From NCBI GenBank assembly GCA_009843785.1, contig VYCT01000283.1:1-57818 (forward strand): 57,818 nt of DNA, written 5' to 3'. The notes under the pieces are model-generated. The model was given only the letters and a program-made list of their open reading frames with translations. It had not been told where the DNA came from and did not search any database. The DNA comes from Candidatus Poribacteria bacterium (lineage in GTDB: Bacteria > Poribacteria > WGA-4E > WGA-3G). The translations under genes were made by a program, and so were the position numbers. Of the stretch, positions 1-57,818 are shown piece by piece; within the stretch, counting starts at the first letter, position 1; the number at the start of each line of letters is the position of its first letter.

Positions 1-46
1 CATTTTCATTGCAATTTGTCGTTTGGAAAATAAATACCTCTTAAAA

Positions 47-75
47 TTGACATTATCTATATCATTTGTTAAAAT
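47..75 (+). promoter_or_regulatory. sigma-70-like promoter of the response regulator gene
   Basis: TTGACA (47-52) and TAAAAT (70-75) are separated by exactly 17 bp. Transcription would begin near 82, which excludes the upstream ATG at 79 and supports the ATG at 115. The same hexamer pair with the same spacing occurs at 16170-16198 and in front of the tRNA at 26244-26272, so it is probably this genome's housekeeping promoter. Confidence 0.6.
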
Positions 76-114
76 AGGATGGGGAATCATAGATTGAAGA
101 CGAGGAAAATTGAA

Positions 115-807
115 ATGGATGCAAAGATTTTAATTGTTGAAGATGAACGCGATATCGCTGATTTATTACGATATAATCTACAAGAAGCAGGCTTCAAAAC
201 AGACTATGTCCGAAACGGTGCCGATGCCCTGCAGCGGGCTATTGAGAAAACGCCGGACCTTATCTTATTAGATTTGATGCTTCCAGAAGTTGATGGAATG
301 ATTGTTTGTCGTTTACTAAAGAACGACCCAAGAACTAAAAATATTCCTATTGTGATGGTAACAGCGAAAACTGAGGAAAAAGATAGGGTCGCCGGGTTAG
401 AACTCGGCGCAGATGATTACATCATAAAGCCTTTTAGTCCAAGGGAAGTCGTCCTACGCGTATCTGCTGTACTCCGCCGTATCCACATCGGTAAACAGAC
501 TGAAAGCACCAAACGGATCGAAATGCATGGCGTAACAATCGATCTTGATAAACATCAGGTACTTATCCAGAGCGGGTCAATTGACCTGACCGCCACCGAA
601 TTTAAACTCATCACCCTATTCGCACGCTCACCCGGACGCGTCTTCACGCGCGATATTCTCATGGATGTGATATGGGGACAAGATTATTACGGCATTGACC
701 GTACGGTGGATACGCATGTGAGTCGCCTTCGCCGCAAACTCGGCGAATTCGGCAAGCATATTGAAACGGTGCATGGGGTCGGCTATCGGTTCAAGGAAAG
801 CACTTGA
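115..807 (+). CDS. PhoB/OmpR-type DNA-binding response regulator
   Basis: A 230-residue two-component response regulator acting as a cytoplasmic transcription factor. The N-terminal receiver domain (about residues 3-120) has the acidic pair E9/D10, the phosphoacceptor D53 in LILLDLMLPEVDG, the conserved T of MVTAKTEEK and the K of KPFSPRE. A winged-helix Trans_reg_C domain follows (about 137-228) with TATEFKL and a C-terminal DTHVSRLRRKLG recognition helix. The start at 115 is preceded by GAGG at 102-105 and lies downstream of the promoter at 47-75; an in-frame ATG at 79 would precede the transcript. No histidine kinase lies next to it, so the partner may lie upstream of the window or be unlinked. 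The regulon is unknown. Confidence 0.93.
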   Translation: MDAKILIVEDERDIADLLRYNLQEAGFKTDYVRNGADALQRAIEKTPDLILLDLMLPEVDGMIVCRLLKNDPRTKNIPIVMVTAKTEEKDRVAGLELGADDYIIKPFSPREVVLRVSAVLRRIHIGKQTESTKRIEMHGVTIDLDKHQVLIQSGSIDLTATEFKLITLFARSPGRVFTRDILMDVIWGQDYYGIDRTVDTHVSRLRRKLGEFGKHIETVHGVGYRFKEST

Positions 808-985
808 GGACTGCTACACCAGAGACCTTCAATCCTCATGTAGAACGCAGCTTCAAATCCTGAAGCTTACGGATGGCTAACTGCTGATGGGTGATGAAGT
901 GCTTCCAAGCGAGAGGGAACCTTCACGGTCGCCTCTCACATTGGATTGCACGTGTAAGATTAATATACAGATTTCGCACTTGCAC

Positions 986-1360
986 CTACGGAAACTCTAT
1001 TCCGAGTTTTCGACACACCTTTCGGATTTTGTTAATCGCACCGCCTACCTGCCGTCCGTTCCGTGTAACACCAAAGAGATGCTGACTCACAACACGGCGA
1101 GAAATGCCGAGGATATTCCCAATCTCTTCCTGCGTTTTGCCTTTATAAAAGTAGAGGTGGATACACTCGGTTTGACGTTCGGTTAACTCTTTCGCGATAA
1201 TTTGACGAACCTGTTCTAAGACCGCCTGCCGTTTCGCGCGGCGTGCTGCCGTATATTCGTCATCAGGGGCTCGATACCAGAAATAGTCTTCGGTGGTGAA
1301 CTGGTCAAAAAAATCCGGCGGGACCGGAATCTCCCAAAAATCTGGATTAAATCTTGGCAT
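986..1360 (-). CDS. small sigma-70 region 4-like DNA-binding protein
   Basis: A 124-residue protein. The C-terminal half (about residues 55-118) is a sigma-70 region 4 / LuxR-like helix-turn-helix: LTERQTECIHLYFYKGKTQEEIGNILGISRRVVSQH, the pattern of a region that reads 'promote growth of the chain until a conserved HTH'. The N-terminal half is acidic, rich in aromatics and prolines (WEIPVPPDFF), and contains no sigma region 2, so it is not a complete sigma factor. It might be an orphan regulator, an anti-sigma-like partner or a phage-type late regulator. It stands alone, with a 630-bp non-coding stretch upstream. A TTGACA-N17-TATTTT arrangement on the same strand at 1696-1668 is a weak promoter candidate. 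Confidence 0.72.
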   Translation of the reverse strand: MPRFNPDFWEIPVPPDFFDQFTTEDYFWYRAPDDEYTAARRAKRQAVLEQVRQIIAKELTERQTECIHLYFYKGKTQEEIGNILGISRRVVSQHLFGVTRNGRQVGGAINKIRKVCRKLGIEFP

Positions 1361-1993
1361 AGATAGGACAACTCCCTCAGTGTGAGGCGACTGCGCCTAT
1401 GCCATTTTCAATCAAATTATGATAATGAGCAGAGGCACCATCGCCTTGAACTGAATACGTTCAAATGAATTATAGCGTGGCTCAAACTTCTTCCTAACAA
1501 CATGATAGGTACCTCCTCCTTCTGATTTATATCTATGTTTGTGGTTTGAAACGGTGCAAGGCGGTCAAAACGACCAACCTCTCGCAAACGACTCTGAATA
1601 GTATACTAAAAAATACAAATATATGCCACAAAAATTGCGTTCAGCGCGTGTCGCATATCCTGACCCCAAAATAGCATATTTTGCGAAATATGTCAAAATG
1701 GGGGACAGAGGGGGTTCAACCCTCCGTCCCTTTCCAAAGAGTGCGACACTTAGTGTCACACCACAAGGGCGTAACACTAAGTGTCACACCTCCTCTGGTT
1801 TGCTAACATAACAAATTCCTCCTTTTTCTCTCTACCGCGATAAAGCGGTATTAGGATATCATCATCATTTAAAAAAATGACAATGATTCACTTAAACACA
1901 TTTTCGGATGCACTTTTGCATGTTTTTTTGAAAAAAAAGTGAAAAAAATATTTTTTCCGGTTGAAAAGTGGTACGGATCCCCTTTGCAAATTG
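1361..1993. other. intergenic stretch with hairpins and palindromic repeats
   Basis: No convincing gene. It contains an imperfect stem-loop at 1702-1730 (GGGACAGAGGG against CCCTCCGTCCC) resembling the terminator at 13860, two 17-bp palindromic direct repeats at 1746-1762 and 1774-1790 (ACACTWAGTGTCACACC), and one copy of the ACAC-rich motif ending in GGATGCACTTTT (1897-1919). On the minus strand a strong Shine-Dalgarno precedes a ten-codon ORF near 1807, which I cannot interpret. Confidence 0.5.
1746..1790. repeat. pair of 17-bp palindromic direct repeats
   Basis: ACACTTAGTGTCACACC at 1746-1762 and ACACTAAGTGTCACACC at 1774-1790 differ only at the central base pair. Each carries the palindrome GACACTTAGTGTC or its near match, and the copies are 28 bp apart, close to three helical turns. 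This geometry suits a dimeric repressor operator, but no cognate regulator can be named. Confidence 0.5.
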
Positions 1994-3940
1994 CTATTGC
2001 CATGAAACCTGGCTCATATCCCATAGCATAACCACACCATCTTCACTGATACTGGCAAGTATGTGTCCATCCGGACTGAACGCTAACGCCCGAACCCAAG
2101 TCGTATGCCCGGTGAGCGTAACTGTGCTTCGCTCAGTGAATGTGTCCCGCAAACGAATCACTTCATAACAGCCACTCGCGAGTATGCGTCCATCCGGACT
2201 AAAAGCAACGGATAAAACACTACTTTTTGTGGGTTCTTCAAAGGTATTCAGCAGTTTACCCGCTTCCACATCCCATAACCGCAGTGTGGCATCGTCACTA
2301 CCACTTGCAAGCACGGTTCCCCTTGGCGAAAATGCGACAGCAGCAACCGAATCCGTATGTCCGACAAGGGAATCTTTGAGTTTACCGGTGTGCACATCCC
2401 ATAACCGAATCACTTTTTCATCAGTTGCGCTGGCAATCGTCCCTCCATCGGGACTCAGCGACATGGCTCTGACACCCTGGCTTGGATCCAGTTCTGTAGT
2501 GTTCGCTATAATGATTTTCAAGGGTTTATCCGCACCAACATCCCAAATACGAATCGTATTGTCCCAACTCTCACTCATAAATGTCGCACCGTCCGGTGAA
2601 TAGACGATAGAAGGGACACCCTTCTCATGTCCGGTGATGGTTTTTTCGAGCTGCCCAGTCGCCACATCCCATAAACGAATATTACCGTCCCATTCCCCAC
2701 TCGCAAGCACGCTGCTATCTGGTGAGAACCGCACCGAATTAACAATGTCTGTATGCCCGGTGAGGATTTTCAGGAGTTGCCCACTCTGTACGTCGCGTAG
2801 CGAAATAGTATGGTCGGGCATCCCATTATACGCAAGCATCTCACCGTCTGGTGAAAATGCTATCGATCTCCCAAAAGAGCCGGTATGTCCGGTGATGGTC
2901 TTCAAGAGTTTGGCTGTCTCCACATCCCAAAAACGAATCGTTCCATCATAGTGACTCATACTCACAACGGTTTTTCCATCTGGCGCGTACATTACAGTAT
3001 TAACGCTATCCGTATGTCCGGTAAGGGTTTTCAAGGGTTCACCGGTACTCGCGTCCCAAAAGCGGATTGTCTTATCCCAACTGCCGCTCACAAGGGTCGT
3101 GCCATCTTGCGAGTAGGTCACAGAATCAACGCCAGATGTATGTCCAGTGAATGTTTTTAGGTGTTCTCCAGTGCCAACATCCCAAAGATAAATATTGGAA
3201 TCGCTACCGCCACCCACCAGGGATTGACCATCAGGCGAATATGCGACATTATAGATACGTTCCGGAAGCGCAGTGATCGTCTGCAGGCGTTGTCCTGTCT
3301 CCACATCCCAAATCCGAATTGTTCTGTCTTCCCAACCGCCACTCGCCAATCTCTTTCCATCGTCCGAATACGCGATAAAGTGGATAGACATAGAAAATGT
3401 GTTAAGATCTGTGTGCCCTATAAGGGTCTTTAACAACTTACCGGTGTGCCTATCCCAGAGTTGAATCGCATTGTTCCAAGTTGCGCCTGCAACTGTCTCG
3501 CCGGTAGGGCTGAATGCTAACGCACCGATTCTATTCGCGTCCCCTACAAGAACATTTTTCAATTTCCTTGCCTGCAAGTCCCATAAATAAACGCTGCCGT
3601 CACTTCCAACAGCAAGTGTCTCTCCATCGGGGCTGAGGTGCATATCTTCAGTGAAGGGTTCTGTGATGAGATCCAGTGCTTCACCCGTGCGGACATCGTA
3701 TATCCAAGTACCGATCGAGCTCAAAACGGCGAGACGGTTACCATCCGGCAAATAGACGCAATCGCTGAGCATCCCCTTCCCAAAACGCGCTTTCGCCTTT
3801 TCAGGCAATTCCCATTGTGTCCAATCTTTCACGGTTTCCTCCGTTTGCGGCTCTGCAACTGTTGCAGGCGCATCGTTAGGTTGCTGTTCAGGGGTATGAC
3901 GCTTACCCACTGCGTTGGTCCTTCCTATTTGTGTCCGCAC
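1994..3940 (-). CDS. WD40 beta-propeller, probably the detached C-terminal part of a sigma-propeller fusion
   Basis: About 648 codons. After a Pro/Thr-rich linker (residues 1-40) come the family signature WELPEKAKARFGKG and a long run of WD40 blades (repeats of SPDG..LASGS.D.TIRLWDV..GKLLKTLTGHT), enough for about two seven-bladed propellers. Unlike its two paralogues at 9831 and 11851 it has no signal peptide, and the GTG at 3940 has no clear ribosome site. The frame continues upstream (S-K-I-D) into the sigma factor frame if one copy of a 17-bp tandem duplication (3954-3987) is removed. As written, the propeller may be untranslated or made by reinitiation. Its expected role is an extracytoplasmic interaction or sensing platform. 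Confidence 0.8.
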   Translation of the reverse strand: MRTQIGRTNAVGKRHTPEQQPNDAPATVAEPQTEETVKDWTQWELPEKAKARFGKGMLSDCVYLPDGNRLAVLSSIGTWIYDVRTGEALDLITEPFTEDMHLSPDGETLAVGSDGSVYLWDLQARKLKNVLVGDANRIGALAFSPTGETVAGATWNNAIQLWDRHTGKLLKTLIGHTDLNTFSMSIHFIAYSDDGKRLASGGWEDRTIRIWDVETGQRLQTITALPERIYNVAYSPDGQSLVGGGSDSNIYLWDVGTGEHLKTFTGHTSGVDSVTYSQDGTTLVSGSWDKTIRFWDASTGEPLKTLTGHTDSVNTVMYAPDGKTVVSMSHYDGTIRFWDVETAKLLKTITGHTGSFGRSIAFSPDGEMLAYNGMPDHTISLRDVQSGQLLKILTGHTDIVNSVRFSPDSSVLASGEWDGNIRLWDVATGQLEKTITGHEKGVPSIVYSPDGATFMSESWDNTIRIWDVGADKPLKIIIANTTELDPSQGVRAMSLSPDGGTIASATDEKVIRLWDVHTGKLKDSLVGHTDSVAAVAFSPRGTVLASGSDDATLRLWDVEAGKLLNTFEEPTKSSVLSVAFSPDGRILASGCYEVIRLRDTFTERSTVTLTGHTTWVRALAFSPDGHILASISEDGVVMLWDMSQVSWQ

Positions 3941-3953
3941 ATCTATTTTTGAT

Positions 3954-3987
3954 TCGAGGTTCGCGACTATTCGAGGTTCGCGACTAT
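3954..3987. repeat. 17-bp tandem duplication causing a frameshift
   Basis: TCGAGGTTCGCGACTAT occurs twice back to back, at 3954-3970 and 3971-3987. Seventeen is not a multiple of three. With two copies the sigma factor frame ends at 3967. With one copy the frame runs on without a stop into the WD40 protein, giving 927 codons including the final stop. Replication slippage is the likely origin. Confidence 0.9.
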
Positions 3988-4791
3988 AGGTGTGTCAATG
4001 ATTTCAACCGTCATCTCCGAAGCGGCATCGAAACTATAAGGTTTCTGAAAACGCGTCAGGTATTGGTGGTTGCCAAAACCGAGCATGAGCAACACCGCTG
4101 CTAATGTGGACGCAGCAACTGTCCACGGCATTAATGGTTTGCTACTGAACGGCGCATCAAGTTTGACCCGTGAAACCTCGCGCATAACGGTTTCGGTAAG
4201 ATTCGGTGAGATTTGGAAATTCTCTAAAGCCTCTCTTATCATCGGCTCTTCTTTCTTTAAACGCTGTTGGGCACGGCGCAGCCGACTCTTAATCGTGTTA
4301 GCGGATACACCTAAGAACGCGCCGATCTCGGCACACGACATCTCCGCGAAGTAATGTAGCGTCATCACAGTGCGTTCGCTCTCCTCAAGTTTCGCAAGTA
4401 GTTTTTTGACGACCTCGCGTTGGGTTTCCATGGAGATGCGTTCGTTTTCTTCAACGGCATATTCGGAGTACGACGGTTTTTGGGGTTGTGCACCGCCCTT
4501 GTTTTTCAACAACTGCGCCCGAAAATGCTTTTTATGCAACCATGTGTTGCAGCGGTTTGTGGCAATCACATAAAGCCAACTTGCAAAACGCTGCGGCTTC
4601 TTCAGCGTTCGGAGTTTCTGATAGGCTTTCAGGAATGTATCCTGTGTAATCTCCTCGGCAATGTGAAAATCTCCGATTTTTCGCCACGCAAGCGCGTGCA
4701 CCTGTTTTTGATATTTTTTCACAAGTTCCGAAAAAGCGGTATCATCGCCGTTGAGAACACGCTGAATTAATTGTATATCACTGTTTTTCAT
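3967..4791 (-). CDS. ECF sigma factor with C-terminal membrane segment
   Basis: A 274-residue ECF sigma factor. Region 2 is at about residues 10-85 (DDTAFSELVKKYQ, then EEITQDTFLKAYQKL and FASWLYVIATNRC). Region 4 is at about 128-180 (LEESERTVMTLHYFAEMSCAEIGAFLGVSANTIKSRLRRAQQRL). A transmembrane helix follows at about 225-243 (MPWTVAASTLAAVLLMLGFG), then a short tail. The start has an excellent Shine-Dalgarno, GGAGGTGATC. The sigma-TM-tail arrangement, including QKPYSF and TVEIID, is shared with the sigma-propeller fusion at 47101. That supports the view that this gene should read on into the WD40 protein just downstream, placing the propeller outside the membrane and the sigma domains inside. 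No separate anti-sigma factor is nearby. Confidence 0.88.
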   Translation of the reverse strand: MKNSDIQLIQRVLNGDDTAFSELVKKYQKQVHALAWRKIGDFHIAEEITQDTFLKAYQKLRTLKKPQRFASWLYVIATNRCNTWLHKKHFRAQLLKNKGGAQPQKPSYSEYAVEENERISMETQREVVKKLLAKLEESERTVMTLHYFAEMSCAEIGAFLGVSANTIKSRLRRAQQRLKKEEPMIREALENFQISPNLTETVMREVSRVKLDAPFSSKPLMPWTVAASTLAAVLLMLGFGNHQYLTRFQKPYSFDAASEMTVEIIDTPIVANLE

Positions 4792-4808
4792 GGATCACCT
4801 CCGATCGA

Positions 4809-4842
4809 TTTCACCCTATAGTGACACCACGAAACGGTGAAA
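4809..4842. promoter_or_regulatory. hairpin in the 5' leader of the sigma factor gene
   Basis: TTTCACC (4809-4815) and GGTGAAA (4836-4842) form a perfect 7-bp inverted repeat 18-51 bp upstream of the sigma start codon. It could be an operator or an RNA hairpin close to the ribosome site; there is no further support. Confidence 0.3.
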
Positions 4843-4948
4843 TGGGTGCATAATTCTGCACCAATAGGCGTGTGTTTGGATAAAATAACGCAAGTTGCCA
4901 CCTATTTATCAAGGGACTTTAAGAAGCAGTGCGTAAGTCCTATCTATA

Positions 4949-6358
4949 TTACACCTCAACGCGCACAAACGCAAGATACGCTCCGGATAAAAGCAGAAGA
5001 AAAAATAGTGCCAACAACAGCAAATCTATCGCCGCCGTGTTGAAATCTTTACTAAAGTTGAGTGTATCTTCAAATGTGGGAACCGCTTCTGGACTGACGG
5101 GTTTCTCTGACATCCCTTCACGAACCCCAATGATATGGAGACTTTCTATATCCGCCTTATCAGTGTCAACAACGAACTCTCGATATTCACGGGCGTAAAC
5201 TTTCACATTCTCTAAGAATTGCAGGTGCCGCTCGAAACCCGTTCCAGCAAAGGATTCAAACAGGTGCTGAAAGATTGTGACAGGAGACAATCGGGTGGTG
5301 GCGCGTGCTCGGTTCACTTGCGAAATCTGTTGTTTTAAGCGTGCCTCCTGCAACTGTTCCTGCTGTTCAGCGTCTTTAGAGACGTACGCACCATCCACCT
5401 CTATCCTTTTTCTTGAATCTCCGCGCGCCTGCCGCCAACGAGACCCGTATTGATCCCGAAGTTCATTATGCAGTTGCCAAGAACGTTCATAAAATCCGTG
5501 AGTCGCCTTGGGTGATGCGGAATCCCCCGCAATTGCAGCGAGCGTACCCGGCATAAAAACGACGAGAGAGACCCAAACCAATAGGAGGATCACCAGACTC
5601 ACCGCGCTCCGTTGCACACGCGCTGAAACGAGCAGCCCTAACGCCAGAAAAAGACACGTGTAAAGCAGCGCAATACAAAAGATGATGCCCAACCGCCCCC
5701 ATGCCTCAGCATTGAGGTGGACATCGCTTGATGTCGAAATCACCAAAAGGTTCATCAATATCGCAAGTGTAAACGGAATGTTAAGACTGATCAATGCACC
5801 TAAAAACTTGCCAATCAGGACGGTGTGACGCGGGATGGCATTTGCCAATATTAACCGCAGGGTCCCACGTTCACGTTCACCAGAGATTGAATCAAAGGTA
5901 AACAGTAATGCGATCAGACTCAAAACGTAACCGATGATAAAACTCCAATCCACCAAGGTAACGTCTGGACGTAAATTCCCCAGACTCGTATCAACTGGCG
6001 GATATGCAAGTATCCAGGCACTTTCTAATCTGTCAGTGCTCCAACGAAAGGTGCCCCCTATCGCTTGCCTCGGTAAATCAGTTTCACTACCTTCTGCACA
6101 GAAACGGAGTGCCGACGGCTTTTTGTAAAGATCTCCAGGTCCCTTTTGGGCGAGTCTATACAAGCTCTCATCCGCAGAAGCCATTAAGTGATTCTGGTAT
6201 TCGGTGACCCCATCGTTATATGCCTGTATCCGCTTCGGGTGTTCATGGAGATGCACGACAGCGTTGGTCAGCATCAAGCCGATCAGCAACACGATCGCAA
6301 GTGCAAACCGAAGGCTGTTGAGATTATCGTAGAGTTCACGTTTTGCGATATGCCACAT
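4949..6358 (-). CDS. ABC-2 type transporter permease (DUF3526-like architecture)
   Basis: A 469-residue integral membrane protein. An N-terminal helix (about 15-35) leads into a large extracytoplasmic loop, then a group of helices (about 135-285) including the ABC-2 signature SGERERGTLRLILANAIPRHTVLIGKFLGA, a second large polar loop (about 290-430), and a last helix near the C-terminus. It is a paralogue of the next gene upstream (6529-8034), so the two probably form a heterodimeric export permease. The ATP-binding subunit is missing from the neighbourhood and must be supplied elsewhere. The substrate is unknown. Its last codons overlap a half-copy of the TGCGTAAGTCCT repeat also seen at 16345. 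Confidence 0.85.
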   Translation of the reverse strand: MWHIAKRELYDNLNSLRFALAIVLLIGLMLTNAVVHLHEHPKRIQAYNDGVTEYQNHLMASADESLYRLAQKGPGDLYKKPSALRFCAEGSETDLPRQAIGGTFRWSTDRLESAWILAYPPVDTSLGNLRPDVTLVDWSFIIGYVLSLIALLFTFDSISGERERGTLRLILANAIPRHTVLIGKFLGALISLNIPFTLAILMNLLVISTSSDVHLNAEAWGRLGIIFCIALLYTCLFLALGLLVSARVQRSAVSLVILLLVWVSLVVFMPGTLAAIAGDSASPKATHGFYERSWQLHNELRDQYGSRWRQARGDSRKRIEVDGAYVSKDAEQQEQLQEARLKQQISQVNRARATTRLSPVTIFQHLFESFAGTGFERHLQFLENVKVYAREYREFVVDTDKADIESLHIIGVREGMSEKPVSPEAVPTFEDTLNFSKDFNTAAIDLLLLALFFLLLLSGAYLAFVRVEV

Positions 6359-6528
6359 AAGTCACCAGTAACCAGTTAACAGTTTTCAGACTCCGCAGTA
6401 AAGAGGTTAACATCTTCCTCACCTCTCCTATGGTAGATTTTAGAATCATCTATACATTATAAGTAACCGGTTACCAGTTACCGGATGTATCCTTTCTGGC
6501 AACTGGACACTGGCAACTGTTAACTACT
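6359..6528. repeat. degenerate AACCAGTTAACAG-type intergenic repeats
   Basis: The 170-bp gap between the two permease genes is built from variants of ACCAGTTAACAGTT, AACCGGTTACCAGTTACCGG and GGCAACTGGACACTGGCAACTG. The same kind of CAGTTATCAGT-like simple repeat recurs at 39902-40060 and 42133-42240, so it is a dispersed repeat of this genome rather than a gene. Confidence 0.5.
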
Positions 6529-8034
6529 TCACACTTCACTCTTGACGAAAATCAGAAATATTATGATGAACAGGACTCCATTAATCATGAGCAGTAAAGA
6601 TACATCCGGCAGTGCGCGTTTGGCATTTATATGGGTATCGACTCTTTGAAAAGAGAATTGTGGAAAGCTTCCCCAATCCGGCGCGCCCTTGTCCGCAGAA
6701 AACCACTCACGAGATCCAAATACATCTTTATCGTAGAGGTAGGTAATCACTTGACGTCTGTATTGTCTCACAGCGTCGAAAAAATCTCTGGTGCCGAGCA
6801 TATCCGTGCCTGCCCATGCTTGAGTTGCAGCATCATATAATCCAATAGGCGAGAGTTTCAACCAGGCTCTCTCCACTTTCGCGGGTTTAACAAAGATATC
6901 CTCTAATGCGGGTTTTCGGATGAGCCACGTTCGGTCTGCTGTATCCGTAACCAACCGACCGAGGAAACGGAAATGATGCTGCGCGTGAGGGATCTTGGGT
7001 TCATCTTCCTCACCAAGTGTTTCAAAATCTATGACACTTTCATAGGTATACAGTAGCGTCCGAGGGGTGTTCCAAAGGTAAGCATGACGGGATCCGCCTC
7101 CCCTGAGTTCAAGACCCCAATCTTCCCCTGGGAAAGCGTCAGTGGCAAGGAAGTGTTTCCGCGCTCTGTCAAATTCCTCCCATATCTGTTCAATTTGATT
7201 GAAGGCGGATGCCGTGCGCGGCTGTGGTGCCTCGAGACGGCGGATCACAGCAAGCGTTACGTTTGGATAGACCAGCACTAAAAATCCCCAGACGAACATA
7301 GAGAGCATCAATGCAGTACTCGTTCGACGCATCGCCGCCGAAATCAGCATGCCAATGAAGTAAAACACCGACAGATACGCAACAGATGCGAAAATAATTC
7401 CACCGATGCGCAGAAAATCATGCGTATTTAGCGAAATAGCAGCGGAATTCGTTAGTAAAATCACAGCCAGGAGAAGGCTCATCAGCAACGGCACCAGCAG
7501 ACAGAGCATCGCACTGATGTATTTCGCAAGCAGGATATGCCCACGACGCACCGGGTTAGTCAAGACTAAACGTAATGTCCCTCGCTCGTGCTCTCCGGCG
7601 AGGACATCGTAGGCGAAAATTAGTGCCAACAGGCTTAGCACAACCTCAAAGATAAAGACAATATCCATGGATGTGAAAATGTTCATAAACGGATTATCCG
7701 AACCGTGCCTGTCAGCATCCCACAGCGACGGCACATATCCGTGTGCTACCTTAACCTCGTTTCCGGGTCGCTTGTCGAATCCGACATTGAAAATGCTTAA
7801 AGGGTTCGGTGGACGGTCAACGTACACTTCACCTGCTGAATAAGTATTCGTCTCTTGAAGTTGCCGCTGATGCATTTTAACAGCAGCGTTGTAGCCTGCC
7901 AAGCGTCGCTCATAGTCCTTAATAAGCACAGCCGTATTTGTAACCACAAGCAACAGTGTAATGAAAACGGCTGCCGCGAAGCGAAACGTCATCAGGTTGT
8001 CAAGTAGTTCTCTACGGATGAGTGTTGTCAACAT
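6529..8034 (-). CDS. ABC-2 type transporter permease, paralogue of the neighbour
   Basis: A 501-residue permease with the same layout as the 4949-6358 product: an N-terminal helix, a large polar loop, a block of helices with AGEHERGTLRLVLTNPVRRGHILLAKYISAM, a second large polar loop and a C-terminal helix (VSLLLMINGVLFIIIFLIFV). I chose the ATG at 8034 because MLTTLIRRELLDNLMTFRFA aligns with the start of the paralogue (MWHIAKRELYDNLNSLRFA); the frame is open 13 codons further upstream. The two genes are 170 bp apart on the same strand and are probably cotranscribed. No ABC ATPase is adjacent. The transported substrate cannot be inferred. Confidence 0.85.
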   Translation of the reverse strand: MLTTLIRRELLDNLMTFRFAAAVFITLLLVVTNTAVLIKDYERRLAGYNAAVKMHQRQLQETNTYSAGEVYVDRPPNPLSIFNVGFDKRPGNEVKVAHGYVPSLWDADRHGSDNPFMNIFTSMDIVFIFEVVLSLLALIFAYDVLAGEHERGTLRLVLTNPVRRGHILLAKYISAMLCLLVPLLMSLLLAVILLTNSAAISLNTHDFLRIGGIIFASVAYLSVFYFIGMLISAAMRRTSTALMLSMFVWGFLVLVYPNVTLAVIRRLEAPQPRTASAFNQIEQIWEEFDRARKHFLATDAFPGEDWGLELRGGGSRHAYLWNTPRTLLYTYESVIDFETLGEEDEPKIPHAQHHFRFLGRLVTDTADRTWLIRKPALEDIFVKPAKVERAWLKLSPIGLYDAATQAWAGTDMLGTRDFFDAVRQYRRQVITYLYDKDVFGSREWFSADKGAPDWGSFPQFSFQRVDTHINAKRALPDVSLLLMINGVLFIIIFLIFVKSEV

Positions 8035-8173
8035 CAAGTTTACCTTACTACCGATTCTGCTCTTTTTCAGCAAATACAGAACGCTTTTACTGATGTAGGC
8101 TCAAATTTTGCGAATAAATCTCACAGTACCTATGTAACCTTTCATCAGTGCAATTCCCAATTTTGCGTCCGCC

Positions 8174-9733
8174 CTAAGAGTGCGAAACAACAGAAACACG
8201 CGCCAGAAAAGTATTGGCTTTTTGAGCGTCGTCACCCGTAGCGACCAATTTGAAGTGCCGACCTCGTCTGAAATTATGAAAAATGTGTCCGATCCTACCG
8301 GGTAAAACATTCCATGCACCATCCAGTGCTGCATCAGCACCCGCTTTTGAGGGAAGTTCGGTGTCGTCATGAAACAACTCAAATGTTCCTACCGCCTCGC
8401 CTGCACCTACCTGTATCTCAATGTGAAGTATCCCACCAGATTCAAACGGTGTCGTATCAATTTTAACAACTGGGTCATCTGACGTGTCGGTGCTGGATGC
8501 GCCATAAACATGCAAAATCTCCATCAACGCTGTCCCCAGACTGATCGGATTTCCATCTAATTTTGATCTTTTGCCTACACGAGTGCGTCTTCCTTCAAAT
8601 GCCGCTACAGAATGCTTTAGCACCGTTAAATATGCTTGCGACGGGTTCCTATAAGGCAGTGCCGACTCCGGCTGATGCATAATGACCTCCGCATCGGGAG
8701 TCAACGCCAGAATATCCACAGAGTCGGTATAATGCTGTTGCATTTTTTTAGCCACAAGGCTCGACATCTCGCCTTTCGCGCCACTTATTAGTTCTGGCAA
8801 TTCCCTGAGAAGCACCCATGTATTGACAAACTTCTCGTTAAGTGTCTCTATCACTTCTGAATCGGAGAGCGGACCCGCCCTCAAATATTTGCCGTTCGCT
8901 CAGCAAGATTCATCGTCTAAGCAGCCCCAGACAAGGATCGCATGAATCGGGCGGTGCGTTGCTTTCGCACGTTCAACTGCCCTCTCAATCGGCAGCCAGT
9001 CAATCTTCGCGAATCGGTAAAACTTCAATGCTAATGAACGGCGTGCTGCTTCTGCCGTGATAACAGTCTCCCACGCAATTTCATCTCGGTCGGTCTCATC
9101 CGTGGCAAGGAGTTCCATACGCGGCACAAAGACCATATCTGCACCACCACAAGCATTAATGTCAACATTGCTATTGCGTACAGGTAGTGCCAACGAAAAC
9201 GCACGAACCGTTCCCTTTTTCAGATTGACGAACACTTGTCCGACATATTGCGATGGGATAAACTTGACTTCGGACTCCTGTTCCCACACCTCTTCAGCGT
9301 TTTCTTGTTGCGGCGCCTGATGTGCATCACTTCCTAATGTAAACTCGGCATGTATTCGGAAAGTGATCTCCGCATAATCTGATGAACGTGCCCGTAAGCA
9401 CGCATAGGCACCCTCCGCGCCGTTACCTAAATCAGCTCTTGCCCCCGGATGAAACTGATAAAGGAAAGGAACAATCCTATTTGCATCCAGTGCCCATACA
9501 TCCCCTACCGCTACAGTTGAGGCTGGAAGAAACACCTTAAAAGCCTCCGCCCCGTATTCTTTGACGGGGTGGCATGGTGACAGATCAAACATCTCAGCGA
9601 GTTGTGGTGAATCGTTGTGCATATTAAATGTGGCATCCGCAATCGGCTCCCAATGCGCATGCACCCGCACACTCGATGAACTATTTAACACGTTCCAAGG
9701 ATTTATCACAATTTTCTCCATTGCCATGAACAT
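8174..9733 (-). CDS. selenoprotein N (SELENON)-like protein with in-frame TGA read as selenocysteine
   Basis: Two frames, 9733-8900 and 8899-8174, are in register and separated only by TGA at 8902-8900. Read as Sec they give 519 residues with U278 in the motif GCLDDESCU, followed by a helix region ending NEKFVNTWVLLREL. This matches my recollection of animal selenoprotein N: LLWGALDDQSCUGSG with NESFISTWSLVKELEEL downstream, and an upstream segment resembling KFYRFAKIDWLPIERAVERAKA. Vertebrate SELENON is an ER redox/calcium-handling protein with a thioredoxin-reductase-like SCUG centre; the bacterial role is unknown. No N-terminal membrane helix or EF-hand is visible. A candidate SECIS hairpin starts 17 nt after the UGA. 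No selA, selB, selC or selD lies in the window, so decoding depends on unlinked genes. I am sure of the frames and fairly sure of the family. Confidence 0.85.
8865..8882 (-). promoter_or_regulatory. candidate bacterial SECIS hairpin
   Basis: On the mRNA, GAGGGC-GGGUCC-GCUCUC starts 17 nt after the UGA. The six base pairs (one G-U) close a six-nucleotide loop containing GGUC, as in the E. coli fdhF SECIS loop. Distance and loop fit the bacterial SECIS format, but the stem is short. Confidence 0.5.
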
Positions 9734-9830
9734 TTCGTTTTTCTATAGATGTAATAACTCGAACCCGTTCAGTCTACCAACATCACAGCAATTCTGTTAG
9801 AAAAGCGTTGTTGCGCTGTATTTCAAGACC

Positions 9831-11768
9831 CTATTGATCTGGAACTGGAATCTGGTTCATATCCCAGAGAATAACCGTGCCATTGTCGCTCCCGCTGGCA
9901 AGTATTTGCCCATCTGGGGTGAAGGTAACAACCCGATTCCAACCCGGATGCGCAGTGAAAACGCCCTTACGCTCGCCAGTGACGGTATTCCACAATTCGA
10001 TCGTCTGCCAACTCGCACTCGCAAGCGTTTGTCCATCAGGACTGAAAGCAATACCATAAACGGTACTTCTTACAGGTTTTAGCGTTTGCAGCAGTTTATC
10101 CGTTTCCACATCCCACAACCAGATTCCGCTGCGTTCGCCTGCAGGCACATTCCCCTCACCTGCAAGCATACTACCCTCTGGAGAAAATGCGACAGCAGCA
10201 ACTCCATACCTATCCGCCGCGAGGGTTATCTTAACTTTACCGGTGGGCATATCCCACAACCGAATCATTGCTTCCTCAGTTGCCACGGCAAGTGTCCGTC
10301 CATCAGGATTAAGCGCGATGGCTCTGACCCCTCCACTACTTCTGGGTCCACCATGCGAATCCAGTTCTGATATATTACCATTGATGGTTTGTAAAAGGTG
10401 TCCAGTCTGGATATGCCATAGATGGACCGTATTATCCCAACTTCCGCTCACAAGCGATTGACCATCCGGTGAATAGGCAATAGAAGACACACCGTCTGTG
10501 TGCCCAGCAAGTGTTTTGACGAGTTGCCCGGTGTCAACATCCCAAATACGGATTTTGCTATCCCAACTCCCGCTTGCAATTGATTTACCATCCGGCGAAT
10601 AGGTCACTGAACCCACAATATCCGTATGTCCAACGAGACGCTTCAGCAGTCGCCCAGTCTTGACATCTCGCAGCAAAATTGTATAGTCAGCTGCCTCACC
10701 ACTGGCAAGCACTTTACTGTCCGGTGAAAACGCCACGGCTCTCGTGTAAAACGTATGTCCCGCGATAGTTCTCACGAGTTCGCCTGTATCGATATCCCAA
10801 AAACGAAGGGTCTCATCGTCCGCCAGACTCACAACGGTTTCATGATCTGGCGAATAGTTTACAGAACCAATCCTGTCCGTATGTCCACTCAGTATTTTCA
10901 AAGTGTTACCGGTGCGGACATCCCAAACACGGATAGTCTTATCCCAACTCCCGCTCACAAGGGTCGCACCATCCTGTGAATAGACCACAGAATAAACAGG
11001 TTTTGTATGTCCAGTAAAAGTTTTCAGGAGCTCTCCAGTACGCAGATCCCAAATACGAACCTTAGAATCCCGCCCGCCACTCGCAAGCGCAAGGTTGTCT
11101 GGAGAATACACGATACTATAGATGCTATCCGTCTGCTCAGTGATGGTTTTCAGGAGTTGTCCCGTCTCCACATCCCAAATGAGAATCGTCCTGTCTTTCC
11201 GACCGACACTCGCCAACGTCTTTCCATCATTTGAATACGCGACCCGGCGGATAGGATCCGTGTGCCCTACGAAGGTTTTTAACAGTTTACCGGTGTGCAC
11301 ATCCCAGAGTCGAACTGTAGTGTCCCGACTCCCACCGATAAGTGTTTCGCCTGTTGGACTGAATGCCAATGAGTAGACTCTATCCTCGTGGCCCAGGAGA
11401 AATTTATTGAGTTTATTGGCTTGTAAATCCCATAGAACGACTTGATGATCAGTTGCAGCAGCAAGCGTTCCGCCATCAGGGCTGAGTTCGATGATATTCC
11501 ACATCTGTCCTGTTCCAAGGTCTGTGAGTAGATCCAGCTCTTCACCCGTACGGACATCGTATATCCAGATGCCGATCGAACTCAAAGCGGCAATTCGATG
11601 ACCATCCGGAAAATAGACGAGATCCCTTAAAACACCCTTTCCAAAACGCGCGATCGCCCCTTTAGGAAGATGCCATCGAGTGTAATCTTGGGCAGAGCTG
11701 CTCGGTAGAAAGAGAACAGCGGTTAATAAGAAGATAAGCATAGCGGGAAAAAATAGTCTTGTTTTCAT
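9831..11768 (-). CDS. secreted WD40-repeat beta-propeller protein
   Basis: A 645-residue protein with an N-terminal signal peptide (MKTRLFFPAMLIFLLTAVLF, cleavage near SSAQD). The family signature RWHLPKGAIARFGKG follows, then WD40 blades to the C-terminus (repeats like SPDGQSLVSGSWDNTVHLWHI and GQLVKTLAGHTD), ending ILWDMNQIPVPDQ. Length and blade number suggest two propellers. It is a close paralogue of the 11851 gene (82 bp further upstream on the same strand) and of the propeller at 1994. A role as an extracytoplasmic binding scaffold is expected for the family; the ligand is unknown. Blade sequences are highly alike within and between the three genes, so gene conversion or blade shuffling is plausible. 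Confidence 0.88.
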   Translation of the reverse strand: MKTRLFFPAMLIFLLTAVLFLPSSSAQDYTRWHLPKGAIARFGKGVLRDLVYFPDGHRIAALSSIGIWIYDVRTGEELDLLTDLGTGQMWNIIELSPDGGTLAAATDHQVVLWDLQANKLNKFLLGHEDRVYSLAFSPTGETLIGGSRDTTVRLWDVHTGKLLKTFVGHTDPIRRVAYSNDGKTLASVGRKDRTILIWDVETGQLLKTITEQTDSIYSIVYSPDNLALASGGRDSKVRIWDLRTGELLKTFTGHTKPVYSVVYSQDGATLVSGSWDKTIRVWDVRTGNTLKILSGHTDRIGSVNYSPDHETVVSLADDETLRFWDIDTGELVRTIAGHTFYTRAVAFSPDSKVLASGEAADYTILLRDVKTGRLLKRLVGHTDIVGSVTYSPDGKSIASGSWDSKIRIWDVDTGQLVKTLAGHTDGVSSIAYSPDGQSLVSGSWDNTVHLWHIQTGHLLQTINGNISELDSHGGPRSSGGVRAIALNPDGRTLAVATEEAMIRLWDMPTGKVKITLAADRYGVAAVAFSPEGSMLAGEGNVPAGERSGIWLWDVETDKLLQTLKPVRSTVYGIAFSPDGQTLASASWQTIELWNTVTGERKGVFTAHPGWNRVVTFTPDGQILASGSDNGTVILWDMNQIPVPDQ

Positions 11769-11850
11769 ATCAATAATTTCCTCAATCTTGTTTTTAAGTT
11801 ACTTATCAAATCCGACGCTTTTCAGCAAATACAAAACTCTCCACAATACA

Positions 11851-13746
11851 CTATTGATCAGGAACTGGAATCCGGTTCATATCCCATAGAATAACCGTAC
11901 CGTTATTACCGCTGGCAAGCATTTGACCATCCGGACTGAACGCTATCGCTTCAATCCACCCCTTATAACCGGTGAAAGTGCCTATATACTCGCCAGAAGT
12001 GGTATTCCACAATTCAATCGTCCGCGAACTTGCACTTGCAACTATTTGTCCATTGGGACTAAAGGCGACACCATAGACACTCCCCCTTGCCTTCACGATC
12101 TTATGCAGCAGGTTCCCAGTGCGCACCTCCCACAAACAAAGGTCGCCTTCACCCCCGCTTGCGAGCATCGTACCATCTGGAGAAAATACGACAGCAGCAA
12201 CTTTACCGATATCCAGGGTGGTTTTGATTTTACCTGTCGGCATATCCCACAACCGAACCAATGCTTCGTCAGTTGCCACAGCAAGCGTCCTACCATCAGC
12301 GTTAAGCGCGATGGCTCTGACGCCGATAGATGGATCAGCATCCGTTATATTCCCAGTGATCGTTTGCAGGAGATGTCCAGTGTCAACATACCACAAATTG
12401 ATTGTATTGTCCCAACCGCCACTCACGAGGGACTTACCATCGGGTGTATAAGCGATAGAATGCACACCTTTTGTATGGGCAGTGATAGTTTTGAGGAGTT
12501 CTCCGGTGCTGACATCCCAAATACGGATTTTGCCGTCCCAACTGCCACTGGCAAGCGTGTCACCATCTGGAGAATAGACCACCGAAAGAGCCCGATCCGT
12601 ATGTCCAGTGAGAGTTTTCGTATGCTCTCCAGTCTCGACATCCCACAGCGAGATCGCATTATTTGTCCACTCTGTACCTGCAAGTATATTACCATCAGGC
12701 GAGAATATGATGTTCGCTGAAGGTGTTCGTCGAACAATAGTTCTCAAGAGTTCGCCGGTGTCTGCATCCCAAAAACGGATCGTCCCATCGTAGCCGTCAC
12801 TAACAACTGTCTTGTCGTCTGGCGAATACTTCACAGAATCAATATCATCCGTGTGCCTCTTAAGGATTTTTAAGGTCTCGCCAGTGCGGACATCCCACAT
12901 ACGGATCGTATCATCCGAACTTCCGCTCACAAGCGTCGCACCATCTTGAGAAAAGGTCAGAGAACTCACATGATCCGTATGTCCAATAAAGGTTTGCAGG
13001 AGTTCCCCAGTAACAACATCCCAAATGCGAATCTTGGAATCCCGTCCACCACTCGCAAGCACTCGACTATGTTTCGGAGCATATACGATACTATTGATGC
13101 GATCGGTATGTCCCGTAATCGCTTTTCGGGGTTCTTCAGTCTCCACATCCCAAATAAGAATCGTATTGTCCCTCCAACTGGTACACGCCAATGTCTTTCC
13201 ATCGTTTGAATACGCGATCAGCCGGATCCTATCCGTGTGCCCCACGAAAGTCTGTTTTAATTCACCCGTGTTAACATCCCACAGTCGGACTGTGGTGTCC
13301 CGACTGCCACCGGCGAGTATTTCGCCAGTCGGACTGAAGGCTAACGAATAGATCCTGTCCTTGTGTCCTGCGAGAATTTTTTCCAACCTCTTAGCCTGCA
13401 CATCCCATAAATAAACCCTATGATCACTCGCAGCAGCAAGCGTCCTGCCATTCGGACTGAGGACCATGATATTCCAGATATCTTTCATGAACGGTTCATC
13501 GGTGATCAGATCCAGAATTTCCCCTGTACATACATCGTATATCCAGATACCAATTGAGCTCAAAACAGCAAGTCTATTACCATCCGGAAAATATGTGAAA
13601 TCATAGCTTCCACCTTGCCCGAACCGCACGATCGCCCCTTCAGGAAGACCCCATCGGGTGTAATCTTGCGCGGAACTGTTTGGCAGAAAAAGAGCCGTGC
13701 TTAACAAAAGGATAAACGTAGCAGAAAATAATCGCGCTGTTCTCAT
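11851..13746 (-). CDS. secreted WD40-repeat beta-propeller protein, tandem paralogue
   Basis: A 631-residue protein. The ATG at 13746 is preceded by GAGGA and begins a signal peptide (MRTARLFSATFILLLSTALF, cleavage near NSSAQD); ten further upstream codons are open but lack a ribosome site. The mature part starts DYTRWGLPEGAIVRFGQG and continues as WD40 blades, ending ILWDMNRIPVPDQ, nearly the same end as the 9831 product. The pair is a tandem duplication. A copy of the GGATGCACTTTT motif lies 56-76 bp upstream (13802-13822), as it does in front of infA, so this may be the promoter region. Localisation should be periplasmic or extracellular; function is otherwise unknown. Confidence 0.88.
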   Translation of the reverse strand: MRTARLFSATFILLLSTALFLPNSSAQDYTRWGLPEGAIVRFGQGGSYDFTYFPDGNRLAVLSSIGIWIYDVCTGEILDLITDEPFMKDIWNIMVLSPNGRTLAAASDHRVYLWDVQAKRLEKILAGHKDRIYSLAFSPTGEILAGGSRDTTVRLWDVNTGELKQTFVGHTDRIRLIAYSNDGKTLACTSWRDNTILIWDVETEEPRKAITGHTDRINSIVYAPKHSRVLASGGRDSKIRIWDVVTGELLQTFIGHTDHVSSLTFSQDGATLVSGSSDDTIRMWDVRTGETLKILKRHTDDIDSVKYSPDDKTVVSDGYDGTIRFWDADTGELLRTIVRRTPSANIIFSPDGNILAGTEWTNNAISLWDVETGEHTKTLTGHTDRALSVVYSPDGDTLASGSWDGKIRIWDVSTGELLKTITAHTKGVHSIAYTPDGKSLVSGGWDNTINLWYVDTGHLLQTITGNITDADPSIGVRAIALNADGRTLAVATDEALVRLWDMPTGKIKTTLDIGKVAAVVFSPDGTMLASGGEGDLCLWEVRTGNLLHKIVKARGSVYGVAFSPNGQIVASASSRTIELWNTTSGEYIGTFTGYKGWIEAIAFSPDGQMLASGNNGTVILWDMNRIPVPDQ

Positions 13747-13801
13747 GATGGTGTCCTCTAAAACAAAGTTAAACAAGATGATTCTGTTTGGCTATCTATA
13801 C

Positions 13802-13822
13802 ACACTTTTGGATGCACTTTTG
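13802..13822 (-). promoter_or_regulatory. conserved GTGCATCC upstream motif, copy 2
   Basis: Read on the minus strand the motif is CAAAAGTGCATCCAAAAGTGT followed by GTA. It lies 56-76 bp upstream of the WD40 gene start at 13746. Near-identical copies are at 16125-16145 (upstream of infA) and 1897-1919. It may be a promoter or operator; the repetition is what supports it. Confidence 0.4.
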
Positions 13823-13859
13823 GAAGTAACAGCATTACACAACAAGTCAGAAAAAAAAT

Positions 13860-13890
13860 AAGGGACAGAGAGATTTTCCCTCTGTCCCTT
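13860..13890 (-). terminator. rho-independent terminator of the GNAT/rsgA/infA operon
   Basis: AAGGGACAGAG (13860-13870) pairs perfectly with CTCTGTCCCTT (13880-13890) around a 9-nt loop. On the minus strand the stem is followed by a T-rich run (TATTTTTTTT), directly downstream of the acetyltransferase gene ending at 13917. Confidence 0.8.
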
Positions 13891-13916
13891 TTCATGCTTA
13901 TCAAAAAATATGAAAA

Positions 13917-14747
13917 TTACTCATCAGGCTCAAAGAACACTTTGAGTGGCGCACTTAACTGTGGTGCAATTTCTTGCTCATCTACGACTTTATCGCCCGC
14001 CCATTCACTACGTTCAATCCCCATCGTGTAAGTTTGCCGCGTCATGTCAGTGTAACTCAGGTATTGAAACCCGGCATTTTCAAAGCAGATGAGCGCAGGG
14101 CCGTTGTCAGGGGATACCTGTAGCGTAACATGCTCAGCACCCAGTATCTCAAACGCGTAACGCACAGTTTCAATGAGTGTATCAGTGCCGTAGCCGCGAG
14201 CGCGATAATCCGGACGGATGATGACGAATTTAACAGTAACCGTGTCCGCATCACGTTGGAGAAGGATAAACCCGATAATAAGGCGTGTGGTACGGATTTC
14301 AATAGCCAATGTATGCATATCTTTGTCTGCCGTCCAGTCGTGCCAATCCTCCAGAAATGTCTCGAACGAGACCCGTTCAGCGTAGAGATGATTTCTGATG
14401 CCTGGCCGGTTGATCCAGCCCCAAATTTGGCGAAGTTCATTCTCTGTGGTCTGCCGGAGCGAAATGCCACCGCTGTAAAGGCGTTCCAGCTGCCGTAATT
14501 CACTGCGTAACTCCTCCAATTGCGCAGAGTGCATACCAATCTGCGCACCCGCAGTCCGAATCTTACGCTGATTCGGTTGATCCATGAATTTCGCCTGTTT
14601 CACCCTATTCTGGAAATACCCAAGTTTCTGTTCACTCCTCTCAATAATCCGTAACAAGTTGTTAATCGCATCCGCCCATTTCTCAAGATCAGCGTTTGCG
14701 TCGTCTCGTGTTTCGATCCGATCGCCGCTTATCTGTGTTCCGTTCAT
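13917..14747 (-). CDS. GNAT-family N-acetyltransferase with N-terminal coiled coil
   Basis: A 276-residue protein. Residues about 15-90 are a charged heptad-like helical segment (ANADLEKWADAINNLLRIIERSEQKL, then QLEELRSELRQLERL) that probably forms a coiled coil. Residues about 100-250 are a GNAT fold of the RimJ/RimL type, with the acetyl-CoA loop in RPDYRARGYGTDTLIETV and the downstream HVTLQVSPDNGPALICFENAGF. I chose the ATG at 14747 because AAGGAGGGG lies just upstream; the longer frame to 14870 would overlap rsgA much more. As called, the gene overlaps the end of rsgA by 59 bp, indicating translational coupling. The substrate is unknown. Confidence 0.85.
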   Translation of the reverse strand: MNGTQISGDRIETRDDANADLEKWADAINNLLRIIERSEQKLGYFQNRVKQAKFMDQPNQRKIRTAGAQIGMHSAQLEELRSELRQLERLYSGGISLRQTTENELRQIWGWINRPGIRNHLYAERVSFETFLEDWHDWTADKDMHTLAIEIRTTRLIIGFILLQRDADTVTVKFVIIRPDYRARGYGTDTLIETVRYAFEILGAEHVTLQVSPDNGPALICFENAGFQYLSYTDMTRQTYTMGIERSEWAGDKVVDEQEIAPQLSAPLKVFFEPDE

Positions 14748-15678
14748 ATCTCCCCTCCTTGAATCCAGAAATCCGGAGATAACTCTCATACCGGAGTGGA
14801 TTAATATCGCCAGTTTCAACCGCTTGTTTGACAGCACATACCGGTTCATGCTGGTGCGTACACGCCGCAAATTTGCACTCTGGAATGTAAGGTCGCATCT
14901 CAGGAAAATGGATATCTAATCCCTGTTCGTCATCAATTTCAAGCAAACCCAGTGTTCGGATGCCCGGTGTATCCGCAACAAACCCACCAAATTCAAGCGG
15001 CAGCAGCATGACTTCCGTTGTCGTATGCCGACCTTTGTGGATGCGCGTATCCACCTCACCCGTACGCAATTCAAGTCCCGGTTGTAACGCGTTGAGCAGA
15101 GAAGACTTCCCGACCCCTGATGAACCTACAATCGCTGAAATCTTATGCCCCATCACTGCCCGTAATCTATCAACGCCGAGACCCGTCACGATACTTGTAT
15201 AAACCACTTTATAACCTAATTCTTCATATAATTTCAATTCGCCCTGGACATTCTCCAATTTTGCCAAATCCATTTTGTTAATACAGATCACCGGTTCTAC
15301 ATCTGATGCCTCTGCTGTAACGAGGAATCTATCAAGCATCCGCAGTTTCAGCGTCGGATGCCGAGCGGCAAAGATGATAAGTAATATCTCTAAATTTGCC
15401 ACAATCACTTGCCGCCAGCCATCCATACGGGTACGACCAAACTGGGTATCGCGGGGGAGGCATTCCTCAATGTACCCATTGTGCTCCGTGGAGGTCGGGA
15501 TTGAGATACGCACGCGGTCGCCAACTGCAACTAAATCGACATACGGCATCTCTTTCGTCTCAGCGAGCCGCTTCTTCTCATCTTCAATGAGGTGGTGACG
15601 CACGGCACACGTATAACACGCTTTGTCAACTTGTACCTCGTACGCACCGCCTCTCGCTTTTATGACAATTCCTTCCAT
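14689..15678 (-). CDS. rsgA: small ribosomal subunit biogenesis GTPase RsgA
   Basis: A circularly permuted GTPase that assists late maturation of the 30S subunit. After an N-terminal OB domain (about 1-80) come the motifs in permuted order: G4 INKMD, G5 near YTSIVTG, G1 GSSGVGKSSLLN, G2 in the GRHTTTE loop, and G3 DTPG. A C-terminal zinc-binding segment follows (ECKFAACTHQHEPVCAV, Cys/Cys/His/Cys) and then a basic tail. The ATG at 15678 has AGGTGGG upstream and gives 329 residues, usual for the family; the open frame extends to 15768. It lies between infA and the acetyltransferase, all on the same strand, a sensible ribosome-related context. Confidence 0.94.
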   Translation of the reverse strand: MEGIVIKARGGAYEVQVDKACYTCAVRHHLIEDEKKRLAETKEMPYVDLVAVGDRVRISIPTSTEHNGYIEECLPRDTQFGRTRMDGWRQVIVANLEILLIIFAARHPTLKLRMLDRFLVTAEASDVEPVICINKMDLAKLENVQGELKLYEELGYKVVYTSIVTGLGVDRLRAVMGHKISAIVGSSGVGKSSLLNALQPGLELRTGEVDTRIHKGRHTTTEVMLLPLEFGGFVADTPGIRTLGLLEIDDEQGLDIHFPEMRPYIPECKFAACTHQHEPVCAVKQAVETGDINPLRYESYLRISGFKEGRYERNTDKRRSDRNTRRRKR

Positions 15679-15806
15679 AGTTAGACCCACCTGCGGAAAC
15701 ATGGTCGTTTTTAAATATCGATTAAAACCAACTTGCCCAACAGAAAGCGCGCGGTTAGACACAGCCAAAACCCGCCATGAAACCGCGCACCTATCTAAAA
15801 CATCCC

Positions 15807-16085
15807 CTAATTACCGGGATTCCGCCAGACGATACGCCCACGCGTTAAGTCGTATGGAGAAAGTTCAAGCGTAACCTGGTCACCCGGAAGCACCCAGATT
15901 TTGTGCCGCATTAACTTCCCAGCGAGATACGCCACAACTTTGTGGTCATTCTCCTCGAGCTTCACATGAAACAGGTTACCCGGTAAGGATTCCAGGACAA
16001 CTCCCTGCACACGGATACCAGTATCTTTCGTATTAACATTTTTTACAGATTCATGGACTTCGGGCGTTGCGTTTACATTTTTCAT
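15807..16085 (-). CDS. infA: translation initiation factor IF-1
   Basis: A 92-residue S1/OB-fold protein. From about residue 25 it matches IF-1: VQGVVLESLPGNLFHVKLEENDHKVVAYLAGKLMRHKIWVLPGDQVTLELSPYDLTRGRIVWR. IF-1 binds the A site of the 30S subunit during initiation. About 20 extra N-terminal residues (MKNVNATPEVHESVKNVN) are unusual, since most IF-1 proteins are 72 residues long. The ATG at 16085 has AAAGGAG at good spacing. It is the first gene of a probable infA-rsgA-GNAT transcription unit. The motif at 16125-16145 lies about 40 bp upstream. Confidence 0.93.
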   Translation of the reverse strand: MKNVNATPEVHESVKNVNTKDTGIRVQGVVLESLPGNLFHVKLEENDHKVVAYLAGKLMRHKIWVLPGDQVTLELSPYDLTRGRIVWRNPGN

Positions 16086-16124
16086 TTCTATTTCTCCTTT
16101 GTGTGATAACTATTATTCTTCTTT

Positions 16125-16145
16125 ACACTCTTTTGGATGCACTTT
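16125..16145 (-). promoter_or_regulatory. conserved GTGCATCC upstream motif, copy 3
   Basis: Read on the minus strand: AAAGTGCATCCAAAAGAGTGT, followed by AAAG, about 40 bp upstream of infA. It matches 13802-13822 over about 19 bp, which is more than chance would give between two otherwise unlike upstream regions. Confidence 0.4.
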
Positions 16146-16169
16146 AATAACGAATTGTTCGGAAAAAAG

Positions 16170-16198
16170 TTGACATCAAGCCTCGAAAGTTATAAAAT
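16170..16198 (+). promoter_or_regulatory. sigma-70-like promoter upstream of the PhyH gene
   Basis: TTGACA (16170-16175), 17-bp spacer, TAAAAT (16193-16198): identical hexamers and spacing to 47-75 and 26244-26272. A 120-bp inverted-repeat element (16237-16356) separates it from the start codon at 16381, giving a long leader. Confidence 0.55.
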
Positions 16199-16236
16199 AC
16201 ACGCGGAGAAGATTCTATTTTCACTTTATTTCTATT

Positions 16237-16356
16237 AGGATTTACGCATACTGCTCTTTTGTAGCATAGGCTGTTAGCCTGTGCCAAGAGAACATCCGCG
16301 TTTTTCCAAGCACCCCACTTAACAGTGTGTGCTAAAATCAAAATTGCGTAAGTCCT
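16237..16356. mobile_element. MITE-like element with AGGATTTACGCA ends
   Basis: AGGATTTACGCA (16237-16248) and TGCGTAAGTCCT (16345-16356) are inverted repeats with one mismatch, bounding 120 bp without coding capacity. A solo copy of the right end (TGCGTAAGTCCTATCTAT) occurs at 4930 inside the 3' end of a permease gene, showing it is dispersed. No clear target duplication is visible. Confidence 0.5.
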
Positions 16357-16380
16357 ATCTATAAGAAGGAGAAGAAGATC

Positions 16381-17184
16381 ATGAGCCAAGCCTTACCTCT
16401 CGTTGCCTACCCTGACCTCGAAAACCAAGTCAAGGCGATGGAAGAAGACGGGTATGCGTATCTTCCAAAGGTTATTGACGAGGCACAACTCGCGGAACTT
16501 CGCGAGGCAATGGATCGACTCACCGCGAACCCTGAAAGTTTCGACCGGCATAGCCTGCCTGAGAACGGCAGCGGTTTCCTTAACAAACACATCAATAACG
16601 CCTTCAATCGCGACCCTGTGTTCCTGCACTACCTCGACAAATCTCCGGTCATTGAATTAGCAGAAGCCGTTCACGGTGATGATTGTCACGTCATCGGCAT
16701 GACGGCTTGGGTAACAGGACCTGGACGCCCCGATCAAGGGCTACACATAGATTGGCTACCCATCCCCCTGCCAGCAGACCTCTTGGAAGATCCGCGCGTC
16801 AAAGTCCCAATCTTCATCTCAACCGCTCACTACTATCTTGATAATCTCTACGAAGATCTCGGACCAACGAAATTTGTGCCCGGCAGCCATCTTTCCGGAC
16901 GAAGACCCGACGGTGAAACCGAATGGAAAGGCGCGCAAGAAAAGAGTATCCTCTGTAATGGGGGCGATGTCGTCATCTTCCGTAGCGAAGTTTGGCACCG
17001 AGGCACTGCGAATCGCAGCAAACAGACCCGCTATCTATTACAAGTACATTACGCGAATCGGATGATAACCCAGAAATTTCCGCCCTATCTCAACCGGTTC
17101 CAGTTTGATGCAGCGATTTTGGAGCAGGCAACCGAACGCCAACAACGCTTAATGGGTAACCACCGACCAGGCGCCTACGATTGA
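16381..17184 (+). CDS. phytanoyl-CoA dioxygenase (PhyH) family protein
   Basis: A 267-residue Fe(II)/2-oxoglutarate-dependent dioxygenase of the PhyH family. The double-stranded beta-helix core shows the iron-binding HxD in GLHIDWLP and the distal His in FRSEVWHRGTANRS, with a downstream Arg (TRYLLQVHY) placed to hold 2-oxoglutarate. N-terminal helices (LENQVKAMEEDGYAYLPKV) are typical, and residues such as GPTKFVPGSHLSGRRP are family hallmarks. The ATG follows AAGGAGAAG. Such proteins hydroxylate varied small molecules; the substrate cannot be deduced. PhyH proteins are reported to be abundant in Poribacteria. The gene is divergent from infA and stands alone. Confidence 0.92.
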   Translation: MSQALPLVAYPDLENQVKAMEEDGYAYLPKVIDEAQLAELREAMDRLTANPESFDRHSLPENGSGFLNKHINNAFNRDPVFLHYLDKSPVIELAEAVHGDDCHVIGMTAWVTGPGRPDQGLHIDWLPIPLPADLLEDPRVKVPIFISTAHYYLDNLYEDLGPTKFVPGSHLSGRRPDGETEWKGAQEKSILCNGGDVVIFRSEVWHRGTANRSKQTRYLLQVHYANRMITQKFPPYLNRFQFDAAILEQATERQQRLMGNHRPGAYD

Positions 17185-17249
17185 TCGTAAAACCCCTCCC
17201 CTCAAAGAACGACAAAAGAACCACAACCTAACGAGGATAACAGCGACCT

Positions 17250-18170
17250 TTGAATAGAAACGAGACTCCACGGACACCGTCAACACCAAACGTCATCAGC
17301 GAGGAGCCGCACGGGAAAATTATTGCCCTGAGTTTGCTCCTCGCGTTTCTTTGGGGTGGGAATTCGCCTTCAATAAAAGTCGGTTTACAAGATTTTCCGC
17401 CGATGGTGTTGGCATTCCTCCGCTTTGTGATTGGACTTATTGTTGTGGGAGGGTGGTCCCTCTTCCGCCGCGTCTCGCTCGGTCTACGCCGTGGCGAACT
17501 GCCGCGATTGCTGCTCCTCACAGCCATTTTCATACTCCAAATTATCTGCTTGAACACCGGCACCAAGCTCACAACAGCATCCCGCTCCACTATCTTTATT
17601 AATGTCTACCCCTTTTTCACAGCACTCTTCGCGCATTTCTGGATTCCCGGCGAACGTCTGTCGGTCGCAAAGACGTTGGGGATCATTGTCGCCTTCAGTG
17701 GTGTTTTCGTAACTGTTGCCCCGAACCTCGGTGAAGGTGAAACGAGTATCCTCGGCGACATCCTTGTACTCATCAGTGGATGTTTCTTAGGGCTACGCGT
17801 CGTCGTGACAAAACTGCTCGTTCAAGCCATTCATCCCTACCGACTCTTGGTCTGGTATCTAAGTTTGAGTCTCCCGTGTTATGCCGCAATGGGGTTCCTA
17901 TTGGAGCGCGGTGAACCGATGCAGCTGACACTTTCAAGTGCTACCGCACTCCTTTATCAAGGCGGTGTGATCGCTGGCTACTGTTTCTTGGCGTGGACTG
18001 CAATACTTGAGAGATATAGTGCGAGTAAATTGGTCGTACTTTTTTTCGCGACACCGCTTTCGGGGGTTCTGTTCAGCCATCTGGTCTTAGGTGACGAACT
18101 AACGATTAGCCTGCTCATCGGTGCCGTTCTCGTAGCAGGCGGGATTTATCTCGTAAACATGCGGCGCTGA
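17250..18170 (+). CDS. EamA/DMT-superfamily transporter
   Basis: A 306-residue inner-membrane protein with about ten helices in two EamA repeats (about residues 25-155 and 165-303). Typical features are LAFLWGGNSPSIKVGLQDFPPMVLAFLRF in the first repeat and ATPLSGVLFSHLVLGDELTISLLIGAVLVAGGIYL in the second. DMT transporters export or import small metabolites; the substrate is unknown. The start is uncertain: TTG at 17250 with GAGG 14 bp upstream is the only plausible codon before the first helix. It lies 65 bp after the dioxygenase gene and may be cotranscribed with it. Confidence 0.87.
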   Translation: MNRNETPRTPSTPNVISEEPHGKIIALSLLLAFLWGGNSPSIKVGLQDFPPMVLAFLRFVIGLIVVGGWSLFRRVSLGLRRGELPRLLLLTAIFILQIICLNTGTKLTTASRSTIFINVYPFFTALFAHFWIPGERLSVAKTLGIIVAFSGVFVTVAPNLGEGETSILGDILVLISGCFLGLRVVVTKLLVQAIHPYRLLVWYLSLSLPCYAAMGFLLERGEPMQLTLSSATALLYQGGVIAGYCFLAWTAILERYSASKLVVLFFATPLSGVLFSHLVLGDELTISLLIGAVLVAGGIYLVNMRR

Positions 18171-18210
18171 TAGGTTTAGATCCTCCGCTGGCAAAAGAGG
18201 ATATGGTTTG

Positions 18211-18711
18211 CTATGGCGCATCAATAAGAACATTTAGGGCCGCTTGACTATCAGTTTCAGGATTGAATGTAAACAGCCCTTCACTTTGTGTTGCCCGCAA
18301 GAGGCGTTTATCGGAACTGACCAAAACCAGATTATCCCCAGAGATTTGTAATTCCCGTGCTTTATCAAGCGCGCATTGAAGGATGTATGCATCGGTGCTG
18401 TTAATAGGGTAATCATGAATGAGTTGCCGAGCAGCCTCTTTTTGATTAACGGTTGCATGCACTTGCACTACTTCGGTACTATTGACGACTTCGTCCTCAA
18501 ATTGTTGAATCGCTTGATGGAATTCCGATTGGGTAATCTTTCCTTCATTTCTCTTTTTAGCGATGACGAAGCGAGTTTCGTCCATACTATCAAACAAGCA
18601 AATGATCCGCTTGGCAGAAACATTATCGAAAAAATGGTTGATTAAAAACGTTCCTTTTTCGACAACATACCGTTTAGCCATAGCGTTCGCATCTAACCAG
18701 AAATAATTCAC
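18211..18711 (-). CDS. PIN-domain protein (VapC-like nuclease)
   Basis: A 166-residue PIN-domain protein, likely a Mg-dependent RNase. The acidic residues sit in WLDANAMAKRY at the N-terminus, SMDETRF in the middle, STDAYILQCAL and SSDKRLLRA near the end. The GTG start has GAGGAG upstream. It follows the 1112-residue protein gene by 20 bp on the same strand, so the pair is probably an operon. No small DNA-binding antitoxin gene is present, so either the large protein controls it or it acts differently from a standard VapC. Confidence 0.82.
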   Translation of the reverse strand: MNYFWLDANAMAKRYVVEKGTFLINHFFDNVSAKRIICLFDSMDETRFVIAKKRNEGKITQSEFHQAIQQFEDEVVNSTEVVQVHATVNQKEAARQLIHDYPINSTDAYILQCALDKARELQISGDNLVLVSSDKRLLRATQSEGLFTFNPETDSQAALNVLIDAP

Positions 18712-18730
18712 GCAGGCTGCTCCTCATTAC

Positions 18731-21700
18731 TCAATTCTGATTTTCATCATAGAGAGCTCTTAAGAAGTCAAACCCGGCTGCGCCGTATAGATTGCAAATC
18801 CGGTCAGCAACCTCCGTGTGCCCTGTTCTATACAGCGCACGGATGATTTCCTGAATATGTTCCTGATCGTGGTACGGATAGACGTTATGCGTTAGCATTC
18901 CCAAATAAATGTCGCCCACTTGTGCTGGGGTTTTGGTGGCGTGCGGTAGCAGTTCCTCAACGAAAAATGCAGAATCGGTAAGTCCTCTGATGTACTGGGT
19001 AGACATTTTTAGCCATTTCAGCACTTCTGCATCTATGGTATCAACGAGAGCTACCCATCCCGATAACTTCGATAAAACTTCCCCATATTTCTCTACATCG
19101 TCTTTTTGAGAAAGGGATTTATACAAGGCTCGCCATGTGGGTATTACCTTTACCCGCATTTCTTCAGGCAGGTCATCTCTTTTCTTCCAGAAAGAGTGGA
19201 TTAGGGTGGAGAGGAGGTTCGGATTTTCGCTATTTACCAATTGGTAAATGAGGCTTGTTTCATCCGCTAATGTTTCAAATCCTTCCACCCATCCAAGGTA
19301 GATGTCGGAGACAAGTTTTTCCCGAACAATACGGTCTACTGTTACATCGACTTGTTGACTATCAAGATAAACAACGGGGGTCTGTGGTAATACCCTTGCA
19401 TCTATCTGTTGACTACAAAAGTCGGATGTTATAGCCTTCGCATAGTGTCCATGCTCCTTAAGTAGAGAATAGATAGCTTCGGAGAGTGGTCTAGAATACA
19501 AAAGATATCCCGAGAAGGCCACGTGCCAGTGATACTCATCCTGTTTTGGGAAAATACGATCTATATTGTCAACTAACCAGGCCTTATCAAGGTATAACAA
19601 ATATGTCAAGTACATGCCAAGCGTGAAGGAGAATTCAAAGGAGGGTTCCACATTCCTATCTAATCTTTTCGTGAAATCCGCTTTAATAACTTGTGGCCAC
19701 CGATCTAGCTGATCCTCACTGTGCGCACGAGCAAATTGGAGAGCGTAGTTTACCATTGCTGAGAACACTTGACCTCTATCAGAATTCACCACAGCATACG
19801 ATATTCTCTCAAAGGTAGAAGGTCTCAATCCAACTTTCTCTATAAGAATCAAGAGTATTTTCTCAGCAAGAGGCAAGAGTTTCACATCAAACGTATACTC
19901 GCCATCTCTTGTACCTGCTTCGATCAATTCAGCTACTGCAAAAATCCACTCGCTGTGACCACCATAGCGAGTCTCGTGGCGTTCAGCCCAAAACCGTTTT
20001 GAAGAAATAAGTTGATGTATGAAGTCTAACAACTTTGCCCAATCAAATTCTCTCTTATCACGCCATGCTTTCAGGAGTCCCCGCAATATCCGATATTGAT
20101 AGAAGTTGCGGACACCTTGGAAAGGCTGTAGGTCGTTTACAAACTGCTGAGGATTCAACGCTACATATTCCTCAAACGTTTCTACTAATCCTTCTTCAGT
20201 GGGAACTTCAGGGCCCGAGGCTCTCTTTTGTTTAAAATCGTTGAGGAACTGAGCGATTTGGGCATTCGACATATCCGATAGCTCTTCAATTGTCGTTGGG
20301 CTGGTCTGTCCTTCCCAAGCTACCGTCCATAACAAAAGCCCTGGACGCTCAAGTTTCGCCGGGTTAATCTGCTCATACTTGTGATAGGCAGAGACAATTT
20401 TTTTATTTCCCGTCTCCATGAGGGCAGACAACCACTCTCGCTTTCTGTAAGCCTCCTGTTTCGAGCGAGTTTCATCATCTTCAGCAAACCCTATGTACTC
20501 TTCAGATTCTATCCACTGTAGTATTCGCTCAATTTCAGATTCATCAAAAGCACGACAGTTGGTTTGAAGCAGTTGATAAAGTTCAGGCTGCAGCAAAGTG
20601 TCCTCAAGCGGATTGCCTTGCCATTTCCAGAATAAATGTTTCAAATTCTCGTAATGGTGCTTGATAATATTAAGGGCAATTTGTTTGAAGATAGTTTGCT
20701 GTTTTCCCAATAAAGTTTCTATTGTTTTAGCGGTACTATCAGGTTTGGCAAGTCGAAACAGTTTACAGGTAAAACTCACTAATAATTCGGGATAACTTCG
20801 ATAAAGCTCTTCAGAAGAATCGCTTTCAATCGGTTCTATGATCTGAAACCGGGATGCCTGTTGAGAAGTCATTTCTTGAATGTGCTCAAGGGCAATACGC
20901 CCTGCTTCAATGTCACATAATTTCACGATAGCAGGTGCCTGTTTTTCCATCATAGAGAGCATTTTGGAGTCCTTGATCATCACCTCAAGAAATACAAGGG
21001 TTAGCTCTTTCGCCTCTGCGTTGAGAAATTTGGGGAACAATGTTTGTTCAATTTCGTTCTCTACCAGTAATGGTTGTCTCCATCGCAATGCCCAAGCCAT
21101 AAAAGTTATATGCTGGCGTTTTAACCTTTCAATAGGAAGTGAATCAAGAATTTTGATGAGTCCCCAAACTGTGGATTGATGCATCACTCGTTCTTGATTA
21201 TTGTCAATATAGGTAACTATGTCATTAACAATTGCTGTAAAAGTTCTGAAGGTTTCATCATGCGGGTGATTTTTGATAGAATCGGCAACTTTCTCCAGAT
21301 ATACCAACGGATACCATGGGGAAACTGTGTACATTTCAGGCTGATCTGGCACTTCTTGAGGAGTAGGTTGACGATCCGGATCAAACCAGCCTGCATCTTT
21401 TAGAGATTTCAACCATCCAGGAGAATCCAGTTTGGTGAAGAAATATACGTGCCTTGCTTCAAATGCTAACAGATTGGGTAAAGTCTTTATTATTTCCTGC
21501 GTTGGTTCTTTGTAATCAAGTATCCGATCTAGTCTGCTAAGCAGATTAAAGTAACTTCCTACTAATTCTGTCAAGACATCCTCAAATTCGCGCCACAACG
21601 GAACAAATGTTTCTTTCGATCGAGGAGATCCCCAAGCACCGGGACGATGAGCAAATCGATGAAATTCGGTAGCAACACCTATCCATTTTTTGGCAATTGG

Positions 21701-22069
21701 TGCTTGTAAATCATCAATATCTAACGCAGCGAGAATTGAGGCGATATGACCGATGCGGTCGCTAAGGTTACCCAAATCAGTTTTTTTCAGCTGCTTTTGG
21801 ATTTTCCGCTTCTCTGGATCCGTTGACAGCACATCTCGTAAACCTCCCTCAATTTCCCGAGCGATATGTGCTAAAAGATAGGAAGAAGTTTCCAGATCAT
21901 CATTTTGTAGGACTTTTACCGCAGATAGATAAAAGGCAGCTATTTCGGGACCGATGGCTTGTAAATTCCGGTGAATTTCATCTTGTCGGGGAGACAACAT
22001 CGGATCCTGATTGTGGAAAATATCTGGAGCCTGTGATAAGCCCTCAGGCGCGCCAAATTCATTTTTCAT
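18731..22069 (-). CDS. large helical protein of unknown function
   Basis: A 1112-residue soluble, apparently all-helical protein that I do not recognise. It has no signal peptide, membrane helix, Walker motif or nuclease motif that I can see. The N-terminal 200 residues contain a segment (SSYLLAHIAREIEGGLRDVL, then FHRFAHRPGAWGSP) resembling a HEPN-like or abortive-infection helical domain. The rest looks like irregular HEAT/ARM-type repeats with many aromatic residues. It is paired with a PIN nuclease (18211-18711). A giant helical protein plus a PIN domain is compatible with a toxin-antitoxin or antiviral module, but that is inference. Base use appears more AT-rich than in the flanking rsgA/PhyH genes, which could mean horizontal acquisition. 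Confidence 0.8.
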   Translation of the reverse strand: MKNEFGAPEGLSQAPDIFHNQDPMLSPRQDEIHRNLQAIGPEIAAFYLSAVKVLQNDDLETSSYLLAHIAREIEGGLRDVLSTDPEKRKIQKQLKKTDLGNLSDRIGHIASILAALDIDDLQAPIAKKWIGVATEFHRFAHRPGAWGSPRSKETFVPLWREFEDVLTELVGSYFNLLSRLDRILDYKEPTQEIIKTLPNLLAFEARHVYFFTKLDSPGWLKSLKDAGWFDPDRQPTPQEVPDQPEMYTVSPWYPLVYLEKVADSIKNHPHDETFRTFTAIVNDIVTYIDNNQERVMHQSTVWGLIKILDSLPIERLKRQHITFMAWALRWRQPLLVENEIEQTLFPKFLNAEAKELTLVFLEVMIKDSKMLSMMEKQAPAIVKLCDIEAGRIALEHIQEMTSQQASRFQIIEPIESDSSEELYRSYPELLVSFTCKLFRLAKPDSTAKTIETLLGKQQTIFKQIALNIIKHHYENLKHLFWKWQGNPLEDTLLQPELYQLLQTNCRAFDESEIERILQWIESEEYIGFAEDDETRSKQEAYRKREWLSALMETGNKKIVSAYHKYEQINPAKLERPGLLLWTVAWEGQTSPTTIEELSDMSNAQIAQFLNDFKQKRASGPEVPTEEGLVETFEEYVALNPQQFVNDLQPFQGVRNFYQYRILRGLLKAWRDKREFDWAKLLDFIHQLISSKRFWAERHETRYGGHSEWIFAVAELIEAGTRDGEYTFDVKLLPLAEKILLILIEKVGLRPSTFERISYAVVNSDRGQVFSAMVNYALQFARAHSEDQLDRWPQVIKADFTKRLDRNVEPSFEFSFTLGMYLTYLLYLDKAWLVDNIDRIFPKQDEYHWHVAFSGYLLYSRPLSEAIYSLLKEHGHYAKAITSDFCSQQIDARVLPQTPVVYLDSQQVDVTVDRIVREKLVSDIYLGWVEGFETLADETSLIYQLVNSENPNLLSTLIHSFWKKRDDLPEEMRVKVIPTWRALYKSLSQKDDVEKYGEVLSKLSGWVALVDTIDAEVLKWLKMSTQYIRGLTDSAFFVEELLPHATKTPAQVGDIYLGMLTHNVYPYHDQEHIQEIIRALYRTGHTEVADRICNLYGAAGFDFLRALYDENQN

Positions 22070-22287
22070 ATTTCACACCGCTTCTCCTTCAAACTTTGTG
22101 CTAACATTTTAACACATCTTAAACCAAATTTCCACCCAATTTCTGTGCCTCTGTTTCCGAATCACAGCGTGATTTTTTACCGTTAGATTTGGGCATTCTA
22201 TCCGCTAAATCGTTGAAAATGTTGCTTTTGCCTGAAAATATTGTATAATTTTAGTTGTATATAGGATATTATTATTATTATTTTAAT

Positions 22288-22316
22288 TTGACAAATAATA
22301 AAATATGTCGTATTAT
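22288..22316 (+). promoter_or_regulatory. sigma-70-like promoter interrupted downstream by a MITE
   Basis: TTGACA (22288-22293), 17-bp spacer, TATTAT (22311-22316). The MITE begins at 22323, about where transcription would start, so the lipoprotein gene at 22617 may now be expressed through the element. The rest of 22070-22322 is AT-rich and shows no gene. Confidence 0.5.
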
Positions 22317-22322
22317 AACTTA

Positions 22323-22543
22323 CTATAGTTTGGACAACTTCGATCAGGTTTATGCCCGCTTTTCAAGCACGTTTGATTTTTCTCAAAATTCCTTACACAA
22401 ACCCAACTCACAGAAAAATAAACGTGGAGACACCGATTCGCAGCCCTGTAGGGGCGGTATGTCTATAGAAACGCCACCGCCCACGCCGCTAAGCCCCGTA
22501 GGGGCGGCATGTCTATTTCATGAAAAAATTGTCCAAACTTTAG
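22323..22543. mobile_element. MITE copy 1, 221 bp, with target duplication
   Basis: The ends CTATAGTTTGGACAA and TTGTCCAAACTTTAG are 15-bp inverted repeats with one mismatch. The element is flanked by the 9-bp direct repeat TATAACTTA (22314-22322 and 22544-22552). Inside are two palindromic GCCCYGTAGGGGCGGYATGTCTAT units and no coding sequence. Copy 2 lies at 56275-56496, and a solo right end at 27419-27434. A non-autonomous transposon is the natural reading; its transposase is not in the window. Confidence 0.85.
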
Positions 22544-22616
22544 TATAACTTACAGCTCTTTGGACAAAGGTAGCAACTTGGGTTATAATATCATTCATGC
22601 TTGGCAGTACACCCCA

Positions 22617-23306
22617 ATGAAAAGCATTCTTATTTTCCTAACATGTTTCCTCAGCCTATCTTTTTTTTATAGTTGCGGGGATACTGAAGACGCAAATCTT
22701 CCCGATCCAATCACGAAAACCGAGGAATACACTTTTACCGACACCCCTGATGAAACATGGATCCGCGTATCAGACGATTATATCGCGGAACTTATGGAAC
22801 TGGAGCTCCCCCCAAACTTTGAATCTATAGAAGATCGAGAGTTACGCAAAAAATACCACCACATGCTCATCCTCAAACAGTTCGGTGATATCCCACAGGT
22901 CCGCACTGTTATAGAATATGAGTTAAATCTACCTAATCCACATCCTAATCCATATACTGTCCGGCTTATACCCGGTGATAAAGAAAGCATCGCTCACCTT
23001 GAGAGAGAAATCATCTATCTTGAAGCAATGGTATTCCTCTGGCCGAGTGAAGGTACACAGAAAGCATTAGAACATACGAAAAAATTGAAGCAGCGTTTCT
23101 CAGTAGATATGGATAAACTCATGAAGGAAGACCCTGAGTTATTCGTTCAAATTCAGCGCGACCACCTGATTGAGTCGTTTGGAGATATTCCAGAAGTCCA
23201 CACCTATACAAAGATTTTGCTAAAACTAATGCTGGAGGAGCCTATAACCGACGAAGAGAGAGGTGCCTATTTAAAGGCAATGAATCATCTCTTCACTCAA
23301 CAATGA
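22617..23306 (+). CDS. putative lipoprotein of unknown function
   Basis: A 229-residue protein starting at the ATG at 22617. MKSILIFLTCFLSLSFFYSCGD is a lipoprotein signal peptide with the lipobox Cys in FYSC, so the mature protein should be membrane-anchored. The remainder is acidic and helical, with two copies of a QFGDIP.V.T / SFGDIPEVHTYTKI motif (about residues 80-95 and 190-205), which suggests an internal duplication. No enzymatic motif is visible. The open frame extends upstream to 22560, but that part overlaps the region just after the MITE and lacks a ribosome site. Function unknown. Confidence 0.75.
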   Translation: MKSILIFLTCFLSLSFFYSCGDTEDANLPDPITKTEEYTFTDTPDETWIRVSDDYIAELMELELPPNFESIEDRELRKKYHHMLILKQFGDIPQVRTVIEYELNLPNPHPNPYTVRLIPGDKESIAHLEREIIYLEAMVFLWPSEGTQKALEHTKKLKQRFSVDMDKLMKEDPELFVQIQRDHLIESFGDIPEVHTYTKILLKLMLEEPITDEERGAYLKAMNHLFTQQ

Positions 23307-23331
23307 GACAAAAACCGATGTTCTTGACATA

Positions 23332-23793
23332 TCAAGTTATCGTTTGCAGCCATGTATACGGATTTTCGACACGGACATGAAGTTGTGCGCTGTGGCGTTT
23401 CGCGAGTCGTAACATCTGGTCATCGGTTGTTAAAAGAACATCTGCACCCCCGTTTTCAGCACAGGCAATATGTAAAGCATCAAATTGCTTAAAACCCAAA
23501 ACTTCAAGTTCAGTGACTCTGAATTTTTCTGCTGAACCCACCAAAACAGTCTCGTGAGCAAAATTTAGTCTGTCCGTTATTACCTCGCGCTTTTTTAAAT
23601 TGGGATTATTCGCAACCTCAATTGCCAAAGCTTCGCTGGCAACCCAATGTAATTCACCCGTAAAAAAATAATCAACGATTGTCTCAACGGCTTCGGTTTC
23701 ACGGCGTATACGATCTTGTGCCTGATTATCTAAGGACCTGCCTATCGAACATGTGTCGAGATAGATTTTCCGTTTTTGAAACTGAATTTGCAT
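23332..23793 (-). CDS. PIN-domain toxin of a toxin-antitoxin pair
   Basis: A 153-residue PIN-domain RNase. The acidic centre is formed by YLDTCSIGR (N-terminus), an acidic helix with SEALAIEV, KQFDALHIACAE and TTDDQMLRLAKR. It starts at 23793, 8 bp after the antitoxin-like gene 23802-24254 on the same strand. Antitoxin-then-toxin order and tight spacing are typical of type II modules. The antitoxin is not a VapB-type AbrB or RHH protein, so the pair is not classical VapBC. Confidence 0.85.
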   Translation of the reverse strand: MQIQFQKRKIYLDTCSIGRSLDNQAQDRIRRETEAVETIVDYFFTGELHWVASEALAIEVANNPNLKKREVITDRLNFAHETVLVGSAEKFRVTELEVLGFKQFDALHIACAENGGADVLLTTDDQMLRLAKRHSAQLHVRVENPYTWLQTIT

Positions 23794-23801
23794 GGATTCG
23801 C

Positions 23802-24254
23802 CTATTCTTTTTTTCGTAACGGATCCATCTTGCGTTCCTGCTGCATTTTTGTAATTGATGCGAATTTATCCAGATGTTTAGGGTGAGTCAAAGCACGGTC
23901 TTTTGTTCCTGATTTACACTGCCGCAGAAACCGCATCTGCCCAGATGGGCCCAGTTTCCCGGAAATTACGCTGAGTCCAAACCGATAAACCTCAATATCT
24001 GTCATTTCACTTAGGTCTTTGGGAAACTCATTTTCCGGGTCCTCTTGTTTCTTTTGGCGGAGCTCTTGAATTCCTTGCATGATTGTTTCCATATCCAAAC
24101 CATCTAACCATTTATGGCGTTCAGCAGTATAATCGCCTGTGGGGGGCTCACACTGCTCAATAAACCGAATTGTTCCAGCATGCCCCAATTTATCCAAAAG
24201 GATTTCAATCCCGCGTTCATAAACTTCAGCATCTGTCATATCCTGGATGTTCAT
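23802..24254 (-). CDS. antitoxin-like protein with two tandem repeats
   Basis: A 150-residue protein made of two copies of one unit: MTDAEVYERGIEILLDKLGH with GTIRFIEQC at residues about 6-36, and MTDIEVYRFGLSVISGKLGP with GQMRFLRQC at about 85-115, each followed by a basic or acidic tail. Single-unit homologues of this pattern sit next to PIN genes in cyanobacteria (recollection of family context), which supports an antitoxin role. The duplication may let one chain bind two toxin molecules or supply both halves of a dimer. It lies 8 bp before the PIN gene and is probably autoregulated. Confidence 0.72.
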   Translation of the reverse strand: MNIQDMTDAEVYERGIEILLDKLGHAGTIRFIEQCEPPTGDYTAERHKWLDGLDMETIMQGIQELRQKKQEDPENEFPKDLSEMTDIEVYRFGLSVISGKLGPSGQMRFLRQCKSGTKDRALTHPKHLDKFASITKMQQERKMDPLRKKE

Positions 24255-24298
24255 TTGTACTCACCTCCTGTAACTGCATCCATAAATATCCCAAATAG

Positions 24299-24326
24299 AT
24301 AAGGCGAGGCATCATCCTCGCCTTAA
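24299..24326 (-). terminator. hairpin between two minus-strand operons
   Basis: AAGGCGAGG (24301-24309) and CCTCGCCTT (24316-24324) form a perfect 9-bp stem with a 6-nt loop, just after the stop of the gene ending at 24347 and before the antitoxin gene. The following minus-strand bases (ATCTATTTGG) are only moderately T-rich. Confidence 0.55.
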
Positions 24327-24346
24327 AAATAGAGGAAAAACAAAAC

Positions 24347-24970
24347 CTATCTGTTGCCAGACTGGGGTGCCATCGCTGGATAGATTTCTATATCAGAACG
24401 CGTGATGAGGACACCCGTGTAAAAAGTTAGCCAATCCCCACAAAGTTCAATAGACATAAACGCATCGTCATCGCTGGCGTATTCGTGGAGTTCTACATCG
24501 AATTTCTCTTCGCCTTCGGCATCCGTAACCGTGAGGGTTGCGAGAACAATATCCTGTCGGCTGTATTCAACAGCGATGTCCTCATCTTCATTATCCGGGT
24601 CTGGAAAATAGAGTGTCATGAATTCAGGTAACGGATCAGCGAGTTCACATTCATCATCAACAATCCATCGCGAAATTTCGTATGCGTCCTGAGTCCCCGC
24701 AACATGATCAACACCGATTACAACCTCTTCATCCGCGTCGCGAATGTGATACATATAGCGACGGAGGCTATCGCCTTCATACTTTTTGCGTATAACAAGT
24801 TTGAAAGCGTGTGAAGTATCTCCCGTCTCCTCATACGTGATAAGGTCGGAGAGTTCAATCATGCTGTCAATTGGAATGTCAACCAACTCATGCCGTTCCG
24901 GCTTTTTCGGTTCGGTCTCTTTCCGTTTACCGAACAAGGGTCTCCCATCTTTTCTGCCAAATAGTGCCAT
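24347..24970 (-). CDS. conserved-looking acidic protein of unknown function
   Basis: A 207-residue soluble protein with a short basic N-terminus (MALFGRKDGRPLFGKRKE) and then an acidic beta-rich body. It has no signal peptide or membrane helix and I recognise no domain. The content (many D/E, regular hydrophobic beta strands such as FKLVIRKKYEGDSLRRYMYHI) would suit a DUF4178-like or small beta-sandwich protein, but that is a guess. It starts 8 bp after the end of the Ser/Arg-rich membrane protein gene, so the two are almost certainly one operon and may act together at the membrane. Confidence 0.7.
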   Translation of the reverse strand: MALFGRKDGRPLFGKRKETEPKKPERHELVDIPIDSMIELSDLITYEETGDTSHAFKLVIRKKYEGDSLRRYMYHIRDADEEVVIGVDHVAGTQDAYEISRWIVDDECELADPLPEFMTLYFPDPDNEDEDIAVEYSRQDIVLATLTVTDAEGEEKFDVELHEYASDDDAFMSIELCGDWLTFYTGVLITRSDIEIYPAMAPQSGNR

Positions 24971-24978
24971 ACCACCAC

Positions 24979-26112
24979 CTAAAAATAACCTTTGTTATAC
25001 ATGACCAACACGATGACACCGACAACGAGAAGACTGCCGAAGATAAGAACAAACCAAGTCGCGCCAGATGTCTTTTTCTCTACATAAACAGTCCGCGTAG
25101 TCGGTGGTGCCCGCGTTTGCGTTGTTGTTACTGTCGGTGTTTCCTCAGCAGCTGCAAGGAGTTCCTGTTTGATTGCCGCCTCATCGGGCAGCACCTCAAC
25201 AGTGTAGACCTCCGCGTTATCCCCATAAAATTCATCCGGATTTTCCTCAACATAACTCGCTACATAGTCTTCGTCACGATTGGTTCCCGGATCCACGTAG
25301 TTCGCATTCGGTTCAACACCTTGGTTTTCGTAGTAATCCCGATAGAATTCGTACTCTTTTTGTTTCTCGGCACTCCAATGTGATCGGTCATAATCCCGAT
25401 GGTGATAGTGCCACAGGTAACTACGCTGAATCGCATGATTATAGTAGTCGTGGAAATAGATACCGAACATCAGGTTATTAAAGGCCATGGAGGCAGACAT
25501 GCTATACATCGAGTACCCCATCATAGGGTAATAACCACCAAAATTGTTGACGGTAATCGTAGAACGCTGATCCCGACGGGCGCGTGCAGTTTGCCGGTTC
25601 GCTGTCCTAACTTGACGCTTCAAAGTCCGGTTTTGTGCTTTGAGTTGCCGGACCTGCTTCCGATTCTGACCAGTCGTTGCGCGTTGTTGGCCGCGCGATG
25701 CAGTAGTGCTTCGATTTGTCGCCGTCGTCGCTTTCGCACGGTTCGTCGCCGTCTGTTTCTGACGTGCTGTCGTGCTGGCACGTGTGCCAGTGCTTCTCGA
25801 TGCGCTGCTTCTGTTATAGGTGCTACCCGTGCTCCGTGTCGTCCGAGTCGATGAACGTGGACTCGTATAAGAGCGACTCGTACTGCTCCGACTACGTGTG
25901 CTACTCGTGGCTCGCTTCGGCGCGCTGTAGCTGCGCCGGGTTGAGCTGCGACTAAAACTCCGGCTCCGACTGAAGCTCCGTCCGCCGCGGCGGCTCTCCA
26001 CAATATCCGGCGCAAAACTAAATAGAAAGACTACCAGAACCGTGAGAATTGAAAACTGTTTGAATTTGCGCTTCACCCTGTTACCCCTCCTTAAATTTTT
26101 TTGCAGAGCCAT
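24979..26112 (-). CDS. Ser/Arg/Thr-rich membrane protein of unknown function
   Basis: A 377-residue protein. An N-terminal basic segment and hydrophobic stretch (ILTVLVVFLFSFAP, about residues 22-36) act as signal or anchor. Residues about 40-180 are low complexity, almost only S, R, T, A and Q (SRSFSRSSTRRSYS-like), and highly basic. Then follow a Tyr/Met/His-rich region (GGYYPMMGYSMYSMSAS, HDYYNHAIQRSYLWHYHHRDYDRSHW), an acidic segment, and a C-terminal transmembrane helix (ATWFVLIFGSLLVVGVIVLVMY, about 350-372). The start has AAAGGAAAA upstream. The basic disordered domain might bind nucleic acid or polyanionic surface polymers. It is in an operon with 24347-24970. Confidence 0.75.
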   Translation of the reverse strand: MALQKNLRRGNRVKRKFKQFSILTVLVVFLFSFAPDIVESRRGGRSFSRSRSFSRSSTRRSYSAPKRATSSTRSRSSTSRSYTSPRSSTRTTRSTGSTYNRSSASRSTGTRASTTARQKQTATNRAKATTATNRSTTASRGQQRATTGQNRKQVRQLKAQNRTLKRQVRTANRQTARARRDQRSTITVNNFGGYYPMMGYSMYSMSASMAFNNLMFGIYFHDYYNHAIQRSYLWHYHHRDYDRSHWSAEKQKEYEFYRDYYENQGVEPNANYVDPGTNRDEDYVASYVEENPDEFYGDNAEVYTVEVLPDEAAIKQELLAAAEETPTVTTTQTRAPPTTRTVYVEKKTSGATWFVLIFGSLLVVGVIVLVMYNKGYF

Positions 26113-26162
26113 TCAGTTTTCCTTTAGGAAGATCCCTGATTGTTCCAAGACTTACTGTAGGA

Positions 26163-26177
26163 GCGAGCTGTGCTCGC
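26163..26177. repeat. GCGAGCTGTGCTCGC palindromic repeat
   Basis: A perfect 6-bp stem (GCGAGC/GCTCGC) with a 3-nt loop in the context GTAGGAGCGAGCTGTGCTCGCGATC. It has the look of a short REP-like dispersed repeat; only this copy is present in the window. Confidence 0.4.
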
Positions 26178-26243
26178 GATCTTTCGGGCAAAACGCTTGA
26201 AAAACCGAAAACTGAATGATTCTGGATTTTTTTGCTGAAAAAC

Positions 26244-26272
26244 TTGACAAAAAACATTGAACTTGTTAAAAT
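26244..26272 (+). promoter_or_regulatory. promoter of tRNA-Arg
   Basis: TTGACA (26244-26249), 17-bp spacer, TAAAAT (26267-26272), 51 bp upstream of the mature tRNA. Identical in form to 47-75 and 16170-16198. Confidence 0.7.
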
Positions 26273-26322
26273 AATTAAAAGTATCTATAAATTTGGACCG
26301 GTTTCGTTTTTGAAACCTCTAT

Positions 26323-26396
<74 letters not shown>

Positions 26397-26922
26397 TTCT
26401 TTATTTTAAATCGACAGTGTACAAGGCACACGATCGCCACGCGAAACCCCATATCTACACTTTAGAGTATGTTAACATTAAAAAGGAGAGTTGTCAAAGA
26501 TATTTTCAGCGAATATTCAGGTTTCCAACGAGCGTTGATCCTCTTCCTCGAACGCTTACCTGAATAACAGATAAATGGCCCAAATTTTAACGACTTGTGC
26601 TAAATAACTTTATGTAAAACGTTATTTTCCATAAGTATGAAGTTTTAGCAGGGGACCTCATGAATTGGTACGCTCTTCAGTCCCGTAGGGACGATATGTT
26701 TATAGAAAAACGTTCAACAAACCTTCTTTAGTCCCGTAGGGACGATGTGTTTATAGTCCAAAATCCAATAGGTGTGAAGAAAACAAAAACAATAAGTTAA
26801 CTAACACTAGTTGTAATTTTAGTGAATCATTATAGATGACTGTATTATATGATTGAATCGGTTGTTTCGCTTAGGTAGCAACTTAGAACTTAGGTTATTG
26901 TGATATATTGAAAGGAAAATAG
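26397..26922. other. AT-rich intergenic stretch with GTCCCGTAGGGAC repeats
   Basis: No gene is recognised. It carries two 27-bp repeat units at 26679-26705 and 26730-26756. The end of the stretch (GGTAGCAACTTAG, then TTAGGTTATTGTGATAT) resembles the leader of the lipoprotein gene at 22617 (GGTAGCAACTTGGGTTATAATATC), so the two leaders may be related. Confidence 0.5.
26679..26756. repeat. two GTCCCGTAGGGAC palindromic repeat units
   Basis: AGTCCCGTAGGGACGATATG followed by TTTATAG at 26679-26705, and the same with one change at 26730-26756. The palindrome and the ATRTSTTTATAG tail match the units inside the two MITEs (GCCCCGTAGGGGCGGCATGT with CTAT), so solo units and MITE-borne units belong to one dispersed repeat family. 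Confidence 0.7.
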
Positions 26923-27348
26923 ATGAAAATAGATTCCGCATTCCATTTTTTTGTTCTTTTCATGGCACTCCTAACCTTCGGAATGCCTTTTGGGACGTTA
27001 GCTCAACAACTTTCGGTTCAAGCTGAAGCCATGAACGCTGCCCAAAGAGATGCAGTAGCTCGCACGAATCAGAATATGTGGCGTGCTTTCGGCTGTTTTG
27101 GTGGTCTTTTCGCAGTCACTGGAGGTTATTTGTATGAACCCGCTCCACCTCCCAGTGCGCTCCTTGGAAAATCACCCGAATATGTCGCCTTTTACGCCGA
27201 TGCCTACACGTTAAAAGCCAAAAATATTCAGACACGCGCAGCTATTGAGGGGTGTGTTGCCAGCACCTGTGTAACTGCTGCATTGTATGGTGTTCTCATT
27301 ATCTTGGTAGCAGAGGAGTCTACATCTTCTCGTTATTACTTTTATTAA
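26923..27348 (+). CDS. small exported or membrane protein of unknown function
   Basis: A 141-residue protein with an N-terminal signal sequence (FHFFVLFMALLTFGMPFGTLAQQ, cleavage near LAQ) and two later hydrophobic segments: FGCFGGLFAVTGGYLY (about 57-72) and VTAALYGVLIILVAEE (about 117-132). Three Cys residues lie at the edges of these segments. The start follows GAAAGGAAA. It stands alone between the tRNA and the lactonase gene. No family recognised; it is probably a two-helix inner-membrane protein. Confidence 0.7.
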   Translation: MKIDSAFHFFVLFMALLTFGMPFGTLAQQLSVQAEAMNAAQRDAVARTNQNMWRAFGCFGGLFAVTGGYLYEPAPPPSALLGKSPEYVAFYADAYTLKAKNIQTRAAIEGCVASTCVTAALYGVLIILVAEESTSSRYYFY

Positions 27349-27418
27349 CATGAGTTCCTAAAGGTTTCCGAGAGGCGGCAATCCTCCCTGATTTCATTAG
27401 GCACTTGCAGTTCCAGCG

Positions 27419-27434
27419 ATTGTCCAAACTTTAG
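27419..27434. mobile_element. solo right end of the 221-bp MITE
   Basis: ATTGTCCAAACTTTAG is identical to the right terminal repeat of the elements at 22323 and 56275, but no left end or internal sequence is found within the preceding gap. It is probably a relic. Confidence 0.55.
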
Positions 27435-27470
27435 TTAATCTTACACTGGTATAACATTTGAAAGGAAAAC

Positions 27471-28355
27471 ATGGCACTTGACGTACGCGACGCACAACTA
27501 TTGGATTTGGTTGACCCAGCGGCAGATATTCAACAAATAGCAACGAACTGCCAATTCACCGAGGGACCGCTCTGGCACGCGACTGGACAGTTCCTACTTT
27601 TCAGCGATATCCCCGCTAACAAGATGCGGAAATGGGAGGCCGACGCAGGGATGACGATTTTCCGAGACCCCTCTGGAAAATCAAACGGATTGACCTACGA
27701 TAAAGGTGGACATCTCATCGCCTGTGAGCACGCAAACCGACGCGTATCACTCACAACCGCCGATGGTGATGTTATCACTATTGCCTCGCACTATCAAGGC
27801 AAACGCTTGAACAGTCCCAACGATATTGTTGTCAAATCCGATGGAAGTCTCTATTTCACAGACCCACCTTATGGGTTAAGTGCAGCGTACGGGGTGGAAT
27901 CCGAAAAAGAACTCGAGTTTCAAGGCGTCTACCGCTTGTCCCCCGATTATCAGACACTGACACTCCTCGTTGACGATTTTGACAGACCCAACGGCATCTG
28001 CTTCTCACCAGACGAATCCATCCTCTATATTAACGATACCGAACGGATGCACGTCCGCGCATTTGATGTCCAATCCGATGGCACAATCACCAACGACCGT
28101 TTATTCGGTGAAGAAGAGGGCGACAACGGCAAACCCGACGGCATGAAGGTTGATGTCCAAGGGAATGTCTATCTAACCGGTCCAAACGGGATTTGGGTCT
28201 TCGCACCCGACGGAACGCACCTCGGCATTATTCTTGTCCCTGAGCGCGCGGCGAACTTGGCATGGGGGGATGATGACTGGAAAACCCTGTTTATCACAGC
28301 AAGCACCTCGGTTTATCGTATAGCATGCAAAATAGCAGGAGTCCCTGTACCCTAA
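27471..28355 (+). CDS. SMP-30/gluconolactonase family protein
   Basis: A 294-residue six-bladed beta-propeller of the SMP-30/gluconolactonase/LRE family, which hydrolyses sugar lactones using a bound divalent metal. Metal-site residues appear in FTEGPLWHATG (Glu), LNSPNDIVVKSDGSLYFTDPPYG (Asn, Asp), FDRPNGICFSPDESILYINDTE (Asn) and KPDGMKVDVQGNVYLTGPNG (Asp). The start follows GAAAGGAAA. It has no signal peptide, so it is cytoplasmic. Its stop overlaps the start of the dUTPase gene by one base (TAATG), so the two are translationally linked although functionally unrelated. Confidence 0.92.
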   Translation: MALDVRDAQLLDLVDPAADIQQIATNCQFTEGPLWHATGQFLLFSDIPANKMRKWEADAGMTIFRDPSGKSNGLTYDKGGHLIACEHANRRVSLTTADGDVITIASHYQGKRLNSPNDIVVKSDGSLYFTDPPYGLSAAYGVESEKELEFQGVYRLSPDYQTLTLLVDDFDRPNGICFSPDESILYINDTERMHVRAFDVQSDGTITNDRLFGEEEGDNGKPDGMKVDVQGNVYLTGPNGIWVFAPDGTHLGIILVPERAANLAWGDDDWKTLFITASTSVYRIACKIAGVPVP

Positions 28356-28792
28356 TGTCAATGAAAATTAATATCAAACGCATAGATAAGACGCTCCCAT
28401 TGCCGAGATATGAAACATCAGGGTCTGTCGGCTTCGATTTTATCTGCCGAGAATCAGCAGAGATTGCCCCACAATCTATCGTACTCATCCCTGCTAATGT
28501 GGTTGTCGAAACCCCGCCCGGTTATATGCTTATGGTCTGTCTACGCAGCAGCACACCGCGCAAATTCGGGCTGCTGATGCCACAAGGGGTCGGCATCGTT
28601 GATAACGACTACTGTGGCGAAGAGGATGAACTGAAAATCCAAGTCTATAACTTTACCGACGAGGTTGTGAAGGTCGAAAGAGGCAGTCGGATCGCGCAAG
28701 GGATTTTTGTCCGTGTAGGGACGGCAGAATGGAATGAGGTTGAACAGATGACCGCCGCTTCAAGAGGCGGGTTTGGCAGCACAGATCGGTAG
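28355..28792 (+). CDS. dut: dUTP diphosphatase
   Basis: A 145-residue trimeric-type dUTPase converting dUTP to dUMP, which feeds thymidylate synthesis. The five motifs are visible in order: GSVGFDF (1), LRSSTPRKFGL (2), GVGIVDNDYCGE (3), GSRIAQGIF (4) and RGGFGSTDR (5). Motif 3 normally reads GTIDSDYRGE, so this is a divergent but plausible version. The ATG overlaps the preceding stop in TAATG. It is followed by thyA, so substrate and product enzymes are neighbours. Confidence 0.92.
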   Translation: MSMKINIKRIDKTLPLPRYETSGSVGFDFICRESAEIAPQSIVLIPANVVVETPPGYMLMVCLRSSTPRKFGLLMPQGVGIVDNDYCGEEDELKIQVYNFTDEVVKVERGSRIAQGIFVRVGTAEWNEVEQMTAASRGGFGSTDR

Positions 28793-28856
28793 CCTTCGGC
28801 TCCCAGCGTGTGTTCATAGGAGGGGTGCCAGCCATAAATGCTGGAAATCAGTACCG

Positions 28857-29654
28857 ATGAAACAATACCTTGAAGGACTGCAACAAGTATTAGACACGGG
28901 CGTTGACCGAGAGGGCAGAAATGGGAAGACCCGAGCCATTTTCGGCATGCAAATGCGATATAATCTCGAAGACGGATTTCCCGCTGTAACCACGAAGAAA
29001 CTCGCATTCCGCTCCGTAAAAGCAGAACTCTTAGGGTTCTTGCGCGGCTATGATCACGCTGAGCAGTTTGAGAAACTCGGAACACAGATATGGAACGCAA
29101 ACGCCGATGCTTGGGGGCGTGATGGATACCTCGGACGGATATACGGAGTTCAGTGGCGAAAATGGCAAACGGAAGATGGGACGATCGATCAGTTAGCCAA
29201 GGTCATAGAACAAATCCAGACAAATCCGCACAGTCGTAAACATATTGTCACGGCGTGGAATCCAGCGGAATTAGAGGAGATGGCATTAACACCCTGCCAC
29301 ATGTGTTTTCAATTCTTTATCGCAGACGGCAAGTTGTCGCTGCAGATGTATCAGCCGAGTTGTGATATGTTCTTAGGTGTGCCTTTTAATATTGCCTCCT
29401 ACGCGCTGCTTCTGCACATGGTGGCGCAAGTAACAGATTTAATACCCTATGAATTCGTCCACACTTTAGGGGATGCCCACATCTACCACGCACACTTTGA
29501 AGCCGTTGAGATGCAACTCAAACGAGAATCTTACCCGCTCCCGAAACTCGTTTTGAATCCGAAAATCAAGTCAATCGATGCTTTCAAGATGCAGCACATT
29601 CAGTTAGAGGACTATCAACATCACGACGCGATTCGCGCACCTATGATTGTCTAA
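28857..29654 (+). CDS. thyA: thymidylate synthase ThyA
   Basis: A 265-residue folate-dependent thymidylate synthase (dUMP plus methylene-THF to dTMP plus DHF). The catalytic Cys is C147 in LTPCHMCFQFF. Other hallmarks are WNPAELEEMAL, the QPSCDMFLGVPFNIASYALLLHM region binding dUMP, and HTLGDAHIYHAH. The ATG at 28857 begins MKQYLEGLQQVLD, the usual family start; 28 upstream in-frame codons overlap the end of dut and are not family-like. Together with dut and folA it forms a dTMP synthesis group. Confidence 0.95.
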   Translation: MKQYLEGLQQVLDTGVDREGRNGKTRAIFGMQMRYNLEDGFPAVTTKKLAFRSVKAELLGFLRGYDHAEQFEKLGTQIWNANADAWGRDGYLGRIYGVQWRKWQTEDGTIDQLAKVIEQIQTNPHSRKHIVTAWNPAELEEMALTPCHMCFQFFIADGKLSLQMYQPSCDMFLGVPFNIASYALLLHMVAQVTDLIPYEFVHTLGDAHIYHAHFEAVEMQLKRESYPLPKLVLNPKIKSIDAFKMQHIQLEDYQHHDAIRAPMIV

Positions 29655-29667
29655 AAGGAGAATCAAG

Positions 29668-30363
29668 ATGATGAAAAAAAGAAAGGGGTTGATACTTTTC
29701 CCTACAGGGTTGATGATCCTCGTTATAAGCCTTTTAAGTATATGGCTATCAGGTTGTGGAGATTCCTACGAGCATGCTATTTTTCGCTCCGGGGACATGA
29801 TTACGGTTTATTGGGTCTTGGAGGAAGAGAACGCAGAAATTACCAACTTTGAACTCAAGAACAATATCTTGGAATTCGACATCGATACCGGAGACTTGCA
29901 CGAGAAACAGACGCTTCCTATCAATTCTGCCAAAAGCCATGAAACCCTCGAAATTAAGGGAATAAGCCGACTTGATGAGTTAGCAGTTTTCCATATTGTG
30001 GTTAACCCTATGCGGCAATCATACCACGAATTTCCTGGAATCGAAAAATCTTATATGACATTTCGCGGGCGCGAACACTTTGAGGACACCAAGCCGGGGG
30101 ACTTTACAAATGCTGAAACCTTCCGAGCTGGCGACAGGATCACAGTGTTTTGGCACAGACCCGGGAAATCTGAAAAAAATTGGCATAACTGGAGAAAGGG
30201 ATACGGAAGTAGTAATACGATGGATAAAGGTGGACTTCCAGATAATTGGGTGGATAGACTTTCTATTAAAGAAGTAAAACCGCCTGAAAAGGTGATGTTA
30301 ATAGGTGTCGGTATGACTCCTGAGATTTACATTGCATATTTCCACGTTTCCGCTACCGACTAA
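29668..30363 (+). CDS. putative lipoprotein of unknown function
   Basis: A 231-residue protein. The ATG at 29668 follows AAAAGGAG; MMKKRKGLILFPTGLMILVISLLSIWLSGCGD is a lipoprotein signal with the lipobox Cys in LSGC. The mature part holds two similar segments, FRSGDMITVYWVLEE (about residues 38-52) and FRAGDRITVFWHRPG (about 153-167), each followed by a beta-rich stretch, so it is an internal duplication of a small beta domain. The downstream gene starts 64 bp later. It sits between thyA and folA without an obvious link to nucleotide metabolism. Confidence 0.75.
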   Translation: MMKKRKGLILFPTGLMILVISLLSIWLSGCGDSYEHAIFRSGDMITVYWVLEEENAEITNFELKNNILEFDIDTGDLHEKQTLPINSAKSHETLEIKGISRLDELAVFHIVVNPMRQSYHEFPGIEKSYMTFRGREHFEDTKPGDFTNAETFRAGDRITVFWHRPGKSEKNWHNWRKGYGSSNTMDKGGLPDNWVDRLSIKEVKPPEKVMLIGVGMTPEIYIAYFHVSATD

Positions 30364-30427
30364 TAACGGTATAACTTCGTTCATCCTTCAAAACAGAACT
30401 CATAGACACGATACCTATAAGGAGACC

Positions 30428-30931
30428 ATGAAACAGGAAAAGCAAAATGGACATTTCTTCAGTGAATCTGAGCAAAACGGTAATCACTTAGACATCCAAG
30501 AATTGACACTATCAGAGGAAGCAGCCTTCCTCATTGGACTGATTTTTGAGGAGTTTGAGGAACTGCTAAATGACTATCCACACCACGCCGCTTACTGTTT
30601 CGCATCAATCATCCATCTCTCGGACACTGCGGAGGACCTCTCGCATTTTGCAAGGCGGTTGGGCATGTGGCTGTGGATTGAAGTACTCTCTTTTCAAACC
30701 GAGGAGCCTTTAAGCCTCCCTAAACTCGCTGATCACTTTGAAACCGATGTCAAAACTGTTCAAAACGGGATTGATGAACTCGTAAAGACAGGCCAATTTG
30801 AAATGGAGTGGAAACATCGAAACAAGATTAAACTGGTCCCTCGGATGCTAAAAGAGACAGTCATCCGTTTTGCTGAACAGGTCGTGAGCGGGATAGAAAT
30901 GGGAGAACAAGAAGAAGGAGCAGCACCCTAA
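30428..30931 (+). CDS. winged-helix-like protein of unknown function
   Basis: A 167-residue soluble protein starting at the ATG at 30428 after AAGGAGACC. The acidic N-terminal part leads to a helical segment (EEAAFLIGLIFEEFEELLNDYP), and the last 60 residues look like a winged helix (LPKLADHFETDVKTVQNGIDELVKTGQFEMEWKHRNKIKLV). It ends 3 bp before folA and is therefore in the same operon. It might regulate the nucleotide genes, but nothing shows this directly. Confidence 0.65.
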   Translation: MKQEKQNGHFFSESEQNGNHLDIQELTLSEEAAFLIGLIFEEFEELLNDYPHHAAYCFASIIHLSDTAEDLSHFARRLGMWLWIEVLSFQTEEPLSLPKLADHFETDVKTVQNGIDELVKTGQFEMEWKHRNKIKLVPRMLKETVIRFAEQVVSGIEMGEQEEGAAP

Positions 30932-30934
30932 AAA

Positions 30935-31423
30935 ATGTTAATTTCAATGATCGCCGCGATGGACAAAAACCGGCTTATCGGCAACGGACCAGACATCCCG
31001 TGGCAGATGCCTGCAGACCGACGGCATTTCCGCGACATGACCATCGGCAAACCCGTCGTTATGGGACGCAAAACTTTTGAAACCCTCAAACGCCCTTTAG
31101 GCAAGCGACGCAACATCATCCTCACACGGAACGCGGCTTACAAGGCACCGAAAGGGTGTATTGTCGCACACTCCGTAGAAGAAGTGATTAAACGCTCTCA
31201 GGAAGTAGAAGAACTCATGATATGTGGAGGCGCGCCTATCTACGAAGCCTTTTTACCGCACGCAGATAGGCTCTATCTTACGCAGATTCATGCCACGTTT
31301 GAAGGCGATGTCTATTTCCCTGCCTTTGATATAACAGCCTGGCAGGAAGTGAAACGCATTGACGGTGAACCCGACGAGAAAAATCCTTATCCCTACAGTT
31401 TTCTGTTTTTAGAAAGAAGATAG
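30935..31423 (+). CDS. folA: dihydrofolate reductase
   Basis: A 162-residue DHFR reducing dihydrofolate, the by-product of ThyA, to tetrahydrofolate with NADPH. Conserved features are MISMIAAMDKNRLIGNG-like N-terminus (here LISMIAAMDKNRLIGNGPDIPW), the catalytic acidic residue in MPADRRHF, VVMGRKTFETL binding NADPH, and ICGGAPIYEAFLPHADRLYLT. Usual length. It lies in the dut-thyA-folA group, where three consecutive steps of dTMP and folate turnover are clustered. Confidence 0.95.
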   Translation: MLISMIAAMDKNRLIGNGPDIPWQMPADRRHFRDMTIGKPVVMGRKTFETLKRPLGKRRNIILTRNAAYKAPKGCIVAHSVEEVIKRSQEVEELMICGGAPIYEAFLPHADRLYLTQIHATFEGDVYFPAFDITAWQEVKRIDGEPDEKNPYPYSFLFLERR

Positions 31424-31446
31424 AGAAGATAGAAAGGAGCGAACCT

Positions 31447-32079
31447 GTGCTTAACCTTTGTATGCTCTCAGGTTCTTTTGAATACGACTCGGAAGCATCT
31501 CTGAACATATTCAAAAAGTTTGTTGAAAAACACTACCCGATCAAAACAAATCTAATCGTCTATAGTTCGGAAGATGATGACCCCTCTTTGGCAGCGGTAG
31601 ATGACGCAGATGCGCTGTTAGTTTTCACGCGGCGGCTCAATACAGATGGGGCATCACTCAGACAATTTCAAGATTACTGTGAACAAGGGAGACCCATTGT
31701 TGGGGTAAGGACAGCCAGCCACGCCTATCAAAACTATCTCGCGTTTGATAAAGATGTTCTCGGTGGCGACTATCAAGGGCATTACGGTCATGGACCCATT
31801 ACCCGTGTTGAAATCGTTGAGGCGGAACACCCCATTCTAAAAGACATCCCAGCGTTTGATACCTACGGAAGTCTCTATAAGAACCCATCACTTGGTGACG
31901 ATACATCTCTACTACTGATGGGACACACAGATGAACATTCAGAACCTGTCGCATGGACACGCTTGCATAACGGCGGTCGCGTCTGCTATACATCACTCGG
32001 ACATCAACAGGATTTTGAAGTAGAACTCTTTCTGCGATTCCTCGCACAAAGTATTTTATGGGTATCGGGACAGATTTAA
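31447..32079 (+). CDS. ThuA-like domain protein
   Basis: A 210-residue protein of the ThuA (trehalose utilisation-like, glutamine-amidotransferase-like fold) family. Signs are the Rossmann-like alternation, the DALLVFTRRLNTDGASLRQFQDYCEQGRPIVGVRTASHAY segment, GHYGHGP, and the late GGRVCYTSLGHQQDFE, in which G-R-V-x-Y-T-x-L-G-H is a family hallmark. The GTG start has AAAGGAG upstream. Enzymatic activity of the family is poorly defined; such genes often occur with sugar catabolism, which fits the nagA-like gene 25 bp downstream. Confidence 0.85.
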   Translation: MLNLCMLSGSFEYDSEASLNIFKKFVEKHYPIKTNLIVYSSEDDDPSLAAVDDADALLVFTRRLNTDGASLRQFQDYCEQGRPIVGVRTASHAYQNYLAFDKDVLGGDYQGHYGHGPITRVEIVEAEHPILKDIPAFDTYGSLYKNPSLGDDTSLLLMGHTDEHSEPVAWTRLHNGGRVCYTSLGHQQDFEVELFLRFLAQSILWVSGQI

Positions 32080-32104
32080 CGAAATTTGAGGCACTCTCAG
32101 AGAT

Positions 32105-33388
32105 ATGGAAACACTGACAATTACGAATGGCGATATCTACACTCCTGAACATTACGGACAGGGAAACATTGTTATTCAAGACGACACAATCTCAGAGATA
32201 ACAAAAGGGACACCTCAACCGTCGGCGGAGGTCATTGACGCGTCTAACTGCCTTGTCATTCCGGGGATGATTGATGGATTAGTCCATGGCGGTGGCGGCT
32301 ACGGGACGATGACAGGTCAGGTTGAGGACGTAGCGGCAATCGCGCGCGCCCATGCACGCAGTGGTGTCACCTCGTTGGTGTTAGGCATCTCCTCCGGCAG
32401 CATGGAACAAATCAACGGTGCCTTAACCGCTATCGCACACGTTGTTGATGAGCCGATAGCAGACGGTTCACAGATTATTGGTTCCTACGTTGAAGGAAAA
32501 TTCGGGAGCCTCGCCAAAAACGGCGCACAGAACGCCAAGTATATTACACCACCCAATTTTGAAGAATTTCATGCAATGTGGGCAGCTTCCGACGGCACCT
32601 TGAAAGTCATTTCCCTCGCACCGGAAAACGATGAAAATTTCCAATTTATCAAGCACCTCGCAGCCTATAAGACAGACGCATACAACGACATCGTCATCGC
32701 AATGGGACACACAAATGCTACATATCAACAAGCGATGGCAGCGATTGACGCTGGCATAACGCGCGCCACACATACCTACAACGGTATGAGTGGAATGCAT
32801 CACCGAACCCTCGGTGCTATTGAAGCAGTGCTCTCGCACCCAGATATCCACGCAGAACTCATCATTGATGAACACCATGTCCACCCCTTTTGGGGGAATA
32901 GCCTGATTCAGCAGAAAGGAACTCACGCAGTCGGATTGATTACGGACTGTACAGAACTTGCCGGGGTCCCTACTGAAGCATGGCAGGCATCAGCCACTTA
33001 CGTTCCTGAACTTGATGCCTATCGCCTCAATGAAGATGCAATCCCTGAACACGACACCGCTTTTGAAGCCGGGACCACCGAGAAGTACGTACGCAACGGC
33101 GCGATGTGGCTCGATGTCGGCAAACCGACCGAACGCCTCGCAGGTGCGAACATTACCCTTATGGATGGTGTCCGTAACGTTATCAATTGGGGAAATTCTC
33201 TCGAAGATGCATTAACAATGGCAACATTAACACCCGCCCAAAATTTAGGGGTCGCAGCGTCCGTAGGTTCAATCGCAGCCGGTAAAACAGCCGACCTCGT
33301 TATTGTTGATGAAAATTTAAGCGTCCGGACGGTTATTTTGCGTGGAAAACCGCTAAAGCACTACAGCGTATCCCATAAATCGCTTTAG
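32105..33388 (+). CDS. nagA: N-acetylglucosamine-6-phosphate deacetylase-like amidohydrolase
   Basis: A 427-residue amidohydrolase resembling NagA, which deacetylates GlcNAc-6-phosphate in amino sugar recycling. Features are PGMIDGLVHGGGGYGTM near the N-terminus (metal-binding region altered from HxH to LVHGG, as in NagA), the metal-ligand Glu in YVEGKFGSLAKNGAQN, the His ligand in MGHTNATYQQAMAAIDAGITRATHTYNGM, and the catalytic Asp in GLITDCTELAG. It is longer than typical NagA (about 380) and ends with the usual beta-sandwich (LGVAASVGSIAAGKTADLVIVDENL). It is probably cotranscribed with the ThuA-like gene. Exact substrate uncertain. Confidence 0.88.
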   Translation: METLTITNGDIYTPEHYGQGNIVIQDDTISEITKGTPQPSAEVIDASNCLVIPGMIDGLVHGGGGYGTMTGQVEDVAAIARAHARSGVTSLVLGISSGSMEQINGALTAIAHVVDEPIADGSQIIGSYVEGKFGSLAKNGAQNAKYITPPNFEEFHAMWAASDGTLKVISLAPENDENFQFIKHLAAYKTDAYNDIVIAMGHTNATYQQAMAAIDAGITRATHTYNGMSGMHHRTLGAIEAVLSHPDIHAELIIDEHHVHPFWGNSLIQQKGTHAVGLITDCTELAGVPTEAWQASATYVPELDAYRLNEDAIPEHDTAFEAGTTEKYVRNGAMWLDVGKPTERLAGANITLMDGVRNVINWGNSLEDALTMATLTPAQNLGVAASVGSIAAGKTADLVIVDENLSVRTVILRGKPLKHYSVSHKSL

Positions 33389-33567
33389 CACTCTTTGCGA
33401 TATATCCTCAATTGTAGCGGCGGAATCGCTACTGCCTACCATATTTCCCATAAAACCTTGATAATCTCGGCTCTCTTTAAGTTGACTGTGATAACCGCCG
33501 TATTGTTCCGAATGGCACGCGATACAGGGTGCCATCAAATCCTTCGGATCATTATACTAACGTATCT

Positions 33568-33591
33568 AACCCTTGTGGTGTAAGGGTTTTT
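33568..33591 (+). terminator. rho-independent terminator after nagA
   Basis: AACCCTT (33568-33574), 7-nt loop, AAGGGTT (33582-33588), followed by a T run to 33591. It is about 180 bp after the nagA stop and would isolate the downstream cluster. Confidence 0.65.
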
Positions 33592-33664
33592 ATGGGTATA
33601 TAGGATCCAGACGCGTTTCTCTATAAATGCGTAGCAAAAATAAATTTCATTTTTTTTTACATTT

Positions 33665-33697
33665 TGCACGTTTTCCGATTTAAAAAAGCCTCTTTAA
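33665..33697 (+). promoter_or_regulatory. TGCACG-N20-TCTTTAA promoter-like motif, copy A
   Basis: TGCACG at 33665-33670 and TCTTTAA at 33691-33697, 20 bp apart, in an AT-rich context 50-82 bp upstream of the first PqqD-glycosyltransferase gene. The same two boxes with identical spacing occur at 46892 and 50087. The spacing would fit an ECF-type promoter. Confidence 0.6.
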
Positions 33698-33746
33698 GAA
33701 CAGGAATCGGAAGTTTCATTAAAAAACGGAAAGGTAAAAATAAAAG

Positions 33747-35462
33747 ATGCTTGGTTTTCCGAAAATATTGCACCAGCTTCATCTCTTTGAAGAAGATAGT
33801 GTCCCCTATGTCGCCGACCTCGACAAAGCACGCGTCATCGAACTCTCGGCTGTGATGATGGACATCCTAAAACTCGCAGAAACGCAAACCGATGATGCAA
33901 TCGTCGAAACGCTGAGTGCTTCTTATGAAGAAGACGACATCTCTGAGGCGTTTGAAAGATTCGCCGAGCTTGAAAGAGAAGGTTTACTGTTCAACCGCGG
34001 TGAGGATTTGGAGAGGAGTCTCGCGACGGAGAGCAAATGGCGAAAGCTGCTGGTTGTGATACCCGGTATCAATCCGGATTCGTTTTTTGATATTGAGACA
34101 CTATCTGCCGGTACCAACATGGCACTCGCTTATATGATTCGACATCTCACCAAGTATGCTGATTTGCATTTTGCGGGTTCTCGGAACAGGAAGATCGCAG
34201 ACGGAGTATATGAAGTCGATATCAGTATTGATGACTTGGTCCGTCTTCGGTCAAAAATCGCGGAGACCTACTACGGCATCCTAACCTTGCATCAAGAGCA
34301 TGAGCGGTGGCTCCTTCCACTCTACCGGTACCCTGAATTCCCGCCGATTCTCGTTCAGAATCACGCGCCCCGCGGACACGGTGGGCAGGCGATCAATTCG
34401 ATGCTGCGGCACTATGCGGCGATGCGGGATTGTGACGGTTTCACAGCACCTTCGGATTACGTCCGTGATTTTTATGCGGGTTATGTCTGGGATCCGAGTT
34501 TCTTCAATACCTTGCCGAACGGTGTTGATTCAAGGTTGTTCTGTCCGATGGATAAAGCCGCAGCGAAACGCGAAATTGCTGAATGGGTCGGAGACGAACG
34601 GATTGAGATCGCACCGACTGTCGGTTATCTCTCGCGGGTGCAGTCGGAGAAAGGGGCATCCGTCTATTTGAAGTTGGCGGCGTTGAACCCGCATCTGATT
34701 TTTATGATTGCGGGGCCGGATATGGGAAGGTATGCGTCCCGTGAGGTTCCTAAGAACCTTGTGTATGTGGGTTTCCATCCGCGTGAGAAGTTGCCGCTGA
34801 TCTACAATGCGTTTGATGTCTACTGTTTTCCGTCGATGTCGGGTGAGGAGACGTTTGGACTAACGGTGCTGGAGGCGATGGCATGTGCTGTGCCGCCTGT
34901 GGTTCCGAATTTTGATGGTGTCCCTTCGGTTGTCGGGGATGCGGGGCTGGTCGCGGATGCTGATAATTTTGATCAAGACATCGCGACACTTGTGAGTTAC
35001 CCATGTCCGATGAGTTTTTCGGAGAAGATTAATACGTTGTTAAACAATACACAGGTGTGGGAAACGTTCTCGGAGAAGGCGAGACAACGGGCACTCTTGT
35101 TCACTTGGGATAAGACGGCACGCCGAATTGTACAGTTATTTGAGATGCTGCGTCAAAAGAAGAAGTTAATCAATCGAAACAGGCTCCTGAATGTGTTCGC
35201 ACCGGCACAACCGGTAGAAGGTGAAGCACCAGAGAGAGAGAAATGTAGGTCGGTTTTGCTGAGTATGAATACCCATTACGAGCGGTGTCTGATGCGGGAT
35301 GCAGTGTATCCGCTGCCTGTTGAGGATGGACTGGTACTGAGTATCTTGAAAAACCATACCACCAGAGAAGCAGAGTCAATTCTTGCCGAACTGGTTACGG
35401 ATGAGACGGAAGCGCGGGCGATTCTTAAAAGGGTTCGCGGTCTAATCAATGCGACGGCGTGA
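33747..35462 (+). CDS. PqqD-like domain fused to GT4-type glycosyltransferase (1)
   Basis: A 571-residue cytoplasmic protein. Residues 1-85 (PYVADLDKARVIELSAVMMDILKLAET, then EAFERFAELEREGLLFN) have the strand-strand-helix-helix pattern of PqqD/RRE domains that bind RiPP leader peptides. Residues about 90-470 are a GT-B glycosyltransferase; the GT4 signature SGEETFGLTVLEAMACAVPPVVPNFDGVPSVVGDAG is intact with its donor-binding Glu. The last 90 residues are an extension with a small helical domain (LVLSILKNHTTREAESILAELV) shared with the next GT and the chimera at 50151. Family knowledge predicts sugar transfer; inference is that it glycosylates the nearby Cys-rich precursors recognised through the PqqD domain. 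The ATG follows GGAAAGG. Confidence 0.85.
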   Translation: MLGFPKILHQLHLFEEDSVPYVADLDKARVIELSAVMMDILKLAETQTDDAIVETLSASYEEDDISEAFERFAELEREGLLFNRGEDLERSLATESKWRKLLVVIPGINPDSFFDIETLSAGTNMALAYMIRHLTKYADLHFAGSRNRKIADGVYEVDISIDDLVRLRSKIAETYYGILTLHQEHERWLLPLYRYPEFPPILVQNHAPRGHGGQAINSMLRHYAAMRDCDGFTAPSDYVRDFYAGYVWDPSFFNTLPNGVDSRLFCPMDKAAAKREIAEWVGDERIEIAPTVGYLSRVQSEKGASVYLKLAALNPHLIFMIAGPDMGRYASREVPKNLVYVGFHPREKLPLIYNAFDVYCFPSMSGEETFGLTVLEAMACAVPPVVPNFDGVPSVVGDAGLVADADNFDQDIATLVSYPCPMSFSEKINTLLNNTQVWETFSEKARQRALLFTWDKTARRIVQLFEMLRQKKKLINRNRLLNVFAPAQPVEGEAPEREKCRSVLLSMNTHYERCLMRDAVYPLPVEDGLVLSILKNHTTREAESILAELVTDETEARAILKRVRGLINATA

Positions 35463-35648
35463 TTAATAACTATCAGCAGGAATAGCCGTTAGCCATCGGC
35501 AGTCAGCAAAGAAAACATTGTAGGTAGTATTGTTTTGAGAACTGCCACAAGTACACTCTTTGCCGAAAGCCGATAGCCTTTCTTGCCGAAAGCCTTTCTT
35601 GCCGAAAGCCGACGGCTGATAGCCGATAGCCATTAAAGGAGCAAAATT
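35463..35648. repeat. tandem GCCGAAAGCC-type intergenic repeats
   Basis: The gap between the two glycosyltransferases is filled by units such as CTTTCTTGCCGAAAGCC (three in a row at about 35564-35616) and GCCGATAGCC / GGCTGATAGCC inverted pairs. It is a simple repeat, probably a dispersed one, with no coding signal. Confidence 0.6.
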
Positions 35649-37295
35649 ATGGTATCTCGACAGCGTTATCAATTAAAACGTCATCATAAATTTGAACAGG
35701 ATGATCGCAAGTATGTGGCGGACCTTGAGACGGGTGACCTTGTTCAGGTAAACGATGTGGAATGGGAGATTCTGGCGCGTTATGCGTCACAGACACGGCA
35801 TCGGATGGTAGAGCGGTTGAAAGGGAAGTACAAATTAACGGCTATCTTTGAAGGGATTGAGCGTTTGGAACGGCTTGGAGAGCAGGATATCCTTTTAAGC
35901 CCGATTGTTGAGCCTATTGCGCCAATGCGTGCGAATAGGAAGCAGACGGATCGGATGCCGAAGTTGTTGGTCCCATTCCATTTTACGCAGGAGAAGTCGG
36001 CGTTGGATTACCTCACAGGGTTGAACCGCTACCAGTTTTTGCGGCACCTTTCGGCGTTCGTTGAGTTGGAAACATTGGCTTTTTCTGAGATTGGTGAGAA
36101 AAAGGAGATTCCAGATTTCGACGAGGTTCGGGTTCGGAAGGTAGATATCCCGAAAAGTAGTGCCTTGATGGCGCCGTGGTATGCGCTTGATGGGTATGAT
36201 GGTATCTTACTCCTTTCGCAATTCTTGACAGAGGATTTGTTCTATTATCGCGTGCCTGATGTTCCGGTTGTTCACTGCATAGAGGGTGTCCAGCAGCTAC
36301 AACACGTTTTGCCAAAAACACTCTTGACGCTCAGTGCTTTCCAGCGTTCAAAAGATACGCTGGTGGTGAAGGCATCGTGGATGAAGGAATGGCTGGCTGA
36401 ATTGGGGGTGCCGGTGGAAAATGTGCGTGTGATTCCCGATGGGATAGACATTGGCGCGCCAATCGGCGATAAGGTGCTGGCAAAGCAGCACACCGCTGCT
36501 ATCTTTGAGAAGCCGATGTTCACAAAGCAACCCGTTGTTGGATTGATCTCTGGATTTGAACCCAAGCGCGGCGCGGCGTGGATCACTGCGTTTGCGCGTG
36601 CTAATCCGCATCTCGCTATTTTTGTCTATGACGCGATGTTGGCGGAACACTACCAACATCCGCCGGAGAACGTGGTCATTTTTCGAGCGGATGATGAGGA
36701 GACCTTATCGGTTTTACCGATATTTTTTCAGGCGTTGGATCTGGTATGTTTTCCCGCGATGCCGGGGACTCCGCTCTCGATCGTTTTGGAGGCGATGGCG
36801 TTTGGTGCCCCTTGCGTTGCGATGTCAAAGTATGGGATGCCAGAAGAGGTTGCGAGTGCCGGGGTTGCTGTAGCGGCGGACTGGGACAACTTTGGCAATT
36901 TCCGAGTGCCGATGGCGGAGTTATCAAAAACTATACACAAGTGGTTGAAGCCTTCCCAGGTGCGTGGGGTGTGTGAAAATTTTTCGGAACGGATCGTTCA
37001 ACGACATACGCGGAAGGGCACTGCGGGGGCGATTGTTCGGGTGTTTGAAGAGAGTTTTCAACGAGAAACAGACGATTTTGGGGAAACCGAAAGAACACTG
37101 TTCCCGCCAATTTTCTGTCGTCAGTACGAACCGGAGACGGGCGCGCTTAGGTCCTGCGTGTATCGGTTGGGAATCAATAGAGACAATAATGATCTTGAAG
37201 AGGCTTTGGCGGAGGTGTTGGCTGAGGGACATACGTCCGCTGAAGTGGCATCGGTTTTCAAGCATTTCCAGCGGGAAAGTCCCGTTTGTATGTGA
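35649..37295 (+). CDS. PqqD-like domain fused to GT4-type glycosyltransferase (2)
   Basis: A 548-residue paralogue of the preceding gene with the same three-part layout. It has an N-terminal PqqD-like domain (residues about 10-80, KYVADLETGDLVQVNDVEWEILARYASQ with IERLERLGEQDILLS), a GT-B core (about 90-460) with IPDGIDI and the donor-site stretch PGTPLSIVLEAMAFGAPCVAMSKYGMPEEVASAG, and a C-terminal helical extension (NNDLEEALAEVLAEGHTSAEVASVF). The two copies have diverged strongly, suggesting different acceptor peptides or successive sugars. The start follows AAAGGAG. The first Cys-rich precursor begins 97 bp downstream. Confidence 0.85.
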   Translation: MVSRQRYQLKRHHKFEQDDRKYVADLETGDLVQVNDVEWEILARYASQTRHRMVERLKGKYKLTAIFEGIERLERLGEQDILLSPIVEPIAPMRANRKQTDRMPKLLVPFHFTQEKSALDYLTGLNRYQFLRHLSAFVELETLAFSEIGEKKEIPDFDEVRVRKVDIPKSSALMAPWYALDGYDGILLLSQFLTEDLFYYRVPDVPVVHCIEGVQQLQHVLPKTLLTLSAFQRSKDTLVVKASWMKEWLAELGVPVENVRVIPDGIDIGAPIGDKVLAKQHTAAIFEKPMFTKQPVVGLISGFEPKRGAAWITAFARANPHLAIFVYDAMLAEHYQHPPENVVIFRADDEETLSVLPIFFQALDLVCFPAMPGTPLSIVLEAMAFGAPCVAMSKYGMPEEVASAGVAVAADWDNFGNFRVPMAELSKTIHKWLKPSQVRGVCENFSERIVQRHTRKGTAGAIVRVFEESFQRETDDFGETERTLFPPIFCRQYEPETGALRSCVYRLGINRDNNDLEEALAEVLAEGHTSAEVASVFKHFQRESPVCM

Positions 37296-37303
37296 GTGTG
37301 TTT

Positions 37304-37355
37304 CTCGTTGGAACCAGATGTTTCCCTGCTACGGTTGGGAGGCGTATCCCGCCGG
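37304..37355 (+). promoter_or_regulatory. conserved 5' leader element of peptide gene 1
   Basis: CTCGTTGGAACCAGATGTTT with the following CCCTGCTACGG and ATCCCGCCGG aligns to the leader of peptide gene 2 (44258-44309) over about 50 nt. Shared parts are CTCGT, GGAA, GTTTCC, a GG-GC core and ATCCCGC-GG. Each can form a GGAA/TTCC hairpin followed by a second hairpin just upstream of the ribosome site. A cis-acting RNA is possible. Confidence 0.4.
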
Positions 37356-37392
37356 GGTGGGATTCCCGGTAAAAAGGGAGGAGGTGAATTTG

Positions 37393-37647
37393 ATGAAAAA
37401 GAGTCTCCGCGGTAAAATCCGCGAATATATCCAGTCGGAAGAGGGGAAGGTGAGCGTGAAATCGCCACTGACGCTCGGTATAGCGGCAGGCGGTCTTCTG
37501 CTGGCACATGCCATTGTCGGAACACCACAGGCAGAAGCAGGGGAGTGTGTTAAGGGCGAAGATGAATGCCCTGCCAATCACACCTGTCGGGGTCCTTTCA
37601 TTTGGAATGGTATGGAGGAAATAGGTACATGTATACCAGATTGTTAA
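37393..37647 (+). CDS. Cys-rich peptide precursor 1 with Flp-pilin-like leader
   Basis: An 84-residue precursor. The basic N-terminus MKKSLRGKIREYIQSEEG ends in E-E-G18, like the prepilin-peptidase site of Flp pilins (F..DE.GATAIEY), but K23 stands at +5 in place of Glu. A hydrophobic helix follows (SPLTLGIAAGGLLLAHAIVG) and then an AEA-GE signal-peptidase-like site after residue 49. The 35-residue core has Cys at 52, 59, 65, 80 and 84. The ATG at 37393 has GGGAGGAGGTG upstream. It is followed by a hairpin terminator. The core should be extracytoplasmic, perhaps disulfide-linked and glycosylated; that fate is inference. Confidence 0.85.
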   Translation: MKKSLRGKIREYIQSEEGKVSVKSPLTLGIAAGGLLLAHAIVGTPQAEAGECVKGEDECPANHTCRGPFIWNGMEEIGTCIPDC

Positions 37648-37690
37648 GAGAGGCTGCGGTGTGAACCGCTGCTCTCTTCTTGACTTTTGT
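37647..37690 (+). terminator. hairpin after peptide gene 1
   Basis: GCGGT-GTGA-ACCGC forms the top of a stem extended by AGAGAG/CTCTCT with a small internal loop (37647-37677), then a weak T-rich stretch. A similar GCGGT...ACCGC hairpin follows peptide gene 2 near 44660-44687. Confidence 0.5.
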
Positions 37691-37856
37691 TTGAGTGTGT
37701 GGTGGCTTTTGCTGCCATACGCTCGGACATACGTTCCATTAAGTAAGTATTTATTGTCAGAATCAGGATTTATAGGATTACAGACGTTTATTGAATCACT
37801 CAGGACAGACGCAATCTACGCGATAGTGTCTGAAAATTAACAATCGGAGAATGGAT

Positions 37857-38876
37857 ATGAGATTGACGATGGTTTTTACTCTAATCCTCTTGATGCTGAT
37901 ATTTGGCGGTGTATGTTGGATTTTTGCGGAAGTCCCGCGGACACCGAAAATCCTGTTTACGTCCACTCGGGATGGTAATCGGGAGATCTACATGATGAAT
38001 CCGGATGGCTCCGAACAAGTAAACCTCACACAGCACCCCGCCGATGACCTTGGAGCCGTATGGTCTCCGACGGGTGAGGAGATTCTGTTCGTCTCGGATC
38101 GCCAGGGCACACGCGTGCGTGACTTGTATTTGATGGACGCGGATGGGTCGAATGTCCGGCGTGTCTTCAAGCGAAAAATAAGGGCTTGGAGAGGCAGCGC
38201 AACGTGGTCTCCGGATGGCAAACGGTTTGTCTACTGGTCCGCGGACAGAGATCGTCTCAAGTTCGGTCTCTATCTTGGGACGTTTGGGGAAGAGGATGCC
38301 GAACCTCTGCCGTACGGACGTTCCCCTGCGTGGTCTCCCGATGGTTCAGAGATCGCTTGCTCTGTCCCTCATCAATTCGGGGCTCGACTTACGTTTATTA
38401 ACGTTGACACTCTAGAAAAGGAACAACCACTTCCCGATAAAGCACTACGACGGCAATACGAACCATCCTGGTCTGCTACGGGCGACAGACTTGCGATTTC
38501 TGGGAACAAGCATCCGTTGCCGGTGATCTTGGAGAGGGAGCTGCACGACGCGTGGGCAACTAAAGACACAGTTTTTATTGTGAATCGTGATGGCACCGGT
38601 CTGCGTCAACTTGTTGAGGAAGCCGGTCCCGCGGCAGTTACTTCTGCGTTATCACCGGACGGTTCGCAAGTGCTTTATACACAGGAGACTAACGGACATA
38701 CCCAAATCTTCAAGATTGATGTGAACAGCGGGATTCGGACGCAGTTGACGCATATTGGAGGTCCTTTTCGGCGAACGAATTATGGCGGTGATTGGTTTGA
38801 TCCGGCGTATGCGTTGCCGGTCTCACCGCAGCCGGACTTGCTATCGACGACTTGGGGTGAACTGAAAAAGGAGTAA
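37857..38876 (+). CDS. secreted TolB-like beta-propeller (1) with C-terminal TTWG tag
   Basis: A 339-residue protein. MRLTMVFTLILLMLIFGGVCWIFAEVP is a signal peptide; the ATG at 37857 has GGAG at the right distance, while an ATG six bases earlier is too close. The mature part consists of PD40/TolB-type blades (TPKILFTSTRDGNREIYMMNPDGSEQ, VWSPTGEEILFVSDRQGTR, WSPDGKRFVYWS and so on). It ends PVSPQPDLLSTTWGELKKE, whose STTWGELK matches the C-terminal tag of four other exported proteins in this region. It is 65-70% identical by eye to the next gene. Role outside the membrane unknown; a surface anchor or scaffold is possible. Confidence 0.85.
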   Translation: MRLTMVFTLILLMLIFGGVCWIFAEVPRTPKILFTSTRDGNREIYMMNPDGSEQVNLTQHPADDLGAVWSPTGEEILFVSDRQGTRVRDLYLMDADGSNVRRVFKRKIRAWRGSATWSPDGKRFVYWSADRDRLKFGLYLGTFGEEDAEPLPYGRSPAWSPDGSEIACSVPHQFGARLTFINVDTLEKEQPLPDKALRRQYEPSWSATGDRLAISGNKHPLPVILERELHDAWATKDTVFIVNRDGTGLRQLVEEAGPAAVTSALSPDGSQVLYTQETNGHTQIFKIDVNSGIRTQLTHIGGPFRRTNYGGDWFDPAYALPVSPQPDLLSTTWGELKKE

Positions 38877-38896
38877 GATTTTTAGGAGAAATGGGT

Positions 38897-39901
38897 ATGA
38901 GATTATTATTGATTTTTTCCTTAACGCTCTTAGTGCTGATATGCGGGGATATGTTTCAGGTTTTTAGCGAGGTACCGACAACGCCGAAAATCCTGTTTAC
39001 GTCTAGTCGGGACGGCAATTCGGATATCTATATGATGAACCCTGATGGCTCCGAACCGGTGAACCTCACACAGCATCCCGCCAGTGATATGAGTGCTGTG
39101 TGGTCTCCGACAGGTGACCAAATCCTCTTCGTTTCGGATCGTCAAGGTACGCGGGTGCGGGACCTGTATGTGATGAACCCTGATGGTTCCAATGTTCGTC
39201 GCGTCTTCAAGAAAAAAATAACGGATTGGCGAACAAGTCCGACGTGGTCTCCTGATGGCAAAAAGTTCGCTTATATATCCACAGATCGGATCCGTATCAA
39301 GTCGGGTCTCTATCTTGGGACGTTTGGCGAAGAAGATGCCGAACTTCTACCGTATGGGAATTTCCCTGCGTGGTCTCCTGATGGTTCCGAAATCGCCTGT
39401 TCTGAACCTCATCAATTCGGGTCTCGGCTGACTTTTATCAACGTCCGCACACGCGATCGTGAACAACCGATCCCCGATAAAACCCTCCGCTGGCAACGCC
39501 ATCCGTCTTGGTCTGCTGGGGGCGATAAATTGGCGATTTCAGGTAACAAGCATCCGTTGCCGGTGGTCTTAGATAGAGCCCTGCACAACGCATGGGCGGA
39601 TAAATACGGCATTTATATCGTTAACCGCGACGGCACTGGGCTGCGGCAACTCGTTAAGGAAGCTGGTTCCGATGCACGGTTGCCTGTATTATCGCCGGAC
39701 GGTTCAGAGGTGGTTTATACACAGGAGATTAATGGACATTACCAAATCTTCAAGATTGATGTGAACAGCGGTGTTCGGACACAGTTGACACATGTTGGGT
39801 GGAATGCTGACGCAGATTGGTTTGATCCAACGTATGCGTTGCCGGTTTCACCACAGCCGGCGTTGCTATCGACGACTTGGGGAGAGATGAAAAAAAAGTA
39901 G
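38897..39901 (+). CDS. secreted TolB-like beta-propeller (2) with C-terminal TTWG tag
   Basis: A 334-residue tandem paralogue of the preceding gene, starting 20 bp after its stop. It has a signal peptide (MRLLLIFSLTLLVLICGDMFQVFSEVP), the same PD40 blades (TPKILFTSSRDGNSDIYMMNPDGSE, SPDGSEVVYTQEINGHYQIFKIDVNSGVRTQLTHVG), and the C-terminal PVSPQPALLSTTWGEMKKK. AGGAG lies 11-12 bases before the ATG at 38897. High similarity to its neighbour points to a recent duplication. Downstream (39902-40075) lie CAGTTATCAGT-type repeats. Confidence 0.85.
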   Translation: MRLLLIFSLTLLVLICGDMFQVFSEVPTTPKILFTSSRDGNSDIYMMNPDGSEPVNLTQHPASDMSAVWSPTGDQILFVSDRQGTRVRDLYVMNPDGSNVRRVFKKKITDWRTSPTWSPDGKKFAYISTDRIRIKSGLYLGTFGEEDAELLPYGNFPAWSPDGSEIACSEPHQFGSRLTFINVRTRDREQPIPDKTLRWQRHPSWSAGGDKLAISGNKHPLPVVLDRALHNAWADKYGIYIVNRDGTGLRQLVKEAGSDARLPVLSPDGSEVVYTQEINGHYQIFKIDVNSGVRTQLTHVGWNADADWFDPTYALPVSPQPALLSTTWGEMKKK

Positions 39902-40075
39902 TTTTCGGTTATCAGTCATCAGTTTTCAGTTTTGGGGTTTTGATTCACAAACGCGGTCTTTGAAACCTTTACTTTTTCTAAAGGACCAACGACTTTAAAA
40001 GGAGATGTTGTCTATTCAAAAACCTTCTTTAATTGACAACTAATGACTGATGCTCTAAAAAGGAAAGATATTTGA

Positions 40076-40972
40076 ATGTTATATGAAGATTTTGAAAGGG
40101 CGTTTGAAGCGCGGTTGCAGACACGCGCCGATGCGTATGTGAACGCCGTGGAATATCATCGCGTGCGGTTTGTACAAACAATTCAATATCTGTTGCGTTC
40201 CATCTTGGAACAGACGGATAATCTGATAAAGCAGTCTGATGCGGATTGGGCGCGCACGGAAGAAGTTGTGAGTGATATTCTCTACTGCGCGGATGTAGAT
40301 GTCGAGCAACTCTTGGCACTCGAAATTCCGAACGAGCTGACGGCGGATAGGGATTTTGAAGCGGTCAAAACGAAACTCTACGAAACGAAGTATTATCCTG
40401 TTAGTGAACACTTGAACTATATGTCGTTTCCGCCGGCTCTGGAGCGAAAGGCGTTTATCGGCAAGCATTTCAATCGTTTCAGGGAGGATTCATATTTCTG
40501 TGATCTGGGTTTCGGTCCTGGGGTGCTCACCGCGTTTATTTTACAGCAGGACGCTTCATGGCGCGCTGCGGGGGTCGATATTAGCAAGGACTGCCTTCGC
40601 CACGCGGAGCGACTTTTAGAGAAAAAAGAGGTTTCAGGAAGGAGCGAATTGTCGGTGGCAGATGTTCGCAGCCTCCCGTATCCTGACGATACCTTTGACG
40701 TGGTTGTTGCCGTTGAGGTGCTCGAGCATATCCCAGACCCTGAAATTGGTTTAGCGGAGGCGATGCGCGTCTTGAAACCGGGCGGATATGCGATTACGGC
40801 ACTCCCGGTGCAATTGCCCTTGCTGATGCATCTCCATGATTTTGATACGCCTGACGAAGTTTTGGGGCTTTACAAGAAAGTTGGACTTGAAGTTATTGAC
40901 TTTGAGGCAAAGGAGTTTCAACGTCAATCGGGTACGTTTGTGGATACGTTCGCGTTGAGCGTGAATCCTTAA
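40076..40972 (+). CDS. class I SAM-dependent methyltransferase
   Basis: A 298-residue protein. The first 120 residues are a helical, charged domain of unknown role. Residues about 125-270 are a Methyltransf_11-type Rossmann fold: motif I CDLGFGPGVLTAFIL, motif II AAGVDISKDCLRHAERL, motif III VADVRSLPYPDDTFDVVVAVEVLEHIPD, and post-motif RVLKPGGYAITALP. The ATG follows AAAGGAAAG. Placed between the propellers and the A24 protease it is likely part of the peptide system. Prepilins are normally N-methylated by a domain of their peptidase that is absent here, so this enzyme could fill that role; this is speculative. Confidence 0.88.
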   Translation: MLYEDFERAFEARLQTRADAYVNAVEYHRVRFVQTIQYLLRSILEQTDNLIKQSDADWARTEEVVSDILYCADVDVEQLLALEIPNELTADRDFEAVKTKLYETKYYPVSEHLNYMSFPPALERKAFIGKHFNRFREDSYFCDLGFGPGVLTAFILQQDASWRAAGVDISKDCLRHAERLLEKKEVSGRSELSVADVRSLPYPDDTFDVVVAVEVLEHIPDPEIGLAEAMRVLKPGGYAITALPVQLPLLMHLHDFDTPDEVLGLYKKVGLEVIDFEAKEFQRQSGTFVDTFALSVNP

Positions 40973-40995
40973 GAACGAAAGGTTTTTGTTACACG

Positions 40996-42132
40996 ATGTC
41001 GGTTTATGAATATTTTCTTATATCTTTAGCACTTATTTTCTGCGGTTATGCAAGTTGGACAGATCTGAAGACGCAGAAGATCCGCAATGTTTGTTCGCTC
41101 GGTCTTCTTTATGGGGGGACATTGAGCCAATTGATGGCGTGGTATCTCGGTACGACAACGCCGCTGTATATCTTAGGTCTTTTCTTCGGAAGTGGTCTTA
41201 TTGCGTTTGGATTCTATTGGTTCGGCATCTTCTCACCGGGGGATTCCAAACTCTTTTGGGGGTTGTGTCTGATTTTCCCGCTATCGCTTTTTAGAGACCT
41301 GAGCGGGAGCCTGAGTTTTCCGCCGTTGATCCTCGCGCTGAATATCGTTATCCCGTATTCGATGGGGCTGTTGGGATATCTACTCTACAAATTTGCGTGG
41401 ACACCGAACAAGTTGGCACTGCTTCGGGGTTTCGTGACATCAAACTTTCAGGGGGCGGGACTGCTCGAAAAACTTTTCAATCTGCTTTTCTTCATCGGTA
41501 TCGCGACCGCACTGACATCCGTGTTGGAGCTGCTCGGATGGCAACTTGACCGATTTGCGGGTCTGCTCTTGGTCTTGGCGGCGTTTGCTTTGGCGCAGAA
41601 ACTGTTATCACCTATTCCGAAAACGCCGGTGTATTATGCGGTTGTCGGGTTTGCGTGCGTGTGGTTCTCGGTTCGGTCAGCACCCTCTATACCAGTGTTT
41701 CTTTCCGGCTTCGCGTTTTTCTTGGGACTGTATCTTGTCGTTTTTGTTATCGCTAAGCAGTTGGTCCTCGGTTTAGCGAGTATCGCGTTAGATAATGCTG
41801 TTGACGTGAAGGGTCTACGGGTCGGTATGATACCGGCGGAGCAGATTATTCGGGTGCCGCAGCTGGACGGTAGTGTCCGTTATGAGAAAAAACAGGTTGC
41901 GTTTTCAAGTGGTCAGGACGACAACATCGTCGTATCACCGGATCCGGCAGGACTTGACGCAGAAGACATCGCACAATTGCAGCATCTTGCGGCAAGGGGT
42001 GCACTTGCGGAATTTGAGAATCAGATAAAGATTCAACCGTCTATTCGCTTCGCACCAGTGATCTCTGTCGGTGCAGTTCTTACTATCGTTTGCCAAGGAC
42101 CTTTTTATTTCAAACTAATACAACTGTTTTAA
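40996..42132 (+). CDS. A24 prepilin-peptidase-like membrane aspartyl protease (1)
   Basis: A 378-residue membrane protein, about seven to eight helices. The A24/TadV catalytic pair is visible: D23 in YASWTDLKTQKIRN and D83 in FGIFSPGDSKLFWG (the GxGD motif appears as SPGD). The N-terminal methyltransferase domain and CxxC pairs of PilD are absent, as in TadV. Beyond the usual length (about 150-250) there are extra helices and a cytoplasmic domain (LRVGMIPAEQIIRVPQ to EFENQIKIQPSIRF), then a last helix. The likely role is cleavage at the EEG site of the Flp-like leaders. It is paralogous to 54779 with both Asp at identical positions. Confidence 0.85.
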   Translation: MSVYEYFLISLALIFCGYASWTDLKTQKIRNVCSLGLLYGGTLSQLMAWYLGTTTPLYILGLFFGSGLIAFGFYWFGIFSPGDSKLFWGLCLIFPLSLFRDLSGSLSFPPLILALNIVIPYSMGLLGYLLYKFAWTPNKLALLRGFVTSNFQGAGLLEKLFNLLFFIGIATALTSVLELLGWQLDRFAGLLLVLAAFALAQKLLSPIPKTPVYYAVVGFACVWFSVRSAPSIPVFLSGFAFFLGLYLVVFVIAKQLVLGLASIALDNAVDVKGLRVGMIPAEQIIRVPQLDGSVRYEKKQVAFSSGQDDNIVVSPDPAGLDAEDIAQLQHLAARGALAEFENQIKIQPSIRFAPVISVGAVLTIVCQGPFYFKLIQLF

Positions 42133-42304
42133 TTTCGCAGTCAGTTTTCAGCACTCAATCATATTCTTGTGGCAGCTACGAAAAAAGGACTCGCCACAAA
42201 TTGGCTCTTAACTGATAACTGAAAGATTTTTCGCAGAAAAATCGTACTGACAACTATTACACGAAAGGATTACGAATCAACAGATTTTGATTTAATTTGT
42301 CTCT

Positions 42305-44167
42305 ATGAAACGTGCAGTCTTAATTTTAGTGCTTTTAACGGTGGTAGTAGCGTTACCGCCACTTTACTCCCAATGGTCGGAGTCTCGGAGAATCAAACAG
42401 ATACAAGAGGTGAAACAGCAAGCACGAACAGTTTTCGGAGATCAGGTGGAGACGGTCCTCTCAGAACTCGAAAGCGGCGAACCACCTTCTGTGGTGATCC
42501 TGTATACGGGCGGCACAGAGAGCCATTTGGAACCTTGCGGATGTTATCAAGAACAGTCCGGTGGACTCCCCAGACGCGCGCATGTCGTAGACCAAATTCG
42601 GCAGAACGGGTTCCCAACACTTTTGGTGGATGCCGGCAACATCTTTGATGGGAAAGAGCAAATTGATGCGAAGCGATGCGAAGTCAACCTGAAAGCGATG
42701 TCCACAATGGAATACGACGCGGTTGCACTCAGTGAATCGGATCTCGCTTATGACAAAGCTTATCTCAGCCGACAACGTACCGTCGCGACGTTTCCATTCT
42801 TAGCACCCGATGCAGCGCGAGACGACTTCACGCAGCCGTTTATCATGACACAGACAGAACAGCATGCTATTGGCTTTGTCGTAGGTGAGGCGTGCGAGGA
42901 AGTGGTATCACAAGCAGATATTGTTGTAGCTTTGGGGGAACCGGAAAATCCAGAACATATTGATGTCGTCATCCGTCCAGACGAGATTGAGACAACGGTG
43001 TCTGAAGACGGACGGCTTTATGTCGGTTCTAAACATGAAGGCAAAACGTTGGGTGTGTTGGCATTTTGGATGGATACGAGCAGAAAACTAACACGCCACT
43101 ACACAGCGGAATTGGCGTTGACTGGGGATGTCGGTGAGTCTGAATCGGTCCGTCAGCTGCTGACAGATTTTTATCGAGATGTTGCGGCTGAAAGTCCATC
43201 GCAGGATGCACGGCTTTTTACTGAGCAACTTTTAGAACAGCAGCCGAAAAACGGGTATGTCTCAGCGACAGCGTGTCAGCGATGTCATGAACAGGAATAT
43301 CAGCAGTGGTCTGCGACGCGCCACGCGTTCGCTTACGAAACGCTTTTGAAAAAAGAACGCTACTTTGACGCGGGGTGTGTCTCCTGCCATACAACTGGAT
43401 TTGGGTATCAGACGGGATTTCAGATTGGCGACTCGAATTCAACGCTTAAAGGGGTGCAGTGCGAGACGTGTCACGGTCCAGGCAAGCAGCATATCGGCAA
43501 CCCAAAAAAGAGTAATATCCGCAGCGGTGCGGATACGTCTCTCTGTTTGCAATGTCACGACACTAAGCATTCGCCCGGTTTTGAAGAGGTGGTGGCACTG
43601 CATAGAAAAGATGTCGATCATAGCCGTGCACCGATGAACTTGGAGGAACTCTTAGCGTCCCGCATCGCACGGGTAGGGAAGCCAACGTTGGAACTTTTTG
43701 TGATGAGTTATTGTCCGTACGGTGTTCAGGCGGAAGAAAAGATTATTCCGATTGTCAAAAAGTTTGGTGACGTGATCGATTTCAAGCTGCAGTTTATCGC
43801 ACAAGAGAAGGAAAATCCCTCCGCACAAGACATAACGCCGTTTACCAGTCTTCACGGCTACCCGGAAGTCGCAGAGAACATCCGGCAACTGCTGATCGCA
43901 CAGGAATATCCTGATAAGTATCTCGACTATATTTTGTGCCGCGGTAAGAAATTAGACAAGAGTTGGGAGGACTGCGCGGAGAAACTCGGTATTGATGCGG
44001 CGAAGATTCAAGCGTTGTTTGACGCTCCGGAGGCAGAGCAGCTGTTCCGGGAAAATATTGCGCGTGCCGAGGCGTTGGGGATTAAAGCCTCTCCAACAAT
44101 TTTGGTGGATGGACATAAATTCCGTGCGAATCAACTGTTACGGGCGAGTGGGACACCCTGTCAGTAG
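42305..44167 (+). CDS. metallophosphoesterase-like / tetrahaem cytochrome c / DsbA-like fusion protein
   Basis: A 620-residue protein with an N-terminal signal anchor (AVLILVLLTVVVALPPLY). Residues about 65-300 resemble the 5'-nucleotidase/metallophosphoesterase-type domain often joined to cytochromes, with TESHLEPCGCYQEQSGGLPRRA. Four haem sites CxxCH follow: C324 (CQRCH), C358 (CVSCH), C386 (CETCH), C414 (CLQCH), as in cytochrome c554-like proteins. Residues about 455-620 are a DsbA/GILT-like thioredoxin fold with SYCPYG at C470; the second Cys of CxxC is replaced by Gly, which is unusual. Inference: electrons from disulfide formation in the Cys-rich peptides could pass to the haems. No obvious ribosome site precedes the ATG. 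Confidence 0.88.
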   Translation: MKRAVLILVLLTVVVALPPLYSQWSESRRIKQIQEVKQQARTVFGDQVETVLSELESGEPPSVVILYTGGTESHLEPCGCYQEQSGGLPRRAHVVDQIRQNGFPTLLVDAGNIFDGKEQIDAKRCEVNLKAMSTMEYDAVALSESDLAYDKAYLSRQRTVATFPFLAPDAARDDFTQPFIMTQTEQHAIGFVVGEACEEVVSQADIVVALGEPENPEHIDVVIRPDEIETTVSEDGRLYVGSKHEGKTLGVLAFWMDTSRKLTRHYTAELALTGDVGESESVRQLLTDFYRDVAAESPSQDARLFTEQLLEQQPKNGYVSATACQRCHEQEYQQWSATRHAFAYETLLKKERYFDAGCVSCHTTGFGYQTGFQIGDSNSTLKGVQCETCHGPGKQHIGNPKKSNIRSGADTSLCLQCHDTKHSPGFEEVVALHRKDVDHSRAPMNLEELLASRIARVGKPTLELFVMSYCPYGVQAEEKIIPIVKKFGDVIDFKLQFIAQEKENPSAQDITPFTSLHGYPEVAENIRQLLIAQEYPDKYLDYILCRGKKLDKSWEDCAEKLGIDAAKIQALFDAPEAEQLFRENIARAEALGIKASPTILVDGHKFRANQLLRASGTPCQ

Positions 44168-44257
44168 AAAAGGTTTATAGACTTAAACGCAACTCTCTGA
44201 GTTGGGTCGGTTTTAAACATTTTCGGCGGGGCAGCTCTACTCCTACTTGCGAGGCAA

Positions 44258-44309
44258 CTCGTGCTGGAAATGGGTTTCCTGACAGCGATGCGGAAGCTAA
44301 TCCCGCTGG
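44258..44309 (+). promoter_or_regulatory. conserved 5' leader element of peptide gene 2
   Basis: CTCGTGCTGGAAATGGGTTT, then CCTGACAGCGATGCGG and ATCCCGCTGG, aligns with 37304-37355. GGAAA/TTTCC and GCGG/CCGC hairpins are enclosed by GTGCT/AGCAC, which would give a three-way junction ending near the ribosome site. The leader of peptide gene 3 has only a faint match (GGCGGAACGTCAATC). Confidence 0.4.
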
Positions 44310-44341
44310 ATAAGAGCACCAGCAGAAAGGAGAACCCATAA

Positions 44342-44620
44342 ATGAAGCATGACATCCGTAGTAAAATCAGTGCCTTTCTCAAATCTGAGGAGGGACGTGT
44401 TGGGGCTAAATCACCGTTGACATTGGGTGTGGCGAGCGCAAGCCTGTTGTTGGCTCAGATGATAATTACGCCGTCCGCTCAGGCGCATTGGGAGTGTGAT
44501 CCCTTGGAGGATGATTGTCCAGAGGGTCAGTATTGCGCAGTTCGGTGTGAGGGTACATGGCGTTCATCAGGCACTTGTTGGGGCACACTTCACAAGCATT
44601 GCCAACCAATTGATCCTTAA
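44342..44620 (+). CDS. Cys-rich peptide precursor 2 with Flp-pilin-like leader
   Basis: A 92-residue precursor. The leader MKHDIRSKISAFLKSEEG (G18) is followed by RVGAK23SPLTLGVA and a hydrophobic helix, then an AQA-HW signal-peptidase-like site after residue 48. The core has six Cys at 52, 59, 65, 69, 79 and 87; the first three coincide exactly with those of precursor 1, including C-P after the second. Both share SEEG and KSPLTLG. AAAGGAGAA precedes the ATG. The even Cys number suits three disulfides. It lies between the cytochrome/DsbA-like gene and the sugar-nucleotide genes. Confidence 0.85.
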   Translation: MKHDIRSKISAFLKSEEGRVGAKSPLTLGVASASLLLAQMIITPSAQAHWECDPLEDDCPEGQYCAVRCEGTWRSSGTCWGTLHKHCQPIDP

Positions 44621-44715
44621 TCAAGTTAACCAAGGATTAGTTAATAATCCGTTTCTGGCGGTTCGCTGTCTCTGATGGGGGACCGCTATTTCAGCAACCT
44701 TGAGAGCAGTATCAG

Positions 44716-45399
44716 ATGCAAGCGATTATTCTGTGTGGCGGATTGGCGACGCGGTTGGGTGAAATGACAAAGACAATTCCAAAAGTGTTGCTTGACGTTG
44801 TGGGTAGAACGGTTTTGGATTGGCAGCTGCAACTCCTAAAAGATGTGGATGTTGAGGAGGTTATCTTGGCATCCGGGCATCTGCACGATGTCCTTTATGA
44901 ACGCGTGGGTGGCTGTCGCGACGGTATGCATATCCGCTATGCGAAGGAGGAGCAGCGACTCGGTACCGGCGGCGCGATTCAGAATGCAATGAAACAGATT
45001 AAGAGGTCGCCCTTTTTTGTGCTGAACGGTGATGTTCTGCTTACCGACTTTTCGCTTCAAGAAATGTTAGATCGTTTTCACAAAGACATGACAGGATTGC
45101 TGTTGAGTGTATATGTTGATGATGTCCGTTCGTATGGACAAATCATATCGGATGAGAGTGGGATGATCATAACTTTTCGTGAGAAACAGCCAGTTTATTC
45201 TGCGGGGTATATCAACAGTGGGGTGTCTCTCTTTAACGAAACAATCGCCGACGCATTTCCTGAAGATAGGGGGCATTTCTCAATTGAGCAAGATGTTTTT
45301 CCGCATGTATCCAACCTCTGGACGTTGCGGACCAACGCGAATTGGATTGATATTGGTGTTCCAGAACGGTTGGCGTATGCGAGGCAACATTTTAAATGA
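44716..45399 (+). CDS. sugar-phosphate nucleotidyltransferase (HddC/RmlA-like)
   Basis: A 227-residue NTP-transferase making an NDP-sugar from a sugar 1-phosphate. The N-terminal loop is IILCGGLATRLGEMTKTIPKVLLDVVGR (the G-x-G-T-R-L motif reads GGLATRLG), with FVLNGDVLLTDF as the metal/product site and YINSGVSLFN near the end. Length and sequence are closest, by eye, to heptose-1-phosphate guanylyltransferase (HddC) and mannose-1-phosphate guanylyltransferases. Its stop overlaps the start of the mutase gene (ATGA), so the two are coupled. With the GHMP kinase at 56530 it could supply GDP-heptose or a similar donor to the cluster's glycosyltransferases (inference). Confidence 0.88.
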   Translation: MQAIILCGGLATRLGEMTKTIPKVLLDVVGRTVLDWQLQLLKDVDVEEVILASGHLHDVLYERVGGCRDGMHIRYAKEEQRLGTGGAIQNAMKQIKRSPFFVLNGDVLLTDFSLQEMLDRFHKDMTGLLLSVYVDDVRSYGQIISDESGMIITFREKQPVYSAGYINSGVSLFNETIADAFPEDRGHFSIEQDVFPHVSNLWTLRTNANWIDIGVPERLAYARQHFK

Positions 45400-46838
45400 A
45401 TCTTGACATTTTTCGAGCCTACGATATTCGCGGTGTTTCCGGCGTAGACTTTGAACCGAGGGATTTTTATCGGATTGCGCGTGCGTACACCGACTGCTTT
45501 CAACCGAAAACTGTCGCAGTTGGGCATGATGTCCGCGAGCGTTCACCGGAATTGTGGCGGCAGGTCGCGTCGGGTTTTCAAGATTCAGGTGTTAATGTCT
45601 TGAATCTCGGTCAGATTTCAACGGATATGTTGTATTTCGTTGTGGAACATTACCGGACGGATGGCGGCGTTGTCATCACGGCATCTCATAACTCGGCTGT
45701 ATTTAACGGTATGAAGCTGGTTGGGCAGCACGCCACGCCGATTTCCGTTGATACTGGACTCTTTGCAGTGCGTGATGCTGTTAAGAGGGGAACCTCGCTT
45801 GCGAAACAGAACGGACACTGCCGAGGGAACCTTCGGGCAATACCGTTTCTGGATGCCTACTTATCGCACCTTCGCTCGTTTGTAGATTTGCAAGGGTTGT
45901 CCGAAAAGCGAATTGTTCTCAACGCTAATGGTGGATTTGCGGGGCAGATCGCTGATCGGCTATTGGTAGATACACCGATTCAGGCGTGTCAGCGATTGTT
46001 TACGGAGCCAGATGGAAGTTTCGCAGAGATTCCTGGAGGTAGACCGGATCCGCTGAGGCCGGAGAATCGAGGCTTAACCACAGCAGCGGTTCAGCAGACG
46101 GGAGCGGATCTGGCAGTGGCATGGGATGCGGATGCCGATAGGTGCTTTTTCTTTGATGAGACGGGGGCGTTTGTTGAGGGTTGCTATATCACGGCGTTGC
46201 TTGCAGAAAAACTTCTTCGGCGGCAGAGAGGTGGTGTCATTTTTGATCCGAGAGCGGTGTGGGCGGTAGAGGATGTTGTCGTTTCTAATAAAGGCAGACC
46301 GATTTTGAGTCGATGTGGGCACTCGTTTATCAAAGCGGGTATGCGAGAAAGTCAGGCACTTTTTGGTGGAGAAGCGAGTGGACATTACTATTTCCGAGAC
46401 AATTTCTATGCCGATAACGGGATGATCCCGTTTCTGCTGGTGCTTGAATATCTAAGTATCGAAAGAATGTCGCTGGCTGAAGTCGTCAATCGTTTGCGAG
46501 CCGCGTATCCGGTCTCCGGTGAGATCAACTACGCATTTGAAACTAACCGTCAAATGCAAAATACGTTGGATGCGGTCAATACTGCAATCCGCTATTGGGG
46601 TGATCCGTGCCTTGAGGCACCGATTGATGGTTTGTCTGTGAGGTTTCTATCGGGTCCTGGCCGTTGGCGGTTCAATCTCCGGAAATCGAATACAGAGTCG
46701 TTGCTGCGACTTAATGTTGAAACGATTGGAGACGAGGACCTTCTCATTGAGAAGACGATGCAAATTAGTGAGAAACTTGAGAGCCTCGGGGGCAAACGTG
46801 AAACAAAATGCCGTTGGGAGACTGAAAAGTTTGCTTAA
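45396..46838 (+). CDS. phosphomannomutase/phosphoglucomutase family enzyme
   Basis: A 480-residue alpha-D-phosphohexomutase. The catalytic phosphoserine loop is VVITASHNSAVFNGMK, the metal loop WDADADRCFFFD (DxDxDR), the sugar-binding loop GGEASGHYYFRD, and the phosphate loop RKSNTESLLRLNVE. The Pro normally following NTE is Ser here. It interconverts sugar 6- and 1-phosphates, the step before the nucleotidyltransferase with which it overlaps by 4 bp. Whether the sugar is mannose, glucose or a heptose cannot be told from sequence alone. Confidence 0.92.
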   Translation: MNLDIFRAYDIRGVSGVDFEPRDFYRIARAYTDCFQPKTVAVGHDVRERSPELWRQVASGFQDSGVNVLNLGQISTDMLYFVVEHYRTDGGVVITASHNSAVFNGMKLVGQHATPISVDTGLFAVRDAVKRGTSLAKQNGHCRGNLRAIPFLDAYLSHLRSFVDLQGLSEKRIVLNANGGFAGQIADRLLVDTPIQACQRLFTEPDGSFAEIPGGRPDPLRPENRGLTTAAVQQTGADLAVAWDADADRCFFFDETGAFVEGCYITALLAEKLLRRQRGGVIFDPRAVWAVEDVVVSNKGRPILSRCGHSFIKAGMRESQALFGGEASGHYYFRDNFYADNGMIPFLLVLEYLSIERMSLAEVVNRLRAAYPVSGEINYAFETNRQMQNTLDAVNTAIRYWGDPCLEAPIDGLSVRFLSGPGRWRFNLRKSNTESLLRLNVETIGDEDLLIEKTMQISEKLESLGGKRETKCRWETEKFA

Positions 46839-46891
46839 AAAACACAAATTTGAACTAACTTCTTTAGATGCCTCTATTTTTTTGCATATTA

Positions 46892-46924
46892 TGCACGTTT
46901 TTTGCCGAAAATTAGGGTCTTTAA
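46892..46924 (+). promoter_or_regulatory. TGCACG-N20-TCTTTAA promoter-like motif, copy B
   Basis: TGCACG at 46892-46897 and TCTTTAA at 46918-46924, 20 bp apart, in a T-rich context about 177 bp upstream of the sigma-propeller gene start at 47101. Same boxes and spacing as at 33665 and 50087. Confidence 0.55.
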
Positions 46925-47100
46925 AAAGAGAAACAATCAGATGATTCAAATTTAAGAATTTCGGTTTGCTATTGTGTATGGTATACTCTTAACGAGAAAA
47001 GAAAAATCTATCTTATACCGACACAGGGCAAGTTACTTCAAGGAATAGCGTCTTATTTTCAATCATTTAGGTCTATTCGTTGATGATGGAGAATCTAATC

Positions 47101-50052
47101 ATGGAAAATGATGCACAATTGATCTACAGAGTTTTATCAGGCGACGATGAAGCGTTTACTGCGTTGGTCCGAAAACATCAACAAAGTGTTCACGCACTTG
47201 CTTGGCGGCGGGTTGGCGATTTTCATTTTGCCGAAGAAATTACGCAGGACACCTTCCTTCAAGCATATAAGAAACTCTCAACGCTCAAGAACCCGAGTCA
47301 GTTTTCTGGGTGGCTTTATGTCATTGCGAATCGACGTTGTAATAAGTGGCTCCTAAAGAACAAATCCGCAGTAAAATCGCTGGAGGATGTCTCCATGGTA
47401 GAAATAGAGAACACCTTTTATGAACGTTATGTATCGGAGCAAAACGAAGAGCAAGCTCACACGCATCGCCGCAAACTCGTTAGGAAACTTCTGGACAAAT
47501 TGCCAGAGAGCGAACGCACGGTCATGACGCTCTACTATCTCGGCGAAATGACAACGAAGGAGATTAGTAAGTTTCTGGGAGTATCGGTCAACACGATTAC
47601 GAGTCGGCTTCAGCGGGCGCGAAAGCGTTTACAACAGGAGGAGGAGTTCTTGATTCAAGAAACACTCGGGGGTATCCAATTATCTAATAGCCTTACGGAA
47701 GACATCGCTCGGAAAGTTGCGGATGTGCGGTTGACACCACCTGCAAATTGGAAACCTTTTATACCGTGGATGGCTCTTGGTACGGCAGCGGTTTTGGTGA
47801 TGCTGCTGCTAAGTGCGAGCAATCAATACTTTTTGCGTTTCCAGAAGCCGTATAGTTTTGAGGCAGAATCTGAACGGACGGTTGAGATTATTGACGCACT
47901 TGTCGTTCTTAAGAGTGAGGCGAAACCGGCAGTGCGAAATCAAGCAGGGCGCGCTGCCGCGACCAATAAAAACGGCGGTGATGGTGTGCAGGTTTCGGCA
48001 TCAGTTTTAGCTTCTAATGCAGAGGACGAGTTGGTCAGAACTTCGACATCGCGGTGGACACAGACATCTGGACCGCAAGGGAGTCCTGTCTTTGATGTAT
48101 TTACTACATCTGGGGGTGCGCTTCTCGCCTTCTCACAGACAGGGTTTTACAAATTCACAGCCAACGCGACTGTGTGGATGCCTGTTGAAATTGATGTTTC
48201 GACCGGAACGTTGCGGGCCCCTATGACAGAGCATGCCGGGGTGTTTTACCTTGTCTCTAACGATGCAGTGTTTGCCTCGACCAATGATGGCGAGACATGG
48301 AACGCGTTTTGCACCCGGCCCAATGGAAATGCTGTTGGACTTGTTATCGTGAGTGAAATGCAGCAAACGGATAGGACAATGTATCTTGCCCTTGAAAATA
48401 AAGGTGTGTTCCGTTCTACAGATGCCGGAGAACAGTGGGTACTTCTTGACGATGGATTGATGGGCAAGACGATTTCTAAGGTGGCTGCCGTTGGGAACAC
48501 AGTATTTGCTGGCACAGACAGCGGGCTCTATCGTCTTGATGCGGACGTTGGCGTTTGGGAACGACTGCTTGAGGGTGTGTCCGGATCTATTTACGCTTTA
48601 GCGGTTTCTGAGGATAGTCTTTATGTCAGCACAGGTCCTAATTTTCGGATGTTGCAACAGATTGGATCAAAGCCTGGAAAAATAGCGCAGGCAATACATA
48701 ACGACAATTCAAATTTGAGTAGAATTTTTCACTCCGCTGACTTAGGATCGTCTTGGACTGAGATAACGCCTACAAACGGATCTCGCCCTATCAAATCAAT
48801 AACTGGTATAAGTTTGTTGGTTGCTGGTAAGACGATCTTAGCACAAGCCGGTAGGCAGTTCCGGTCAAGGGATAACGGACAGACTTGGGTCGATCTTGGG
48901 TTTGGCACGAATTCGCATATACTTAATGGTTTTTCGTCTGTAGCGGTCAACGAGAACACATTTTACAAAGTAGGGATATTCGGTATTCATCGGACGACTG
49001 ATGGCGGCGAATCGTGGCATCTGTTTATGGATGGGATAGTGGGAACTGGGGTCTTGGATTTGGTTCAGGTCAATAACTGGTTCTATGCACACACTAATAC
49101 GGACATTGTCCTATCGACAGATAGTGGTGAATCGTGGAGTCCTGTTCGCGTTAAAACTAATGGCGTTAATTCTAAACTACTCAATAGAAAAGACTCTCAC
49201 CCTAATTTCTCTGGTCATTCATGGTTAGCGATTGCTGATAATGCCTTTTATGTCATTACGCCGGAAAGAGAGAATTTGCACGTCCTTCGTTTGTCAGATG
49301 ACGGCAAGGCACTTATTCCGATTCATGGGGTTCCCGCTTTTGAAGTGGATGTCCCGTCCACAAATAATAGGAACGCCGAACGGAGGCAGTTATCTGAGAG
49401 ACTTGAAAAGGGCGATGACTTGGGAGACACATTGTGGGGTAGAGAAGATGAAATAATTGGGGCGTTTGCTGTCAGTGGTGAAACGTTTTACACGGAGTAT
49501 CAGCGAAAATTGTTCAAATGGCAACTCGGCGATGCAGAATGGAAAGACACAGGGTTGGCGGATACAGGCGAGCAGTCTGATGGTGATTTGAAATATGGGT
49601 TTCGATTAGCGGCTTCAGGAGAGACCCTCTACGTCGGCAAACGGGATGGCAGATTGTTCCAATCGCTGGATGCGGGAAGCAGTTGGAAGGACATTACGCC
49701 GAACCTTCCACGTCGGCTTACCTGTTTCAAGGAGATTGTCTTTGCTGGTTCGAGGGTTTACGTCGCGACAGACACGGGTATCTTAGCCTCACAAACCGGT
49801 CTACACTGGCGCGTCATCGCCGATGAAGTCGTTATAGACAGGCTTGCTGTGGACGGCACCACGATTTACGGTGCCGGCGATACAGGGGCCTATCGTTTGG
49901 ATGTTCATGACAAGTGGGAACAGATTTCGCCGGTAGTGCCGGGTAAGGTGCTTTCGCTCGTTGTTGATCGCAATAGACTTTATGTTGCCACGGAGCGACG
50001 TGGGATATTTCATATCTTGCTTGAGGAAAATAAAGACTTGGTAAATCATTAA
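47101..50052 (+). CDS. ECF sigma factor fused through a membrane helix to a BNR/YCF48-like propeller
   Basis: A 983-residue protein. Sigma region 2 is at about residues 5-80 (AEEITQDTFLQAYKKL, FSGWLYVIANRRC). Region 4 is at about 125-185 (PESERTVMTLYYLGEMTTKEISKFLGVSVNTITSRLQRARKRLQ). A transmembrane helix is at about 225-243 (PWMALGTAAVLVMLLLSAS). A 700-residue propeller of BNR/photosystem-stability-factor repeats follows (STNDGETWNAF, RSTDAGEQWVLLDDG, RTTDGGESWHLFMDG, QSLDAGSSWKDITP). So the sigma part is cytoplasmic and the propeller extracytoplasmic: a one-protein sensor/transcription switch without a separate anti-sigma. I chose the ATG at 47101 because it aligns with the sigma gene at 4791 and has GGAG upstream; it could begin 7 codons earlier. 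Confidence 0.87.
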   Translation: MENDAQLIYRVLSGDDEAFTALVRKHQQSVHALAWRRVGDFHFAEEITQDTFLQAYKKLSTLKNPSQFSGWLYVIANRRCNKWLLKNKSAVKSLEDVSMVEIENTFYERYVSEQNEEQAHTHRRKLVRKLLDKLPESERTVMTLYYLGEMTTKEISKFLGVSVNTITSRLQRARKRLQQEEEFLIQETLGGIQLSNSLTEDIARKVADVRLTPPANWKPFIPWMALGTAAVLVMLLLSASNQYFLRFQKPYSFEAESERTVEIIDALVVLKSEAKPAVRNQAGRAAATNKNGGDGVQVSASVLASNAEDELVRTSTSRWTQTSGPQGSPVFDVFTTSGGALLAFSQTGFYKFTANATVWMPVEIDVSTGTLRAPMTEHAGVFYLVSNDAVFASTNDGETWNAFCTRPNGNAVGLVIVSEMQQTDRTMYLALENKGVFRSTDAGEQWVLLDDGLMGKTISKVAAVGNTVFAGTDSGLYRLDADVGVWERLLEGVSGSIYALAVSEDSLYVSTGPNFRMLQQIGSKPGKIAQAIHNDNSNLSRIFHSADLGSSWTEITPTNGSRPIKSITGISLLVAGKTILAQAGRQFRSRDNGQTWVDLGFGTNSHILNGFSSVAVNENTFYKVGIFGIHRTTDGGESWHLFMDGIVGTGVLDLVQVNNWFYAHTNTDIVLSTDSGESWSPVRVKTNGVNSKLLNRKDSHPNFSGHSWLAIADNAFYVITPERENLHVLRLSDDGKALIPIHGVPAFEVDVPSTNNRNAERRQLSERLEKGDDLGDTLWGREDEIIGAFAVSGETFYTEYQRKLFKWQLGDAEWKDTGLADTGEQSDGDLKYGFRLAASGETLYVGKRDGRLFQSLDAGSSWKDITPNLPRRLTCFKEIVFAGSRVYVATDTGILASQTGLHWRVIADEVVIDRLAVDGTTIYGAGDTGAYRLDVHDKWEQISPVVPGKVLSLVVDRNRLYVATERRGIFHILLEENKDLVNH

Positions 50053-50086
50053 ATATGACAATTTTGCTGCAATTTTTGTCATGTTT

Positions 50087-50119
50087 TGCACGAAAACCAC
50101 CAAAAAATTTGGTCTTTAA
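50087..50119 (+). promoter_or_regulatory. TGCACG-N20-TCTTTAA promoter-like motif, copy C
   Basis: TGCACG at 50087-50092 and TCTTTAA at 50113-50119, 20 bp apart, ending 31 bp before the GTG start of the chimeric gene at 50151. The position right after the sigma-propeller gene suggests a target of that sigma factor. Confidence 0.6.
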
Positions 50120-50150
50120 GTGTTATACATTACGAAAGAAGGAGACTTGT

Positions 50151-50858
50151 GTGAAAAAATACATATTGCTGCTGCTTTTCTTAACCGCTATCGTCGTCGG
50201 TCCGTTTGCTTATCAGCGGTGGAGTGAGGCGAAAAGGTTACGGCACATCAGAGAAACAAAACAAACTGCTGCACAGATTCATGCGACACCTTTGAAGGGT
50301 TTTCTGCAACAATTGGATCAGGCTTCGCCACACCAAACAGGGCTCGTGCTTTTCACTGGTAACACACAGGCACATCTCGAACCGTGTGGTTGTTTCATCG
50401 GTCAGTCGGGCGGTTTACCAAGACGTGCGACTGCGATTTCGAGTATCAAGGATAAAGGGTTCTCACCCCTATTAGTCGATCTCGGCGGGTTTCTTCCAGT
50501 TGAAGGTGAAAGAGAGAAACTCAGCATAGCAGCGAGAGAGGTCGCGATATCTTACACGTGGGATTCGACTGTCAGGCAGATTCTCAATCGCTTCAGGGAA
50601 AGTCAAAAAAAAAGAATGATCAATCACAGGCTCGCAGATCCATTGTCGTTTACGAAACATTACAATCGTGCGCGAGGAACGCTTGAGTTTCAGGCTCGTG
50701 ACTTACTTGATGGTTCTCCGATATATGATATCGAAAAAGCGATTGCGATGACGCTTTGGAATACGCATACGCCTAAAGAGATGGAAGCATTACTCTCGCA
50801 TCTCTGCCAAGACGCGGGGCGAGTCAAACGAATTATGACAGAAATGCATGAAACTTAA
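50151..50858 (+). CDS. chimeric gene: cytochrome-fusion N-terminus joined to glycosyltransferase C-terminus
   Basis: A 235-residue product from a GTG with GAAGGAG upstream. Residues 1 to about 115 match the N-terminus of the 42305 protein: signal anchor, QRWSEAKRL against SQWSESRRI, and AHLEPCGC with QSGGLPRRA. From about residue 120 (REKLSIAAREVAISYTWDSTVRQILNRF) to the end it matches the C-terminus of the PqqD-glycosyltransferase at 33747 (ARQRALLFTWDKTARRIVQLF and the final helical domain). Haem sites, thioredoxin domain, PqqD domain and the catalytic GT core are all missing. It is probably the scar of a deletion between tandem cluster copies and is unlikely to keep either activity. Confidence 0.85.
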   Translation: MKKYILLLLFLTAIVVGPFAYQRWSEAKRLRHIRETKQTAAQIHATPLKGFLQQLDQASPHQTGLVLFTGNTQAHLEPCGCFIGQSGGLPRRATAISSIKDKGFSPLLVDLGGFLPVEGEREKLSIAAREVAISYTWDSTVRQILNRFRESQKKRMINHRLADPLSFTKHYNRARGTLEFQARDLLDGSPIYDIEKAIAMTLWNTHTPKEMEALLSHLCQDAGRVKRIMTEMHET

Positions 50859-50889
50859 TTATGAACGCGCAAAAAAATACATAAAAGGC

Positions 50890-51174
50890 TTTTAAAATGT
50901 GAGCCTTTGGCTTACTATCTGTTGCGACGATATGAGCCGTTCATTAGCATTGATGGATTTGGTATGAAATGAAGCATAGACGCGAGCGATACACCCCTAC
51001 GCTCCGTTCTTCGGTGTTAGTGATACAGTTTGGCTGGCGGAACGTCAATCAGTGCCGTCAGCGATTGTCGTGAACTTCAAAATGAAAGGAGGTGATATTC
51101 ATGCAAAGACACATTTCGCCAATTGCTAAGCAACGCATCAGTGACTTCTTCACACAGGAAGACGGCAACGTCGG
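50890..51174 (+). repeat. 285-bp direct repeat, copy 1 (peptide leader plus upstream region)
   Basis: This segment recurs at 54434-54718 without gaps (constant offset 3544) and with only scattered mismatches. It covers 211 bp of upstream DNA and the first 24-25 codons of peptide precursor 3. Near-identity including the non-coding part means a recent duplication. Confidence 0.9.
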
Positions 51175-51594
51175 GCGGAAAAACGCGCTGATGGCAGGCA
51201 CTGTCCTCAGTAGTGTGATGCTTGCTGCGACGCTGTTCGCCCCAGGGGCTGCCAACGCTTATCCCATGTGGTGTTCTGAGGGGTATAACCCGTGCGGTGA
51301 GACAGAAGTAGGAAACTACGAATGCTGCAGCCTTGATCAGGATTGCTGCTCAGAGTGGAACAAAGTGGAAATGAAATGGGACTATTCCTGCACTTATGGC
51401 TACTGTCCATAATAGAGGATTCTATCATGCTTTTGAGCAGATGTAATTCTCATGTTTGATACTATTTCAGATGCGACGCAACCCCCATCCTGAGATCCTC
51501 ATTAGGAGGGAGAACGACCTTTCTTTCTCTTTCCTTTTCGGAGAAATTGGGTGGGTATAGAAAAGCATAGGGGTGTATCGCTCGCGTCTATGCT
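50973..51594. mobile_element. 31-bp inverted repeats bracketing peptide gene 3
   Basis: The 31-bp sequence at 50973-51003 (starting AGCATAGACGCGAGCGATAC) recurs in inverted orientation at 51564-51594 with a single mismatch, enclosing precursor gene 3. No transposase is present and no target duplication is evident. It might be a mobile cassette, an invertible segment or a pair of dispersed repeats; I favour repeats captured around the gene. Confidence 0.5.
51101..51412 (+). CDS. Cys-rich peptide precursor 3 with Flp-pilin-like leader
   Basis: A 103-residue precursor starting at the ATG at 51101 after AAAGGAGGTGAT; a GTG nine bases earlier lies inside that ribosome site. The leader ends TQEDG22, followed by NVGRK27NALMAG and a hydrophobic helix, then an ANA-YP signal-peptidase-like site after residue 53. 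The core holds eight Cys at 58, 65, 75, 76, 82, 83, 97 and 102, with the same C-x6-C start as precursors 1 and 2. The Lys at +5 after the Gly is shared by all three. The core pattern (CC pairs) resembles disulfide-rich knottin-like peptides, but the fold is not predictable from this alone. Confidence 0.84.
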   Translation: MQRHISPIAKQRISDFFTQEDGNVGRKNALMAGTVLSSVMLAATLFAPGAANAYPMWCSEGYNPCGETEVGNYECCSLDQDCCSEWNKVEMKWDYSCTYGYCP

Positions 51595-51652
51595 CACCTT
51601 CACTCAAATTTGAGCAACGCATCTATTCACAAAAAGTTAGGGAGGGTTTCTG

Positions 51653-52555
51653 ATGTTTATTAACTGTAAGTTTCTACTCAGTGTGGTGTTATTGTTTAGT
51701 TTAGTTCTACCAGTATTTTCTTTCGAGCCTTCGGGTGGTGTTTTGATGCTTGATGGCAATGATGACTATGCGATCCTTCCGCTTGAGGAACACGGTTATA
51801 TTTTCCCAAGAAACACCGATGAGTTTACTGTTGAGGTATGGTTCTATCCGAAAGCTGAAACTGAACCGGAGCCAGGAACGTCAAATATTATTCTCAGTCA
51901 GCAAGTTCGCTTGGGATTGCTGCCAAATAATAATAAAAATTGTAGGAGACTGCCGCTCGGTGAGAAGGGTGAAATGTGTGCCTCAGGTATAGCATATCTT
52001 GAAGGCGGAGGAGCGCACGGTGTCAAAAGCATGGATGTTCCCATCAAAAAGGACCAATGGAACTATCTGGCAGTCATCTTCAAGGACAGCACGTTGTATG
52101 TGGCATACAACGATCAAATCTATCGAACACAGAGAGATGACCGTCTGAACGTCATAGGAGGGGAGCTGCGTTTCCCTGAATGGTTTAAACATTTCTGTGT
52201 GGGCGGTTTTGGTAAAAAAGAATTAGTCCAACATATACCTTATTTTCATGGCGATATTGATGCGATAAGGTTTTCAGATATTGCTCGGTACGATTTACCT
52301 GCCGAGCCGGGGCCCTCGCCGTTTGATCCACCACAGCGTTTCTCGAGCGATAAACACACGTTGGCACTCTGGGATTTTAATGACAAAGCAGATGCAGATC
52401 GCTTTGAAGATACGTCTGGGAATGGGTATACCTTAATCGGCATGAACGGTGCGATTACCAGTGGTGCGCTTGCTGTCAATCCTGCTAATACGTCTATAGC
52501 CACGACATGGGGGCAAATCAAGTTGGAATCCAGAGACATTCCGTTTTCGGATTAA
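51653..52555 (+). CDS. secreted LamG/concanavalin A-like protein (1) with C-terminal TTWG tag
   Basis: A 300-residue exported protein with signal peptide FLLSVVLLFSLVLPVFSF and AGGGAGGG upstream of the ATG. The body is a LamG-type jelly roll (about residues 30-240): GVLMLDGNDDYAILP, EFTVEVWFYPKAE, KDQWNYLAVIFKDSTLYVAYND, HGDIDAIRFSDIARY, TLALWDFND. It ends AVNPANTSIATTWGQIKLES plus a short tail, carrying the ATTWGQIK tag. LamG domains bind glycans or proteins, so it might recognise the glycosylated product or a host surface; that is inference. A terminator follows. Confidence 0.85.
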   Translation: MFINCKFLLSVVLLFSLVLPVFSFEPSGGVLMLDGNDDYAILPLEEHGYIFPRNTDEFTVEVWFYPKAETEPEPGTSNIILSQQVRLGLLPNNNKNCRRLPLGEKGEMCASGIAYLEGGGAHGVKSMDVPIKKDQWNYLAVIFKDSTLYVAYNDQIYRTQRDDRLNVIGGELRFPEWFKHFCVGGFGKKELVQHIPYFHGDIDAIRFSDIARYDLPAEPGPSPFDPPQRFSSDKHTLALWDFNDKADADRFEDTSGNGYTLIGMNGAITSGALAVNPANTSIATTWGQIKLESRDIPFSD

Positions 52556-52595
52556 CTGAAATTAGATTCAGATTTACTTAACTTGCTGATGTAAC

Positions 52596-52629
52596 ACGCG
52601 GATTTCCAAAATCTGCTTTCGCGTTTTTT
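52596..52629 (+). terminator. rho-independent terminator after LamG gene 1
   Basis: ACGCG-GATTT (52596-52605) pairs with AAATC (52609-52613) and CGCGT (52620-52624) with a bulge, followed by six T. It is 40 bp after the stop codon. Confidence 0.65.
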
Positions 52630-52654
52630 ATTATCCATAAGGAGGCAAATTTTA

Positions 52655-53488
52655 ATGAAAAGACTTTACCCACTGACACTTACGATAGTCGTTGTTTTTA
52701 CGTTGGTTGTTGGAACTTCACACTTGGCATTTGCGCAGGGAAAAGTTAATATTGACGACGGGCCTTTGAAAGAAGCAGATTGGTTCAAAGATCTCGACGC
52801 AGGTGCGTTGAGCGAATCCCACGCTGATAACAAAAACTGGATTACCAAGTGGTACGGACCCGACGGAAATTATGAAAACAATGAAGGTTTCCAAGCTTCA
52901 GGGCGCAGAGACCTTATTGAGGAAGGCACCAAAGGTAAACTCACACAATTATCGCTCTCAACGCTTGAAGGCTTAAAGAAAACCGAAACTCTTAAGATGG
53001 CATGGGACCGTGACCACGGTGGCACTCGAGATTGGACAGTTTTTGAACTGGATCCCGCGAACCAAGACAATATGAACCGAGGGGGCCCTGCTAATAACAT
53101 TGATACCTACGCGATCTGTGTGGTTGTTGCGCCTAAAGATATGAAGGCGGTGATGTCGCCAGCACACGATGACCATGCCCAAATTTGGATTAATGGGGAT
53201 AAGTGGTATAACAATCCAAGTTGGACGGGCGGCGCGCAGGTCGTTAATTATAATATTGAAGTCAAACTCGAAAAAGGTGCTAATGTCGTTCTTTACCGGT
53301 GTAGTGAAGGCGGTGGTGCTGCGTATCTCAATTTACATTTTGACGATAACACGCACAAGGTATGCAAAATCTATCCTGATAAATCGAAGGACCAGAAAAG
53401 TTTCTTTGGGGAGATTGCTGGTGGCTTTCCAGTCGATCCTATAGGAAAGGCGACAACAACTTGGGCAGATATTAAGCGGAATCGCTAA
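52655..53488 (+). CDS. secreted beta-sandwich protein of unknown function with C-terminal TTWA tag
   Basis: A 277-residue exported protein with signal peptide MKRLYPLTLTIVVVFTLVVG and cleavage near AFAQG; AAGGAGG precedes the ATG. No catalytic motif is seen. The second half (AHDDHAQIWINGDKWYNNPSW to EKGANVVLYRCSEGGGAAYLNLHFDD) resembles the small beta-sandwich of PA14- or carbohydrate-binding-type modules in which a metal is bound by DD. It ends FPVDPIGKATTTWADIKRNR, a version of the tag with Ala for Gly. It lies between the two LamG genes; glycan binding is a guess. Confidence 0.8.
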   Translation: MKRLYPLTLTIVVVFTLVVGTSHLAFAQGKVNIDDGPLKEADWFKDLDAGALSESHADNKNWITKWYGPDGNYENNEGFQASGRRDLIEEGTKGKLTQLSLSTLEGLKKTETLKMAWDRDHGGTRDWTVFELDPANQDNMNRGGPANNIDTYAICVVVAPKDMKAVMSPAHDDHAQIWINGDKWYNNPSWTGGAQVVNYNIEVKLEKGANVVLYRCSEGGGAAYLNLHFDDNTHKVCKIYPDKSKDQKSFFGEIAGGFPVDPIGKATTTWADIKRNR

Positions 53489-53495
53489 ACCAAGA

Positions 53496-53529
53496 TCCCT
53501 GCAGTATACGCTTGCAGCAGGGACTTTTT
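53496..53529 (+). terminator. rho-independent terminator after the beta-sandwich gene
   Basis: TCCCTGC (53496-53502) pairs perfectly with GCAGGGA (53517-53523), loop 14 nt, followed by CTTTTT. It is 7 bp after the stop codon. Confidence 0.75.
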
Positions 53530-53585
53530 GGCAACCTTCACTTTACGCATTCCTTTTTAAGTTCCTACTCAGTGTACTAAGTGCG

Positions 53586-54413
53586 GTGTTTTTGCTGAGT
53601 TTAGTTATACCTGTATTTTCTTTTCAGCCTTCTGGTGGTGTTTTGATGCTTGATGGTGAGGATGACTATGCGATCCTTCCGTTTGCGGAACATGACTATA
53701 CTTTCCCAAGAAATACCAATGAGTTTACGGTTGAGGTATGGTTCTATCCGAAAGCTGAGCCGGAACTAGGAAAGTCGAATATCATTCTGAGTCAGCAAGT
53801 TCGCTTCAGCTTGAACCCAGATAATTGTCTGGTTCCGCTCGATAAGAAGGATCAAGTGTGTGCCTCTGGCGTAGCGTATCTTGAAGGTGCGGCACACGGT
53901 ATCAGAATTACTGATGCTGCCATGAAAAAAGATCAATGGAACTATATGGCGGTCATTTTCAAGGATAGCACGTTTTATTTGGCATACAACGATCAAATCA
54001 TTCGAGGACAGAAACGTGACTTTATGAACGTTGTGGCTGGGGATCTGCGTCTCCCTGAAGGGTTTAAAAATTTCTGTGTGGGCGGCTATGCTGAAGATCT
54101 ATTAATCCCAAAGGCTTACTTTCATGGCGAAATTGATGCGATAAGGTTTTCAAATATCGCTCGATATGATTTACCTGCCGAGGTGGGGACCTCGCCGTTT
54201 GAACCGCCACACCGTTTCTCAAGCGATGCACACACGTTGGCATTCTGGGATTTTAATGATAAGGCAGGCGCAAATCACTTTGAGGATGCGTCGGGGAATG
54301 GGAAGAAGCTAATCGGCTTGAACGGTGCCACTACCAGTGGTGCGCTTGCTGTCAATCCTGCTAATACGTCTATAGCCACGACGTGGGGGCAAGTCAAGTC
54401 AGAGTCGTTTTGA
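53586..54413 (+). CDS. LamG-like protein (2), paralogue with a doubtful start
   Basis: A 275-residue paralogue of the 51653 protein, with the same jelly-roll blocks (GVLMLDGEDDYAILP, EFTVEVWFYPKAE, HGEIDAIRFSNIARY, TLAFWDFND) and the tag NTSIATTWGQVKSESF. The paralogue's start region MFINCKFLLSV is present here only as AAGTTCCTACTCAGTGTA: the ATG and its ribosome site have been replaced by unrelated sequence. The first usable codon is GTG at 53586, without a Shine-Dalgarno, leaving a short signal peptide (MFLLSLVIPVFSF). It also directly follows a terminator. It may be poorly expressed or a young pseudogene. Confidence 0.75.
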   Translation: MFLLSLVIPVFSFQPSGGVLMLDGEDDYAILPFAEHDYTFPRNTNEFTVEVWFYPKAEPELGKSNIILSQQVRFSLNPDNCLVPLDKKDQVCASGVAYLEGAAHGIRITDAAMKKDQWNYMAVIFKDSTFYLAYNDQIIRGQKRDFMNVVAGDLRLPEGFKNFCVGGYAEDLLIPKAYFHGEIDAIRFSNIARYDLPAEVGTSPFEPPHRFSSDAHTLAFWDFNDKAGANHFEDASGNGKKLIGLNGATTSGALAVNPANTSIATTWGQVKSESF

Positions 54414-54433
54414 ACTTGAGACTCATAGAGAGA

Positions 54434-54718
54434 TTTTAGAATGTGAGCCTTCGGCTTACTCGGTGTTGCGACGATATGAGCCGTTCATTAGCATTGATGG
54501 ATTTGGTATGAAATGAAGCATAGACGCGAGCGATACACCCCTACGCTCCGTTCTTCGGTGTTAGTGATACAGTTTGGCTGGCGGAACGTCAATCAGTGCC
54601 GTCAGCGATTGTCGTGAACTTCAAAATGAAAGGAGGTGATATTCATGCAAAGACACATTTCGCCAATTGCTAAGCAACGCATCAGCGATTTTTTCACACA
54701 GGAAGACGGCAACGTCGG
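54434..54718 (+). repeat. 285-bp direct repeat, copy 2
   Basis: Matches 50890-51174 base for base apart from scattered substitutions. It ends abruptly within codon 25 of the peptide gene, where sequence leading to the second A24 gene begins. One of the 31-bp repeat copies (54517-54547) is included, but no inverted partner follows here. Confidence 0.9.
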
Positions 54719-54749
54719 TAGGTTATTGAACTTCAGACTATTTTGTTAG
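54645..54749 (+). pseudogene. truncated copy of peptide precursor 3
   Basis: The duplicated start (MQRHISPIAKQRISDFFTQE, then DGNVG) runs into nine unrelated codons (RLLNFRLFC) and a TAG at 54749. The hydrophobic helix, signal-peptidase site and Cys core are lost. The ribosome site AAAGGAGGTGAT is intact, so a 34-residue leader peptide could still be made. It ends 30 bp before the A24 gene. Confidence 0.85.
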
Positions 54750-54778
54750 ACGATTGGACGATCATCAGGGAAGGGAAG

Positions 54779-55912
54779 ATGTTAAATCATCAAAATTTAC
54801 TACTTGGCACTTTGGGACTTTTCTGTCTCTATGCTACATATACAGATATTCGGGAACGAAAAATAACCAACCTCTGTGCGTATGGACTGATCTACGCGGG
54901 TATCCTGAGCCAAATTATTTTTATCCTTTCTGGCAACACCACACTGCTGAAAAGCCTCATAACGGTGACAGGTGGTTTCGGGATTGTTTTTGCCCTCTAT
55001 TGGTTTGGGATATTCGCTGCTGGGGACGCAAAACTATTTTGGGGGATATGCCTGCTCGTTCCGCCGGATCTATTTTCCGGAGGGAATGCCTTGACTCAGT
55101 TTGTGCCAGCGTCTTTGGCGATAAACACTTTTGTTCCATATTTTTTGATTTTTACAATTTATCTGTTTACAACTTCGACAGGGGGACAGAAGTTAAGAGC
55201 GTTGACGCAAATATATCAGATGGACGATTTCTTTAAAAAAGTTTTGGATATGCTCTTCCGTCTCATTTTACTCCTCGGTTTGGGACAGGTTGTTAATATC
55301 TTATTTACTTGGCAAGATATCCGGGTTGATCCTCTGTACTTTTCGATACTCGTTTTATCTCTTTTCTTCGCGGTTAATTATCTTGTAAGCAAGTTTAGTT
55401 TGGAAAAATGGCGGAATTATATAATCTGCCCAATCCTGTTTGAAATTATGATTTTGAGTACGCCTTTTACCTTGAGGGCGTGGTCTCAGACCTATCTAAT
55501 GTTTCTGAAACTATATCTTATCTACATCGCAGTTTTCCTTTTTCTGAGACTCTATATTGATAATCTGGATAGTATGGTCCTGGATAAAGAGATAGATATC
55601 GCGGACTTAGAGGAGGGTATGGTTTCCGCAGAACAGATTGTTAAAGAAGACAGAGATGGCGAGGTCGCTTATCAGAAGACGGGATTTTCGTTACCAAATG
55701 TCTTGAACGAAAATGTGGTCCTAACCACCCTATCTCACGCGCTATCGAAGGAGAAGATTGCTGAACTAAAGCAGTTAGCACAGGACGGATGCTTTGAGGC
55801 GTTTGAAAGCAAGATTAGGATTCAGCAATCGCTCTGTTTCGCACCGATTATCTTGCTCGGTGTTGTTTTAACGGTTTTGTGTCAGGGACCGTTCTTCTTG
55901 GTATTTCAATAA
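54779..55912 (+). CDS. A24 prepilin-peptidase-like membrane aspartyl protease (2)
   Basis: A 377-residue paralogue of 40996-42132. With the ATG at 54779 (AAGGGAAG upstream) the catalytic Asp residues fall at D23 (YATYTDIRERKITN) and D83 (FGIFAAGDAKLFWG), the same positions as in the first copy. It has similar extra helices and a cytoplasmic C-terminal domain (ADLEEGMVSAEQIVKEDRDGE to ESKIRIQQSLCF), then a final helix (ILLGVVLTVLCQGPFFLVF). Divergence from copy 1 suggests a separate substrate, possibly precursor 3. An alternative TTG 12 codons earlier lies inside the truncated peptide gene. Confidence 0.84.
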   Translation: MLNHQNLLLGTLGLFCLYATYTDIRERKITNLCAYGLIYAGILSQIIFILSGNTTLLKSLITVTGGFGIVFALYWFGIFAAGDAKLFWGICLLVPPDLFSGGNALTQFVPASLAINTFVPYFLIFTIYLFTTSTGGQKLRALTQIYQMDDFFKKVLDMLFRLILLLGLGQVVNILFTWQDIRVDPLYFSILVLSLFFAVNYLVSKFSLEKWRNYIICPILFEIMILSTPFTLRAWSQTYLMFLKLYLIYIAVFLFLRLYIDNLDSMVLDKEIDIADLEEGMVSAEQIVKEDRDGEVAYQKTGFSLPNVLNENVVLTTLSHALSKEKIAELKQLAQDGCFEAFESKIRIQQSLCFAPIILLGVVLTVLCQGPFFLVFQ

Positions 55913-55955
55913 CTGGTTTAACTGTCCTTTTTAAGAATCTACGGAAGGAGTAGCA

Positions 55956-56264
55956 ATGGAAAAGTCAAGAACATTTTATGTGGTCACACTCAGGTCGAAC
56001 GTTAAGAAAAAGGATCTAAAGAAATTTATAGAAAAAGAGTGGTTACCCGGAATACGAGGGGTTCCGGGCTGTTTAGCGGTTGAATTCTTGGAGACTTACC
56101 AAGATCGGGCAGGCTACTGTGTTTCAGAACTCTGGGAAAGTCAAGAGATTCATCTAAAAAGGACAGATGAATTTTGGGGTGGGGACGGCAAAGCACTTAT
56201 GAAAAAGATGTTAAGTTATGCTGCCCTTGAAAATATGTGGAATTGCACTGTTTTAGATGCTTAG
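55956..56264 (+). CDS. small ABM/dimeric alpha-beta barrel protein
   Basis: A 102-residue protein of the dimeric alpha+beta barrel (antibiotic biosynthesis monooxygenase-like) type: FYVVTLRSNVKKKDLKKFIEKEWLPGIRGVPGCLAVEFLE, then YCVSELWESQEIHLKRTDEFW. The order beta-alpha-beta-beta-alpha is right for the fold. Members include monooxygenases and non-enzymatic proteins; no active site can be assigned. GGAAGGAG precedes the ATG. It follows the second A24 gene by 43 bp and ends just before MITE copy 2. A link to the peptide system is not shown. Confidence 0.75.
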   Translation: MEKSRTFYVVTLRSNVKKKDLKKFIEKEWLPGIRGVPGCLAVEFLETYQDRAGYCVSELWESQEIHLKRTDEFWGGDGKALMKKMLSYAALENMWNCTVLDA

Positions 56265-56274
56265 TTTACATAAA

Positions 56275-56496
56275 CTATAGTTTGGACAATTGCGGTTAGG
56301 TTCATGCTGGATTTTCAACACCTCTCTGATTTTTTTTCTAAGTTCCTTAGACAAACGCAACTCGGAGAAAAACAGATGTGGACGCACCGATTCGCAGCCC
56401 CGTAGGGGCGTTATGTCTATAGAAACGCCACCCCCCACGCACCTAAGCCCCGTAGGGGCGGCATGTCTATTCCGGAAAAAATTGTCCAAACTTTAG
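56275..56496. mobile_element. MITE copy 2, 222 bp, with target duplication
   Basis: The same 15-bp terminal inverted repeats as copy 1 (CTATAGTTTGGACAA / TTGTCCAAACTTTAG), flanked by the 8-bp direct repeat TACATAAA (56267-56274 and 56497-56504). The interior carries two GCCCCGTAGGGGCG palindromic units. It separates the ABM gene from the GHMP kinase gene. Confidence 0.88.
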
Positions 56497-56529
56497 TACA
56501 TAAATGCTAGCATCAAAAAGGAAATCTCT

Positions 56530-57621
56530 ATGACTGGTGAACGCAATCAATCTGGTGGTCTGATTCAGGAGGATTTTACAAGTGGGATGGTTGATATGAA
56601 TACGCGGTTCTATGCTCAGGCTCCGACACGCATTGATCTTGCTGGCGGTTGGACGGATCTTATCCCTTTCGCGATGGAAACGGATGGGTTTGTGCTGAAC
56701 GCGGCGATTGATCTCTATGTGTCTGCGACACTAATGCCTCAAGAGAGAAAGATTGTTACCCTCCAGAGTGCTGATGCTCAGCAGCGGTTTTGTTTGCAGT
56801 CGGCTCCGTCGGAAACCATAAACGGACTTAGTTTACCAGAAGCGATCATCTTAACGGTGCGTCCCCGAAATGGATATTGCCTTGTGCTTGATAGTCAGGC
56901 TCCAAAAGGCGGTGGCTTGGGTGGTTCAGGTGCTATAGGAGTAATGCTCGCGAGTCTACTGCATACCTTTGCGGGTAAGCAATTAAAATCACACCAAATC
57001 GTTGACATCGCCAATCAGATTGAACGAGAAACTGGAATTCCTTGCGGAAAGCAGGACCATTACGCGAGTGTCTTGGGTGGCTTGAATTTTTTGCGATGTC
57101 ACGGCGAGTCGGTTGTGATCACGCAGCTAAGCCTGAGCAACGAGGTGCTGCAGCAGTTGCAGCAGTCGTTGCTTTTGGTCTATACTGGCGAATCCCATTT
57201 TTCGGGAGAGATTCTTCAAAACGTGGTTGATGCCTACATATCTGGAAATCGGCAGACCCGCGAGGCACTCTCTGCTCTGCGTCGCATTGCGCAAGAGATG
57301 AAAGTGGCTCTATGTCAAGGCGACCTGTCCAGCATTGGATATCTACTGGCTGACAATTGGCATTATCAGAAACAACTTCATCCGTCGGTGACATCTAAGC
57401 GAGTTGAACATCTCTTTGAGATCGCTGAACGAAATGGCAGTATCGGCGGGAAAGCGTGTGGGGCAGGCGGTGGTGGGTGTTTGGTATTCTATTGCCCTCA
57501 AGATAAAAAGAAGACTATTGCAGAAGCTCTTATGGCGGTTGGGGCACCTTCCATCCGTTTTAGTTTCGATTTCAAGGGACTTTTGGTTCGATCTTATGAT
57601 CGGAATGCGCCATCCTTTTAG
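56530..57621 (+). CDS. GHMP-family sugar kinase (HddA/fucokinase-like)
   Basis: A 363-residue GHMP kinase. Motif 1 is APTRIDLAGGWTDLIPF, motif 2 the ATP-binding PKGGGLGGSGAIGVMLAS, motif 3 KACGAGGGGCLVFY. Closest by eye are D-glycero-D-manno-heptose 7-phosphate kinases (HddA) and related fucose/galactose-type kinases, which share R-I-D/S-x-A-G-G-x-T-D. It would supply a sugar 1-phosphate for the nucleotidyltransferase at 44716, suggesting one sugar-nucleotide route for the glycosyltransferases, though GmhA and GmhB are not in the window. AAAAAGGAAA precedes the ATG. The MITE lies between this gene and the rest of the cluster. Confidence 0.86.
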   Translation: MTGERNQSGGLIQEDFTSGMVDMNTRFYAQAPTRIDLAGGWTDLIPFAMETDGFVLNAAIDLYVSATLMPQERKIVTLQSADAQQRFCLQSAPSETINGLSLPEAIILTVRPRNGYCLVLDSQAPKGGGLGGSGAIGVMLASLLHTFAGKQLKSHQIVDIANQIERETGIPCGKQDHYASVLGGLNFLRCHGESVVITQLSLSNEVLQQLQQSLLLVYTGESHFSGEILQNVVDAYISGNRQTREALSALRRIAQEMKVALCQGDLSSIGYLLADNWHYQKQLHPSVTSKRVEHLFEIAERNGSIGGKACGAGGGGCLVFYCPQDKKKTIAEALMAVGAPSIRFSFDFKGLLVRSYDRNAPSF

Positions 57622-57697
57622 ACTGCATGTCGCGACCGAGCAACGCTGGATGTTTCACATCTCGCTTGCAGCAGAGAATTACATGGTAAACCATTAA
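57620..57697 (+). pseudogene. 3' remnant of another sigma-propeller gene
   Basis: After the kinase stop, a short frame RLHVATEQRWMFHISLAA to VNH-stop matches the last 26 codons of the 47101 gene (RLYVATERRGIFHILLEE to LVNH-stop). The nucleotide match continues for about 25 bp past both stops (ATTAAATATGACAATTTTG). It begins abruptly at the kinase end, so the rest of the propeller gene was lost by recombination. Confidence 0.8.
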
Positions 57698-57818
57698 ATA
57701 TGACAATTTTGTTGCAATTTTTAGAAAAAAACACAAATTTTCTCATAATTTATGACTTTTTTCATTTTATAGTAAAGCTTTTAATTAATTATACACTTTT
57801 ATAATTTCATCAATAGAT

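Follow-up and report, generated by a model that had tools for sequence, protein, structure and literature searches.

The window analysed here, the whole stretch of 57,818 nucleotides from a Candidatus Poribacteria bacterium, carries at 47101-50052 a gene whose product, taking the explanation as a whole, is probably a membrane-tethered ECF sigma factor that serves as its own receptor. Normal ECF signalling needs a sigma factor and a separate membrane anti-sigma; the Poribacteria chain seems to combine both roles without a recognisable anti-sigma domain, and its sensor end has been exchanged many times. The sigma-TM-sensor family to which the gene belongs looks like a large set of one-piece receptors, so far unstudied: a literature search, of incomplete coverage, found no description of this family or of Poribacteria sigma factors.

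The window gene and its family

The gene is open for 983 codons from ATG 47101 and for 990 codons from TTG 47080, with ATG 47083 and ATG 47086 as further alternative starts (Table 1). Its product has sigma regions 2 and 4 (Sigma70_r2, E 7.5e-13; Sigma70_r4_2, E 8.8e-17) without regions 3 or 1.1, which is the domain content of the ECF (group IV) sigma factors; it matches NCBIfam TIGR02937 with 98.7 bits, and the closest solved chains of its N-terminal part are SigW, SigH, and sigma-E. A single hydrophobic helix follows (Kyte-Doolittle 2.08 over 47758-47814), and then a head with Pfam matches to Sortilin-Vps10 and to PSII_BNR/YCF48-type propellers. The closest solved chains of the head are GH74 xyloglucanases and Ycf48. 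Foldseek places the GH74 tandem propellers nearest to the model (E 2.7e-21; TM-score (target) 0.59 to 2CN2), and its further matches include extracytoplasmic sensor domains from hybrid two-component systems of Bacteroides. In the AlphaFold2 model, made with 66 aligned relatives, the sigma part and the head are confident (pLDDT mostly 80-90), residues 241-316 are without structure, and a short helix lies at 198-208. Every segment of the gene is under purifying selection (dN/dS of 0.11-0.21 in the sigma part, 0.12-0.17 in the juxtamembrane stretch, and 0.25-0.37 in the propeller). The earlier note had read this gene as a sigma factor coupled directly to a membrane helix and a propeller, and the two sigma regions, one helix, and propeller in one open frame bear this out. 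No zinc-finger or other anti-sigma domain was recognised by Pfam in the window protein, nor was there a Pfam match to a FecR-type anti-sigma, the linker being only about 39 aa long; the zinc-finger pattern H-x3-C-x2-C does not occur in the linker alignment, and the zf-HC2 matches of the genome all lie outside family genes.

Table 1. Features of the window that bear on the sigma-TM-sensor genes and their predicted promoters
Feature	Position	Strand	Basis
One-piece sigma-TM-propeller gene, 983 aa	47101..50052	+	Open frame, Pfam, hydropathy, dN/dS
Sigma region 2, residues 22-88, with -10 recognition positions 82 and 85	47164..47364	+	Pfam; covariation with promoter -10 bases
Sigma region 4, residues 126-177; positions 164, 167, 171 lie in its recognition helix	47476..47631	+	Pfam; covariation with promoter -35 bases
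Cytoplasmic linker from sigma4 to membrane, about 39 aa; short helix 198-208	47641..47757	+	Pfam, alignment, AF2 model
Transmembrane helix, residues 220-240	47758..47820	+	Hydropathy; helix 226-239 in AF2 model, low confidence
Extracytoplasmic juxtamembrane stretch NQYFLRFQKPYSFEAESERTVEIIDA..., conserved, predicted disordered	47821..47955	+	Alignment, AF2 model, dN/dS
Head, a tandem Asp-box beta-propeller; GH74 xyloglucanases are its closest solved folds	48055..50025	+	Pfam, AF2 model, fold search
-35 block of predicted ECF promoter, ATTATGCACGTTTTTT	46888..46903	+	PWM score 37.4 bits
-10 block of the same window-gene promoter, TAGGGTCTTTAAAA; 9 nt gap; ends about 175 nt 5' of ATG 47101	46913..46926	+	PWM
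Second sigma-TM-juxtamembrane frame, 274 aa, severed from propeller	3967..4791	-	Pfam, hydropathy, frame reading
Perfect 17-bp tandem duplication, shifts frame between sigma-TM and WD40 parts	3954..3987	-	Copies 3954-3970 / 3971-3987
WD40 propeller frame, 648 aa, continues second sigma gene in other frame	1994..3940	-	Pfam, frame reading
Predicted ECF promoter of second sigma gene, ATTATGCACCCATTTC...TGGTGTCACTATAG	4816..4854	-	PWM, 34.9 bits
Tentative promoter of window-sigma type, TTTGCACG...CTCTTTA, 3 mismatches; about 50 nt 5' of glycosyltransferase gene 33747	33663..33696	+	Weak

The same claim had been made for both sigma genes of the window, and for the second one it does not hold in the present assembly: because 17 bases are duplicated exactly, its sigma-TM and WD40 parts stand in different frames, and its product is a 274-aa sigma-TM protein without a propeller. 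The frame break may be a recent frameshift or an assembly error; another copy in the same genome (L014) has a stop codon immediately after the helix, and the two cases may be due to variation, decay, or an assembly error. Paralogues with intact sigma-TM-WD40 frames (L022, L025, L034, L043, L045, L049, and L057) nevertheless show that propeller types have been swapped.

The source genome has 78 matches to sigma region 2, and a profile of the linker, helix, and juxtamembrane stretch found 41 matches in it (about 40 TM-module genes). Every named relative that was returned belongs to Candidatus Poribacteria. In a phylum-wide search, genomes of the genera g1 and g20 mostly had 8-65 copies (one had 2), against 1-2 in a further two genera of their family and 0-3 in sister families, with no copies in the other classes of the phylum. 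Behind the helix, the family carries GH74-like Asp-box, WD40, Kelch, Reg_prop, LRR, and C-type lectin heads, and Pfam confirms Asp-box, WD40, Kelch, LRR, Reg_prop, C-type lectin, and M16-like ones (the head is a C-type lectin in L042 and Reg_prop in L117). A tree built from 130 sigma domains shows 29 changes of head type, with types called from motif counts and length, so that the classes "short" and "other" are mixed. On well-supported branches of this tree the Asp-box label must have changed at least 15 times and the WD40 label at least 6 times, all behind a conserved sigma-TM-juxtamembrane module. The earlier suggestion that the sensor part has been swapped is upheld well beyond the two genes on which it was based.

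Several features that are regular across 240 family members bear on topology. The helix has a mean Kyte-Doolittle value of 2.15 and exceeds 1.6 in 99.6% of members, lysine and arginine are more frequent on the sigma side in 81% and less frequent in 5% (on average 3.2 before the helix, inside, vs 1.9 after it, outside), and cysteine is only about a quarter as frequent in the head as in the sigma part. C-type lectin, Reg_prop, and GH74-like folds are extracytoplasmic elsewhere. An orientation with the sigma factor inside and the head outside, as the earlier note had proposed, is supported by these sequence features: hydropathy, charge asymmetry, the Cys-poor head, and the C-type lectin head all fit it. 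The stretch QKPYSF...TVEIID, first seen to be conserved around the helix in the two sigma genes of the window, recurs in 36 paralogues from the source genome; Q-x-P-Y never varies among them, the motif FQKPYSF-x-A-x-SE-x-T is nearly fixed, and column identity over the sigma-to-juxtamembrane part averages 62%. A folded domain is not supported here, since AF2 gives no fold (pLDDT about 25). Strong purifying selection despite predicted disorder is the pattern of a linear recognition site, and the juxtamembrane stretch may be one.

Promoters and the sigma residues that covary with them

An ECF-type promoter (ATTATGCAMC...G-Y-GTC) precedes most family genes, with the consensus ATTATGCA(C/A)C-N2-TTT, a gap of 8-9 nt between the blocks, and G-(C/T)-GTC-(A/T)-(T/C)-TA. 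Scores above 15 bits with the PWM were reached by 31 of the 38 own-genome members and 73 of 122 non-redundant members, vs 0.2% of Markov shuffles, and again by 67/72 new members; a recognisable promoter was missing from 7 of the 38 own members and, elsewhere, from several of the window gene's near relatives. A looser pattern without fixed spacing was too weak to be of use (54/130 vs 22.6 in shuffles). Close copies of the window-gene promoter lie upstream of its relatives in L064, L068, and L069. The whole genome has 67 sites at two mismatches, of which about 12 are expected by chance given the 12 found with a reversed-pattern control. Almost half of the sites (33/67) are directly 5' of a sigma gene, where 0.27 would be expected, and others precede genes for secreted proteins, a C-type lectin (L155), a laminin-G/ConA-like lectin (L180), Reg_prop propellers (L159, L173), ABC-2 permeases (e.g., L158), and ABC ATPases. 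By computation, these genes have the AAC-like -35 core and the CGTC-like -10 element that characterise ECF promoters, and they are predicted to be autoregulated, as is usual for ECF sigma factors.

The argument for autoregulation comes from a comparison of each gene's promoter bases with the residues of its own sigma factor. The best partners of the -35 bases are sigma4 residues 152, 164, 167, 168, and 171 (positions 6-10 pair best with 152, 167, or 171), and the -10 bases covary with sigma2.4 residues 82 and 85, one or the other being the best partner of positions 1-4. K167 goes with C at -35 position 9 in 36/36 genes of the first set and 50/50 of the second, and T167 with G at the same base in 10/11; R85 goes with C (36/42 and 62/63), Met82 with A (3/3 and 13/13), and Y171 with A (22/22, second set). 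At residue 82, K, R, or M are mostly accompanied by A and other residues by G (47/48). The second set consists of 67 genes, none more than 95% identical to the first. Phylogenetically independent pairs agree in direction, apart from a stray random pairing, but most single tests have fewer than 6 informative pairs, so that p 0.05 is out of reach for each alone. Residue 167 is the one that we take to correspond to R171 of E. coli sigma-E, a -35 contact.

In view of this covariation between promoter bases and the residues with which the gene's own sigma factor reads DNA, the window sigma is in all likelihood DNA-competent and an activator of its own gene, and the promoter specificities of the paralogues have most likely diverged; a vestigial sigma part was rejected on the same covariation. 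The shared promoters could also have come down by common descent of a duplicated gene together with its upstream region, to be read by some other sigma factor. Upstream DNA can indeed duplicate along with a gene, and several family copies stand in tandem clusters (e.g., around 4396-4424 kb of G018:C1). We nonetheless consider this very unlikely, because the covariation is domain-specific (-35 with sigma4, -10 with sigma2.4), falls on recognition-helix positions, and is seen again in new genes whose identity to the earlier ones does not exceed 95%, and a single outside sigma would not track each gene's own sigma residues. Shared descent can hardly account for pairing of such a domain-specific kind, which argues for autoregulation by working sigma factors. 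The residue-to-base rules for ECF promoters, such as K167-C and T167-G at one -35 base, may aid the design of orthogonal sigma factors. We know of no cultured member of the Poribacteria, and these rules are open to trial in E. coli without culturing the host bacterium.

Proposed release of the sigma factor and alternative explanations

In the mechanism that we propose, the N-terminal sigma2-sigma4 part lies in the cytoplasm and is joined to one membrane helix by a short linker in which no anti-sigma domain can be recognised; from the helix a conserved and flexible extracytoplasmic stalk leads to an exchangeable head, here a GH74-like tandem Asp-box propeller. The head would bind an extracellular ligand, presumably a host or envelope glycan or protein, and binding may open the stalk to cleavage by a site-1 protease, after which an RseP-type protease would free the sigma factor, which would act on its own gene and on the secreted, lectin, propeller, and ABC-transporter genes with the same promoter type. 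Given the architecture, we moderately favour release by such proteolysis over a sigma factor that is active while tethered. The latter would work in the membrane like ToxR or CadC, the ligand altering its orientation or oligomeric state and proteolysis being unnecessary. Autoregulation and covariation fit it as well, the linker is short and has no recognised anti-sigma domain, and the selected juxtamembrane motif could be a coupling element instead of a cleavage site. It also agrees with the finding of no dedicated protease gene linked to the family among the A24 proteases that were looked at: these had been named as conceivable releasing enzymes, and they were rejected as partners, having no linkage to the family. 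An A24-like frame occurs near the sigma genes in none of 63 own-genome loci and in only 4 of 90 foreign loci, all four being loci of the window gene's closest relatives. We regard activity in the tethered state as rather unlikely, in view of a tether that hinders travel of the sigma factor with RNA polymerase to scattered promoters, and of IutY (ECF243, Pseudomonas putida), the nearest tested one-piece case, a membrane-fused ECF sigma that is freed by Prc and RseP (PMC8999054). Proteases of both types exist in the genome, namely an RseP-like M50 protease that adjoins a dxr-like gene (domains as we read them from the sequence) and S41/Prc-type proteases, all of them generic and without link to the family.

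Two further explanations concern the head and the helix. The best fold matches of the head are GH74 xyloglucanases and GH74 is reported as abundant in Poribacteria genomes (PMC6081418), both as expected if the head were a membrane-anchored catalytic GH74-type glycosidase with a vestigial or adaptor sigma part. This would conflict with a promoter-residue covariation that requires a working sigma, with the replacement of the head by unrelated folds, and with the conservation of the head itself, in which the Asp-box residue D857 is the only invariant acidic residue in 66 sequences; a catalytic head thus seems to us a shade less probable than common descent of the promoters. If the family's heads are indeed sensors, part of the GH74 enzyme calls in Poribacteria may be such proteins. 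Least probable of all is a hydrophobic segment buried in a cytoplasmic protein, with the propeller as a cytoplasmic interaction platform, as has been proposed for ECF57 of Planctomycetes. Besides that precedent, the same genome encodes about 18 sibling sigma factors that have a C-terminal extension but lack any membrane helix, and in two of these the extension has an Asp-box propeller. Yet the helix is fixed in place in 240 members with its charge asymmetry, AF2 sets it between disordered stretches and not within a fold, and the lectin, Reg_prop, and GH74-like heads belong to folds found outside the cytoplasm in other proteins.

Known systems and a possible Poribacteria repertoire

On balance, we lean slightly to the view that two sponge-associated Poribacteria genera have a repertoire of tens of anti-sigma-free "sigma-receptors", with exchanged eukaryote-like heads (propellers, Kelch, LRR, lectin) and partly private, coevolving promoter codes. 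If so, every paralogue would be an independent self-amplifying circuit that connects an external ligand with a regulon either private or overlapping with others. The copy numbers, which reach about 65 per genome, and the kinds of head suggest that the family is a system dedicated to sensing the sponge environment.

Chains that unite a sigma factor, a membrane helix, and a sensor are already known from ECF48, ECF52, ECF53, and IutY, and WD40-bearing sigma factors from Planctomycetes. IutY is likewise an ECF sigma with a C-terminal membrane-bound extension, activated by regulated intramembrane proteolysis (PMC8999054), but it is fused to an anti-sigma and serves siderophore cell-surface signalling, whereas the Poribacteria family has no recognised anti-sigma in the linker, carries propellers, LRRs, or lectins as heads, and counts tens of paralogues per genome. 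In Actinobacteria, ECF52 (SCO4117), ECF48, and ECF53 also have the sigma factor, membrane helix, and extracytoplasmic domain in one chain, and the C-terminus of ECF52 is a carbohydrate-binding domain (PMC8999054). Unlike the Poribacteria proteins, in which none was found, these place a zinc-finger anti-sigma domain ahead of their one or two helices, and it is the Poribacteria family that exchanges its heads. ECF57 and other WD40-bearing ECF sigmas of Planctomycetes, where ECF sigmas have been recovered in detergent-soluble fractions (PMC8567305), share the WD40 propeller extension with some Poribacteria paralogues but not with the window gene and its Asp-box propeller. The conserved Cys pair of ECF57 (sigma2-sigma4) is absent, with only C87 of A1 near-invariant and none in sigma4; the membrane helix and juxtamembrane motif are common to the whole Poribacteria family, and its heads are not WD40 alone.

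With the GH74 xyloglucanases (2CN2, 5FKR, 6P2M), the window head shares the tandem Asp-box propeller fold, although identity is weak (about 15%) and the family has no invariant acid outside the Asp-boxes in the 66 sequences. Bacteroides hybrid two-component systems (BT4663, BT4673, BT3049) are likewise one-piece membrane receptors whose extracytoplasmic part is a large propeller; the fold search also matched their sensor domains, and a Reg_prop head occurs in the Poribacteria family too (L117). The output differs, being a kinase/response regulator in the Bacteroides hybrids and a sigma factor here, and as a whole the Poribacteria family would functionally resemble these hybrid receptors, with a sigma factor as output.

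Other genes and features of the window

Directly 3' of the window sigma gene lies a frame of which a 143-aa portion is a 92% match to a 694-aa cytochrome c554/DSBA-like protein, whose gene stands directly 3' of the orthologous sigma gene at locus L064. The gene in the window is probably broken in this assembly, because only this portion matches the L064 protein and the remainder of the frame does not. The second sigma gene is interrupted between the membrane helix and the WD40 propeller by a perfect 17-bp tandem duplication, and ABC-2 permeases are encoded upstream of it. Similar permeases are preceded by predicted family-type (ECF-type) promoters at three other loci (L158, L167, and L178), which, together with the position of the window permeases, suggests from sequence that sigmas of this family are linked to ABC export. 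A glycosyltransferase gene in the window has a candidate promoter, and a gene of similar appearance at L174 (G000:C93) has two predicted family-type promoters.

Features discussed in the text (window coordinates unless a contig is named)
Feature	Location	Strand	Remark
Tandem duplication in second sigma gene	3954-3987		
ABC-2 permeases	4949-8073	-	upstream of second sigma gene
Glycosyltransferase gene with its candidate promoter	33663-35462		promoter of window sigma's type (TGCACG), ~50 nt upstream of the gene
GH74-like head of window sigma gene	48055-50025		
Frame downstream of window sigma gene	50055-50858		
L026, ECF sigma + DNA polymerase III beta sliding clamp	G000:C299 near 18168		no membrane helix
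L044, ECF sigma + DNA polymerase III beta sliding clamp	G000:C179 near 4097		no membrane helix

GH74 assignments in Poribacteria

GH74 is reported to be an abundant CAZy family in Poribacteria (PMC6081418). Some of these calls may be GH74-like heads of sigma-receptors, as in the window sigma gene.

Sigma fusions lacking the membrane helix

Other sigma factors are joined, without a membrane helix, to an AhpC/TSA redoxin (L027 and L052) or to a PD40/S9 prolyl oligopeptidase (L011).

Two siblings are fused to a sliding clamp; the fusion at L044 scores 213 bits against TIGR00663 and has the full set of three clamp domains, and the same genome encodes three stand-alone clamps. These fusions bring to mind the sigma/clamp pairing of T4 late transcription, in which the sigma factor gp55 works with the clamp gp45.
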